From Psococerastis gibbosa (Eukaryota > Arthropoda > Insecta > Psocodea > Psocidae): DNA of 64,000 nt. The position numbers and the translations under genes were made by a program. The stretch lies in NCBI GenBank assembly GCA_963971405.1, contig OZ020486.1:21661419-21725418 (forward strand), in the 5' to 3' direction. The notes beneath the pieces were generated by a model. The model made no database searches, was not told where the DNA came from, and saw only the letters and a list, made by a program, of their open reading frames with translations. Shown in pieces: positions 1 to 64,000 of this stretch (within the stretch, counting starts at the first letter, position 1; each line of letters starts with the position of its first letter).

Positions 1-437
1 GATAAATATATTTCTTTTCTTTTCTTTCTTTTCTTTGTCTGGGGTGGTTGTTGCTCTGTCTGTGCAGCGATTTGCACTATTTGCAGTGAAGCTATTAATG
101 GATGGATTTTGGGCTCACTCATAGGTCCGATCCCACCATCACTTGAGAAGTATCAGTAAATAATCGTAACCAATACTACCAATGCATGGCTGTGCTGTGC
201 ATGTATTATTCACCGAGACTTCTCAACAGCGATGTAATTTGCAGCTCCCACCATGTGTGTAGGCTTCCCTATGGCGAGCGGAATGCAACGGATAGGTTTT
301 ACGTCTTTCTTTTATCCTTTTCCAATGCATGGCGAGAGTCAGTAGTATCCGTTCTATTCGACTTACCATAAGTTTACCAACGATGGTGGAAGCCGCCGTT
401 ACCAGCTCTTTGCTGAGAGTAGGCCTGCATAACTTAC
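1..437 (-). other. AUP1: AUP1 intron 2 (partial)
   Basis: This stretch begins with the GTAAGT donor at 437-432 (minus strand) that follows AUP1 coding exon 2, and it runs off the left edge of the window. I found no acceptor followed by sequence resembling the next conserved AUP1 block (human FSSWPFSIQ), so the next exon is probably outside the window. A pyrimidine-rich simple repeat of CTTTT units lies at about 10-37. Confidence 0.6.
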
Positions 438-869
438 TTCAAGAGTCCGTGTCGGCCGTTGGTAATAGCTCCTTCAGGCTGAATGTCAACAATTTGCCCT
501 GGCTTTAAATTATGACCCTTTACAAATTGCTGATAGTGAAATGCCAGTCGAAAAAGTAATGGCACCTTCTGAAGAGTGGCTCCCACACTTCCGGTGACTA
601 AGTGAATGGCAATATGGTCTAGTATAGAAATGTGGTTAGATACAATCACTGGCACATTTTCATTCCGCGCCGTCGGATTTTCTTCCTTTACAACTAGCCC
701 CAGTGTGACGCACAAACCACGTAGCATTACATTGCGGACAACTGAGAGCTTCTGGAGAATGATAGAGGCGAGTACAGCTTGGAGACCAATAAAAAATCGT
801 AGAAACCCAACGACTATACCAACCGGAATAAATGCTAATAGAGGGATAGCTCGCAGACCATCAGGGAAC
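438..869 (-). CDS. AUP1: AUP1 coding exon 2: membrane hairpin and acyltransferase-like domain
   Basis: This internal exon belongs to ancient ubiquitous protein 1. AUP1 sits as a hairpin in the ER and lipid-droplet membrane and recruits the E2 enzyme UBE2G2 for ER-associated degradation. The exon is bounded by a TTTGTTTCAG acceptor (870-880) and a GTAAGT donor (437-432). Joined to exon 1 it encodes residues 9-153. Residues about 14-47 are hydrophobic and contain a proline (IPVG), as expected of the hairpin. The PlsC-like domain follows, with SNHISILDH at 86-94 carrying the H-x4-D motif (H88, D93), and EGAITNGRHGLL near 141-152 aligns with human EEEATNGREGLL. The frame is open throughout; it enters on the third base of a codon and leaves after two bases. 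The CUE domain and UBE2G2-binding region must be encoded to the left of the window. Identification rests on recalled similarity to human AUP1 along the whole exon. Confidence 0.9.
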
Positions 870-1262
870 CTGAAACAAAAGCATTATTATTATTATCTTG
901 TAATATAGTTGCAACGAGAAAAATTGAATAAGATGGTATCCAATTTTGCATTTTCTACGCTAATTACTCAACTATTAGAAACTAGTTGGGACTGGAAGGT
1001 GGCGTCATGTAGCTACAGCTAATGTCCATATATTTCAATTTTTACATCTGGAACATGCCAGGCATGCAAATGAGCGGCCCTCGCTTAAAATTTAAATTCT
1101 CTTGGAAAAAGGGCGTTTCCATTTAGGCCACTTAATAAATAAGAAATTGGTTTTTATTGGAAGGAATACGTCAGATGCAAGATGTTATTCCGCAACTGAT
1201 GTTTTGCAACTTTATATACTGCCCATGGTCACGGTAGCTAAAATTATAAAATATCGGTATAC

Positions 1263-1304
1263 CGAATGAAGAACCAGTTCAGTACGGTACTGGTTCTTCA
1301 TTCG
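1263..1304. repeat. perfect 16-bp-stem hairpin
   Basis: The arms CGAATGAAGAACCAGT (1263-1278) and its exact reverse complement (1289-1304) flank a 10-base loop. It lies inside AUP1 intron 1. It could be a small folded RNA element or the remains of a tiny inverted-repeat element; nothing else identifies it. Confidence 0.6.
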
Positions 1305-1346
1305 ACTCCGGCCGTGAAAGCCTTTGCAGTTATATAGGTAGGAGTG

Positions 1347-1560
1347 GCCGCCATACCAAGTTGAATCCAGTGGACCAGAGCAGGTTCAAAAATGCAGATA
1401 ACTTGGTCGTGTGCACAGTGCCGGTAGGGAAACATGGTAGGACTTGTCCTGGTCATCTTCGAACTAATCGTGTGACTTCACTGTGTTTCCCAAGTGGTTC
1501 GGAATCCACTATAATCCGGAGGTCCACTGTCTTATGAGCCCACACCGTGGCCTGGGACTG
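1347..1560 (+). repeat. SINE-like repeat F, copy 1
   Basis: This block starts GCCGCCATACCAAGTTG and is nearly identical over about 180 bases to 27754-27935. Shared stretches include TGCACAGTGCCGGTAGGGAA and TTTCCCAAGTGGTTCGGAAT. The other copy continues to a (CTA)n tail, which suggests a SINE. GCAGGTTCAAA resembles a pol III B box, but I could not place it in a named family. Confidence 0.7.
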
Positions 1561-2559
1561 TGTACAACCATTCTACTATATAGGTAGGTATACCAGCCAT
1601 TGAAAAACGTAATAACTATTTTTGAAGCGCTCGAATGGCCCATCTCTCCAATATAGAACTAGCGAATAACTTTTACCATCCAAGTAGGCATTGTTCTTTA
1701 GTCTTTGGGGAAGCAATAGCTTGAATTCTCAGGCAATATCACAAAAGGCTATTTTAAGTTTCAATCTTTTCAATTTCTCATACGAAAATATGAAATCAGA
1801 GTAGGCTTCCTTACTTACGTCTGCATCATGCAGCATTTTATGAATATTATAAATATAACATATTTTAGTAGATCCTTCGTGAAATATGGGATCACATTCA
1901 CATCGTTTACTCGTTTACTAACGGTCAACGTTGACTCTTTCAGGGTCTCGATTTATAATAAAAAAATAAGAACTTGGTAGTTCAAGTTACCCTCCAAGTT
2001 CGGTTAACTTGGGTCCCTTGTGTAATTCCTAACAAAAATCTATGTCAGAGCAAAAAATAACAATTTTAATTTAAGAGAAAATCGGAAGGGAAAGGTCTTA
2101 TAAGTCTCAAATGCAGGCTATACAGGTATACCTGTATGCCCAATTGAATTACTAGTACTATTCGTAAACTACACTAAGTTGAACCATGCGTCAAAGTTGA
2201 AAAAAAGAAACAATTTAGTTTTTTTTTAATTCGGGAAAGTCACTTCAAATTCCTCTTTAGCTGCATTTTTTAAAAAACCGTAGTACGGCAATACGAAAGT
2301 ATAATATACAATTTGCAAGATAACTGTTGTTCACCTAACACTTACACAGTATGCCTCAGTCAACTTACCGTGATATGCTTGGAGAGCAAGATCATTGCAA
2401 GGCTTATTCATTTAAGCAGTCAATGACAATTTGATTGATTGAATTGAATTTTAATATTATGAACGAATTCTTATGGGCAAAGGTTAAGTGACCCTGCGGT
2501 ACAAAAAGTCGGATGAAAATGTATTAAGTGCAAACGTCTCATTGTTCATAAGTAATATT

Positions 2560-2732
2560 TTAAGGCTGGTAAATTTTCCGTCATTTGTGATTAAAAAAAG
2601 TTGCGATTTTTGTTTTAAGGAGACTATTATGTAGATACTTAACTTATCTATTACAAATTAATTCATAATATGGTAGCAGACTCTTTTTAATCACAAATGA
2701 CGGGAAAATTGACCAGTGGAATACACACCTAA
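2560..2732. mobile_element. short MITE of family C, in AUP1 intron 1
   Basis: Inverted arms read TTTTCCGTCATTTGTGATTA on the left (2574-2593) and TAATCACAAATGACGGGAAA on the right, ending near CCTAA at 2732. The interior (GTTTTAAGGAGACTA ... TAGATACTTAACT) matches the family C MITE at 27115-27320. The left end has lost about 11 bases relative to that copy. Confidence 0.7.
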
Positions 2733-3228
2733 GCAATGATTGTCGACCTCGACCTTTACCATTTTCTGCTGTGACGTGAGGTTCAACTGAGTGTTTTTTC
2801 TCATTTTCTTATCTTTGTTGCTGCAGAACGAGAAATAATTTCTTCGAAAAGAGCAGGTGTCATCGTTTATTTACATCTTTACAAACTGTTTTGAAATTTT
2901 CATGAATAACCTGCGTTTACCAAGTTAGTGGTTTCGGATTGTGTGTGTGTATAGTAGTAGCCTAGGTTTCCTCTGAATTGGCATCTGCGACCCAATTAAA
3001 CCCACAAGGAGCAATACGAAGTAAGTAATCACAATGTACCGCAGGCGTACTTTAAGCCATAACGTTTTTTAGGAAATAGGTAAAACATCTGGGATGATCC
3101 AAGGTGGTAAGACCTGACTGTATACAGCCAATTTCACATATCGGAAGTAAAAACCGCTTGAATAATTAATTATATACAGAGAAAAAACCATTACCTAAAA
3201 TTTAGCAAGCTATTGTAAAGTGGATTAC

Positions 3229-3254
3229 CTGCTGCGGTCGTATAATTTATCCAT
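3229..3254 (-). CDS. AUP1: AUP1 coding exon 1 (start codon, 26 bp)
   Basis: ATG at 3254-3252 opens the peptide MDKLYDRS and ends with AG before the donor GTAATC. Splicing to 869 makes an arginine codon and gives MDKLYDRSRFPDGLRAI, which aligns with the start of human AUP1 (ERLFDSHRLPGDCFLL). The reading-frame phase fits exactly. An in-frame TAG at 3272-3270 lies six codons upstream, so this is the first usable methionine of the frame. The exon is too short for ordinary ORF detection and was found by looking for a donor preceded by a LFD-R-like peptide. Confidence 0.85.
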
Positions 3255-3664
3255 AACGATTCTAAAAGCCTAAATATTTCAAAATGTAAAATATGGCATT
3301 GTAAACAAGCAGACGAAATCATCAGTTGCCATGGGGGTTATTAGTTCTGAATATTGTCGATAGGTTCGCGTTGTCGTTGGCGGCAAAATAGTTTTCAATC
3401 CAGCGTGAAAATATGTTTTACTTTAAATACTTTAAATGCTTTACTTAAAATATAAATATCTTACGAGTCCTTATTTTACTTTTGTTCATGCAATGATATA
3501 GCACGAAGTAACATTAATCATGATAATATAATTTCAAGAAGATAAGATAGATATAAATATATAATAAGACAATACTTCGTGTACTCGTACGTGCCTCAGT
3601 ACCTTCATTGAAATCTATTAAGATTGCATAGTGGGTAAATATTTAGTCTTTGCAAGACTCAAGT
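3255..3664 (-). promoter_or_regulatory. AUP1: AUP1 5' leader and promoter region
   Basis: This is sequence immediately upstream of the AUP1 start. A short upstream frame on the minus strand runs 3332-3279 (17 codons, starting MATDDF and ending TGA) and is followed by the TAG at 3272. No TATA box is convincing and the transcription start cannot be fixed. If transcription starts above 3332, the upstream frame could dampen AUP1 translation. Confidence 0.4.
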
Positions 3665-3672
3665 AGTATTGT

Positions 3673-3907
3673 CAGTGGCGGCGCTAGAAATATTAAGGCG
3701 GGGGGCCATGGAGGGGTATGACTTCTATCTGGGGGGGTCAATGAAAAAACAAAACACTTTTCATTGGGAGTAGGTATACAGTTCAATAATTCTGCAATTT
3801 AACAAGATGTATAATATCCCAAAACTGGGGGGGGGGGGCCCCGGAGGGGCCGGAGAAACTGTTGGGGGGGCCAGGCCCCCTCGGGCACCCCCGTAGCGCC
3901 GCCACTG
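3673..3907. mobile_element. short hAT element 1, TSD AGTATTGT / AGTACTGT
   Basis: This 235-bp element starts CAGTGGCGGCGCTA and ends TAGCGCCGCCACTG, a 14-bp perfect terminal inverted repeat. It is flanked by 8-bp duplications (3665-3672 and 3908-3915) differing at one base, as hAT insertion leaves. The interior has poly-G stretches and no coding capacity, so it is non-autonomous. Confidence 0.85.
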
Positions 3908-4392
3908 AGTACTGTACACCTATAACAGCCTGACAATCCCCTCACTCGTACAAGTACAGTAGTTATTGTCAAATTAGCCTACAAATTATATTGTCATTTC
4001 TGCCTCCTAGTGCTAATAAGTGGTGAAACTACTAATAGTAGGCTGAATATAAACTAACTCTAAAGCTAAGGAGGTAATTTTTAGGGGCGGGAGGTTTCGC
4101 GATAATATTTTTTTTTATAACATTTAATCTACTCGACTCCATGAATTTAAATTAATCTCCAAATATTTATATGCACTTCGAGAGTAATACCGGTAGTGCA
4201 AAATGCAGCATTATCGTATCATTGAATAGCCTTCACTTAAAAATGTCTAAATCCACCCCTGCTGGACTGCAAATGCAATATTTAAATTTGAAACCATAGA
4301 AAGGAACATTTAGAAACATTAATATTAGATAGGCCTAAATTATTATTTTAAAACACTAACGACCGTACCCGCGCGGCAGGCTACATTATACT

Positions 4393-4686
4393 TAAACAAA
4401 AAATAACAAAAACTTAGAGTTTTAGAAAAACTTGAGAAGATGCAAATGTGCATTTGCATCTTCTCCTCGAGTTGAGCAAGTCTCAAATCGCAGATAAGGT
4501 GTAACTGTGCTAGTGGGTTTCCCTCTGTAGATGACAGTTCTTGCCGAAAGCGCTCAGGGTTTTATACTAACACAAGTGGGTTTCTTAGACAAAGTTAATT
4601 TCTTAACGATTATTTGGGTTTTACTAATTCGGGTTGTTATAACAAGTTTTTCTAAAACTCTAAGTTTTTGTTATTTTTTGTTTATT
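4393..4686. mobile_element. MITE with 40-bp inverted ends and an inner hairpin
   Basis: A left arm of about 40 bases at 4395-4434 (AACAAAAACTTAGAGTTTTA within it) is matched by its reverse complement at 4644-4684. A second hairpin, GAGAAGATGCAAATG and its complement, lies at 4434-4465. The element is about 290 bp and has no coding potential. The target duplication is not clear. Confidence 0.7.
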
Positions 4687-5083
4687 AAAATGAAATACCA
4701 CGAAGTCACGAGTAATCTAATTATTTATACATTATACTTTGTAAGATGGTGAATATTCTATTAATATAGGGCCTAATTCGCCTTTTGTAAAGTGAAGGCT
4801 CTACTGCGATTACCTGAGAACCTGACTAGCTCTTTTATTATACCCGTAGTTTAAACTGGATCTATTCGCAATTCCCTCACTGATAATCAAAGGCCGCTGT
4901 TTACAAATTTGTATCATGCAGCCACCCCTTACCCAACTACATACCGTATACTACAATACTTATACTCAAAATATCTTAATTTAGGTATGACATCATTCAC
5001 ATGGTGCTTTTGTGAAACCTATTTACAGTATATACTAAGTTAAATACCAATATTTTCATAATATTTACCTACATAATTGCTGT

Positions 5084-5332
5084 CAGTGGCGTAACAAATT
5101 TTTAGGGACCCTTACGCAAGACGTAGAGCAGTGGGGCCCCCCTCTACTAAAATATTTTTATATAATTACACTATGCCTAGGCCTAACCCTAAACTTTCAT
5201 TTTCTTTTCTTGAATTAGTTTCATTTTTAATTTTATATATTTTTTCAGAAAACCTCGAACTATTTACTGTACGTATTTTTTCCCTTTCTGCCTATGCCGT
5301 GCATAACTTGTTACCCTTCTGTTACGCCACTG
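5084..5332. mobile_element. short hAT-like element, CAGTGGCGTAAC ends
   Basis: Ends CAGTGGCGTAACA and TGTTACGCCACTG are inverted and perfect over 12 bp. The flanking octamers ATTGCTGT and ATTTTTAT share only 5 of 8 bases, so a target duplication is not established. A diverged right end of the same family occurs near 9574-9632. Confidence 0.65.
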
Positions 5333-6630
5333 ATTTTTATTGTCAGTATGCAGGCTAGAGTAGGATGCCTCCTATATGGTACCAATTTAAAAATAATAAA
5401 TTCCGTTCTGAAAGATTATTTTACCCATTTTTTTTTAAGTGCCCATACGTATTGTATCTTGTACTATTACGCGATTAAAAAATAATAATTTATGTAAAAT
5501 TATTATTATTATTATATTATAGCCTACATAGAGATCTAATTTTTTTAAATTGTTTATTGCTTCTACTTAGCATATACTATTATGTTTACATATGGTAGGC
5601 ACGCTATCAGATAATATGGCATTTAAAAAATTGAATCACAACCATGCAGCTGTTTATACTTATAGGTACCAGCGTCCAGCTGAATGTATTAGCCTATAAC
5701 CAAATGTCTTTTGAAAAATTGGTGAAAATCATGCCTTCACTACTTTATAACAAATAGCCTTGACTCTGAATTCGCTAATAAATGTTACAGAGAAGAGGAT
5801 GACGACGTTTAGATTTGTAGATAAAACTATTATTATTATTTTGTTATTAATGCTGTGGTCAACGTATAGGACTATACCGGATATGGCCCAGCATACTACA
5901 TGCCTACAGTATATATGACACTCAAGAACGTGTAGAATAACGCTAATTACTCACCGGCTAGAAACAAGTTAAGACTGGGCGGAGGCGCCATGGTGCGGTC
6001 CATATATTTAAATTTTTGACACCATAGGCTATGGCCTATGGCATACCGTGGGATTTACCTAGCTTAATGTATGCATGACAGCACAACATAGGCCTGATAA
6101 TTCAGCCGTCCACTATTGCATTGTACACTGTGACTGTACAGTAGGCTATTATTGTAAAATACAATGCTAGTAACAATTATTTACGATAGATAACTATACA
6201 TAACCTCGCGTTGACAAACTGGAATATTTGGTCTGGTTTTGTTTCAGCTAATTCTGCAATTATAAGGTTATGCAACTGAGATATTATGCTAAAAAAAATT
6301 GCTCACAAAATGCGTATAACCCACACTATTTCAGGTCTATTATATAAAAATAACACCGGTTGAGACCCGTTGCTTAGACTTCGTCTTCGCCTGTAAAATA
6401 TACGAGTTAGTGCTGTCAAAATGCGTAATAACACTCCACTGTTTCAGTGGGCCGATTATTGGTAGGCTAATAACTTACTCCTGTGTAAACAAACAAATTT
6501 TGAATAGCACTTTCCATTGTTAAATTATCTTGTTTACGTTTTTGATACGAGGGTACTATATTAACCCCGGTATTAAAATCGCCATGATCGGGCCGCAGGC
6601 ATATTTTTTTTTGTACCCATATTTCTTCTT
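5333..6630. other. AT-rich stretch, no gene recognised
   Basis: Several short ATT runs and common words are present. A fragment near 6485-6520 (GTAAACAAACAAATTTTGAA) resembles one arm of the family J element at 22926. I see no exon or complete element here. Confidence 0.5.
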
Positions 6631-6836
6631 CAAGTTACAGCCGGATGGCTGGTTGGCAGCAACATGTGACTTCAATGCCTCCTCTCCCCTCGATCCTGGC
6701 ACGCCCTCTTCAGCTCCACGTATGTCTTGGCCCTTACATCCTCCATAACTTGCTGCAGATAATCGTTTCTTGGGCGCCCAGGTCGGTTGTCGCCTTCTAT
6801 TGATCCCTCTATGATGCAGCTGATGAAGTTATGAAG
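6630..6836 (-). pseudogene. LINE fragment: C-terminal tail of a reverse-transcriptase ORF
   Basis: On the minus strand the frame reads EGDNRPGRPRNDYLQQV, then MEDVRAKTYVELKRACQDRG, and then stops. The pattern GRPR-x-Y-x-x-Q-(I/V)-x-x-D-V-x-x-x-x-Y-x-E-(L/M)-K-R-x-x-x-D-R is a familiar tail of non-LTR retrotransposon ORF2 proteins. Only the 3' end survives; no polymerase motifs are present. A second, internally deleted copy lies at 15665-15812 in the same orientation. Confidence 0.7.
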
Positions 6837-6899
6837 GAACAATATTCGAGTGTGTAATAGAGGGGAATCAACAAACCCAATCTTTCCTGCTTCCTAAGC

Positions 6900-7225
6900 T
6901 GGGATTTCCACCGGCCTCTTATTGCAGAATGCACATACGTTGACGTGATAGCAGACATTCAAGACCAAGGCGAGGTTTCCAACGACCTCTCATTGCAGAA
7001 TGCAAATGACATTGACGGAAATTTGAATTTTTCTTTTTGTAGAAATCTATTAAAATGTTTGTACTTAACATATCCCATGACGCCATTTTTTAATTTTAGT
7101 TTGTTTGTTTGTGATTTTACTCTATGATCATTGATCAATTTTAACTATGGCATAGAGTAAAACAAAAATTTCCGTAAATGTCATTTGCATTCTGTAATGA
7201 GAGGTCGGTGGAAACCCCGCCTAAC
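6900..7225. mobile_element. family B palindromic MITE, copy 1
   Basis: The inner element (about 6968-7224) has arms AGGCGAGGTTTCCAACGACC and GGTCGGTGGAAACCCCGCCT. Just inside them are TTGCAGAATGCAAATGACAT and its near-complement. A degenerate extra half unit (TTTCCACCGGCCTCTTATTG) precedes it at 6904-6923. The boundaries carry TA, which fits a TA target duplication. It is non-coding. Confidence 0.75.
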
Positions 7226-7772
7226 ATCAGGCATGTTTTTCATGTTAAATAGAGTAATAAAAACCAACTTCGGTTTTGAAACAATAATTATTTTATGAAG
7301 AAATTATGGATAATTCAATCCCTGCCATTATCACTGTGTTGCAAATTACGTTGGTCTTCCCGTACTTTACTATACGAATACATTCGTCCCATCGATCAAT
7401 TCATTGTTTTGAGATATAATATAATAGGGAAAGTCTAGATAAACGAAATTTCAACCTGGGACAATTCATTTAAAATGCAATTACTCAAATTATATATCTC
7501 GGTACCTATACAAAATTATAATTAGAAACCAGTACATTTTTGATGGACGGTTGTATAACCATAAAATTACAGAAAATGTAGGACTCCGTGTATGAATAAC
7601 GTCGGATTCATTCTCCAATAGCTACCTACATGTATCAAAATGGAAAGGGCTTGGAACAAAATAAGTTTTGTGCTCTAAGAGTAAAGGCTAGTTGGAGTGG
7701 GCTCCCGGTTACATGCTGGACTGCTGGAGACAATTTGCAATATCATAACAGAAAATGTGCAGGCGTGAGGAT

Positions 7773-8098
7773 AAGGCGGGGATTCCACCGACCGGCTAGG
7801 GCTAAATACAAAAACGGTGACGTGGTAGCAGACATTCAAGACTTAGGCGGGGTTTCCACCGACCTCGCATTGCCGAATGCAAATGACATTGACGGAAATG
7901 TTTGTTTTCCTCTATGCCATAGTTAAAATTGATAAATGATCATACAGTAAAATCACAAACAAACTAAAATTAAAAAATAGCGTCATGGGATATGTTAAGT
8001 ACAAACATTTTAATAGATTTCTATAAAAAGAAAAATTCTAATTTCCCGTCAATGTCATTTGCATTCTGCAATGTGAGGTCGGTGGAATCCCGTCCTAA
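7773..8098. mobile_element. family B palindromic MITE, copy 2 (one-sided outer unit)
   Basis: An outer left unit, GGCGGGGATTCCACCGACCG and onward, leads into a second left end TTAGGCGGGGTTTCCACCGA at 7843. Only the inner right end (GGTCGGTGGAATCCCGTCCT) is present near 8098. The interior is a reversed version of copy 1, including the GATCATTGATCAATT-like centre. Confidence 0.75.
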
Positions 8099-8154
8099 CG
8101 CGACCCGGCAAGGACCAGCAATAGTATTGCATTCCTATCGTTATATTGTATAGT

Positions 8155-8600
8155 ATTACTATAAAGGAAAGCTTTGTGTTGTTCAAAATTTTAGTTTTCA
8201 AGATTTCAACGGGGTTGTACGTTTTGAGGTCCCAGGAAAAAAAAAATTAGTTTTTACTAAACGTTTCTCTGTCTGTCGGTCTGTCTGTCAGTCGATATGC
8301 AAACAAACTACTCTCTTTTTTTTAAATTGTTTTGGTGAAATTCAGCACTTACTGTAGGTTCACGAAAATCATGCCTCGGGGCTGTTTTTTCCATTTTGGG
8401 CTAACTCCATATTTTTCACCCCTCTTATGTATATTGTGGTCATCATAAATGTAAACAAAACGCACTAGGAGGACGCATCCCCCTTGATAGTTCGGTTTAA
8501 TGATTAAAAATAAATAAATAAACTGAATTTTTAAGAATTTTATTGAATTCTTATATTTTCTATGCAATAAAGCAATAAGGAGTATCAGATTTTGTGGCAT
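8155..8600 (+). repeat. interspersed repeat family A, copy 1 (partial)
   Basis: This copy opens AAGGAAAGCTTTGTG and goes on to GAGGTCCCAGGAA, a run of CTGTCTGTCTGTC, and the line on AAACTACTC. It is shorter and more diverged than the copies at 10707, 35170 and 52226. The function is unknown. No TG...CA ends and no coding frame are conserved between copies. Confidence 0.7.
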
Positions 8601-8639
8601 TTTCATAAAATGTCTTTGTTACATACAGAAGAATCGTTT

Positions 8640-9645
8640 CTTCATAAAGCTGCAAGCAGGGGGGGGGGCCGAATTTTTGTTTTGGGAAAATATTTTTTTT
8701 TAATTAAAAAATTTTTTTTTACAAATGCAAAGAGAGTTGTAGTGCCCCCTCATGCCAGTGTCCTAAAGGGGGGTTTTCACATTTTGATAGCAGTAATGTT
8801 TACTTTTTACAGACGAAGATTATAGCAACATACGGATTTGGTGAATTAAATTTTTGAAAATACCTGCAGTATACTATGTATAGTCACTTTTTTTCTAATT
8901 TTTTATAGGCCTAGAAGATAGGAGGATACAAGGGGGGGGGGGGTCCTGGACAGATTTTCGGAGGGGGCCCTTCCGGGAAAAGTGGGTGTAGCCTACCAAG
9001 CCAAAATAATTTTTAGCGATTGCGCAATTGGTGTGTTTGTTAGCGTAACAAAGCACATTAATTTTACAGTGCATTACCATGCGCCTGATGCAGAAAGGCA
9101 CCAATGGGGGGCCCGGGGGTCTCCCTCGCGGGAAAAATTTGAAAACATATGGGCAAAACAGTGGGGTTTTACGTATTTTAACAGCTCAGTAATAAAGCAG
9201 CAATAATGCTTTTTCATATTGCTGGAAACAGAGGGGCCCGGGGGTCTCCCCAGGAGGAAAAATTTGAAAATATAGGGGCAAAATAGTGGGGTTTTACGAT
9301 TTTTACAGCTGTAAAATTTATAATTTAAACATGGAAGACATTAATTTTACCATACTAAGGTTTTTGTTTAGAATGTCCTATTTTATATAGTGTACGCTAA
9401 TTTTTCTCGGTGGGGGGCGGGGGGCATGGCCACTGGGAGGATAGAACCAGTGTGGTAACAGTAGGGTAGCAAGTTATGCAAGGCCCTCGGCCAAAGGGGT
9501 CCCCCCCCCCCAGAAAGGAAAAAAACTCAAATTGTATTTTCAGGTAATAGGCCTAATGTAATTGCAAAATATTGTAGGGGGCCCTACTGCTCTGTCTTGC
9601 GTAAGGGCCCCCCGAAGTTTGTTACGCCACTGGATAGAACTACAG
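8640..9645. repeat. G-run module region (family K)
   Basis: At least two imperfect tandem units run through 9100-9310, each with GGGGCCCGGGGGTCTCC, then GGAAAAATTTGAAAA, then GGGGCAAAA and GTGGGGTTTTACG. Poly-G runs occur near 8660 and 8932. The region closes at 9620-9632 with GTTACGCCACTG, the right end of the CAGTGGCGTAAC hAT-like family. It looks like a large rearranged non-autonomous element; the left end was not found. Confidence 0.5.
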
Positions 9646-10290
9646 TACCTGCAATATTTTGCCATTGAATTCCTGAAAGTTGAAACTTTTTTTAAAAACC
9701 CTTGCAGTATTTTTAAAATGACATGGAATTCCTCATACTGTGTAGGCTCTGCGCTAATCTAACCGTCCCACAGAGGGAAGTGTACGAAAACACTATAAAT
9801 AACAGAAACCTATAACGTGCGAAACTTTTTTTTTCATCAATCTCATTCAATAAATGAAACCTTAAAATACCATTGAATTCCATGAACAGCATCTAACCTT
9901 AGCATCCCGCTGACAGTAGAGAATGTAAACCAGAAAATTTCAGAAACCCTTAAATGAAAGCCTTCGGGTGGTGTTGTCGTCGGACAGGTCTGTGAAATTT
10001 CCAACAAGATGTGTGCCTTAAAATATTTGTTTGTGTGGTGACTGTTGACATCCTCGTTTATTGTCCGTTCCAGACCACCCACACATTACTATACTACCGT
10101 AAATGGTATATTTTCACAACGAACAACATTTTTGCTGCCTGTTTTTTGACACTTACAACCATGCTGGAAGTACGTACTTTCAGATCAACCACGGCCCATA
10201 ATACCGGACTTTACGTCTTGATCATGTACAAACAAAACCAGCAAGAATGCGGACAAGACGCGTACAACGTACAACAAGCTCCTATTATAT
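9646..10290. other. unassigned stretch
   Basis: Mixed-composition sequence without introns, domains or repeats that I could match elsewhere in the window. Short open frames here have no recognisable similarity. Confidence 0.4.
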
Positions 10291-10400
10291 AGCAGCCATA
10301 AAGCAAGTCCTGCGGCGCGATGACAGTATAGAGTTAAGTCCTAGTCGGAGGCTCGGAGCTCCCCCCCCCACCCCCTGGGCACCAACGTCACGAGCTGCCG
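10285..10400 (-). repeat. small repeat P, copy 1
   Basis: Shares GCAAGTCCTGC, GATGACAG, GAGTTAAG, a poly-C run and CACCAACG, in order, with 20085-20195. The minus strand of both reads LSSR-x-RTC-x-M in one frame, which hints at a degraded coding repeat, but the family is not recognised. Confidence 0.5.
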
Positions 10401-10556
10401 CCCGCGGTCCCAAGCCCCACTTGTATATGAATATAAATAGGAAAGGAAAAAACGACCGAAAAATCTTCAGGTACATGTGGACCCATCACGGGCCACGGCC
10501 TATCGGGTCCACAGTATTTTTTGTATCTCAAATGTACATATAGTATGATTATAATA

Positions 10557-10590
10557 TATTGATTGATATTGATTGATTGATTGATTGACA
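10557..10590. repeat. GATT microsatellite
   Basis: Imperfect tandem GATT/GATATT units directly precede repeat family A copy 2. Confidence 0.8.
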
Positions 10591-10599
10591 TGTATTAGT

Positions 10600-11526
10600 T
10601 ACTAAATAGAGAAACTAAACCGAAAGCAGAATAGGTTGCCTTTCCATCATCAAGGTTTTGTTGTGAAGAAAAAAGGTATTTTTGCCTTCCAATTAATAGC
10701 CTACGTAGTATAAGGAAAGCTTTGTGATGGTCGAAATTTTCGATTCCGGAACACAAAAAAGTGGTTTTTACGAACTGTCTGTCTGTATGTCTGTCGGTCT
10801 GTTCATCGATTTCCGGGCAAACTACTCGGCCGATTTTGATGAAATTTGGCATGTTCTGCATGTAGGTTCACAAAAATCATACCTCGGAATGTTTTATTTT
10901 TAATTTGGGGCTAACTCGATTTGGGGGGGCTTTATTCTCAAAAAACTCCAAAAAAACGTCTAAAAAAAATTATTTCCCAAAAACGGCTCCAATGGTTTCT
11001 TTTAAATTAACATTCTGTATATTGTAGTTGTTATTAATGTTGATAAAATGCGGGGGGTCGCTTGCCCCTTGATAGTTTGCTTCTGGGGGTAAAAAAATAA
11101 AAATAACTAAATTTTCATGAAAAATTACTAAAAAATAATTTTTCTGCGAAACCTTTCTATCGATGATTCATATTTTCAGGTATGTTTTTGGTGTTAAATT
11201 GAGTAACGAAACCGGATAGGTTGCTTTCCCAGAAAAGTATTTGGTTTTGTACAAAAAAAATGTTTTTTTGAAAAAATGATAGAAAATTCACGCTCAAATG
11301 CATTGCGTGCCCTGCCAGTATTGCTGTGTGGTAATGTGTTGGTCTGACCTATCTAGAATTTACCCCACCTCCAGTGACGTCAGGTGGACAACCCCCCGAG
11401 ACATCGGAAATTTAACCATAGGAAAATTATTTACCATGAAATTATTGATTTTCTCTATCTACTAATTTTGATAAATTGGAAAGCATGTTCGAGTAAATTC
11501 GGTCCGGTTCTTTTCATTCGCTCTTG
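10600..11526 (+). repeat. interspersed repeat family A, copy 2 (long)
   Basis: A full-looking copy starts TAAGGAAAGCTTTGTGATGG at about 10710. It passes through TCGATTTCCGGGCAAACTAC and GATGAAATTTGGCATG and ends near GAGTAAATTCGGTCCGGTTC. Bases 10600-10706 repeat the unit's own 3' portion (the stretch after AGGTTGC and TTTCC), so a partial tail precedes the full unit. No conserved protein was found. Confidence 0.75.
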
Positions 11527-13075
11527 GCCCACCTCATATTTCATCCTGCGGACGGCCATGACCCTAGGATTATTACTTACTTTGGAACCACGGTACTCAT
11601 ATCATCTGTTTCGGTACCCATACTAATTGAAAGCATGTGCGGGTTCACTCGTATACCAGTTCTTTTTTATGCGTTTGGAGGACCTCTTATTGTGCATACT
11701 TTAGTAATAACGGGTAGTTATAAATATTTGATAGGCCAAATTTCAATTTGTTATTAATCATTTAACTATTTTCTTCTGCTTCCACCACCGACCGGATCAA
11801 GGTGAGCCTGGTGAGGCCACGCAAAGTAGACGCAAGGTGGTGGCATCAGCCTTTTTGTGTGCTATTTTACATATTATCTGAACAACCCAACTATTTATAT
11901 ATTTTCAGTAGAGAAAATTATTCTTTCATTTTCGAGGTGATTCCTATCTACGGTTCCGATCTTTTTGACACCGCCTTCCTGGATTCGCCTTGCGAACGGA
12001 GAAAATGGGCATGGCGACCCTAATATTCTATTATCAAATCAAGCTCATTTCATTTTACAGCTACTATTAGTACCAAAATTCAATAATATGCTGATGCAGA
12101 CTTCATAAAATTATTTTTGACATCCCACGACAAATGTGTAAATAAAACTTTTAATGGAAACCCTGTGTGGCTACGTGTGATTTTTGGCACATTATGTACA
12201 TAAGTACTATGGTAGGAGCAACGAACTCATCCAGTGAACTTGTATCTCCACTTTGTTTCTCCATTACGTACTGTACATGACTCATAACATAACGTTGTGC
12301 TGGCTTTTTACACGCACTATTAACTCTCTTGAGATGACTTCCTGTAAGGCTGCATAAAGAAAAAAAATAGCGAAAAAGTTAAATAGGGCGGAACGAGCTA
12401 GGAGAGGTGGCCATGCTACCCGTGCATGATATTTGAGCTCTGCCTTAGCAGATGCTGAGAACTTTTTTGTGCATAATTATGAAGCTACTTGGAAGAATTA
12501 TGGCGTTGTCAAATGAGTGTTAGTGTTGACATATGAGAATACTCGCACAGAATAATGGCCGATGTCGTCATGTTTTGCAAAATAGAGGATAAGCAGATGT
12601 CCGCTCTTCAGGGCCAGTTGACACTAAAGACTAAACCCCATTTTTTAAATTAGTTCCAGCAACAGTTGGCGCCACATATTATTTTTTAGTGCTAGCATAA
12701 GGAAAAGTTTACGTCATTGGCCTAATGTAAGCCCAGAGAGCAGGCCTAAGTGACCTGAAATGGGCTATGACTGTAACAACTTCAGACACGGATCTGGGGA
12801 ATCCCACCCCCATGTCACTTTGGCATTAAACTACAGCTTGTTTAATATATATTTTTAGTTGTGATAATTATATAGTATTAATGGGGAGATCCTAGATAGG
12901 CTAAATACATTGATATTTTAGGAATATTCATCTAATTATTGAGACGGTGACCAATGTTCAACTTCCGGAAAATTTCTTCACAACTTTTCATTTCGTGACC
13001 CTCTAGTCCTAAAACCACCCCCGTTCATGTTATATACAGTGTATTTATATAGTAGATACAGTATGTACCCTATAT
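11527..13075. other. unassigned stretch
   Basis: No repeat from the rest of the window and no exon with matching splice signals was recognised. An AAATAGCG patch and AT-rich segments are present. Short open frames look random. Confidence 0.4.
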
Positions 13076-13077
13076 AT

Positions 13078-13256
13078 CGACTTCGATGGCCAGGTGGTAA
13101 CGTGCTTGCACTTGTGCGAGTCCTTTTACGCCATGCAATCGAAGACGTGTCGTACTCATCACGGGTAATAACCTACAGAGGCGACTGAAAAGGTCAATTG
13201 GATACATTCATTAAATTGTTTGTATGCGATTTATCTTTAAAAAAAAATATATATAT
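13078..13256 (+). repeat. SINE family E, copy 1
   Basis: Starts CGACTTCGATGGCCAGGTGG, with an A-box-like TGGCCAGGTGG and a B-box-like TGTGCGAGTCC, then ACCTACAGAGGCGACTG and an A-rich tail with ATAT. It matches 43301-43476 over its whole length. It is probably tRNA-derived. Confidence 0.75.
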
Positions 13257-13260
13257 ACAT

Positions 13261-13650
13261 ATGAATATCGATTTTAGGAAACACTGCAACTTCCGTAGAT
13301 ATTAATCAAATTCTGATGAAACTTGACACAAAGATTAATCATAGAAATATCTAGATCAAGTTCGTTTGCCAGAGTGATCCATCATTTTTTTCAAAATGGC
13401 GGTCGACCAAAAACTTAAAAAAATTATATCTCAGTTAACATTGGTTGTAGAGGGATGGGATAACATGAGACTGAAAGCCGTTCGCTTTATGTACGATAAT
13501 GGTCATTTACACTTTTTACGACAAATAATTTCAAAATGGTGACCAGTCATTGTGAACATGATGATTCGTTTGGACTGAAAAAAAAAATGGCCTAAATTGT
13601 CTTGAAATGGCCAGATGTCGCAGAAACCTCATTTCGTAACATCTTTATTC
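13261..13650. repeat. likely old interspersed repeat
   Basis: The words CTGATGAAACTTGACAC and TTTCAAAATGGCGGTCG recall common invertebrate repeats, and GATGAAA-CTTG resembles family A. There is no second copy in the window to define the ends. Confidence 0.3.
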
Positions 13651-13760
13651 GTGGTAAAAGGTTATTTTAATACTATTTTTAATTGCCTTTCACTCATGGG
13701 ACAAGGTAATAGCATATAACATTCAATTAGATTTATATTATAGTAGGCAACATCTTAAAT

Positions 13761-13965
13761 AAACAAATAAATATTGACTTTTTGTTCTATTACTACTAAG
13801 CCGACCGAGCGGAGTTAGAGCTATAAAGCCCTCTCTTACACTCAACTAGGGACTGTCTGCATTACATGCCGTGCGAAGTATGTCCAGAAAACGTAGTAAG
13901 TGTGGGACTCGAACCAACAACCTTTCGGGTGAAAGTTGGAGTTTGTACCACTTCTCTACATGTCG
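13761..13965 (-). repeat. tRNA-derived SINE family D, copy 1
   Basis: On the minus strand it begins ATGTAGAGAAGTGGTACAAA (A-box-like) and has GGTTCGAGTCCCACAC, a perfect pol III B box (GGTTCGAGTCC). It ends in a tail including TAATAGAACAAAAAGTC and ATTTATTT units. Copies at 49096 (plus) and 50212 (minus) share the whole layout. Confidence 0.85.
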
Positions 13966-13984
13966 TGACTGTTGCATATCATAT

Positions 13985-14998
13985 TGCATGAAGACCGGGT
14001 AGCTCCCCCCCCCCCAAAAAAAAAAATCTGTTGACGCCACTGCCTGTCGGCCTATCCCAAAGTATCGGACAAAATTAATTATCCTTTACCTCTAAAAAAT
14101 GAATACTGTGACAGCTAATCCTTATTACCCATCTTCTCGTTGATACTTTGATAACATAACACATTGCCTAAACTGGCCGACTCGAGATGCCGCTTACGGC
14201 GTACGAGCTATTCAATGTTGAGGTTGACGACCCTACTCTGTTGTCTTCCGGTTTTTCGTGCTATCATTTAAACGACGGCGCTATTGCCATGTCACATGTA
14301 CCAACAATTGACAGATATGAATTCGTCATTAGCTACTTTACATGCCCATATATTATATTCTGAACGGCATTTATGAACGTACTCTTGCATAATTGAAGAA
14401 CGCTGAACCTTAAATAAATAAATAATAAATAAATATATATTTCTGTAAAACTATAAACTACAAGTAATCAACAAGTAATTGACCAGAAAGTATATAAAGT
14501 AAAGCCTTGCACTGCCAACGATGCCCCTTTTATTTTTTCGGGCATTATTGGTATTTTTTATTTATTTATTTATTGTTTCTGCATGCATTTTAACCATTGG
14601 CAATTGACAATCTCAACCCACACCTGCTACATATTAGTTTTACACAGGCTAGATGCCACAGAGACTATCACAGCCTCGTGAATCATGTAACCCCGGTTCC
14701 TAAATGCTATCGTACAGGTATATTGTTGCGAAAGCATATTTTTATTGCCTATAAAATGCGGCTCTCCCAAAAGAAGGAGATGGGCTTTTTATTATTACAT
14801 CGCTAATAAAATGAGCCTTTATTTACAAAATTGCGACTGCTGTGGGAATGCTGATAGTTACATCATTCTTACTAAATACTATAGGTCTTAGGTTCTACTA
14901 TATCTGTATTTTGAATAAGCTTACAAAGTTATTTTAAAATAGGTATTCAAATCATTTCCCACGGGGGAAAACTCCTGATTCGAGCACTTTCAATAAGT
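13985..14998. other. unassigned AT-rich stretch
   Basis: Contains TAAATAAATAAATAA patches near 14411 and 14558 and no recognised gene or complete element. Confidence 0.4.
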
Positions 14999-14999
14999 C

Positions 15000-15250
15000 C
15001 AGGTCTGCAAATTGTAAACATGACTCCTGTCAAAATACGTAACCCCCCCCCCCACTATTTCGGGATATTATTTTTAAAAAAAAAAACACGGGGAGACCCC
15101 TGGGCCCCCTGCAGCTATATTCTTCGTCTAGAAATCTAACCGTTGCTGCTATCAAAATGCGTACACCCCCACTATTTCAAGCTTATTTTTTCAACCCATT
15201 CCCCCGTGCAGACCCCCGAGTCCCCTTCAGGCCTCGGGTGCCTGCGCAAG
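15000..15250 (-). repeat. G-run module repeat (family K), two units
   Basis: Two units follow each other, each with CAAAATGCGTA-like sequence, a C-rich tract, ACTATTTC, a T-rich tract and GAGACCCC(T/C)GGGCCCCC-like sequence. They match modules at 34490-34800 and 50650-51200 and, on the opposite strand, 9100-9310 and 16780-17000. Confidence 0.6.
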
Positions 15251-15664
15251 GGACACTTAGGTCATGCCCCCTAACTTAAAAGCTGCATAGGTCCATGTCT
15301 AATGCCTAATGCCAAATGCCACCCCCTCGAAAACCTATAGGTAGACCAAAAGAAATAGATGGGAGGTCTCACGAGACTGACGAGAGGCAAAACAGCTAGA
15401 TGAGTGCCGTGGCGGGGAATTTGCGAGTCTCCTCCCAGACTGATTCAGCCACCCTAACGACAACAGCATGAAATAACTAGAAAGCAGCAAAATAAAGTTC
15501 CTAGTCCTCTGGTCCTTGCTTATCAATCTAATGAAGGTATGGTTGTCATGAAAAGGTGTTAAAACTATATTATGCAGTGCTTAATGCATGAAATTTCTCA
15601 CAAATTAAGACGAATACCTATACAGTATATAGGACTCTGCAATAGGTCCCCGTAATAACGATAT

Positions 15665-15812
15665 TTCTTCTTTATCAAATTACAGCCGGCTGGCTGGATG
15701 GCAGCAACATGTACCATCGATTCCTCCACTCCCCCCGATCCTGGCAAGCCCTCTTCAGCTCCACGTATGTATTGTCGGTTCACGCCTTCTATGGTTCCTT
15801 TTATGATGCAGC
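15665..15812 (-). pseudogene. LINE fragment, second copy with internal deletion
   Basis: The minus strand reads CIIKGTIEGVNRQ, then jumps to TYVELKRACQDRGEWRN, the same ORF2 tail as 6630-6836 with the GRPR block deleted. Downstream sequence (TACATGTTGCTGCCATCCAG) matches the 3' flank of the first copy. This copy keeps the W of the family-typical DRxxWR, which the other has lost. Confidence 0.7.
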
Positions 15813-16029
15813 TTATTTATTATTTAAAAAAAAATTAAATAGCCTACACAGATAATAATAATAATATATTTAATTCATCAAGAGTTGCAAAACAATAATT
15901 GTTTATAATTTTGTTTTCCTATGACCAGCAAGCAAGCAGTCCAATCCAATCTTACAAAGCTCGGTTCCCGATCCTATTCCAGCAATGAGTCATGTGCAAG
16001 AGCGCAACCTAAAATAAAGTGTTGCGGAC

Positions 16030-16270
16030 AATAGTACCTGGCAAGGTGAATGGCCTGGCGTTGCGCAAAATGATGGCCAAGTTCATTGAGAGATGTTGTC
16101 CCATATCTTGGCTGGGTTCACTAACCGCTCTGGACGCCACGACCTACTTTTAACTCTTTTATTGGTGAAGTTCGTTGACCCAGCCAGCTCACCACGAGAG
16201 GTCAGAACCTGCACATAGCACACAATACACAGCAAAGCTGTACTTGTGCATAATGAAGACTTCTGATTCA
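16030..16270 (-). repeat. possible repeat N, copy 1
   Basis: GTCCCATATCTTG, a GGGTTCA block, TTTTAA-CTTTT and GTTCGTTGACC-AG appear in the same order as in 17860-18060, with much divergence. The pair probably derives from one SINE family. Confidence 0.4.
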
Positions 16271-16779
16271 GCAAGACCGTAGAGCCATTATTATGAAAGA
16301 AAATTTTGTTATTCCTTACATAAGCTGTGATAGTGAATGGTGCATACTTTGCGGCCCCTGACCTTGAGTTTGTTGAGCTATTTTATCAAAAAAAGATAGG
16401 TGGCTTTTAACTTAGTCACCCACTGAGCCTGCCAGATTTATTTTTCAAAAAACCGGGAGGTTTCAACTCATACAGTATACTACTAGTATAGTTTTCTTTT
16501 TTTTCGACATCTAGGGCTAAGTAGCTTAAAAAATATTGGCATCACTCAATAAACTGGGTAGGCTTCAATGAAAAATTTCAATTTTCTTAAACTCCGCAAA
16601 ATGTAGGCTACTTTATTTTTTTGCTTATCTAGGCCTATAGTTAACTTAAAATGTTTATACTAACACCAGTGGCGGATTTCCCATTTTTAATATGGCTATA
16701 GCTCTCAACCTTGTTCACAAATAGTGGGCCTCCACGGGGAAAATGGACGTACGCAGCTTTTAAACATTTAGATGTGACA

Positions 16780-17010
16780 GGCGAGGAATACAATTGTACG
16801 TAAGGGGGGCCCGGGGGTCTCCTCCGCTAGAAATATTTGGAAAAATCGGCTTAAATTAATGGGATTTTACCCATTTAAATAGCAGTAACATTTAGATTTT
16901 ACAGGCAAACAATACAATTGCACATAAGGGGGCCCGGTTAATTTTTTTTTTTTTTTTTTTTTTAATTGGTTGAAATTAATGTGGTTTTACGCATTTATTG
17001 TAGTAGCCGT
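16780..17010 (+). repeat. G-run module repeat (family K), two units
   Basis: Two units of about 120 bp contain GGGGGGCCCGGGGGTCTCC or a decayed form of it, TAAATTAATG(G/T)GGTTTTAC and TTTTACAGGC-AA-AATACAATTG. A poly-T tract of about 24 bases near 16942 separates parts of the second unit. Confidence 0.6.
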
Positions 17011-17381
17011 TCGGGTTTTACTGGCGATGATATTAAAAAAATAACTAATAATCATTTAGCAATGTTTTATATCCCAAAAAATTAGAGAGAAAAAAAATAA
17101 CAATGCGTAGGTGCCATAGCAACCACAAAAAGGAATAGGAGGCTAGTTTATTCCTTATTTCAATTGATGAATATACTGGTAGCTGTAAACAGGGGGGTCT
17201 CCCCGTTTTTATAGTATTTTGTATATATACATATATACCTATTGTATAGGTATACAATTTATGCTTTCTCGCCTCCGTCCGTGTCTTAATTTAGTTCATT
17301 CTTTTCTTAGTTTTTTGTTTCATTCAACAATATTATCTATTTATTTTCATCCATCAGAAACCAAGTTAAGCATGTCCAATA

Positions 17382-17640
17382 GAAGACTCGTATCTGTACT
17401 TGGTTAAGTCATGCTTTCGCCTGTTTCATTGCGTCAATGGTAAGCTTGTCTCAGCTTGTCCATTATCCCTTATATTCACACGGAAACAATACAAATAATG
17501 TCCGAAATCCATGGGGTTGTTGGCATTGGACAGGGGACCTATGGGCCACTATAAGTAGGCCTGGGTTCACAAAGAGTCCTTCAAAAAAAATTACAAGACT
17601 TGCATGTCCAATAGAAAAATTAAATTGCTGAGGCCAAGGC
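17382..17640 (+). repeat. repeat family G, copy 1
   Basis: GAAGACTCGTATCTGTACTT, TTGCGTCAATGGTAAGCTTG and GGACAGGGGACCTATGGGCC are shared in order with 39042-39300. It is SINE-sized and its origin is unknown. Confidence 0.7.
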
Positions 17641-17859
17641 CATTCATTCTCACTTTCAGTGTATATATAGCCTAGGGTAGACCAAGATCGAAGGGATAGG
17701 CTATCCACTCAATGCACTGAAGACTCTCGCCCATCCTAAAACCGGAGTCAATGACCCATTTCGTATGGCGGTTAGATCATTGAACCCACGAAAAAGTGTA
17801 GCTTATGAATAACCGTGGAATAACTAAAATGTGAGTAGACAGAATGTTAGTCATTAGCT

Positions 17860-18060
17860 CAAAGGCCAAGTTCTCAGTTAAGGACAAGCGAGTAGGAAGT
17901 ACTGGAAGATGGGAGCTGTTCCCCAATGTCCCATATCTTGAGGTAGCGGGTTCAAAGACCCCTAGAGCTTCAACTTGGTTGGATTGACCTAGTTTTAAGC
18001 CCTTCACAGGCCCGAGTTCGTTGACTTGACGTCTCCTCGTGGCCTCACTGTGGATGCCCT
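17860..18060 (+). repeat. possible tRNA-derived repeat N, copy 2
   Basis: TCTCAGTTAAGGACAAGCG could be an A box and GCGGGTTCAAAGACCCC a B box with its stem, a tRNA-like arrangement. It resembles 16030-16270 in its downstream part. Confidence 0.45.
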
Positions 18061-18319
18061 ATTACTATAAGTTTTTGGTTCAACTTATACAATATCATAG
18101 ACTATGCCTATCACATCATTTTGAATTTATAAATAAAGAGGATCACTCTAAAATCTGTTACCTTATATAATTTTTAATACCATTTGGTACGTAAGTTATG
18201 TTATAAATCACTATCCAAGTAGTAGAAGCCAATTTCACCCACAAAATTAAAAGGAATTTTTTTATTTGTGGTGTTATAATTTTTTAATTACCTTGATTGT
18301 AAATTTCTTCCCCTTATCT

Positions 18320-18694
18320 GCAGCCCAATCATGGTGATTTGGGATTAACATAATACCGGGGTTTATCAAATTGTTTCAAACAAATGAGTGCAAATTGCGC
18401 AGGAAATTCAAATTGATAAATTAATCCTCGGCTATATTTTTGGTGAGTTTTCAATTTTTTCTCCCTTAGATGTAGACACATAAATTAAAATTCATACTAT
18501 ATTTCAAAATTCTAACTGTAAATTTTAATGTTTATTACTATTTCCTTCAATTAAAAACTCTCTTGTAACCCAATAATTTATTAATTTGAATTTCCCGCGC
18601 GTATTTTAACACCATCACGAGACAACTTACTAATGTGGCATTAAAAAATTAACCCCGGGATTATGTTAATCCCAAATTGTCATAATACGGTTGC
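18320..18694. mobile_element. family I MITE, copy 1
   Basis: The left end GCAGCCCAATCATGGTGATT and onward to ACCGGGGTTTA is mirrored by AACCCCGGGATTATGTTAAT and onward to ACGGTTGC, giving inverted ends of about 45 bp. The 375-bp element matches 37331-37690 in the opposite orientation. It is non-coding. Confidence 0.8.
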
Positions 18695-19081
18695 AGTTTA
18701 AGGGAGTTTAACTACACTGCACTGAAACAAACAAAAAAATCGTTAAAATGCTTAAACGTATTCGTATTTGGATAGACCAAACTGTAACTTACGTATAGTA
18801 TTAAATTTAATAAGAATTATAATTTATAAACTAACCAAGTTCGTGGTAATCCAGGGGTGGCCAAGGTCTATGGGCAGTTTCCCCTTAATATAAAGGACAT
18901 TTGGGCCTGGGCTGAGAAAATGGGGACTTCAGAAAACCATGAAAATCCTGGAACTTTTCCAAATAAGTTTTTTACTATAGTACTAGTATACTTTTACTAG
19001 TACATGGAAATTCCAATTATCCAAACTCGCATTATTCGATACACTGTTAGACAAGTAACATCGCGACTTGTTACTTGGCTA

Positions 19082-19266
19082 CAAGGGCGGATTTTTCCTC
19101 CGATTTATGGGGGGGGGGGGGCGTCAGCGGGCAGGTTCAGTAGGTTATATCATTACAAAACATTATTATTTTTAATTCCCATTGTAAATCCATTGTTATC
19201 TAGTGTAAGTTCATTTTATTTTGAGGGGGGGCTTGGACCCTCTGACCCCCCTAAAATCCGCCCTTG
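19082..19266. mobile_element. short hAT element 2, perfect TSD CTTGGCTA
   Basis: Ends CAAGGGCGGATTTT and AAAATCCGCCCTTG form a perfect 14-bp inverted repeat. CTTGGCTA flanks both sides (19074-19081 and 19267-19274) without a mismatch. It is 185 bp with poly-G near each end and is non-coding. The perfect duplication suggests a fairly recent insertion. Confidence 0.9.
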
Positions 19267-19655
19267 CTTGGCTACTTGTGAATACTTTGAGTTTCTTTTA
19301 TGTGCAACGTGGTACTCTTTCTCGTTTAGTTGATAAAAACAATCGGACAGTACCGAAAATAAGATCTTTTTAAACAAAATGTACCCTTTATTTAAACTGA
19401 AACTATCCGAAAATTTGAATATTCACATATGATTCGTATAATTGGAGTTCTAGTGTAGGACTTGTGTGGAGTTGTGTATCGTATGTAGGCCTAGGTGCCC
19501 TTTTTAGAGTTTCGGGCTGGATTAATAATTTCAGATTTTCCCTTCTATATCTCTTTTGAAGTTATTACCTCCAATTTACAATAGCTATGTCATTTATTGA
19601 CTATCGTGTAATTAGATGAGGTGCTTGATGTCTCACCTGAATTTTTGAATGCTCC

Positions 19656-20046
19656 TTAGGCGGCGTTTCCACCGACCTCTCATTGCAGAATGCAAAGACA
19701 TTGACGTGGTAGCAGACATTCAAGACTTAGGCGATATTCCACCAACCTCTCATTGCAAAATGCAAATGACATTGACTGAAATTTGAATTTTTCTTTTGTA
19801 AGAAATCTATTGAAACGTTTGTACTTAACATCTCCCATGACGCCATTTTTTAATTTTAGTTTGGGATTTTACTTTAAGATCATTGATCAATTTTAACTAT
19901 GGCATGGAGAAAAACAAAAATTTCCGTCAATGTCATTTGCATTCTGCAATTAGAGGTCGGTGGAATACCCGCCTAAGTAGCGAATGTCTGCTACCACGCC
20001 AATGGCTTTGCTTTCTGCAATGAGAGGTCGGTGGAAACCCCGCCTT
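19656..20046. mobile_element. family B two-tier palindromic MITE, copy 3
   Basis: Outer ends TTAGGCGGCGTTTCCACCGA and GTCGGTGGAAACCCCGCCTT enclose mirrored GACGTGGTAGCAGACATTCA blocks. These enclose a second pair of ends (TTAGGCGATATTCCACC, and GGTCGGTGGAATACCCGCCT). The whole is 391 bp and would fold into one long hairpin. Confidence 0.8.
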
Positions 20047-20084
20047 ATATCAATTTTATGGAATCTTGTTGACTGAGCGTAGAA

Positions 20085-20195
20085 TGTGTCGGTGCCCATA
20101 CAGCAAGTCCTGCTGCGGGATGACAGGGAGTTAAGGCCTTTAGAACCAATTAGAGCCCCCCCCCCCTCTCTCTCGCGGGACACCAACGCCACTAG
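20085..20195 (-). repeat. small repeat P, copy 2
   Basis: Matches 10285-10400 (GCAAGTCCTGC, GGGATGACAGG, poly-C, GGGACACCAACGCCAC). It abuts the family B element. Confidence 0.5.
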
Positions 20196-20549
20196 TTTTT
20201 GTACAAAGTCTAATTTCACAGTAAACATTCATTGTTGAGCTATAAAAAATTTAATACCCATTAGAAAAAACATTTCTCGACATGTATGGTTCTATGCAAT
20301 GTGTACAGTATGTACATAAGCATGTCGTATGTTCAACATGAGCATTGAGCATATTTTATGCATAATAGCGTGCAGTGACTCCGTCGTGGTCGAAAATCTA
20401 CTTAACAGCCAACAAGTGTTGTCTTCATTAGCGATCCTAAATGTGGCCAAATGTAATTAAGAACTCAATAGCAGATCAATGTACTGCAAAATATACTGCA
20501 TTGTACATAATGCCAAGCATCTTCCAGTTAATACAGACTTATGGAGTGT

Positions 20550-21150
20550 TATATATTAATAAGAGATAAAGAGAGAGATTAACGTATTTTGAGGTCACGG
20601 GAAAAAGGAAAGAGGGAGGTTTTTACGAAGCGTCTGTCTGTTGATCTGTCAGCCTGTAATTCGATTTGGGGCCAAACTACTCGATAGAATTTGATGAAAT
20701 ATGAACGTGACCAAAATATTGGCAACGGATTTTTGTTTAATTTTTCATTTTAACTTCATTTTTTGGGGGGGGGGGGGGGGGTTGTACTCCAAAGACCAAA
20801 AACCGCCAAAAGACGACAAAAAATTATTTCGCCAAACCGGTTCTTACGATTTATTTTAAATTCACATGTAGCCTAATTTAGTTTTCACGTAAACAAAATC
20901 CTTGATAGTTTAGTTCAGGCCGAAGAAAAAAATGCCATAAAAAAAATTCCCGCTGAACCCTCCCATCAATGCTTTCTAACTTTAGGTATGTTTCAGGTGC
21001 TAAATAGAATAAATAGAGTAACAAAACCGAATAGGTGTCTTTCCCAACCAAGATTTAGATTTAGAAGAGAAAATGTTTTTGTAAGATATGATTGTGCATA
21101 CCTGTATGCATTGCGCACCATACCATTGTTATTGTGTAGTATTCCATTAT
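20550..21150 (+). repeat. interspersed repeat family A, copy 3
   Basis: ACGTATTTTGAGGTCACGGG, the CTGTCTG tract, GAATTTGATGAAATATG and the closing AACAAAACCGAATAGGTG block follow family order. A 17-base poly-G tract occurs at about 20765-20781. Confidence 0.65.
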
Positions 21151-22365
21151 TTTTCTGCCCACTGCAGGCTATGCAACAGTCCTATCGATCCATCCAGTGC
21201 TTTAGTATTTGGAAAATATATAGGCAGCCGGTATATAACCTTTCAGTTAACTAAATCTAAAAGCCGTGAAATTCGCTATGGGAATATTTCGGAAAACATG
21301 AAAGTAGGTATTTTTCTGGGAAAAAGAGGAAGAAGGTATTTCTCTTCTCAATGATCCTAATAAATGAACATGTCGGTGTCTCAGGCCTTCACCCTTTTGG
21401 AAGCACTCACGTTATTTTCAACAAAAATATTATTTCCTTTGTAGAATCAGAATGACATTGGCTAAGAGCCTTCTCCTCTTTCATACTTTTATTGTAAAAG
21501 TTACACCATGTCCAACACTCACATGGCACCATTGACACCTTCAAGTCCCTCATGGTTTTTTGTAATCTTAAATCCTAAGTGCCATTTGCTTCCATCTATG
21601 TTTTCTATCATTCTACCGGAGTTCTCTTGAGTGCACCAGGGTCCCCCAATCCTTCTAGCGATATAATTTCGAACCTTCTTAGTTAGGCTTATATTGTGAG
21701 GGGGGAAAAGTGGGAATTCTGTAAACCTTGCAAAGCCAGCCCAGAATACTATAAGGTCTCAAAACACCTACTGATAAATAAATAAAATGCTAGATCCCTC
21801 AGATCAAGGGAGAATGGATCGCTTCAGGTCTCGCGCTTTGTTATGCTTCACGCATGAGCGTTGTGTATCAAGGAACCCACTACTTTGCGCCTATTTTTCC
21901 GAAAATTTCCTCAGGCCTACACCTAAATCTCCACCAACGTTTCTTCTCGCAAGGCAAACCCTTGGGGAGGCCCTACCTGGATCCCCTTATACTGGCGGTA
22001 CAAGAACTAGACTTTCCCATCGCATCTCATTATTTATCTTGTAACATTCTATTGATACAACCTGCACTTTGCCACCTTCTTCGCAGCCACTTAGCGTTCC
22101 CAGGTTTGGCAACAGGAAGCCTGTGACATCAGCAATACCCGTTATTTCCACAATGTGTACCTGTACCTAGGAGGGACTCATCGCGCCGAATGACCTATAA
22201 CAAGCGGCACAATGTGGACTGTTGACTAGTGTCCCACATTCTCTTCCGGGGTCGTTGGCTTTTCTCGTCCGCGTCATAGGGAACGCGTGCCCTCCCGAGC
22301 TCTTCCGGGAGAGACGACGCGGCGTTTCGGCCGCGTACACCAAAGCCTGTTCCTTACCAAACTTT
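21151..22365. other. unassigned stretch with a GC-rich island
   Basis: No match elsewhere in the window. Bases 22170-22360 are GC-rich with several CpG sites (CTCCCGAGCTCTTCCGGGAG is a near palindrome at about 22292-22311). This is unlike the AT-rich surroundings and could be an isolated promoter or an element fragment. No exon could be defined. Confidence 0.35.
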
Positions 22366-22367
22366 CC

Positions 22368-22757
22368 GAAGGCGAATATTCCACCGACCGGCTAGGGCTA
22401 AATACAAATACGGTGACGTGGTAACAGACATTCAAAACTTAGGCGGGGTTTCCATCGACCTCGCATTGCAGAATGCAAATGACATTGACGGAAATGTTTG
22501 TTTTTCTTTTTATAGAAATCTATTAAAATGTTTGTAATTAATGACGCATTTTTTAATTTTAGTTTGTTTGTTTGTGATTTTACTCTATGATCATTGATCA
22601 ATTTTAACTGTGGCATAGAGTAAAACAAACATTTCCGTCAATGCCATTTGCATTCTGCAATGCAAGGTCGGTGGAAACCCCGCCTAAGTCTTGAATGTCT
22701 GTTACCACGTCACCGTATTGGTATTTAGCCCTAGCCGGTCGGTGGAATATGCACCGA
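22368..22757. mobile_element. family B two-tier palindromic MITE, copy 4
   Basis: Outer arms AATATTCCACCGACCGGCTA and TAGCCGGTCGGTGGAATAT-like sequence flank GGTGACGTGGTAACAGACAT and its mirror. The inner element, 22439-22687, starts TTAGGCGGGGTTTCC and ends GGAAACCCCGCCTAA. This is the cleanest two-tier copy and is non-coding. Confidence 0.8.
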
Positions 22758-22925
22758 AGTTCAATCGGAAATGTTTATTGCGAAATAAACTGCGCACACT
22801 GCACCTGCGATACCGCTATGACGTAGCAGCAAAGGAAATTTTTGTTTTTGTTTACATAAAATGTGTTCCTTCAAATTACTGAATGATCGTACTGCGGACC
22901 TACTATGCCGTTTAATAATAACTTA

Positions 22926-23124
22926 TTCTTGGGGTTAAAGATAAGTAAACAAAATAATTTTGAATAGCACTTTTCATTTAATCACTGATCCGCTGAGGGC
23001 CTTCAATGCAGTTTTGAATTAACTTAACCTGCTGGGATTAAGAATTTAAACAAGATATTTTTAGAATGGATAGTGACTACTATTCAAAATTGTTTTATGT
23101 AAATGTTTAATCCCCAGGTTAAGA
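22926..23124. mobile_element. family J inverted-repeat element
   Basis: The left arm CTTGGGGTTAAAGATAAGTA through AATTTTGAATAG is mirrored by CTATTCAAAATTG through TTTAATCCCCAGGTTAAG. It is about 200 bp and non-coding. A fragment of the same arm is near 6485. Confidence 0.6.
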
Positions 23125-24280
23125 TAAAATTAAACCGCATAGAACGCCCGCAACGAATGGAACATTTTGTTTATTCCAATTCTTCCATAATAACATTTTA
23201 ATAATTGAACAAACTTGTTCCGTTCGTGTCAATTCCTGGTCCTACGACCTACAGTATACATTTTATATTTGTACATTCTGTAATGTGAGCACCCTGTTGC
23301 TCTGATCATTTGTCCCATGGAATGTGTAGGTACCGTATACCTGTCAAACCAAAACCTAACATTTAATGTTTTGATGGTGGGTTGTTATTGGCCTATTGGC
23401 CAACATGATTATATCAAAGCATAAACAGGGTAGGCTGTAGATGACAGGTGGCCATAGCTAATACCTGAGCTGAGAACAGCAGTAAAATAGTCAATGGCTG
23501 TAACATAACTAAACAATTTCGGAGAAAATAAAAAAAATCTGGTGGTATATATAAGTGGTCCTAATTTCCTAAAAATAATTAATTGGTTGACAATTCCGGA
23601 AACAGTATAGTAATAAGTTTTCATTATATATTGTAGCTTCCTTTAGCTTGTCCTGAGGTGTTTTTGAACGTAGAAATTAGTGTTTCCCTTCCAACACCTT
23701 TTATTTAATGTATAACTCCAGGTCCAGGAGTTATTTATTTAAAGTCTATCAACCTATATTGTGTATTTTGCACGTTGCACGTAGGGAATATAGGAATATC
23801 TATGAGAAGAAGAAAAATTTTGTTTTAGTGAATGTAATACTAATAAGAGTAAATAGGGTAGAAAAAGAATGTTGGGCAGCTCTACAATCCTATTCGTAGC
23901 TTATTTTTTTGCTCCAAAGGCGAGAAGCACGCAAAGTTTTCCCTTTCCGCGGTAGAAGCAGTTAGCAGGCATTGTCATTTTGTTAATATTATCATATTGT
24001 ATAACCTGGCCGAAACACGTAAAAAAAGGTCAATAACGCCTTCAGGTTGTGTCAAAGGTGACCGTTCTTGTCTCATTTGCAACCGTTGTCCCAACAGTGA
24101 GCTCAGAACTACATTATTAAATGCCCCGTTTTCCCAAAAATGTCTTTCAATGAAAAAGGAATTTGTTAGAGAATGAGATAGGAAAATATATAAATAGGTA
24201 GGTATGTACATTTAATATTGTAGAAGTAATAGGCTACAATATAATAATACATTAGTTGAAAAAGATCCATTTTCATTTTC
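23125..24280. other. unassigned stretch
   Basis: No gene or repeat in common with the rest of the window was recognised. Confidence 0.4.
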
Positions 24281-24284
24281 TCCC

Positions 24285-24450
24285 CGAGCGAACTCAAGCA
24301 TTTTTTTGGGGGAGGGGGTGGTTGTGTGCTAAAATAGGAAAAACATATGTAGTATCAAATAAATCAGAGCGTAATAAATTAACAATAAACAATATAGATT
24401 TACTAACTACCTCCCTGTCCCCCCCCCCCCTTTGTATCCGTCCATGAACT
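24285..24450. repeat. G/C-run repeat related to 39755-39940
   Basis: TTTTTTGGGGGAGGGGGTGG, GAGCGTAATAAATTAAC and CCCCTTTGTATCCGTCCATG occur in the same order as in 39755-39940. It is probably another short non-autonomous DNA element; ends are decayed. Confidence 0.55.
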
Positions 24451-24454
24451 CAGG

Positions 24455-25870
24455 ACCTTCCCCTGTTTTCCTCTGTGTAACAATCTTGCACCTTATAATT
24501 TGCGTTTAAACCCTCAAAAAATGGTATGTCTGGAACTGGCCTCCAAGAGTTTCCCTACTCCAAAGCATTAGTATATTAGATGTATTTATTCTGTATTTGA
24601 AAGAACTGGGATGGTCGTAGAAACCCTAAAATCAGGTGTCCCATTTTGAGACAATAATTGTTCAGATTCGTTATGTCTCCGCCACTTGCTTTAGCTGTGT
24701 TTTATAATAGTTAATTAATAACAATCATTTGAAGTAATATAGTAAGGGAATAATGAGTAGAAGGACTATACAATTTGCGGTGATGACATCATTGTGTGAC
24801 ACGAGATGCAATGTTAGAAGTCTAAAGAAGTCAGTTGATGAAACATTTGGAACTTCCTACGCTTTCAAATCGGCCCATTATTCTGGATTCTACAGCTTCA
24901 TCATCTGGCTTTGACCGTGAAGCTTTGTAGCAATATAGAAATTCCCAGATTCATTTATTATATTAAATATTACTATTAAAAAAAAAAACTGAGACCTGCG
25001 TCTTTGAAAGAAATATATATATCGAGAATCCCATCATTAATCTGCTGCTAAACTGAGCACAAAACTACCACTGACTAATAAGGGTCGAAATAGCAACAAC
25101 AAAATATGTTTTCCGTACTTCTCACAGGTTTCACTCGTACCTACATGTGTTTGTTTTTTTTGTCCGGCCCGTATGCGGTCAATTGAAGGCAGCCAATGTT
25201 GACACGCGCCCTCCGTATATCACAAAGGCGAATCTGCGGCAGCTGAGAGAACAATAGCTGACCGCCCGGTGAAGTGCTGGTCACTGCGTCAATGGTCCAT
25301 TGCCAGCCTGAGCCTTTAATTGAGTCCCCTTGACCCTTCTACTCCAAGGTGTGCGCCCGTCACAATGAGGATGGATGCACCCCATCTATCAAGGTATAAT
25401 CAGGCACCATCTGAACACGATCTACTATCATCTGTTTGATTCCTTCTTGTAGTACTCGATTGTCTGCTGAGAAGTGAGAAGCCCAACTTGGTGGCTCGAT
25501 TGTGCCATTTTTTTTAATGATTCAAACTATGAAGTAATGGTTCAAAGTTGGATCATTTGTATCCTTTTAGATTCGCAAGGAGGACTCTATAGGATTTGAA
25601 CCAAAAGATAGAAGGAAAATTATCTAACTGCTCATAAGGTATGCATAGGCATTGGGCAAATGCAATATAAATAAAAAATTGCTTCTCCCACCCATTCAGA
25701 CAGTTCTAAAGATGCAATCAGAGCGCAGTATCTTGACAATTCTGAAAACGTCAGAACAGCTTCCTGGATGTGTAACATTCGATAGTGCAGTTACAATTTC
25801 AAAGTGCATTCATATGGTGGCGTGATGTTATTGTATAATGTATTGTATTGAAGGAAAATAAATAAATATT
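24455..25870. other. unassigned stretch of mixed complexity
   Basis: There are no repeat matches within the window. The part at 25160-25390 is less AT-rich and includes TTTAATTGAGTCCCC and CAATGGTCCATTGCC, the latter a near-palindrome. It may be single-copy, possibly regulatory, but there is no positive evidence. Confidence 0.35.
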
Positions 25871-26126
25871 ATATGGGGAGGCTGTTTACGAGCATGGCCA
25901 ACTCCAAGTTGTAGAATTTTTGAGGAGAGTGGATTTTCTGTTGAAAATTGCATTAAGTTTATAGCTAACCCTAGACTTCACAGCGCTTCTGCGCGCAATC
26001 TGGCTGCAGTTGTCACTTTATTTTACAACGTGCAGGTGGACATTAAAATTTTCTGCAAGATCGGATCAAACCCCCATTTTGTAAAAAAAATGGAGTTGGC
26101 CACGTTTGTAACCAAGCTCCTCATAT
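25871..26126. mobile_element. family H MITE, copy 1
   Basis: This 256-bp element has inverted ends. ATATGGGGAGGCTGTTTACG with GCATGGCCAACTCC on the left is mirrored by GGAGTTGGCCACGTTTGTAA and CTCCTCATAT on the right. It matches 45963-46218 at identical length, in the reverse orientation. It is non-coding. Confidence 0.85.
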
Positions 26127-27114
26127 ATCGTATACATTGTATACATTGTTAATGTCATTGGAACTTGAAGTCACTGTGCCGAAGCTTAACAGACAGTAGG
26201 ACACCCCTCTAGACATTTTTTGTACAAAGTGAAATTTCACGTGAAATATTGATCAATGAGCCATGGATGAGCAAAGAGACAAAGTATAAGAAATGCTCCT
26301 CTACATTTCAATTCTTGGTAATGATATGCTGTACTAGTATGCAGTTGAGCTTCTGAGTAATGCCTTGTCTCTCGTCTTGTCTCAGACCTTCTCGTCGTGG
26401 TTAAGACTTAATATGGAAGTGCCTAGTGGAGATGGGGTACCTAGTTTTTGCCGGGAAAGGCGAAAAACACTGTCTTCTCTGTGCCGGGTACTCTTTTTTC
26501 CTGGGGTTGGGAAACCGGCCTTGAAGATGGAGAAACTCAATGAAGAGTCAACGGCATACGGATGCAACGGGAAACCACTGCGTTACAATTCCTAGTAGAA
26601 TCATCATCACATCACGATTTGCCATGATGATCGCCAACAGTGCGGGGGCTTGTGGGTTCTGAAACCAGAGAGGCAGCGCTATAGCGATTAAATGACGATT
26701 AATAATTCCTTATTTTCAAATTAAGTAGTCAATATAATTCTGAATGTAAGCAACAATCAAAATTTAATATACAATTATTGTTGGTTTAGTATACAATTAC
26801 ACGGCATAACAGTAATTAAATAATGTAAAATATGTTCATTTGTGAATCATGTCGTTGTAACTGAGCCCATCTTATGACGATATACACATATATAGATATA
26901 TATATACAGTAACATATATTCTAATAGAGTAACATATCTGGAGCACTACGCAGGCATGTCCATTTCTACTTCTTAAGATATGTACAATGTAATAAGTCCA
27001 TAAGAACAATGCTCAGTGAATGTTAGAAGCGGAGTCATGGGTCTTCTTAGCATTTCTTCAGAATATCGCCGGGGGGGGGGGGGGTCCCGGGCACTTTTAT
27101 TAGTTGCAGTTTCA
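26127..27114. other. unassigned; open frame 26365-26595 of unknown nature
   Basis: A 76-codon plus-strand frame lies in sequence richer than its surroundings (ATGGAAGTGCCTAGTGGAGA region). Translation does not recall a family to me, and no splice pattern supports an exon. AT microsatellite lies at about 26881-26910 and a 14-base poly-G at about 27071. Confidence 0.3.
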
Positions 27115-27320
27115 CTAAGGCGGCTATTCCACATGTCAATATTCCGTCATTTGTTCATCAAAAATTGATGAGATGTTTTATTTGTTTTAAGGAGACTAAG
27201 TATTATGTAGATAGGTACTTAACTGTATATTGTAAATTAAGGTATAAAATGGTAGAGACCTATTATAATTATATCGATGCATAAACGACGAAATATTGAC
27301 AAGTGGAATAGCCGCCTTAG
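27115..27320. mobile_element. family C MITE with perfect 18-bp ends
   Basis: CTAAGGCGGCTATTCCAC and its exact reverse complement bound 206 bp. Taking TA as the duplicated target, the element begins AGGCGGCTATTCCAC. The interior matches the copy in AUP1 intron 1. The ends resemble family B ends (GGCGG, then TTCCAC). Confidence 0.85.
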
Positions 27321-27753
27321 TAAGGTTATAGGGCATTTTTCAATCTCTTTAACCTGAACCCCTGAACATTTTGGGAGAGCAGCTGCCCCATGCCCCAGTG
27401 CCTTTATGGACGAGCCGCCACTGATCGCCAATCTTCCATAGGAAGAAGAATCTTCAAAGAAAAAGAAGGTTAAACTGACACTAATACCATTTTGCAACCT
27501 ATCCTTAAATATTTTCCACACCTTCAAAAACTTTGGTGAAACTGTGTTAGTTACGGCAGCATACTGCATATCGTACCATGAATTAAATTGTAAAGAAGCA
27601 TTTCTTATTCAGTTAATAACGTGGATGTTGCCTCTTCAACCTAAAGTTAATTTAAAAGTCAGTGTTATATATACTACATATAATACTGCAATACAAAGCA
27701 TTTCTTCTAATTCATGATGATAATTTAAAGTAGGCTCTCTACAATGCTTAAGC

Positions 27754-28036
27754 CAGCCGCCATACCAAGTTGAATCCAGCGGACCAGAGCAGGTTCAAAG
27801 CTGCAGACAACTTGGTCGTGTGCACAGTGCCGGTAGGGAAACATGGTAGGACTTGTCCTGGTCACCTCCGAACTAATTGTGTGACTTCACTGTGTTTCCC
27901 AAGTGGTTCGGAATCCACTATAATCAGGAGGTCCTATGGGCTGGCATAGGACAGTCAAGTCGGGGTCGCTCTATGGGCCCAAATATGAGGCCTAAGTCGT
28001 TATTAACCTGACGAACCCTACTACTACTACTACTAC
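27754..28036 (+). repeat. SINE-like repeat F, copy 2, with (CTA)n tail
   Basis: The body matches 1347-1540. This copy continues through GGCATAGGACAGTCAAGTCG and ATATGAGGCCTAAGTCGTTA to a (CTA)6 tail at 28018-28036, typical of a short retroposon with a simple-repeat tail. Confidence 0.75.
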
Positions 28037-28501
28037 AATGCTTGGTCGGCTCTCATCTTTGTAATTTGGACCATTAGTACTTTTGAAAAATCAGGAAATA
28101 TGCATCGTATAAAATACAAGTAGTTCGGCTAAGTCATGGCCCGTACCCCGTAGAGTATGTACACAACAATATGAGTGCGTCACATCTTATTGCATACATG
28201 GGTATAGTAAATACAGCCATAGAAGTACTAGCTTGGTGCAACAAGTGATGAAACGACAACTTTGGCCCCTTGTGCAAGGATTGAAAATGAATGAATTTTT
28301 AGATTACAAATTAGTATGGATATTGTAAAATAGGGGGATTTCCCTTTTTGGCGCAAAATAGTGGTGTTTCCTTCCTAGGTATTCATCTCATTCATGTCAA
28401 ATTAATTGAAGTGAAATTGAAAACTTCTTTTGAATTAGCCTGCCTGCACATGCAGGTTTTGGTCTTTAGCTCTTGGCAATTACAATAAATTTACAAATTC
28501 C
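28037..28501. other. unassigned flank left of the hAT transposon
   Basis: Contains one weak family K-like phrase (GGCGCAAAATAGTGGTG near 28350) and nothing else recognisable. Confidence 0.4.
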
Positions 28502-28799
28502 AAAATAGGCATGCGCGCCGACTTGTGCAAAATAGTGGTAAGGCACCGTGGCACGGTAAAACCTTTATATTATATAGTATAACTTAAATATAGCCGGGAA
28601 TTATTAAGAAAAACACAGTCAACGTACAATGGCTTAATTACTGTGCATTACAGTACTGTATATTGTCCAAAGTATAAGTAGTTAAGTACATGTCATTTTT
28701 CAATTTCTTTAATGACTATGAAATATGAATACGGTAACATTTTGTAACTGTAGTTGAAAGGCAATGCGATTACATTTTTTAAATGAATACATAAATACA

Positions 28800-29197
28800 T
28801 TAAGAGGATATAGTACGTAGACACGTGGTCACCACAAATTCCAACACATTTTATTTTTTTATTCCTTTTATATGAAAGATATCAAAACCCTGTTGCTACC
28901 GTGTATGTATTATTCCTCAAGGCATCGTAGTGTTATGAAATTTTTAATTTTAGATCTATAGTTTTTTATATAAAGTGAGACTCGTCAGAAATTCGCTGAA
29001 GTTCTGACGAGTCTCTCTTTATATAAAAAACTATTGTATTGATCGAAAATTAAAAATTTCATTACACTACTATGCCTTGAGCAATAATACATACACGGTA
29101 GCAACAGGGTTTTGATATCTTTCATATAAAAGGAATCAAAAAGTAAAATGTGTTGGAATTTGTGGTGACGACGTGTCTACGTGCTATATCCTCTTAA
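28800..29197. mobile_element. 398-bp hairpin MITE with TTAA ends, inside the hAT
   Basis: Arms of about 190 bp are near-perfect inverted copies. They start TTAAGAGGATATAGTACGTA and meet at an 11-base loop near 28991-29001, inside CTCGTCAGAA and TTCTGACGAG. TTAA at both ends would fit a TTAA target duplication, as for piggyBac-type elements, but the ends after TTAA (GAGGATATAG) are not typical CCC, so the superfamily is open. The element at 47792-48174 has the same TTAAGAG start. Confidence 0.8.
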
Positions 29198-29266
29198 CAC
29201 ATTATTTGCAAATTGTGCTGCATTGCAAATACAGTAGGCCTATATGTAAATAGACTATAAACGAAT

Positions 29267-31380
29267 TTAAAATAAAGCGAACGTTGCTTTCCTCACTTGA
29301 TTTTTTTTTATAAAGTCATTTACAATGGGTCTTAAGTCTAATGCATCTAGTTCCAATTGGTGCGCATTTAAGACAGCTAGATGATTCAGCCTAGCCTGCC
29401 CCATAGTGGACCGAAGATACGTTTTCAGACGTCGAAGTGAGCTGAACGACCGTTCAGCGGTTGCTGTCGTCACTGGAATGGTCCGGAGGATTTTAATGCT
29501 CTTTGTCACTTCCTCAACTAGATCTTTTATACTTCCTTCTTCTACGAGAAATTTTCTTACGTCACGCATCGTGGTGAGTGAGATCTTCCGTTGCTTAGAA
29601 ATATCATGTAGCATTGACAGATGTAGGGAGAGTCTTCCAATGTCTATGTCATTACAAAAAAACTTTTGTGCATTTTCCAACGAGGAAATGCCTTGGGCCA
29701 CAAAAGATGCAAGCTCTTCTTCCACAGCAACAACAGTATTAAGGGAGGATGTCTCAAAGCGCCTCCTTAAGCACATCAAAACTGTGTCGCATACCTCTAT
29801 GTACATCTGCTTGAAGTAATTCTCTGCTCCTGTAAATTCGTGTCCTTGTCCTGCACCACCACAACTTTCCAATTTTTTTGGAATACGCCGTTGCCTAGGG
29901 AGTTCGGGATTGCCGACGAACTTCATCCTTTCTGTCTCCTCCAGGCACTGATCCCAGAATTTCTTATACTCCTCACGCCTTGCCGTCATAATGGCTATGA
30001 GAAAATCAATCTTCGCCTTAATTTCTGCCGCGCCGATATGGGGCGATTGTATTTGTGCGTTAACTTCTTCAAGTGGAGTCATTATTTTGCTGTACAACAA
30101 AAGATGAAAAAATGTTTTAAATGACTCCATTTGGTGGAGATATCCCGAGCACTTCGCAGCTGCGTCTGACGTATCATTTTCGGAAAACTCTTCGAAAAAA
30201 ATTGCGATTTTTTCTTAATGCTTTAAAATTTTGTTGATACTTGAAGCTCTCATCGTCCATCTTGTAGGACATAGGGGACGTAGAGTTTTGATAGGTTTGG
30301 CATTACCTGGATCTGGGATATTTTTAAACATTTCCATACGCTTTGGTGATTCTCTGATAGTATTGATTAGGTCTTTGGCTAAATTCATAATGTCTCTCAT
30401 ACAAGGGAGGTGCTTTAAGCTATCTTCTACAGCTAAATTAAGATTATGAGCGGCACAATGTACATACATCGCTTGTGGTTGTAAATCAGCAACAAGTTTT
30501 TGCAATCCATTGAATTCCCCTCGCATTTGAGAAGCCCCATCATAGCACTGACCCCTAAGCTTGGAAAATGGCAACCCTAATCGAAGAAAAATGTCTTTGA
30601 CTATCTCAAAAAGAGTTTGTGCCGTGGTATTCGGAGCCGCATACAAGCCTACGAAGTCCTCAAAAATATCCATATTGTCATCCACTGTTCGCAAACAAAA
30701 CGTTACTTGCTCATGAACTGATATGTCTGTAGTCTCGTCCACCATAATGCTAAAATAGCCTCTATTCATTGCCCCTTGTACAACATTCTCCAAAACAGAG
30801 CGGCTCAACATTTCCACTATCTCGTTTTGAATATCGTGAGACATCCAGGTGTATTTTTTAGCTTTATGGCCTAACCACTTTTGCATTTCCGGGCAATCAT
30901 CTTTTCTCAAATTGACCAGTTGCCAGAAATTTGAAGAAACGTCTTCATGGCCGCGGATGGCCAACCCTTGCCGACAAAGAAATCTCAAAGAAGAGAAGAG
31001 GCATAATAACGCTGAACGGGCACTCCTCATCTCGTTGTTCAAATTCTCATTTAGAAGTGTGGATACATTTACGTTTTTCCCCGTTTTAAGAACGCTTTCT
31101 CTATGCGAACCACTATTTTCGTGCTTTCGAAAAGTTGCTGTAGCATTTTTCCAGTAGCTGAATCCTTTTTTTGTGAAAGTCTCCTCCTTCAGTTTACATA
31201 AAATTAACAGCCCATTACTTTCAGCTTCCTTACATATTTTGCAAAACACTAGTCCTCGGGAATACTCCATCCAAGGGTACGTTTGAAGCCATGATTTATT
31301 GAATCCCCTTCGCTTAACAGCATTCTTATTTCCCGAAGAAGAATTTGGAATCGTAGCTTGCGTTAAGGCAGTTCCTGGGC
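29267..31380 (-). CDS. hAT transposase, main exon (one in-frame stop)
   Basis: This exon follows a TTCAACAG acceptor at 31388-31381 and completes a glycine codon begun in the previous exon. With exon 1 the protein is 739 residues long. A TTF-type zinc finger has C82, C85, H122 and H128. The RNase H-like core shows the first catalytic Asp in SIMVDETTD (D250), the second in QCYDGASQM (D316), the C-x2-H pair in VHCAAHN (C344, H347) and the conserved W in CPTRWT (W410). The C-terminal part holds the third acidic residue in TATAERSFSSLRRL (E678) within the hAT dimerisation region. Codon 424 is TAA (30217-30215). The frame before and after it is the same and open, so a single point change could account for it. 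By family role the enzyme cuts and pastes the element by DDE chemistry in the nucleus. Confidence 0.9.
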
Positions 31381-31839
31381 CTGTTGAATAAAAAAAAATA
31401 TATATTGCAGATATATTATGTTCTTTTAACACATATCTCATCGAGGCTTCTTGACCAAAAAGTGCTTAAAATTGTAACTGGAGAAATAACTGTGCAATAG
31501 GGTTAACTGCTACGATTGGCCGTAGTCATGACTATATTTCGGAGGAGGTTCAGATTTCAGAGGTATGGGTCCACCCAGCCCCAAACAATTTTAAACTGTA
31601 TGTAACGTGTCATTACGAGGTCCTGGCTAAAGCTATCTGCTATCCTGCTATATCACGACCAGCTTTTTAGACTACACTATTGATTCTTCCCTATAAATCT
31701 CCCATTTAATTAATGGCAAGCATATTATTTCCATGTATACCTTAAACTGGACGTTAAAAAATAGTTCATATATGTAGTAATTTCCCCTTTTTTTAACAGT
31801 CAATAAATGTTGACACATTTCCATTAATTGATTACCTAC

Positions 31840-31958
31840 CTGACCCCGCAGATTCCGCCCTTCCGAGAATTGTAGTTGCTGCTGATGTAGAAGGTTCCGT
31901 CACCATGGGTGTAGACTTTTCTTTGAAAAATTTTCTGATATCCATGCTTACAGACCCA
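31840..31958 (-). CDS. hAT transposase, first coding exon
   Basis: ATG at 31945-31943 begins MDIRKFFKEKSTPM, a start typical of zinc-finger MYM-type-1-like hAT proteins. A TTTTTTGTTCTAG acceptor lies just upstream, so the exon probably starts at 31958 with a short leader. It ends TCAG before the donor GTAGGT. The leftover base joins GC of the next exon to make glycine 36, so phases agree. The coding part is 106 bases. Confidence 0.8.
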
Positions 31959-32500
31959 CTAGAACAAAAAACAAGCAAACTTGTGAATTTAAAATGTAAG
32001 TTTAAAAGGGGAAAAATAAAATATATTAACCATATAGGTATATTATTTTGGCATTTTGCCCAGTTTTCACTTCCAAATTTTAATTTCATTAATTTTTAAA
32101 CCTACTTTTACGATCACGTGTCGGCCTTACTACATAAATTCGAAAGTACCATGTACGTGACAGTCATGTAAAAATATCACGAAGTACATTTATTGCAGTT
32201 CTACAATATTTTCTAATCATGATAATTCTCTATATATATTTTTTTGCCGTGACCGACCGTAACTGCAAGGTAGGTAAGTAGGCCTACACGTCTAAAATCT
32301 ATACATAAGTCGGAACCTGTTTAGTTCTAGGCCAACCAAAGAAAATTCAGCTACTTACTACTAACTTAAATTCCGAAATTCACTTTGTCAATGTAGTTTA
32401 TTAGGGATTAAGTAACATACGGCATTAGTAGGTACAGTACAATAGGCTAATGTATGAGTAATAAAATTAAAACAAGAAGTTAATGTAAATTGGTGCTTAC

Positions 32501-32997
32501 CTGTTCTTGTGTGAACTAGATTTGAGAACTTTCTATCAGTTTGTGAACGTTGAAAAGTGAACACAACAATGGAAGAACATAGGGAAGAGAAGTCTTAATA
32601 TCAATTAAACCAAAAGATTCAGTTTGGAGAGGAAAATAAAATAAAATATTGAACTTAACAATCATAAGCTACACTTACTGTATGTATAAGCGTAAACACA
32701 TTACAATTTACAAATTTACAAACATGGCCGCGACCGCCAATTTAAAATTTCGTGCCCTGATTGGTTGTTACAGCCACTCTCTCGTCGGGGCCGCAAATTT
32801 GCGCCAATTTTGAATTTTCATTAACTTTATTCTATTTCTTGTTTTAATATTAAATTTTATTTTTATCTGAACTTAATGCTACTTTAAAAAATAAGAAAAA
32901 ATTGCAACAAAAATTCCTAATATTACTTTGAAAAGTGGTAAGGCACTGCCTTACCACTTTCCAAAGTGGTAAGGCACGTGCCTTACCATTCTATATG
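32501..32997 (-). promoter_or_regulatory. hAT 5' region with possible leader exon
   Basis: On the minus strand CAAGAACAG|GTAAGCACC at 32501/32500 is a strong donor. It could end a non-coding first exon spliced to the acceptor at 31959, removing 31959-32500. The promoter would lie between it and the terminal repeat. This is inferred from splice signals only. Confidence 0.45.
32932..32987. repeat. paired GGTAAGGCA palindromes in hAT right end
   Basis: AAAGTGGTAAGGCA-C-TGCCTTACCACTTT (32932-32960) is a perfect 29-bp palindrome about one base. GGTAAGGCACGTGCCTTACC (32968-32987) is a perfect 20-bp palindrome. The same word GTGGTAAGGCAC occurs once near the left end (about 28535-28546). Repeats of this kind just inside hAT ends are typical transposase binding sites. 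Confidence 0.75.
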
Positions 32998-33075
32998 AAG
33001 TCGGCGCGCATGAAAATAGGTAAAGTACATAAACAATTTGGTCCATTGGTTTGGGTACAACCTTGGGTATACCGC

Positions 33076-33197
33076 CCACGTAATTTATTAATGAATTAAT
33101 GGATAAATTCTTCAAACCATACAGGTTTACATACAAAATTTTATTCCGGGGGGGGGGGGGGTCCGGACCCCATGGACCACCCCCTGGGCACGGCCAT
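33076..33197 (-). mobile_element. truncated short hAT-like element, GGCCGTGCCCAG end
   Basis: Read on the minus strand it begins CATGGCCGTGCCCAGGGGGT and shares GGTTTGAAGAATTTATCCAT and TTAATAAATTACGT with the element at 51788-51949. The other end is missing. A 14-base poly-G tract is present at about 33149. Confidence 0.65.
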
Positions 33198-33699
33198 GGG
33201 TACCGCAAATATCGAGAAAGACATTCTATATATATTCTATAATATATACATTCGTGGGCTGAATGGGCTCTACGAAACCTTTCAGTTGCCAGGCAGCTGG
33301 CAGCTATGCCTTTTTTGTCAATTTATTATGTCCGATGTCGTTAGACAGCGCTCAGCAGGACGCTTCGGCTTGTTACAGTCAAAAGCATACTTCTGCTACA
33401 TCCATGGCTATTAGCTACTAAGACCTTTTTCACTTATTATATAGTTTCCCTTGGGCCTTGTCATCACATAAAGATTAATAGTTGTCATATCAACGATCCT
33501 TTTAGTTGGATTATTATTGTTAGTATTATTAGACATAATTCTTCGTCTTGTGGGGCATGGAACGATGTGAAACTGTGTGACGATGTCATGTCACATAGAT
33601 AGCTAAATCTTTGAAATTTAGCTTGTGGGAAAATCGAAGAGGTGTTTCGTGGTAATTAAGCTTGTCAGGGCTTATAAATGAATGTTTTGAGAGAACCGT
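33198..33699. other. unassigned stretch
   Basis: No gene or repeated block recognised between two DNA elements. Confidence 0.4.
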
Positions 33700-33707
33700 T
33701 ACTAGTG

Positions 33708-33962
33708 CACGGATTCACAGGGGGGTCAGGGGGGTCATGACCCCCCTAAATAAGTAAATTCATAACATAATATAAACAAATTAAAAATTAAGAAAAAATT
33801 GACAACTTTTCAACAAACAAATTACCTTTCAAACTTATTTACAACTTGTTACCAACCCAAGGGCGGGGGGCCAAATTTATTCTTGGCCCCCCTCCAAAAA
33901 TAAATCCTGGGTACGGGCCTGCTTGTGATCCCCCGCTATATTTTCCGCTGGATCCACCCTTG
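33708..33962. mobile_element. short hAT element 3, perfect TSD TACTAGTG
   Basis: TACTAGTG occurs at 33700-33707 and again at 33963-33970. Between them lie 255 bp starting CACGGATTCAC and ending GGATCCACCCTTG, a decayed inverted pair. Its right part (TTTTCCGCTGGATCC) matches the right end of the element at 55007-55176. An inner GGGCGGGGGGCC block may be a second, nested element. Confidence 0.8.
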
Positions 33963-34099
33963 TACTAGTGAACCCGTAAATGAATTCCTATAACTTATTT
34001 ATCGATTAGAATAGGCACTGTAACAGTTCCTTGGTAAATAATTGCCCTGAGTTTAAATGTCTAGTTTCCTTATCCCAAAGCACTTAAATTGATAGTTGG

Positions 34100-34855
34100 G
34101 ACGATTGCAAGCAGTGTCCAAGGGGGGAGACACAGGGGGCATGTCCCCCCCCAAAATTGTCAGATTTAGGTAATGTTTTCCAAGTCCTGACGACGTGCTG
34201 GACCGAATGGCCATCAAGAGTAGCAGGAAAATAGTTTTTTAAACGGTATGATCACCTATTTATTTATAGTCATTAATAATTGTTATTGTATACTTTTTAC
34301 GTCTTTTATTCACGGTAGAAAGGCTCAGCCCCCCCCCCCCCCAGGTCCTCCCGTAGCCCCCCCTCCAGGATTTCTGGTGACTAAGACGTTATGAAGGCGA
34401 TAGGCATAGTATTCACAATAACGAAAGGGAAATTAATTCTTGGTATGCTTATTTCACATGAAAGACATCATGAAAAAAATCAACATATTGACCAAGTACT
34501 TTCACAAAAATATATTACTCAAAATGCTTAAAACCCCAATATTTCAGACCTATTTTTCCAAACTTTTTTCTTCCGGGGAGACCCCCCGGGCCCCCCTCAG
34601 TAGTAGGTTTATTCGTCGGTAAAATCTCAACTGTACTGCCTGCAAAATGCGTAAAACGTCCCTAATTTGGGCCTATTCATCAATTTTTTTCTCCGGGGGA
34701 GACCCCCGGGCCCCCCTTTCTCCAGGGTATAATGTGCGTAAAACCTCAGTAATTTGTGCGCATTTCGCATTTACCGATTTTTTTCTCCGGGGGATCAAAG
34801 TCTTGGCGTCCTAAAGCCCCCCCCCCCCCAGAAATTTTGGGAATTTACGCCGATG
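34100..34855 (-). repeat. G-run module element (family K), long copy
   Basis: CCAGGATTTCTGGTGACTAA, GAAAGGGAAATTAATTCT, ATATTACTCAAAATGCTTAA and repeated CCGGG(G)GAGACCCCCCGGGCC modules follow the order seen in 50460-51263. The right end GGGAATTTACGCCGATG matches that element's end. The left end is replaced by poly-C. Confidence 0.7.
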
Positions 34856-35169
34856 ATATAAATAAACCGATAGCGGGTTTTATTTATGCATATTTCTTAT
34901 ATTTGTGCAAATATAACGTCACACTACATACAAGACCCTAAAATAGCTCGAAAATTCGTTATAAACGTTTATTTACTTGTAACCTATTCATATTGAAGCG
35001 CTTAGAAGCTGTGGGGAGCAGGTGACATTTTTGCATTTTGGAGTTAGTGCACCATGCTGTTACTCTAGCTACTCTTTATCCTAAAAACTAATGGGGACAT
35101 CTGTCGTTTAGACAATGCTAGAATTCAAGGAAGACGGATAAAATACCTATACATACAATATACAATTTA

Positions 35170-36372
35170 GTTCCAAACTTTAGCCTAAATTTTCTCGAAT
35201 GTTTATTTTTGTGACTCTGAATCAGAGTATCGCACTCTATTTCATATACGTATACTCTACAAATTGGAAGTCACGGAAGAACGCAAAAATACTCTTTTTC
35301 TGGAACAACAAAGAACCGAAAAAAAGAACCGGTCCGAGTTTACTCGAACATGCTTTCCAATTTATCAAAATTAGTACATAGAGAAAATGAGAATTACATG
35401 GCAAATAATTTTCCTATGGTTAAAATTCCGATGCCTCAGGGGGGGGGGTGTGACCTGACGTCACTGGAGGGGGGGGGGAGTGTGTCCTGACGTCACTGGA
35501 GGGGGGGGGGTTGAAAAATAGGAGAGATAAATTCTAGATAGGTCAGACCAACACATTACCACACAGCAATAACGGCAGAGCACGCAATGCATTTGAGCGT
35601 GAATTTTCTACAAATAAAAAAATAATTTTTTTGCACAACACCAAATAATTTTTTGGGAAAGCAACCTGTCCGGTTTCGTTACTCAAACACCTAAAACATG
35701 CCTGAAGGTAGAAATCATTGATAGAAAGGTTTCGCAGAAAATTTATTTTTTAATCATTTTTCATTAAAATTTAGTTATTTTTATTTTTTTACCCCCTAAA
35801 GCAAACTATCAAGGGGCAAGCGACCTCACGCATTTTGTCAACATTAATAACGACTACAATATATGTGAATTTAAAAGAAATCGTTGGAGCAGTTTTTGAG
35901 AAATAATTTCTTTAGACGTTTTTTCGAGTTTTTTTGAGAATAAAACCCCCCCAAATCGAGTTAGCCCCAAATTAAAAATTAAACATTCTGAGGTATGATT
36001 TTTGTAAACCTACATGCAGAATTTCATCAAAATCGGCCGAGTAGTTTGCCCGGAAATCGAGAAATAATTTCTTTAGACGTTTTTTTCGAGTTTTTTGAGA
36101 ATAACACCTCCCCAAATTGAGTTAGCCCAAAATAAAATAAAAATAGTCCCGAGGTATGATTTTTTTTAAACCTACTAGCTAAATTTCATCAAAATCGACC
36201 GAGTGGTTTGCCCGGAAATCGATGAACAGACAGACATACAGACAGACATTTCGTAAAAACAACTTTTTTTGGGTTCCTAGTACCTCAAAACGTGTAAATC
36301 CGTTGAAATCTCGGTATCGAAAATTTCGACCATCACAAAGCTTTCCTTATGCTACGTATAAATTGGAAAGCC
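35170..36372 (-). repeat. interspersed repeat family A, copy 4 with internal duplication
   Basis: This is the longest copy, reversed relative to the others. It runs from GCTTTCCTTATGC at about 36337-36349 through CCCGGAAATCGATGAACAGA down to GAACCGGTCCGAGTTTACTC at about 35328. A 160-bp segment is tandemly duplicated (35899-36059 and 36060-36222), each copy starting GAAATAATTTCTTTAGACGT. GACGTCACTGGAGGGGGGGG is also repeated at 35458-35512. Confidence 0.75.
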
Positions 36373-37325
36373 AAAAAAATGGTGTGGCGGGATGAGAGAA
36401 ATAGGACATATTATTTTGTATTTAATCAGGAATGAGCTGTTTAGAGTTAAAGTGTGATGAGACTTTTTCCAGTTTTCAAAAATCCTCAAAATACCTCCAA
36501 ATTTTTGAAAAAATACATTGTATTATTTTTGTTAACCTACCAGCTACCTTATCTATTGTAGCGTATTTCATGTATTTTTATTGTTACATCTCTCAAGTAC
36601 CTTATAGCAGTGTATGTGCTATCTGCTCAGATCAGTTTTAGAACATTATACCGTGGCATGATACCTGATTTGACCTTTCGATTGGTATTTATTGTGGCTG
36701 TTAATGATTAATTGCCGGTCCTGGTCCATTTTTTGCAGTCTAGACTGTCAACACTTTCTGCACAAGAGAAACTGGCGAGACCATTGAAGACAGGAACGAA
36801 AGATGACCTTTCCACCAGGAAACGGAAGTAGTGACTCAGCAATATACACCCTTCTCCTTAGGATGTGCCTACTGCAAGTAGGTGCCTACTGCATCTGAGA
36901 AGAGTTTCTTCTCGAGGTTAGTATTGTGGCTATTTCTAGTAATCACCATAATTAGATGTTGAACATATTTTTTAAACGAACTGCCTACTTAAAAGAATTA
37001 AATAACATATAATAGCATATTCACTTAGAAAACGTGAAGTATGCTAATAGCCTAATAAAGTCCGCCCAATTGCATTCCAGCAAGCGGCTACAAAGTGTCA
37101 CTGGATATACGCGGGGCAGGCAGGAAATTGTCAATGTTTTTGATAATGACTCTTCTCCAAAAATTAAAAAAAATCCTTATTGTATGATGCTCAAGTAATC
37201 AAGTTACAGTATCTATACTTGCCACTGTTATATAGTAATTTCATTCCTTATTACTCTTGTGTTGTAAATGATTAAAAAAAATTGAAAAATGTCAGATTTT
37301 GGAGGGAACATTTTCCACAGTTCAA
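36373..37325. other. unassigned stretch
   Basis: AT-rich sequence without recognisable exon, domain or repeat match. Confidence 0.4.
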
Positions 37326-37330
37326 ACTTA

Positions 37331-37690
37331 GCATACCTACGGCTATATTATGGCGATTTGAGATTAACGTTTCAACACCGGGGTTTAATTTTTAGTAATT
37401 TATTTAAATATGCGCGCAAAATTCAAATTATTAAATTATTCGAATGCAAGAGAAAGGTTGTATTGTTTTATAATTGAAGGAGCTAATTAAACATTAAAAT
37501 AAACATATAGAATTTCGAAATATAATAAGAATTTTAATGTGTCTACATCTAAAAAATTGGAAACTAACCAAAAATTTAGCTGAAAATTAATTTATCCACT
37601 TGAATTTCCCCCGCATTTCGCACTCATTGGTTTAGACATTTTAATAAACCCCGGTGTTACGTTAATTCCAAATCGCCATAATAGGGTTGC
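37331..37690. mobile_element. family I MITE, copy 2
   Basis: The left end with TATTATGGCGATTTGAGATT and ACACCGGGGTTTA is mirrored by TAAACCCCGGTGTTACGTTA and CGCCATAATAGGGTTGC. It is the reverse-orientation partner of 18320-18694. Confidence 0.8.
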
Positions 37691-38455
37691 TGAGGCAATG
37701 TATGTATGTAGCCTATGCTAATGGCAAGTAAACGCAACTCGCGTACCAAACCAAAAAAAATTTTCAAACAGCACGCGCAAGGATAAATATTAGTTAGTAA
37801 AAAACACTCTTCTATCTGTTGTTCCTATTGTCCATATTAAAAAAAATATTTATTTCCGTACACGTGCCCTCCCTAGTCCCCTAATGCCATCTGTAGCCTG
37901 CTTAAAAATAAAAATAAGACTGAAAAAAATTGCAGCTTTGCGAAAGTGAAACTCAAATAGTTCAGTAAAAAAACCAAATTGTAAACAATCCTAAAAAGAA
38001 TGACTAGGAGAAGGCATGTGTCTGAAAAGACTCAGGTATTGTAAGGTAGATCACGTCATATATGCTATAGAACTAGCCAGCTGCTACCCCCTAATTATAT
38101 CAAATAACCAGGAAGAGCTGAAAGATGTTAAAAAACGAGGTGGGATGGGGATGGTTTTTTTAACGGCACCATCAGGCTTTTTTATCGTGATCATCGGGTG
38201 AATGACCGAGGGTAAGTTGGGGTTGGGTTGAGTTAGCCAGCGTCTCGAATAGGTTATTTAATGATGCAAGAGCAAGAGTTGTCTCGCGTTTGTTACCCTA
38301 AAAAATTTAATATTTTAGAGAAGGCTATGACTCACAAAATTTATTGCTTTCACCTCGAATGGGTTATTTGTGTCTTTAATGGTGTAAGAGTTGTCTCGCT
38401 TTTGTTACACTAAAAAATTTAATATTTTAGAGAAGGCTATGACTCACAGAGTTTA
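37691..38455. repeat. stretch with an internal direct repeat
   Basis: Bases about 38250-38345 and 38352-38462 repeat each other: both contain GAATAGGTTATTT-like or GAATGGGTTATTT-like sequence, then AGAGTTGTCTCGC, then AAAAAATTTAATATTTTAGA and AGGCTATGACTCAC. This is a local tandem duplication of about 110 bp. The rest is unassigned. Confidence 0.6.
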
Positions 38456-38465
38456 TTGCTTTCCT

Positions 38466-38910
38466 ATTTACTACATGTAGTATAAGGAAAGCATTGTGAT
38501 AGTCGAAATTTTCGATTTCCAAATTTCAGTGGATGTACACGTTTTGGGTCTTGGGATCCCAGGAACCAAAAAAGTGGTTTTTAAGAAATGTTGGTCGGTC
38601 TGTCTGTTCGTCAATTTTTGAGGAAACTACTTGGTGGATATTAATGAAATTTGGCATGGAATTTTTTGGACTACCACTACCTAAATATTAGGCGGTTTTA
38701 CCTTCAAAAACTAAGAACAAACACTAAAAAAAAATTCTAAAAAACGGCTGCAACGATTTTCTTTAAATTCACATTTATTGTAGCCATTAGGTCGCTTGCC
38801 CCTTGATAGTGTGGCTTTGGGGGCAAAAAAATAAAAGTAAAAGACGCAATTTTAATTAAATACAATTTTTTTTTGTGTAACCTTTCAATTGATTTGGTAT
38901 GTTCAATTAC
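38466..38910 (+). repeat. interspersed repeat family A, copy 5 (partial)
   Basis: AGTATAAGGAAAGCATTGTG, GTACACGTTTTGGGTC, GGTCGGTCTGTCTGTTCGTC, GATATTAATGAAATTTGGCA and CCCCTTGATAGTGTGGC follow family order. Confidence 0.7.
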
Positions 38911-39041
38911 TAGAGGACTTTTTCATGCGTAGTACTACGAGAAATTTTTCAGTTTTGGTCCAGGAGTTTTTCCATGAGACTGCAAATTATCAAATTCATG
39001 AAAATATCATAACAACAAAAATGAAAAACACCATATAATAT

Positions 39042-39300
39042 GAAGACTCGTATCTGTACTTGGTTAAGTCATGCCTGTTTCATTGCGTCAATGGTAAGCT
39101 TGTCTCTGCTTGTCCATTATCGCTTGTAGCCGGTGTAGGTTGACATCGAGAACTTATACCAGTTTGCCAATGGCCAAAACTTCGTACGTAAACAATACAA
39201 ATAATGCCCGAAATCCATGGGGCCGTTGGCATTGGACAAGGGACCTATGGGCCACTAAATTTAGGCCAGGGTCCATAAAAATTACAATTACAATTACATG
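39042..39300 (+). repeat. repeat family G, copy 2
   Basis: Matches 17382-17600 in order, with an extra TGTAGGTTGACATCGAGAAC segment in the middle. It ends in ATTACAATTACAATTACA, a simple tail. Confidence 0.7.
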
Positions 39301-39754
39301 GTCCATGAAATAGTCCTCTACCAATTCAATGGACCAAATTTACATAACCTAAAGAAACTAGAGAAACTGGAGACTGGAGCATCATCAAGCCTTTCTTTCA
39401 AATTCATTCTCTGGATCCGCCTCTGGACTAGTGGGTAGCCGGTTACATGCAGCCGAATCCAATGTACTTACAAGCATCATTTGCTTTTTAATAAAATAAA
39501 AATCTTTTGATTATGGGTTATAATCAAAAGAGAGCATGGAGAGATGAACAAAAAAAATAAGGGTCGTACCTGGACATTTTTTTCTTGGGTGCCATAACGG
39601 TACCTAAACCTCTTCCTCTCCACACTCTTGTACGCTTTGCACCCCGACATCTGCCTCTAACCCTCTGATTTCTGTTTGGACTATTTATGTAAATGTGAAT
39701 GCATTCATCCTGTAGTGTAGGACAACTGACAGCATCATTCGTTATTTTAAGGAT

Positions 39755-39940
39755 TGTAGCAGGGATGGATCCAGCCCATTTTTTGAGGGGGTAGTTGTGG
39801 GTCAAAATAGAACAAACATGTGAAAATATATGGATAATATCGATTAAATTGGAGCGTAATAAATTAACTTATGATTGATCTGATATATGTTATGGGGGCA
39901 GCTAACACCCCCCCTCCCCTTGTATCTGTCCATGGATTTT
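39755..39940. repeat. G/C-run repeat related to 24285-24450
   Basis: CAGGGATGGATCCAGCCC at one end and TTGTATCTGTCCATGGAT at the other are roughly inverted. The interior GGAGCGTAATAAATTAAC matches the other copy. Confidence 0.55.
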
Positions 39941-40211
39941 ATAGGCTATTAATTGATTCGATTCGAATGGAGTCCAATACTGAGTCAGTGAGTCCTCATT
40001 CCCTCCTTTGTATATTTATAGAATTCTGTATAATATACACATACCTTCTGTAAAGAGACAACCTGAGGGAGAAAAGCGATACATGTATAGAAAATCAATT
40101 TATCTAATGAAATATCAACCGTAGTTCAGTCACAATTATTGAACTTTGTGCTAAAAACTGTTGTTGAGGACGTCCGGAGGAAAGCATTCAAAAATGGTTA
40201 AGATGGCCATA

Positions 40212-40564
40212 CAGGGACGCCGAGTTTTAAAAATTCTGGGGGGGGGGGGGGCAAGAATTCGGTACTCTGGAAAGTATTAAGAAAATGAAAATGCATTGGT
40301 AAATGGTTACTTAAAAGAACTGTAATGCAGAAAAGTTGGCTATACGAACAAAATTGGCACGAAAAAGTTTCTAAAAGTTGGTGCGGTGCAAATGCCAAAT
40401 TATGTGATTTATTTTTATCTCAATGTTTGACATATTAAGGGAGACAAATAAATAAACTGCACTAAGGGCTCTTTGCTTCTGGGGGGCGCTGCCCCCCCCC
40501 CCCAGAAACTAGTCTACGGGGGCAAGGTGGACCGTGCCCCCCCCCCTCCAAGTCGGCGTCCCTG
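40212..40564. mobile_element. short hAT element 4, TSD TGGCCATA / CGGCCATA
   Basis: Ends CAGGGACGCCGA and TCGGCGTCCCTG are inverted and perfect over 12 bp. Flanking octamers at 40204-40211 and 40565-40572 differ only at the first base. The 353-bp interior has long poly-G and poly-C runs and no gene. Confidence 0.85.
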
Positions 40565-40574
40565 CGGCCATAAG

Positions 40575-42263
40575 TTATATATCAAAATGTAGAGGAGTAT
40601 TTCTTCTAATATCTTCTTTTATGGCTCCACAATGGATATTTTATATGAAAAAAAAGAACACGTAGTGGGGGTATCCGCTTTTCTCTTTGGTGTCTTTTTA
40701 TTCTTTTTTTTTCTTTTAATGGTTAATCGCGGACAAACAATTTAATGAATGTAGCCGATTAGCCTCTTCAATCGCCTCACTAACTAACCTAAGTACTTGT
40801 GTCGAGTTACGACACGACTCTGATCGCAAGGTGTGCCGAGACTCGCACAAGTACAAGCAAGCTACCATCTTGCCACTGAAGTCGCTTAATTCATTAGAAG
40901 ACTAAAAGCGGTCATTGGTTAGTATTATTGTAAACTGTCTTATTCTAAGCTTGGATCTTTATCTAGACCTACCTACCAGGCCCTCGTTTTTCTATGCCTG
41001 TGCAAGTAATTCTCAAAACTGGTAGATATTCTTCAACATAGGTACAACTATCGATGGGTTAGACTGCTCATTTACGTGATACCTACCCATCCAACAACTA
41101 GTCGAACAACACGGTGAGGACCACTTTATAAGGCGTTGACCTTATGCCGCGGAAAATATAAGCTTTAGGGAAGAGTAAGCCTACCCATACTTTCTAATTT
41201 TTCATACACATTGATTTGCCATTCTGAGACTTACTCCTTAATCAATCCCTTTTTCTAAGAAAACATTTCCCCATATTTCTAGCACACAAATTTTCCTGTC
41301 AAGTTACGAGTTTCCAGTAAAACCAGTAAAAATTACCTTAAGAAAATCCAGCAAACCTCCTAATTCCAACCAGTGCATAAGCTTTTATTGGTAAAAATAA
41401 TAAACCTGCGAGGAAATTTAGGAGGTCATTGACTTTGTTGAAAATTTCGCAAGTCTGATATTTTATGTAATAGTTGGCAGCATTGTGGTCACGATTACTT
41501 CCTATAGGCTATAGCCTCTACGGATGGTTTCCTCTTGGTCAGATTGGCGGGCGGACATCCATGCCAACAACCGGCTTCAACTTACAACACTGTGGTTCGA
41601 TGACTTCATTTCACCCAATAGTCTTCCCCAGCATGCTAAACAAGGTTTTCGTAGCTGGGGGTGCGTTCGAAATAAGGAGACAGTCAGCGATTTAACGACA
41701 CTATAAATGGCCATAACATAACTCGGAACTTGTCAGTTATTCTTCGTACTTGCAGCCCGTATGGGGCCTTAGCACGGACAATAAAACCAACATAGATTTC
41801 TCGACACCTCCTATAGGGAAATTCGCTATAGTGAGGGGCAAACATTCCATGTTGCACTGTTGCGTAACGATTCATCAAATAAATAAAACTCAGTCTGATA
41901 AAATGGAATAACGTGGTGTTTAAAAGAGTGGCACCCATATTGACCTAGGAGTGAGTATCTCTATTTTGACAGGGGGTCATTGCACTGGGCTGTGATTAAC
42001 TTATGGGTGGGAGATATGAATGAGGAAGTGGAGTGTTGCGCCGGCCAGCATCTCCTCAGAAGCGTGCCTTCAGGGGGCCAGCCATGATTCTTCTTCACAA
42101 GTTATCAAGCGGTTTCGTAATTCGAAAACCTGATCAATGGTTAAAGGCAATCTTGAAAACAATACTGAATTGTGTAAGGTCAGCCACCTCATCATCCCCC
42201 TTCCCTCTTCAACTATACTATACCTCATTACCTATATTAACAGGCAAACTAACACAAAGGCAA
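40575..42263. other. unassigned stretch
   Basis: No exon or shared repeat recognised. Short open frames near 41474-41706 overlap one another and look random. Confidence 0.4.
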
Positions 42264-42678
42264 ATTTAACAAAGGGTTAGTTGGACTTACATTTCCTGCT
42301 GAATTAATAGTAATTAGAGGCATGGGCCCCCTAGTCATCGAACAATTAGGGCGGAGCCCATTGTCAGGGGAAGGGGCCGAAGGGGGTGAGGGCCGTGGTC
42401 GAGTGGTTAGGGAGCTTGCACTTCAATCGGGAGAACGGTAGTTCAAATTCTCAGGGGGATCAGATTTACTCATTATTTCAGAGTAGAATAAAAGAGCAAT
42501 GAGTCAATCGTCCAGAAACCATCAGGCCCTATCTGGACTAAACCATCAGCCCTTCTGAAGACAGCCTGATGATGGGAGTAGTACCCTTTCCCGAAACGTC
42601 ACCCACTTCCCCTTCCTCTGCCTCTAATGACTATTAACTCAGCAGGCAATGTAAGTCCAATTAACCCTTTGTTAAATA
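42264..42678. mobile_element. family M inverted-repeat element carrying a SINE
   Basis: Ends of about 60 bp, ATTTAACAAAGGGTTAGTTG through TAGAGGCA, are mirrored at the right (TGCCTCTAATGACTATTAAC through CCCTTTGTTAAAT). The ends are also found at 57257-57420 and 60909-61093. The middle is occupied by a tRNA-like repeat (42387-42600). Confidence 0.75.
42387..42600 (+). repeat. tRNA-Leu/Ser-like SINE nested in family M
   Basis: GGTCGAGTGGTTAGGGAGCT and TTCAATCGGGAGAACGGTAG, followed by TTCAAATTC, read like a class II tRNA: A box, long arm, then a decayed B box. The body ends CTGATGATGGGAGTAG and CCCGAAACGTC, a phrase common at the 3' end of invertebrate retroposons. Confidence 0.65.
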
Positions 42679-43300
42679 GTATTACACAATTGCCATTAAC
42701 CTTTTCCAATAAATTACAAAGGTAAATTTCTTGTCTGATATAAATTCAGATAGCAATTGAGTAGAAGAAAAGATCCTGTGCATTTTAATATTGTGAGAGT
42801 GCCACTAATACCACTTGTTTACAGTTTAGCTTTGCACTTTTTCACACCTTCAAAAACTCATATCAAGCTGATCCTGTGCACTTCACAACGCTTAACATTG
42901 GGTTTCTTTGATAAGGCACAACGTTAACTAAACCGTTTGTGTCAATCAAACCTGAACCATAAGGCTTAGGTTTAAATTTAGCTTATACAGTATATCTATA
43001 CATTTGAAAATTCCGTGATACCTGTCTACTCACCCCTTGAAACCCCTTTTTCTAAAAAAATTTCCGAAAAATATTTAATGCTACCAAAAGATAGTTTGGC
43101 ACCAACTTCCTTATCAAATGTTTTACCACATAAAAAAATTACTCACAATAACCGAGACAAAATAATGGGTCTGTAACACCCGGTATATATGGGTTGTTAT
43201 TTGTAGTTCTATTTTTGTATGTGGTTTGGGTAAAAGAAGAAATCATAGCAATAATCAAAAGTAACTTTACTAAAAGAAACATGTTTTTTACGACTTTTAT
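42679..43300. other. unassigned stretch
   Basis: Nothing recognisable apart from AT-rich sequence. Confidence 0.4.
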
Positions 43301-43476
43301 CGACTTCGATGGCAAGGTGGTTGCGTACTTGTTCTTGTGCGAGTCCCTACACGTTATGCGATCGGAGACTTGCCGTAACTCAACACGGGTACTAACCTAC
43401 AGAGGCGACTGCGAGATCAATCGGATGCATTCATTAAATTGCTTGTATGCGATTAACGTTTAAAAAAAAATATATT
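43301..43476 (+). repeat. SINE family E, copy 2
   Basis: CGACTTCGATGGCAAGGTGG, TTGTGCGAGTCCC, ACCTACAGAGGCGACTG and the AAAAAAAATATATT tail match 13078-13256. Confidence 0.75.
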
Positions 43477-44570
43477 GCAGACGAATTTTCTGCATATAGT
43501 AGACACCAAGCATACCATGTTATTCAGTAAACTGCTGTCTTTCGTTTAGACTATACAATTCAACTTGTACTTATCACTGATGGACTTGCCCACATTTCAC
43601 CTTTAATACCTTAACGCCATTGCTAACGAAAAATGTTCGTCCAAGTAAATACCCAAATGCTCAGGAACTGCCGTTGCTATGGTCAATATTAAAATTTTAT
43701 TATGAATAATGGGCCCATATAAGTTTGAGTTGGGACTTGGTTTAAGACGGGCCGATGCATCGGACCAGTGTCAAAGTTTCCAGAACAAGAGGTCAACGAC
43801 CGCTTCTCAGGCCCTAAAGGCCTCTACACTCCATCATTTCTTAACGAGTTGAAGTAAGGCAGACCAAAAGATTCTATATTTTAGGGAAGAGTAAAATTGT
43901 CTATCAACACAGCAAGCGTTTTTTAACGACATGAAATGATATGGTTGATTGTTTGAGCGGCTTTACGTGCAGCCCCCAGCTCGGCCCCTCAAAGGCTGAA
44001 AGTGCTCGAAGCAGCTAGTCCTTGGGGTTACTCTATAATATGATAGAAACAAGCAGAGCTGCACGTCTATTAAACTGAATTTCCCAGTCTGTTTCCTGAG
44101 GGGGAAACTTATTATTTTGCTACGATACGAACTCGCTCAATGGCTTTTTCAATTTTGAAGAAACTAATAAATAATTTATTTTTCATTATTAGGAGGCACG
44201 AGTAAGATCGCAGGATCGCGATTTACAAACGACACAAAGAACGCTTTCAAGTTGCGTTTGGTGTGAAAATTGCTTACTTTTCAGTCAAACTCATTTTTCT
44301 GAATACGTATCTTTTTCACTAATTTGGGTAAAGTAAATTATTGTATATTTGACAATGAAAAAAAAAACAATATTCGCTTTTTCATATGGTCATAGTTAAA
44401 CCCTGCCATGTCATTTAGAAATTAAGTTTAAGTGACGCGACAACATCGGCTAAGTCTCCGGAAATTCATAAATTTGGCCAGTTTTGTCATGTTGCTTTTT
44501 AGCATTTTAGGGTCATTCTTCAGGGAGATTCTGTCAAGAAAGCGTAGATCTGGTACAGTGACAGAATGAT
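43477..44570. other. unassigned stretch
   Basis: Mixed sequence with no recognised gene. ACATTTCACC and GACGGGCCGATGCATCGG are unremarkable single-copy words. Confidence 0.4.
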
Positions 44571-44692
44571 AGGTTTTCAGGGGGGGGGGGTGCATAAGTT
44601 AGTGCCCCCCCCTTTTTCATAAAAATTTAATAGAAGGGGAAAGCCATTCTCACGGACGCACACAGCTTTTAAATTAGGGGGACACGACCTTA

Positions 44693-45104
44693 CAGTGCCG
44701 GATTAACCCATGGGCACTTGGGGCACAGGCCCCGACCCCACCCCAGAAATGCCTAAAATGCGGCCCCCCAGAATGAGATATTTTTAGATTAAAATATAAA
44801 AAAATAGAAATTAAAAGTTTTGAAATTGGTGGGAAATAGTGTTATTATTATTATTATTATTATTATTTCTTTTTTTTTTGCTGCAATGAATTTTAGAGGA
44901 GGTTGCACCAGAGGCTGACGAAGTGACCTGCTATCGCCCCCCTCCCCCCTTTGGAAGGCAGTTATATTCTTTGCCTTTAAAATCTAAGTGTTACAGCACT
45001 CAAAATGCTTAAAACCCCACTGGGACCGCCTATGTCTGGGACCGCCTCGTCCGCCTCTGGTTTGCACCCACCGCCCCCCCCCCCCAGGGGTTAATCCGGC
45101 ACTG
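44693..45104. mobile_element. short hAT element 5, perfect TSD CGACCTTA
   Basis: Ends CAGTGCCGGATTAACCC and GGGTTAATCCGGCACTG are inverted (17 bp, allowing for the junction with a poly-C run). CGACCTTA is duplicated exactly (44685-44692 and 45105-45112). The 412-bp interior includes a (TTA)n microsatellite at 44841-44867 and family K-like phrases. Confidence 0.9.
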
Positions 45105-45225
45105 CGACCTTAGTGCCACTTTTTTCGCTTAATAGACGGGGAGCACCTGGACAAAAGAGAGCTCACCCTCTCTTGACCGATTGCCGTTCGTATACAGTTT
45201 CTTTTTTCTTATTAATTTTCATCTG

Positions 45226-45545
45226 GAAAAAGACCTCTAACATGTGGCAATGAAGATGTCAAAAAGCTTTATACACCAGCAGCCAAAAGCCAGCAAAAGC
45301 CGTATTGTAGGTAGGCTGCTACCATATTTAAACCCCATTTCATAATGAAATCCGAATAACTACCGTAACCTATAATTTTGATATTTTTATTTTTTTCAGA
45401 GAAAGACCTCTCACGTGCGGTATCGATTGAGAAACTGTCAAAGCAATTGTCTGCGTTATTGAAGGTTTGCTGCTGCTCATATAAACCCCCATTTCACATT
45501 GAAATCCAAATTATTACCGTATAATTTGTTATTTTTTTTTATTGA
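45226..45545 (+). repeat. diverged tandem duplication, about 170 bp
   Basis: GAAAAAGACCTCTAACATGT, GGTAGGCTGCTACCATATTT and AACCCCATTTCATAATGAAA in the first unit are echoed by GAAAGACCTCTCACGTGCGG, GTTTGCTGCTGCTCATAT and AACCCCCATTTCACATTGAA in the second. It may be an old tandem repeat of unknown function. Confidence 0.6.
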
Positions 45546-45962
45546 GAAAAATCACCCCTGTGGACCTCCCCCCCCCCCCTCGTTACGCTACTGGTCTGGT
45601 AGCTTTACAGCCTATCTCTGGGATGGTCCCGAAGGAATTCCAAGTCTAGCGCGAAGTTTATTTAATTTAATCTCAGTCAATAATAAAATTCCAAAATTCA
45701 TTCGGGAATGGCTGATGAGACGGGAAGAGTGGACTAGTGGACTAGACTTGTATGTGTTTATATGAGATAGGTTATTAATATGTAAGTTTAGCTTAAAAAA
45801 AAATTTATTTAAGTTTTTGGACAAGGTAAATTATTATATAGGTCGGTCTAATACTGCTACTTCTAATAGTCCTCACTAGTAGACCTTACATGTTACAATT
45901 ATTGTGTATTAATTTTTTTTTTTTTAATTCAATACACATTTCATTCATTCATTCATAATTAA

Positions 45963-46218
45963 ATATGAGGAGGTTGGTTACAAACGTGGCCAACTCCATT
46001 TTTTTTACAAAATGGGGTTTTGATCCGACCTTGCAGAAAATTTTAATGCCCACCTGCACGTTGTAAAATAAAGTGACAAATGCAGTCAGATTGCGCACAG
46101 AAGCGCTGAGAAGTCTAGGGTTAGCTATAAACGTAATGCAATTTTCAACAGAAAATCCATTCTCCTGAAAAATTCTACAACTTGGAGTTGGCCATGTTTG
46201 TAAACAGCCTCCTCATAT
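45963..46218. mobile_element. family H MITE, copy 2
   Basis: ATATGAGGAGGTTGGTTACA with GTGGCCAACTCC is mirrored by GGAGTTGGCCATGTTTGTAA and CCTCCTCATAT. Same 256-bp length as 25871-26126, inserted in the other orientation. Confidence 0.85.
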
Positions 46219-46763
46219 AATAACATCAATTACAGTACCTACTAAATGGTGTTTTCGTCCACAAATTTATCTCTTTGCGCCTTGCGTTGTTGTCGTTGGA
46301 GAATTTTATCTATGTTTCTTTCTAGAACTATAGTGACTAGTGAGTGACCCATATGAACGGAAGTGAGGTTCTGTAGGGACAGTTTTGGTTACTAGGTTCG
46401 CTGACGACAAACGGATATCCATATTATTCAAAATGGCCGCCGTTTGGATGAGAAAACTAAGCTCTTAGCATCTAATTAATTCTTTAAATATTTTTTACAA
46501 TATTTTTACTATACCCGGACCTTATTGCGCTGCATATAATTTAATATATATATTCTCCATGATTTACAGAAAAATATCACTTTAAAATAATACATAAATG
46601 AAATAATTTTAAATTTTCATCGAGGCTTATGGAAAAATCAACGCTTTGATATCATTGCAACTGGTGCTTCCATCTACAAAATGACGTCACAAATGAACCT
46701 CATTGGACAACAATCACCCTATTGCCCGGTGACTCAGTTCAATAAAGACAGATCTATCTTCTA

Positions 46764-47125
46764 GTTTTTTTTTTTTTTTTTGTTTTGTTTTGTTTCTATG
46801 ACACGTCGTGCAACTTTAAATAAAACTTGAGGGGCGGTATACTTTAGCTCTTGGTTCTTGATTGTACTTCACCCCAACTCGATCGCCCAGACACTGCCCA
46901 AGTCCACGGGGACGGATGACGGTTGACTTTTTTTTCGATAATGACGAGTACGGCCGCAGCGGGTGATCGGCACATCTGATCTGGTTGCAAGCAATCACGT
47001 ACCATGTCAATGAACTTACCACGACCGAACAGACTCCGGCCCAGCCACAACCTAGTGTCCCATCCTCCGCCCATTGCCAAACTGCTTAACTGCAACATAG
47101 TATTTTGCAAACAATGACTAGAATT
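46764..47125 (-). pseudogene. possible retrocopy with A-rich tail
   Basis: On the minus strand an 88-codon open frame (47110-46844) overlaps a 68-codon frame in a second phase, in sequence with near-even base composition. It is followed at 46798-46764 by a poly-A-like tract (AAACAAAACAAAACAAAA and a long A run). That arrangement fits a retroposed 3' fragment. The protein is not recognised, and no clear target duplication was found. Confidence 0.3.
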
Positions 47126-47162
47126 CTATATAGAGGAGATAGAACATTCGCTCCCACCAGGG

Positions 47163-47542
47163 CAGTAGCGTAGCCAATGGGGGGGGGGGGGGGGTTAGCA
47201 GGGTCGGGATAGTGGAATTTACGCATTTTGAAAGCATTTATGTTCATACCTGTATTTTACATGAGAAGAATATTACAGCTAACAGACTAACAAGGGGGCC
47301 CGGGAGCTACCGCGGGGAATGTTTTTTTTTAAAAATAGGCCTGAAATAGTTTGCCGGCAAAAAGTTTTGATTTTGCAGGCGATAAATTTAGTAACAAAGC
47401 TGGAAACAGGGAGGCCGGGGTTTCCACGGAGATTTTTTTTAAAAACCTAAATATCTAAAAAATTTGCTGTTTGGCTAAAAAAAAAAATTTGGGGGGGGGG
47501 GGTCCAGACCCTGCTGACCCCCTCCCCTTGGCTACGCCACTG
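47163..47542. mobile_element. short hAT-like element, CAGTAGCGTAGCC ends
   Basis: CAGTAGCGTAGCC and GGCTACGCCACTG are inverted with one mismatch. Family K modules (GGGGGCCCGGGAGCTACC, GGAGGCCGGGGTTTCC) fill the interior, with poly-G of 16 near 47180. Flanking octamers do not match. Confidence 0.7.
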
Positions 47543-47791
47543 ACTCCATGGCGTTCAAATTAAACTATTTGACTGCCATAGCAGGGTTTTGGACAGACAA
47601 GGCACAGAATTCCGTATAATTCAATGTATAAAAATTATATTTATCTACAAATAATAAGATTAACTTAAATTTTTATAGCTATTATACTAAACCAAGCACT
47701 AACTACCTAAATTAATAAAAATCAATAGGGTTATATTTTGGAGTGAGCCACCCAACAGCCTCATGCTGCTTAAATTCCAAATACTGACAAA

Positions 47792-48174
47792 TTAAGAGTG
47801 TACAGCTCGTAGGAAAGTGGCAGCACGAAATTTAATTATTTTTATTTTTATTTAATTAACTAAGCATGTTATTAAAGATTTGGCTCATCAAAGTTGTAGA
47901 ACACTACTTCATGCAACATATAATAAGGTATTTTTAGTTTTCGAATTTGGAATTTTTTTTATAAAATATAAGTGAAAAGTTATTGTTTATAAAATATTTG
48001 CATGTTTCTGAAAAAACTACAATTTCGAAAATTAAAAATATCTTATAATATGACTCATGAAGTAGTCTTCTACAACTTTGATGAGCCAAATCTTTAATAA
48101 CATCCTTAGTTAATTAAATAAAAAATAAAAAGTATTAAATTTCGGGCTGCCAATTTCCTACTGTACACTCTTAA
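47792..48174. mobile_element. 383-bp hairpin MITE with TTAAGAG ends
   Basis: TTAAGAGTGTACAGCTCGTA is mirrored by CCTACTGTACACTCTTAA. Long inner arms (GATTTGGCTCATCAAAGTTG and its complement) extend to an AT-rich centre near 47983. TTAAGAG ends are shared with the hairpin inside the hAT transposon. Confidence 0.8.
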
Positions 48175-49095
48175 CGGTTTTTTTTTTAAACTTTCGGTTG
48201 AAAAATTGCAAATTGAAAATGGGCATTATAAAGAGCAAGAAATGGCATCAGTACCAGGAAGTATACCTTATTCGGCTTATTAGTTATTCCTATAGAGCAA
48301 TGGTTCCCTTTGATGTTGGGACGAATATTTTGCGAAAGAGCCACTCTCAGCTCCTCATCGAGTTATTTTAGTTTGTTTCAATTTTAACCTAAGGAGCGCC
48401 AAGAAAGATCGTTCTCATAAGTATGATGTCGGAAATCAATATTGTTAGAGCCTAAGCTACCAATCTTGGAATTCATACATTTTTCCTCCAGAAGTCCCTT
48501 GATAGAGCCCTGTGGCCCAACTTGGGCCATACCCAACCCTCTTCAAATCCCATTGGTTCTCTCAGCATGCTCACACTACTGGGACTGGGTGGTTGGCTTG
48601 TTCACACATTGTCAAATTTGTAGTTGACAACGTGACAAATGATGGGTGGCTATTAGTAGTTTGTACCCATGCCCCATGGTACCGGTGGCTGGCTTCTTCA
48701 AATATTTCTATTCACCCACTTTGTTGGGGGAAACTTTTTTGGAACCCTGTACTACGGACATTCGTTTGTTTGTCAACTCTGAGACCTTACCCCCAGTGGG
48801 TATGCCATTAGCACCTCCCCCACCGGCCACCGCGGTATAATTTTTAAGTGCTAGGTTTTGTAAGATGGGCAAGGCAAATAATACCGTATACGTCTTATAA
48901 ATTTACTTGTAGCCTATATACAATTTATTTATGTATTTTCGACTTATTGCCGTGTGCATCGCCATTTAGTAAAACCACCATAATTTTTTTTCAATTAATA
49001 ATTAATTTCCTACCTCTGCCCTGATTTAATTTAACTCCCAAAATAAAATGTCTTCGCATCTTTCAGGTAGTAGGCTACCACTACAGTTGTCAGGA
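48175..49095. other. unassigned stretch
   Basis: The overlapping short plus-strand frames at 48442-48840 lie in sequence of even composition but match nothing I know. No splice-supported exon was found. Confidence 0.35.
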
Positions 49096-49287
49096 CATGT
49101 AGAGTAGTGGTACAGACTCCGACTTTCCCCGAAAGGTTGTTGGTTGGCACATTTTCTGGCCATAATTCGGAGAACATGTAAGGCAGGCGGTCACGGTTCT
49201 TCCTAGTTGAGTGTAAGAGAGGGCTTTATTAGCCCTAACTTCGCTAGGTAGACATAGTAATAGAACAAAAAAGTTAATATTTTTTTA
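49096..49287 (+). repeat. tRNA-derived SINE family D, copy 2
   Basis: ACATGTAGAGTAGTGGTACA, CCGAAAGGTTGTTGGTTGGC (B box decayed) and TTTTCTGGCCA lead to the tail TAATAGAACAAAAAAGTTAA. Confidence 0.8.
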
Positions 49288-50211
49288 CAGCGAATGTTCA
49301 AGCAATATAGAATTATATCAATCCAAATAGCCTATAAGCAACTCTGAAAACGTCAAAACCATCGGACAACAATAATTGTTTAAATATTATTGTAGTATGT
49401 GAATTTCTTATGGGGCAGCATAGCATAGAGGCAACGCATTGGGCTAAGAAGTTAGCTTATTTACATTACAGTACAAGTACACCAATGGAAAATAACTTAT
49501 GGTAGACATCTATTTACTGTCCATTTATTGTTGAAATATGTGTGAATTTCCAAGCCAATTCTGTGTAGGCTATCTATAGTTTTACGGTTATTAATTGAAC
49601 ACAATTGCTGTTCTGTACTTTGGAACATGGTTTCCTAATTTATAAAAATTAATTATAACAAATTTCTCTTTACGATACTTGTAAATTTACTGTATCTTTG
49701 GAACTCATGTTCAGACTCGTGATATGTGTTTTGGTGTTATAAAAGCTATAATTGGCATTGACAAGTTTCTATAACATCGATATTTGAAACGTGACTAGTA
49801 AGATATTTTGAAGACAAGCCAGCAGTTAATTACGAAATTTATGTATTATACTGTACTTAGTTTAGTTTGTCATACCTGCATATACATATACATGTATATG
49901 GTTTCTGTATTCAATTATAAAATATTATTGCTAATCGCAAATTAAACGATATAAAAATAAAATATATATTTCAACATGGTAACTGCGCGGGAATATCAGA
50001 AGCTGCTGCGGAATAGATATACTGATATAATTGGATTTTTTTAAAACTGATGAATTCCATCCCATATTTTAAGAGTGGAATCTCATTTTCTTTCTATAAT
50101 AACATTTTTTTTTAAAACTGAATATTTAATTATACAGGTAGGTATCGTATTACATACATTTGCTTGCAACGATGTACACAATATGTAAAAGAAATAGTTT
50201 GTTTTACGAGT
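49288..50211. other. unassigned AT-rich stretch
   Basis: No recognised feature; CATATACATATACATGTATA near 49878 is simple sequence. Confidence 0.4.
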
Positions 50212-50376
50212 TAATAAATAAATAAATATTGACTTTTTTGTTCTATTACTAAGCCAACCTAGCGGAGTAAGGGCTTTGCATGCCCCGAAGCATGGCCAGA
50301 AAATCTAGCAAGTGTGGGACTCGAACCAACAACCTTTCGGGTGAAAGTCGGAGTCTGTACCACTACTCTACATGAC
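50212..50376 (-). repeat. tRNA-derived SINE family D, copy 3
   Basis: The minus strand reads CATGTAGAGTAGTGGTACAG, TTCACCCGAAAGGTTGTTGG and TTCGAGTCCCACAC (perfect B box), then CTAGATTTTCTGGCCATG. It ends in ATTTATTTATTAAC. This is the best-preserved copy of the family. Confidence 0.85.
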
Positions 50377-50459
50377 CTACATGATCTATTAACATTAACA
50401 TCCCTATAATAAATTAGGTCTTTTCCACTTTTTACTAATTTTGATGAGTTCTTACTTAC

Positions 50460-51263
50460 CATTGGCGTAAATAGGGGGGTCCTGGGGGGGCTTAGCCCCC
50501 CCAGGTCCACACGTAGCCCCCCAGGATTTCTGGTGACAAAGTCGTTATGGAGGCTAAAGGCATAGTATACACAATAATGAAAGGGAAATTAATTCTAAGT
50601 ATGCTTATGTTACATGAAAAAATCAACATATTGACTTTTGACTTTCACAAAAAATATATTACTAAAAATGCTTAAAACCTCAATATTTCAGAGCTATTTT
50701 TTTCAAATTTTTCTCCGGGGGAGACCGGACCCCCTCAATGATAGGTTTATTCGTCGTTGAAATATCTCAATTTTGTACTGCTTGCAAACATTGACGTAAA
50801 TAGGGGGTCCTGGTCTAAGCCCCCCCCCCCCCAGAAGCAACCGTGCCCCCTCTGGTGACACAGACATTATAAAGGCGAAAGGCATAGACATCATGAAAAA
50901 AATCAACATATTGACCAAGTCCTTTCACAAAAATATATTACTCAAAATAATTAAAACCCCAATATTTCAGACCGATTTTTTCAAAAATTTTCTTCGGGGG
51001 AGACCCCCGGGCCCCCCTCAGTGTTAGGTTTGTTCGTCGGTAAAATCTCAACTGCACTTGCAAAGTGCGTAAAGTCCCTAATTTGGGCCTATTCATAAAT
51101 TTTTTTCTCCGGAGGAGACCCCCGGGCCCCCTTTCTCCAGGGCAGAATATTCGTAAAACCTCACCAATTTGGGCCCATTTATCGATTTTTTTTCTCCGGG
51201 GGATCAAAGTCTTGGGGTCCTAAAGCCCCCCCTCCCCAGAAATTTTGGGAATCTACGCCAATG
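50460..51263. mobile_element. family K element with ATTGGCGTAAATAG end, 804 bp
   Basis: CATTGGCGTAAATAGGGGGG opens and GGGAATCTACGCCAATG closes it, so the last bases are inverted (CATTGGCGTA). At least four CTCCGGGGGAGACC-type modules lie inside. A second left-end-like phrase (ATTGACGTAAATAGGGGGTC) occurs near 50792, suggesting a partial internal duplication or nested copy. The flanks CTTACTTAC and CTTATTAC are only roughly alike. Confidence 0.7.
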
Positions 51264-51787
51264 CTTATTACGGTAAATTCGTATAGTAAAGTAGGAGTTG
51301 ATTAATTAACATGTGACGAGGGTCTAGAGATCTAGAGGACATACACTATGATATACGAGTACATTGAATTTTTTAACGAACTGTCAACATAGATTTACTT
51401 TTAGGTAGGCAATGTACAGTACTTATTTAAGTAAGCAAAAATTTCCGCGATATTCTTCGGTTCTTCCGCTTTATAAATAAATCGTAAACCAATAAACAGA
51501 TGCTTTTTTCAGCTTAATAACATGCTAACTTTCTTCAGATGCGATGTATATACAGTAGTGTTGTAATTCATCTCTTCTTCCCCAACCCCCGCAAGACCTT
51601 TGGTGCGCCCTACCTTGTTTCATGATTTCATCTTTTATATAAGCGATAGTCAATAGAGGAATGGGAGGAAAAAGGTTTGTAGCATAAATAATAAAAAACT
51701 CAATAATAATGGAAAACGTACCAGAACAAAGTAACAGAAGAAGCAGCATGTAATTTTCTTTAAATTTTATTAAGACATACCTCAGTC

Positions 51788-51949
51788 CATGGCCGTGCCC
51801 AGGGGGGTAGTCCATGAGGTCCGGACCCCCCCCAAATAATTTTTTTTATGTAAACCTCTATGGTTTGAAGAATTTATCCATTAATAAATTACGTTAAAAT
51901 AAAATTTGGACCCCCCCCCCCCCGAAATCAAAATCTGGGCACGGCCTTG
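51788..51949. mobile_element. short hAT-like element, GGCCGTGCCCAG ends
   Basis: CATGGCCGTGCCCAG and CTGGGCACGGCCTTG are inverted with a few mismatches. Poly-C/poly-G tracts lie just inside. It matches the fragment at 33076-33197 and, by its ends, 56465-56595. No clear target duplication. Confidence 0.7.
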
Positions 51950-52225
51950 AGTACAACTGACAATTTTTATTTTAATTTTTTGCACAAAACCTTGAACGAA
52001 CCACGGAGAGTGCGCCCCCAGCAATGCTGCGCCCTCTGCACCGCGGGGGTTGCGGGGGTGTTATTTACATCACTGTGTATATGGACGCGTTAGGATAAGT
52101 TAAATAATATGTGTGTTGATTTTATTATACTTTAACGTCACCTACAGTACTAGTCGTAGTCTAACTGCAACTACAACTGCAACAAAATTCTACAATTTTC
52201 AATTTTTGCTTTTCAATTTATACGC

Positions 52226-53070
52226 AGTAGGCCTATAAGGAAAGCTTTGTGATGGCCGAAATGTTCGATTCCGAGATTTGAACGGGTTTACACGTTTTGA
52301 GGTCCCAGGAACCCAAAAAAGTGGTTTTTATAAAATGTCTATCTGTCTGTCGCTCTGTCTGTCTGTCGCTCTGTCACCTTGTCTGTGCCTCGATTTCCGG
52401 GCAAACTACTCGGTCGATTTTGATAAAATTTGGCATGTAGGTTCACAAAAATTATACCTCGAGACGATTTTTTGTATTTGGGGCTAACTCAATTTTGGGG
52501 GGTTTTATTCGCAAAAAACTCCAAAAAAACTTCTAAAAAAATTATTTCTCAAAAATGGCTCCTACGACTTCTATTAAATTCACATATATTGTAGTCGTCA
52601 TTAATGTCAACAAAATGCGGTGGGTCGCGTGCCCCTCGATAGTTTGCTTCTGGGGGTAAAAAAATAAAAACAACTAAATTTTCATGAAAAATGACTAAAA
52701 AATAATTTTTCTGTGGAACTTTTCTATCGATGATTTCTACCTTCAGAAGGTTTCCCAAAAAAATATTTGGTTCTGGACAAAAAATTCTTTTCTGATGAAA
52801 TTATGGAAAATACATTGCCTGCCCTGTCATTGTTACTACTGTTACAATATATTGGTCTGTTCGTTCCAGAATATGCAATTGAGTTTTTAAGGGGTTTTTA
52901 ATATATTGTGGTGCACCCCCCCCCCCCCCCCAGGGATCCGAAATTTAACCATCGGGAAATTATTTCCAATGAAATGAACCATTATGTCCATCTACTACTA
53001 ATATAACTATAAGTATACTAAATAAATTGGAAAGCATCTTCGAGTAAACTCGGACCGGTTCTTTCATCTG
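52226..53070 (+). repeat. interspersed repeat family A, copy 6
   Basis: TAAGGAAAGCTTTGTGATGG, TTTACACGTTTTGAGGTCCC, CTGTCTGTCGCTCTGTC, TTTCCGGGCAAACTACTCGG, TTTTGATAAAATTTGGCATG and the far-end GAGTAAACTCGGACCGGTTC show a near-complete copy. Confidence 0.75.
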
Positions 53071-55000
53071 TCACTAGTAAAAATTTTCAATTTTTAATTT
53101 TTAGACGCATTACAAAGTAGCTACTCCATGAAGGTGAATTACACTACCTTAGACTACACTTTCAGTACCTAGTCGCAGTCTATCTGCAACTACGACAATT
53201 GCAACAAATTCCACAATTATTTTCCATTTTTATTTGTTTCAACTGTTACGAGTAAATTTTTAATTTTTAATTTTCACACGCATTACAAAGTAGCTACTCC
53301 ATGAAGGCGACACGCTATCCTTCCAACCCAGCTTCCAAGGTTACCTACCTAACTTGATATGGAGAGTCTGATGAATGCAATCAATCGGAGCCTTGGGGCT
53401 TGCTGCTTTATTCTTACTACGCATTTGAACCAACAAAAGTGGTGAAATTCTGATTTTGAATAATATAGAGCGAGAAACGATTAAATGTAAATACAAAGGT
53501 ACATAGAGTTATGAAACATGATAGCGCTCTGGCCCAGTTTTTGCCATAAATATCGTGCCAAGGCCGGCTGTGAAGTTCACCAGTTCTGCTGAGTCTTACG
53601 AAACTCGAGGAGCTCTAGAATAGCCTTGGCACCCTCGGCTATTTGGGTGTATCAAATGCTAACAGCGAGTACAAAACAGTTTAGTCAGGCCAACAGCTGC
53701 CGTGCTGGTGTAACCGCCCCACTCTCCAGGGTGATGGAAGCTGAGAAACTATAAAGAACAGCAGCAGGCGTGCTGAACGCCAGGACTGACGTTCTAAATG
53801 AGCACCGAACTGTCCTGTCAATCTAGAAAACTTACTATTCCATGTAGAATAATAATAAGACATTTTAATCAACATTCTAATCAGCATAAAGAACAAAACT
53901 GATTTTTTATGAACTCTATAATATATATATATTATATATTATATTACACACTTTCATAACAAATTAATTGAAACACGTGGGGGCTGATTAATTCCTTTTA
54001 CATTTTTAATTTAATTTAATTTCATTTCATTTAATGCTTAAATAGGCCTACCTTCAATACTAGTTCAGGCTTTCCTCCAAAAGGCAAAAAGGCGCTGATT
54101 TCCTTTTTAGTATATAGTGCTCGTGACCAGCCATTAATACTACAGTACAATACAAGTATAATAATTGTGTATTGACCAGAAAATTGACAACAACATTTAA
54201 GAGAAAATAAATAAATTTCTGACAATTCATCAATGACGGCGATGAGCGTAAGCCCATATAGCATGTTAAGCAGTTCATAACAAATCAGAGTTTTCAAATT
54301 TAATCGTAAAATAAATTTCATTTCATTTTATGAGATTACTATTGGGGTCAGGCCCGGATTTTTTTGACTTGTATTGGTCAAGAGACGAATTTGCGCCCCT
54401 AACCCCTTGCATAACATTCTCACTTTAATCCACTAGTAAGTAATCTTTAGCCTAAATTAGCATTAGCATTAGGTCCAATACTGAGTGGTGTGTAGCAGAT
54501 GTAAAAATTTAATAGGCGAATTCACTAATTTTACTGTCAAATGGCCAATAAAATAATATTGCAAAATTGTAAATGATATGAACTTTTTTATTTCACATCT
54601 TCCCTTGGAAATTCCCTCTGGGTAATTCCCTCTTGGAAATTTGGTATAGGATATGACCTAAGTTGTATCTGGTTGGGGGTCTAGCACCAGCATGAGTGGC
54701 CAGCCCTCCTAACTAATTTGTGTCACTATGGATTCAAAATTCCTAGTTATTGTTGTGAACTGAAAGCTTGAATGTTGAAAAATAATGCTATTGAGCAAAG
54801 AACGAAATGCGTATCTATTACTCTTGGCTAATAATAATAATTATGGCCCTGATTACACACTCGAATATTTATTCGAACCATTATTTATTCGACCGAAGAA
54901 ATATTCGGGTTGCATAAATATTCAGATATGGGAAAAGAAATAAATGTACACAATAACAAAGTAATGATGAATGACTTGAAGCGGCATTAGCTATATAACC
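53071..55000. other. unassigned stretch with a short direct repeat
   Basis: ACGCATTACAAAGTAGCTAC followed by TCCATGAAGG appears twice (about 53104 and 53279), and AGTCTATCTGCAACTACGAC echoes AGTCTAACTGCAACTACAAC at 52159, so a local duplication is likely. An AT repeat lies at 53921-53944. The rest is unassigned. Confidence 0.4.
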
Positions 55001-55006
55001 GGTGTT

Positions 55007-55176
55007 CAGTGGCGGATCATGACCCCCCGGACCCCCCCCCTAAATGAGTAAATTAGTATTAGAAAAATAGTAAAAAGAAAATTGAATAAAACTCAACTTT
55101 TCAGCCAAAAAAAAATACTCTTTAAACTTACAAAAAAATTGTGACCCCCCTAAATTTTCCGCTGGATCCGCCCTTG
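55007..55176. mobile_element. short hAT-like element, GTGGCGGATC / GATCCGCCCTTG ends
   Basis: CAGTGGCGGATCATG and CTGGATCCGCCCTTG are roughly inverted, and the right part matches the element at 33708-33962. Octamers on the two sides do not match. Confidence 0.6.
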
Positions 55177-55462
55177 CTGTAAAACAAAAGAATCGAACAT
55201 TATAGATAAATCTGGTATTTACATTGGTTGCCCTTATTTGTTTGCTTATCAAAATTATTCGGTCGAATTGAAAGACCCCCTTATTATATTGGACAAAATA
55301 TTCGACTGAATCTGAATTTTTGATATTACGTGTCCAATTTTTCTTGGACCCACATTTATTGGATCGAATATCGGGCCAATATTCGAGTGTGTAATATGGG
55401 AGATTATCTCATATACAGTAGGCCCTATGTAGAATGTCATTGTTAATGAGTCTGATAGGGCA

Positions 55463-55655
55463 GGGCCGTAGCCAGAGGGGGGGGGGGTCCAGGGGGTCCG
55501 GACCCTTCCCGAAATATTTATTTGCAGCGTACACTAGATAGAATGGAGTTTTAAATATATATTATATTGTATATTATGTATTGAGGCTATCTTACCTCCA
55601 GTGGCGTCCCTCCCGAAAAAAAAATTTCTGGCTACTGCCGTGGGGCAGGGGTTAG
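55463..55655. mobile_element. short hAT-like element, GGCCGTAGCCAG ends
   Basis: CAGGGCCGTAGCCAGAG and TCTGGCTACTGCCGTG are inverted with mismatches. CACTAGATAGAAT is shared with 57897-58083. TCCAGTGGCGTCCCTCCC near 55590 suggests a second element end nested in it. Confidence 0.55.
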
Positions 55656-56460
55656 ATTTAAGCGTATAGAAAGTGATGCTCCACAAAGAGGGAGATAAAG
55701 AAGTCTCATGTCTGTTAAATAATACGAAACGTACGAAATCTGAACGACCTACGAAGCATAATAAGCCAGCAAGCCATCAGCACAATTTACAGTATTTTCA
55801 GTAGGTACCTATCCACTAATCAGGCATTGTGAATGTAATGCTTTCCATAACAATATTCGCAAAGTTTCAGTGGCGTATACAGTATTTAAAATATTTCGGG
55901 GGAGGGGGTGAAGACCAGAAAGGTCCCCCTTAAGTACCGCACGCCACTACTCTAGTAAGTAACATATTGTTGATGTCATGAAAATGTGACAACCACCCTT
56001 TCATATCTTTCAATCCGCCCCTCCTCCCCCCCCCCCTCATAAACCAAATTCTGGATCTCCCTGTGCTTCCTTCTATTACTGTCACTATTAGCCAAATGAG
56101 ACTGCGGAAGTATAGCTGCTTGTACATTTTTCATGAAGAACTGCATGAATCGACGAATAATAGTATTTAAACGATGAACATATTAATTAGGGCTGATGAG
56201 CAGGGGGTAAAAATTAAATCCCATAAGCTGTACAGTAGCGCAAGTCCCTGCCCACGCGCCGGTAATCGTCGCTGCCATAAGACCATTATGAGCGGGACTT
56301 AACTAGACCCATTGTAAGCTAAACATACTTGCATAATGTTTTCTTTACTATAGCTCGGATACTCGTGTGCATTATGACTTAGATTTGTAGCAAACTAAGT
56401 ACTATATACTATTACTACCACTACTAAAGTAATATCCCAGTTAAGCAAAAATCATACATA
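55656..56460. other. unassigned stretch
   Basis: Contains a C-rich patch near 56020-56038 and a GTGGCGTATACAG word near 55871 that may be a decayed element end. No gene recognised. Confidence 0.35.
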
Positions 56461-56464
56461 GGCA

Positions 56465-56595
56465 CAAGGCCGTGCCCAGGGGGGGGGGGTCCAAAAAAAT
56501 ATTGATTTTTTTTATGTATTTTATTATTGAAATTTCATTCTATCCATTGTATCTATCCCTTTTATTTCGGAGGGGGTCCGGACCCCTTGGCCTTG
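56465..56595. mobile_element. short hAT-like element, CAAGGCCGTGCCCAG end
   Basis: Begins CAAGGCCGTGCCCAGGGGGG and ends CCCCTTGGCCTTG. The outer 7 bases are inverted. The target duplication is doubtful (CATAGGCA against CATATGAG). Confidence 0.55.
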
Positions 56596-56599
56596 CATA

Positions 56600-57255
56600 T
56601 GAGTAAGCTACAACTCATAATTTTTAATTTTCATATATTTATAGCCTAATTGCGGCTCAGATCACTAACCTTAATCTGCAAAAGCAATTGAAATTTAACT
56701 CTTAACCTTTTTTAGTTTTTACAGTGGACTAGCTGACGGAGCTAACTCTCAATTAGGTACCAATTTTTTACATTCGAAATTACTATACCACTGAATCGAA
56801 AAGGATGGATCCGAGGAAGCATATACTTACCATACACTTAAGGGTACCTACACTCTACAGTATGTAAATAATTGTAACAAGTCCACCCACGATAATTTGG
56901 AGTCTTCAAAATAGTAACTTCTAGTCCTCAACACTCACGCACTAGATTGCTACCCCACGCAATAGACAATTTCTTCGAGGAGATTTTTTAAGAATTATAG
57001 ATTGCTTTGTCTGTTAAGAGCAACAAATCGAACAGTCTCACTACGCTTTTTTTACAAAGTCATATTACATTATAGAGCCCTTAGAAGGATTACTCCTCTA
57101 CGTTTTGATATTGTTATACTCCACTAACACCGATGTACCACAATTATTGTTATTGGTTGGTAAGGAACGGACACTCCGGACAGTGAAGGTCTCGGGTGGC
57201 TGGAATTAAAAAAAGTGTGGCCCATCAGTAATAGGTAAAGGCTAATGACGTAATA
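56600..57255. other. unassigned stretch
   Basis: No gene or repeat recognised. Confidence 0.4.
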
Positions 57256-57256
57256 T

Positions 57257-57420
57257 TATTTAACAAAGGGTCAGTTCGACTTACATTGCCTGTTATGCTA
57301 CTAGTCATTAGAGGCAGGGGTCTCTCAGTCATCGAATAATTAGGGCGGAGGAATCATCAGGCTTAGTCCTGAGACTCATTGCTCTTGTATTCTTCTCTGA
57401 ATTACTGAGTAAATCCAATC
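57257..57420. repeat. family M element, left-half copy
   Basis: ATTTAACAAAGGGTCAGTTC, TTACATTGCCTG and TAGTCATTAGAGGCAGGG match the left end of 42264-42678, and TGAGACTCATTGCTCTTGTA resembles its SINE part in reverse. The right end is lacking. Confidence 0.6.
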
Positions 57421-57896
57421 CACTTGAGGATGCGAAGATTGCGAACTGCCGTTATCCGGATTGGTAGTGACGGTAACATATACCTTCTATGTATAGGAAT
57501 ATTGCTTCTAAGTGCTGTGACACTAGTTCATGAGAAACTAATTTCAATAGTCTTTTGTAACTTAGAAAATACCACTACTATTGGTAAATAGAGCCTAGAG
57601 GGGACTCAGGGCTCAAGCCTGCACTCAAGAGGGGGGGGGGCAGTCGATAACCCCCCCCCTTGAAAAAATATTCCGAACCTTCCTGTTTGGAGTCATTTCA
57701 ACGAGTCATGGAGTGTTCAAATTTTTAAACCCTCTTTTTCGGGCTTTTTTCACATATCCCCCCTCCCCGGCCCCGTCTATTCGCAGTTATGGGAATCTTC
57801 ATTGGTAAAATCTAATCCTTAATGCTATCCAAAAGCGTAAAGCTCAACTTGTTCATCCCTATTTTTTTAACTGCACGTGTATAGCACTATTACCTG

Positions 57897-58083
57897 CAAG
57901 GCCGTAGCCAGGGGTGGGGGGTTCATGCGTTCAAACCCACCCCCCCCCCCCGAAATGAAATGGCTTGACACTAGATAGAATCGGATTTTGAGAGGAAAAA
58001 TAAAATAAAAGCTACTATGTAATATCCAATAAAATTTATGAAACCCCCCCCCCCCCCAAAAAAAAAAACTGGCTACGGCATTG
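57897..58083. mobile_element. short hAT element 6, TSD ATTACCTG / ATTGCCTG
   Basis: CAAGGCCGTAGCCAG and CTGGCTACGGCATTG are inverted with one mismatch. Octamers at 57889-57896 and 58084-58091 match at 7 of 8. Poly-G/poly-C blocks sit just inside each end. It is 187 bp and non-coding. Confidence 0.85.
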
Positions 58084-58168
58084 ATTGCCTGGAAACCCCA
58101 TCCTCTCAAAATTTACGGTTTACAGCCTTGAATTGATTGGTTTTTAATTTGTATGCTACTATCTATCT

Positions 58169-58290
58169 CAGGCCCGTCACCAGGATTTTATTTCGGATAG
58201 GGCTGCGATCCTATAGCATGTAGTGAAATGTCGCACGTCTGGAAAGTTAAATTCTATCTAATACAGCTCACAGGCCCCCCTACGGGCCTG
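58169..58290. mobile_element. short hAT element 7, perfect TSD ATCTATCT
   Basis: CAGGCCCGTCACCAGG at the left and CCCCTACGGGCCTG at the right are inverted over CAGGCCCGT. ATCTATCT stands on both sides (58161-58168 and 58291-58298). It is only 122 bp. It lies about 290 bp upstream of the TATA box of the tal/pri-like gene. Confidence 0.8.
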
Positions 58291-58579
58291 ATCTATCTAT
58301 GTATACTAAGTCTAAGTATAGAGCCATCACCCAACGTGCAGTGGTGGATATAAAGCCGGCCCCTACCAATACCATTCTCCCAATAGCGTGTTATCTGTAG
58401 CCCAGGCTGAGTCCTTCGTAGCCTGACTAGTGGTTGGCTGAGCGCCGTTCTATAGTGTTGCATTGGAAGTAGCGCCGGTACAGTCTCTACCACGTGTTTC
58501 CCGACAGATCGCTGCCGTCAGTCTAACTGTAAACACGGTGCAGTACAGTTGCTCTGCCCTCATTTCATCCCTGATACTG

Positions 58580-58586
58580 TATAAAA
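58580..58586 (+). promoter_or_regulatory. TATA box of the tal/pri-like gene
   Basis: TATAAAA lies 33 bp before the A of an ACAGT initiator-like site at 58611-58615 (A at 58613), which is close to the usual arthropod TATA-to-start spacing. The first peptide frame starts 53 bp after that point. A second TATAAA occurs farther upstream near 58349 and may be unrelated. Confidence 0.6.
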
Positions 58587-58610
58587 CAGCACGCCTGTCT
58601 CCCGGTGCAA

Positions 58611-58615
58611 ACAGT
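58611..58615 (+). promoter_or_regulatory. putative transcription start (ACAGT initiator)
   Basis: ACAGT fits the arthropod initiator pattern (T/A)CAGT and is at the right distance from the TATA box. Without transcript data this remains an inference. Confidence 0.45.
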
Positions 58616-58665
58616 CTTTTCCGTTCCCTGCTTCCGAATACTAGTACTACAGTTCAGCAATCAAC

Positions 58666-58698
58666 ATGCAGGGGCTCGATCCTACCGGTCTTTACTGA
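58666..58698 (+). CDS. tal/pri/mlpt-like micropeptide 1: MQGLDPTGLY
   Basis: This ten-residue frame ends in LDPTGLY. LDPTG-x-Y is the defining heptapeptide of the peptides made by tarsal-less / polished rice (Drosophila) and mille-pattes (Tribolium), which translate several such peptides from one mRNA. In Drosophila they bind the E3 ligase Ubr3 and let the proteasome trim Shavenbaby from repressor to activator, controlling leg, trichome and segment patterning. The start context TCAACATG is close to the arthropod optimum. The frame is far below normal gene-finder limits. A second frame with the same heptapeptide begins 60 bp after its stop, on the same strand, and a TATA box lies just upstream. 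Two independent heptapeptide matches, each placed right before a stop codon, are very unlikely by chance. Confidence 0.85.
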   Translation: MQGLDPTGLY

Positions 58699-58758
58699 AA
58701 AGTGCCTTTAAAGTTTCAACCGAAATTTTATCCAGTTTCAAAAAAATATTTTGCGAAA

Positions 58759-58806
58759 ATGGAGTCTAAGCCCGTGAAGCACCTCGACCCCACCGGTCTC
58801 TACTAA
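58759..58806 (+). CDS. tal/pri/mlpt-like micropeptide 2: MESKPVKHLDPTGLY
   Basis: This fifteen-residue frame again ends in LDPTGLY followed directly by a stop (TAA here, TGA in peptide 1). The start context GAAAATGG is strong, with A at -3 and G at +4. The shared heptapeptide codons differ from those of peptide 1 at three third-codon positions and nowhere else (GAT/GAC, CCT/CCC, CTT/CTC), so the protein is kept while the DNA has drifted. N-terminal residues differ between the two peptides, as is usual in this gene family, where only the heptapeptide is conserved and required. The spacing, 60 bp after the first stop with no other start codon between, fits reinitiation on one mRNA. I leave the gene symbol empty because the species name of the locus (tal, pri or mlpt) is not determined. 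Confidence 0.87.
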   Translation: MESKPVKHLDPTGLY

Positions 58807-58842
58807 ATACCCTATATGTGCCCGCTGTGGATGTGAAGGACT

Positions 58843-58920
58843 ATGCGATATAACCGAGCACCTCTTCTGCAGGCGTTGGTGATAATAAAGAAGAAGAAGA
58901 AACGCAAATGGAGCGTTTGA
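58843..58920 (+). CDS. candidate third frame of the tal/pri-like mRNA (25 codons)
   Basis: A 25-codon frame starts MRYNRAPLLQALVII and goes on to a lysine-rich run and a final KWSV. It lacks LDPTGXY. Known tal/pri/mlpt mRNAs often carry one further frame without the heptapeptide, so it is in a plausible place, but I see no sequence evidence that it is translated. The lysine run comes from an AAG microsatellite, and an AATAAA lies inside the frame. It may be non-coding. Confidence 0.25.
   Translation: MRYNRAPLLQALVIIKKKKKRKWSV
58884..58889 (+). terminator. possible poly(A) signal AATAAA
   Basis: AATAAA lies 78 bp after the stop of micropeptide 2. If used, the mRNA would be only about 300 nt. 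A strong 5' splice site (AAG|GTGAGT, intron from 58970) stands 80 bp further on and argues that transcription may instead continue and be spliced. Confidence 0.35.
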
Positions 58921-58959
58921 TGACATGGAGCCTGCGAGACTGACCATTTTATCTGTCAA

Positions 58960-58975
58960 TGTTTGTAAGGTGAGT
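58960..58975 (+). promoter_or_regulatory. possible 5' splice site after the micropeptide frames
   Basis: TGTAAG|GTGAGTTTC is a close match to the donor consensus, with the intron starting at 58970. It may end the first exon of the tal/pri-like transcript, in which case more peptide frames could lie downstream. No partner acceptor was identified. Confidence 0.4.
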
Positions 58976-60560
58976 TTCTTTAAATCAGCTGTTAGAATAC
59001 GATATGAATCAACCGGCACGATCAGCTGTTTGAATAGACCGGCCTGTGTATGTCTATTCATGCTGGTTCGCAAGGATTTTCTTGTCATCAAAGTCAGTTC
59101 CTTTTTATATTTGTTGTTTAATCATTAGTATGACCAAATACCGGCTTTTATTAAATGAGATCAAGCCTCTATTTTGATACAGCTGACCTTTTTTGAATCC
59201 ATATGATAACATGACAGAAAAACGGTAATTCTTTTAAATTGCAATAGGTTTGTAAACCATCTCTTTTGCCTCTTAATTCGATAGCCGTAGGTCTTTACAG
59301 CCAAAACTGTTGAAGTAGAAGAAGGTAAGGGTTATTTTATAAACTAGCCTGTGCTGCTGCTTAGACAGTAGCCTAATAAAACTTATCGAACTAAAACTTA
59401 TAATTTGCATGGTTGGCTCGCGGAGCGTTTTTTCAACTCACTCAAAACGTAAATTTTTCTGTTGTTTTGTGTATAGGCATTGACATCGGCGTTTTATATA
59501 ATTTAATTACCATAGCTTATAAAATATTCATCACTATCATTTTATTGTAGTTATACCCAACTGTGAGTCGGTTGAAAGAATGGAAAGAAAGAAAATTGTC
59601 TTTTTCTATTTCCCATTTGGGCGAATTTTTTGGCCTTTCGGCATTCGGCCCACAAGTAACTCATCCTTGGAGCAAGTTTTCTTCCCCCTATAGCCTGTTT
59701 TTAACCCATAAATCTGCTGTTATTGTATTGAGATTAGTGAAAACCATCTATACCTATATCGCTTACAGCAAGTGCGTAAACCATGCTTCACCAAAGTTTG
59801 TAGAAAATATTATACAATGTAGAAGAGTCCTAGAAATATATCCCTGCCTTAAGTGCCTTTTCCCTTGCCCAAGGAGTTACCTCCTTATTTTGCTACCCCT
59901 ATTAATGAAAAGTAGTTTAGTTTAGCCAACGCCCGTCTGTGGCAGTTGGGCCATTAGACGCCGAGCCTCCCAGATTAATGAAAAGTATATCTGTAAGAAA
60001 TGATGAACGGCCCCCTCCATATACCAATGCATGGCGGTTCCGTGCAGTGGTGCAGTATTCTTTTCTGAGACATTTTAAGCTATAATTGGTCTATATTTGC
60101 CAACATTGGTCAAAATGGTCTATGGCGCTGGTTTTATTTACTAAAGCATTGTATGGGCTCAGCGGCGTATATATAAATTTTTTTCGATCGTCTCCAGCTC
60201 GTCTCTAGCTACCAACTTCCAGCCTCGGGACCGAGTCATCGTTACAACAATTCTACCGATAAAACCGCTTACCGCTCACTGTTAACCCGACCATCAATTC
60301 GATCAGGCAAATAATGCATTACAGCAACTCATATTAGTTAATTTCGTCTTACTTTCTCCCATTTCGCGAGAAAAATTAAAATATAAAAAAGCGTGTACCG
60401 GTATTTGACACCTATGTTTTCAAAATTTTCTCTCGGTCTCCCCACTTCCTCCGTCACTATGACAGTAAATAAAACTAAAAGCCGTTTGTTTAGTCCTCTT
60501 CAAAGATAAAATTAGAATACTTGATGTCTAGCCACAAGCTAAGTACGGCAGACAGTTGTG
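58976..60560. other. unassigned stretch downstream of the micropeptide gene
   Basis: There is no further LDPTG-encoding sequence on either strand here. A 120-codon open frame at 59563-59925 matches nothing I recognise and lacks domain features. A GTATATATAAAT box at about 60167-60178 precedes sequence of lower AT content and could be a promoter. Confidence 0.35.
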
Positions 60561-60574
60561 AAACGTAAAGGAAA

Positions 60575-60598
60575 ATGGCAAAGGTTGTCAAAGGAGAT
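60575..60598 (+). CDS. possible first coding exon (MAKVVKGD)
   Basis: GGAAAATGGCAAAGG gives a strong start context. The eight-codon frame ends at GAGAT|GTGAGT, a good 5' splice site, and reads into a stop four codons later if unspliced. It could be exon 1 of a gene running right, out of the window, or chance. No protein family is implied by eight residues. Confidence 0.25.
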
Positions 60599-60599
60599 G

Positions 60600-60905
60600 T
60601 GAGTTTTTAGGGTTCTAACAAAAAAATCACCCTAAGAATTGGCCCCGGGTACGGTCACTTATGTTTGAACCTCCCTTAATTAGTCTAAATAGTTTTTCGA
60701 CTGGGCATTAAAAAAATATAAACCTCCCATACCCCAGCCCCAAAAACATTCTGGGTACCGCATTGTTACTCACATTGTATACCTGTGTAATTGAAGAAAG
60801 TCGCACATACTCAACAAATATACTCTTACAACTTAAAAGGGTACTGAGTCCAGAAAAAACATGAGGTCCCAGTCGCCCTTAAAAACTTCAGGTAGGATAC
60901 ACGTG
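60600..60905. other. no recognisable content
   Basis: Mixed sequence between the possible exon and a family M repeat; nothing recognised. Confidence 0.4.
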
Positions 60906-60908
60906 CTA

Positions 60909-61093
60909 GTAGGGTTAGTTGGACCTATGTACATTGTCTGCTGTGTTAATAGTCATTAGAGGCAGTAGCCATCAAAAAATTAGGGTGGAGCCAATTTTCG
61001 GAGGAAAGGGGCCAATTGTTCGATGACTATGAAAACCTTGCCAACTATTAACACAGCAGGCAATGTAAATCCAACTTGCTCTTCGTTAAATAG
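60909..61093. mobile_element. family M element, compact copy
   Basis: AGGGTTAGTTGGACC and TTAATAGTCATTAGAGGCAG on the left are mirrored by AACTATTAACACAGCAGGCA and CCAACTTG on the right. This copy has no SINE inside, which shows the element's plain form (about 185 bp). Confidence 0.7.
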
Positions 61094-61840
61094 TATTACA
61101 CCATTGCCATTAACCTTTACCAATAGATTAAACATATTGGCTCGGAGTTGGGTTTGTTTCCAAGACAATCCAATCTTTTTAGCTTCATTGTGGGTCCATA
61201 TTCCATCACTAAAAACTGCTCTGTCCTCGGTACCTCATGAAGGTGAAGGTCTAATAAGTTGCAAATGCCCATATTACAGTGTAGGGGACCAAGTGTCTGC
61301 GCTGCAATACAATTTAGTATAGGCCCAGAGTGAAGCGCCTGGTTATTCAGTTAGTGCGCGCAATTTCGGCGATTTCAAAACATTACCACAATCCCCATTG
61401 TCCCCTTGATTGTTTAGTGGCTTTGTTTTAATGTTTCTATCCAAAATGATGCAACGGATGAGTGGCCAGCTACTATTCTTGAGCTGATGCAATTATGAGG
61501 TTCAGACTCAGTTTCCACTCTCAGGTTACCCAACTCTTTCGTTTCTCACTGGACATCCCGTGTCTTGCTAAACACTGACCGGATCACGTTTATTCCGTTT
61601 TTTACTCACTGCAGTCAGCTGTTCTTGTAGACGAAGGTTTGAGAACATGGTGATGACCTACTTAGTTATTGGAACAAATTTATTATGCCCGCTTCTGACG
61701 AAAAAATATTTTAATTCTCTTGCAAATAGGTATGGCAACATAATAACAAGGATACATTTTATTTTGTGCATCCTTGTTCTTTTGAATCAGCGAAAAGTGC
61801 TATACGATTTTTTCTATCAAATTAACTACAAAAGGCTTTC
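61094..61840. other. unassigned stretch
   Basis: No gene recognised. A short open frame at 61647-61898 overlaps the next repeat and looks random. Confidence 0.4.
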
Positions 61841-61844
61841 ATGG

Positions 61845-62178
61845 CCGGAGTCCGATGATGAATCTGTAAAATCCGGGCTGATGGACCGTGGTCGATAAAA
61901 GTGTACTTCCAAACGATTCGCCAACATTTGGGATTGACATCATCAGTGGTACCACGTAGACGTCTAGAAGATTGTGTCTCGTAGGTTCAGTTCAGTCTCC
62001 GAGATACAACCTTAGAAGTCTCCGAGATACAACCTTAGAAGTCTCCGAGATACAACCTTAGAAGTCTACGTAGAACAACCAAGATGTCAACCGCTGATGT
62101 TGCCGAAACGTTTGGAATTACGAATTCTCGATCAACCAACTTCACGGATTCTACTGCTTCATTATAATAGTCTATGGT
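61845..62178. repeat. palindromic repeat with three 23-bp tandem units
   Basis: Outer inverted segments include TTCCAAACGATTCGCCAACA (61909-61928) and TGTTGCCGAAACGTTTGGAA (about 62098-62117), and outside them GATGGACCGTGGTCG against CTATGGTCCGTCAC. The centre carries AGTCTCCGAGATACAACCTTAGA three times in a row (61995-62063 approximately), flanked by decayed units. Confidence 0.65.
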
Positions 62179-64000
62179 CCGTCACATGCAATGTTCATGG
62201 TTTAGAACTTTATCAATTTTAACAGTTCTATCTCTATTTATCCTTTATCCTTTATTGTGTCAGGTAATTCTTATTGTCCTTACTGTTAACAGTCACTGTA
62301 CAATAAGTACAGCTATTGTAAAAATTTATTATCTTATTTTCAATTTCTTTTTCAATGATGAAAGGGCCTGCTCGTTATGTGGGTCTTTAGATCCGTTTTA
62401 GAATCATTTCCATCAGAGTTAGGGTACCAATTTCCAAAACAAATCCTCAATCCTCACTCATGGGAAATGGCCATAATTGGGCTAATTAGCATTCAAATTC
62501 CACTCTAGCTCTGACAACTGGAAAAAATGGAAAATTGGCCCACTCTGTATAGATGGGCGAATGGTGACGCAATGATCGGTTTTGACTCCAGACCGCGGGC
62601 CGAGAGTGTAATCCCGGCCATTGGTCCCGCTGAATTCTTCACTTTCGCGCTTCTTCTCAACATTGGGGCCAATCCCTGTTTTCACTTTTTTAGGGCCTCC
62701 AACGCATCCGATAATATAATCCGATCCCATTAGTATGACCGATGTCTGCACTTACCCTTCTTATACTACTGTATACAGCTCGCTTTCATTTTCAAATGGG
62801 CAGAGCGCTGCAGGGCTTTTATGGTCACTACGACGAACCATCTGTTTGAATGTTCAAAGATGGGTTTCTAGTATCGAACCTCCATCGATACATTGTACCA
62901 TTGTACGAATGTAATATACGTTTAGAGTAGAGACGTAGCAGAGATGTTTGGCTACCTATGTCAATGTAGACAACTTACATTTTCAAATACATTGTAACAG
63001 GAGAGATTCAGAATGAGGATTAAAAAAAATTCTTCTAAGACCTACCGAAAACCCATAAAATGAATTTATTCGATTCTATAATGTGTAATGGTAGAAAATT
63101 TGCACAGACTGCTTAGAAAATCGTTCATTGTCTGCACGTTTACGTCGAAAATGGTGATGTCTTCTTTACTATGTATGCCTTGTACATGTGAAGCGGCCAT
63201 AAATGACGATTATTGCAATTGTAAGCTTAGCTACTTATCATTTATTTAAAATTGTCAGGGGTTATATACGTGAGACTGAGAACAAGTTCCTTGATCCCTT
63301 TCTTATTTTAGTATCGATGACCTTTCGACTTTCATTTTCAACCCTTTCTCCCAAACAAAATTTCTATCGTGCTCTCTCTTTGCTTCATAATTTGCCCCAT
63401 AAGTTATTCTATTAGTTTACTTGTACAGCTGCTAACTGCGGTAAAGCCCTTTCAAAATTTGGACCATCGCAAAATTAATTAGTTACTGTGAATTATGCCA
63501 AATTTTTACAAGGTGCAGGTTAAAAAAAAGATACGTTCAAATTTAAAACTAGGCTACTTTTAATCAACCAGCAAACTGGAGTAGTAGACAGGCGCAATCC
63601 GAGCCATAGTGATACATCTGGGAATATCCTGGTTGTAGGCCAGTCCAGTTCAATTCGTATTATAAAGCACTGTGCCAAACTGAACAGGCAAAAATAGATA
63701 TTTCAATTGATATTAACTAAAGGTAGTAGGCACAGTAAGTGACTGATTAATGAACAAGTCAGTGGAACACCTGTCGGATACCATGTATAATATACCTTCA
63801 GGTATAGGGCGTAAAGGAGCATCATGTCCTGCGAAGGCTATGCGGCGTTCATTCATACGATTGAGTTGCGGTGTAGGTGTTTAAAACAAATCGAGGTGAG
63901 CAGGAAGTGTACCTACTGAATGAAATCAGCACTTTTCACGTTCATGCATGAATAAACCATCATTTCTCACCATCTTAACTTATAATCTGCAGTAATGTTA
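62179..64000. other. unassigned right edge
   Basis: There is a weak palindromic flavour near 62500-62740, and AT-rich sequence follows. No exon, repeat family from elsewhere in the window, or RNA gene was recognised. Confidence 0.4.

Follow-up and report, generated by a model that had tools for sequence, protein, structure and literature searches.

The locus beginning at position 58580 of the analyzed window (the whole 64-kb stretch of DNA) very probably contains exon 1 of the arthropod gene known as tarsal-less / polished rice / mille-pattes (tal/pri/mlpt), and it most likely represents an arthropod orthologue of this gene. A polycistronic gene of the tal/pri/mille-pattes type had already been proposed in the initial annotation. 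The proposal is supported by the frames, by their silent divergence, by the TATA box and initiator and by the splice donor: the locus fits the family because two LDPTGLY motifs directly abut stop codons and diverge by silent changes only, because a TATA box and an initiator are suitably spaced ahead of them, because no additional ATG interferes and because the top-ranking donor follows. Genes of the tal/pri/mlpt kind are well described. The features of the locus are compiled in Table 1.

Table 1. Features at the putative tal/pri/mlpt locus (positions refer to the window).
Feature	Position	Strand	Basis and remarks
TATA box (TATAAAA)	58580-58586	+	sequence; its first T is at position -33 when the A of CAGT is +1
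ACAGT initiator-like element	58611-58615	+	sequence; predicted start 58613
Predicted first exon	58613-58969	+	357 nt; predicted start to donor AAG/GTGAGT
smORF 1 (ORF1)	58666-58698	+	MQGLDPTGLY, 10 codons, stop TGA
smORF 2 (ORF2)	58759-58806	+	MESKPVKHLDPTGLY, 15 codons, stop TAA
Candidate smORF 3	58843-58920	+	25-aa lysine-rich MRYNRAPLLQALVIIKKKKKRKWSV; lysines from GAAGAAGAAG run; unproven
Candidate smORF 4, start (MEPARLTILSVNVCK)	58925-58969	+	reads into the splice donor; unproven
5' splice site GTGAGT (predicted)	58970-58975	+	rank 1 of 3424 GT sites
Second candidate 5' splice site (AAG/GTAAGG)	59325-59330	+	rank 2 of 3424 GT sites
Possible downstream exon	61615-61898	+	83-aa frame 61647-61895, then stop; unproven

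A six-frame search of the window disclosed exactly two LDPTG sites, which share one frame of the + strand and start at 58675 and 58783. Each of them reads LDPTGLY with a stop directly after it, which bears out the two same-strand frames of 10 and 15 codons described initially. ORF1 and ORF2 are separated by 60 nt, their motifs start 108 nt apart, and both fit inside the one predicted exon on a single strand, where one RNA could carry them. The start contexts, which had been rated as good, contain an A at -3 in both cases (ATCAAC-ATGC for ORF1 and GCGAAA-ATGG for ORF2). Counted from the predicted start, the two start codons are the first and second ATG, respectively, and there is no other ATG ahead of ORF1 or between the frames. 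The claim that LDPTG-x-Y is a hallmark of the family also agrees with the literature, which gives LDPTGXY as the core common to tal/pri/mlpt peptides (PMC6124123, PMC8435736, PMC3136413, PMC11475943). In this family, a single RNA carries a varying number of short frames with LDPTGXY (PMC6124123), and the gene is conserved among insects and present in crustaceans (PMC11475943).

The 24 nt encoding LDPTGLY and the stop codon are identical at 20 of 24 positions between the ORF1 and ORF2 copies. All four differences (GAT/GAC, CCT/CCC, CTT/CTC and TGA/TAA) are silent or exchange one stop for another. In a simulation of 200,000 trials, which assumes that both copies share descent, four random substitutions kept peptide and stop in 0.22% or 0.29% of the trials, depending on the starting copy. 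Since peptide-preserving changes are so rare by chance, the silent-only divergence suggests that selection has acted at the level of the peptide and not of the DNA.

The TATA box and the ACAGT initiator, which had been reported to precede the frames, are both present at the spacing given in Table 1. TATAAA occurs 61 times on the + strand and 52 times on the - strand of the window (113 in total), and four TATAAA/[TA]CAGT pairs spaced by 28-35 nt were detected including the one at 58580. The other three pairs start at 41702 (+), 59338 (+) and 59341 (-). Because two of these three are also located near the locus, the pair taken alone is weak evidence. Within 59338-59370, near the second donor and approximately 0.75 kb downstream of the 58580 pair, TATAAA/ACAGT pairs reside on both strands. 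As pri is an ecdysone target, the window was also searched for the consensus of the ecdysone response element. There were 52 strand-wise matches with at most two mismatches, the nearest of which, at 56659, precedes exon 1 by about 1.9 kb, and the result was uninformative.

Donors were scored with a hand-typed consensus matrix at all 3424 GT sites of the + strand. By this measure, the first exon most likely ends at 58969. The second candidate donor, 355 nt past the first, may end a small second exon, for which candidate acceptors lie at 59285 (rank 204 of 3301 AGs) and 59301 (rank 441). Another candidate acceptor at 61615 has rank 42 of 3301. Compared to the donor, the acceptors at the locus are less clear. 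When the window was searched with 58580-58990, no significant second copy emerged (best other match E 0.074).

In addition to the two candidate smORFs listed in Table 1, the interval between ORF2 and the donor contains four ATG frames of at most 11 codons, which close within the exon; none of these additional small frames had been noted in the initial annotation, and the longest closed ATG frame of the predicted exon 1 comprises 25 codons. Candidate smORF 3 gave no match in NCBIfam. Joined to three candidate acceptors, the frame starting at 58925 would encode 16, 20 or 27 aa. Its 67-codon read-through form crosses the best donor and was set aside; a Pfam search with this form yielded no match. 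The length of the 83-aa frame in the possible downstream exon is not telling by itself, because the window harbors 24 ATG frames of at least 83 aa, including this frame and the transposase. No Pfam match was obtained for it. In NCBIfam it hit a bacteriocin immunity family with E 0.0031 and 17.7 bits, below the cutoff of 45, which was taken as chance. A C-terminal peptide with GREETSSCRRRR, described for some insects (PMC6124123), was not found in the predicted exon 1 by a short-fragment search. The sequence SCSCRRR in a downstream frame (61617-61637) was unpersuasive as such a peptide. We consider it rather unlikely that the locus belongs to a spliced, extended mlpt gene whose RNA also encodes the lysine-rich 25-aa peptide and the 83-aa peptide of a later exon. 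If it did, the two peptides would be lineage-specific additions to a polycistronic micropeptide gene.

The micropeptide exon is flanked by repeat pieces at 57231-57463 and 60911-61130, to which a related copy exists at 42264-42716 (approximately 72-89% identical). On the - strand, a hAT-type transposase (29270-31465) consists of two successive stretches of one frame with a stop between them and matched the Pfam families DUF4371 (E 1.2e-23) and Dimer_Tnp_hAT (E 1.6e-8). Tandem repeats were found at 61994-62080 (23-nt unit, 3.8 copies) and 35898-36222 (162-nt unit, two copies). A 149-aa open stretch (437-883, - strand) gave acyltransferase matches below cutoff in Pfam and NCBIfam and no match in PDB; presumably it resembles the acyltransferase part of AUP1. 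Nothing was found by Rfam at gathering thresholds, and ARAGORN did not detect any tRNA.

A decaying or extra tal/pri/mlpt copy, with the active one residing elsewhere in the genome, would be compatible with the flanking repeats and the interrupted transposase, as well as with just two LDPTGxY frames and no clear C-terminal peptide. We nevertheless judge this very unlikely, since the frames, their starts and stops, the TATA box, the initiator and the donor are all intact, while the purely silent differences suggest that the peptide is under selection. Moreover, a retrocopy is expected to be devoid of promoter and donor, whereas promoter-like elements and a donor are present here. Even less credible is that about 24 nt were duplicated locally within an unrelated leader, without any peptide function. 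The high identity of the two copies would suit this reading, but the four differences are silent or stop-for-stop, an outcome reached by chance in 0.2-0.3% of cases, and the motif is the core published for a known family (PMC6124123). That two unrelated tiny frames merely happen to read LDPTGLY can be practically dismissed even for a motif of seven residues, as the single-base composition of the window (not a shuffle) predicts 9.4e-5 LDPTGxY-stop motifs for the two strands of the window together, and 5.1e-8 for a further LDPTGLY-stop within 600 nt, and as the DNA of the copies is nearly identical with silent changes only.

The comparison collections comprised prokaryotes, viruses and phages. 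In a background scan, the DNA form CTN-GAY-CCN-ACN-GGN-CTN-TAY-TRA matched two stretches in the genome contig collection, and the form allowing any sixth residue matched two stretches in the viral contig collection. Each of these four loci has a single LDPTGxY in the DNA at hand, and we took the matches as chance. No phage sequence was matched when 58580-58990 was run through blastn.

Returning to the first exon of a tal/pri/mlpt gene as the preferred reading, transcription from the TATA box would yield an RNA whose leader is 53 nt long and which carries both micropeptide frames. ORF1 and then ORF2 would be translated in turn, probably by scanning and reinitiation, given the very small size of each frame and the lack of any further ATG ahead of or between them. 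Like their Drosophila relatives, MQGLDPTGLY and MESKPVKHLDPTGLY may bind the ubiquitin ligase Ubr3 and activate it, upon which the proteasome would trim Shavenbaby/Ovo and convert it from a repressor to an activator. Insects use this switch in segmentation and in the formation of legs and cuticle. We infer that the locus is transcribed and spliced, that reinitiation takes place and that the peptides act through Ubr3 and Shavenbaby; for the last point, the Mlpt/Ubr3/Shavenbaby mechanism described in PMC6428570 serves as the analogy. Functional peptides produced straight from tiny frames have their textbook example in tal/pri/mlpt, a gene that standard gene finders can overlook. With a copy at hand that comprises promoter-like elements, both frames and a donor, the mlpt/Ubr3/Shavenbaby switch becomes testable in the source species, as do the number of LDPTGxY peptides and the existence of lineage-specific peptides on the same RNA.

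In Drosophila, polished rice / tarsal-less likewise contains several very short LDPTGxY frames on one strand. The cited passages report four peptides with LDPTGQ(T)Y, 11-32 aa long, compared to two predicted LDPTGLY peptides here, and mention LDPTGXY peptides only, with no GREETSSCRRRR peptide among them (PMC3136413, PMC8435736). They also describe Drosophila pri as a single exon (PMC3136413), whereas a strong donor follows the exon of our locus. In Clogmia, tal contains LDPTGXY frames of 10-29 aa, spaced by 111-334 nt (PMC6124123). The likeness to our locus lies in the short LDPTGXY frames; Clogmia, however, possesses four of them and a 39-aa C-terminal peptide (PMC6124123), while the two frames found here are 60 nt apart and are accompanied by no clear C-terminal peptide. 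For hemipteran mlpt (Oncopeltus, Gerris and Rhodnius), an extra peptide of approximately 80 aa is reported, whose frame (smHemiptera) has a conserved 14-residue core (PMC7606980, PMC11475943); the 83-aa frame of our locus comes near to it in length. Among the records listed in PMC6428570, a Nasonia record contains five peptides and an Oncopeltus record bears the name millepattes peptide 1 and peptide 2, to which the two LDPTGLY peptides predicted here may be compared.
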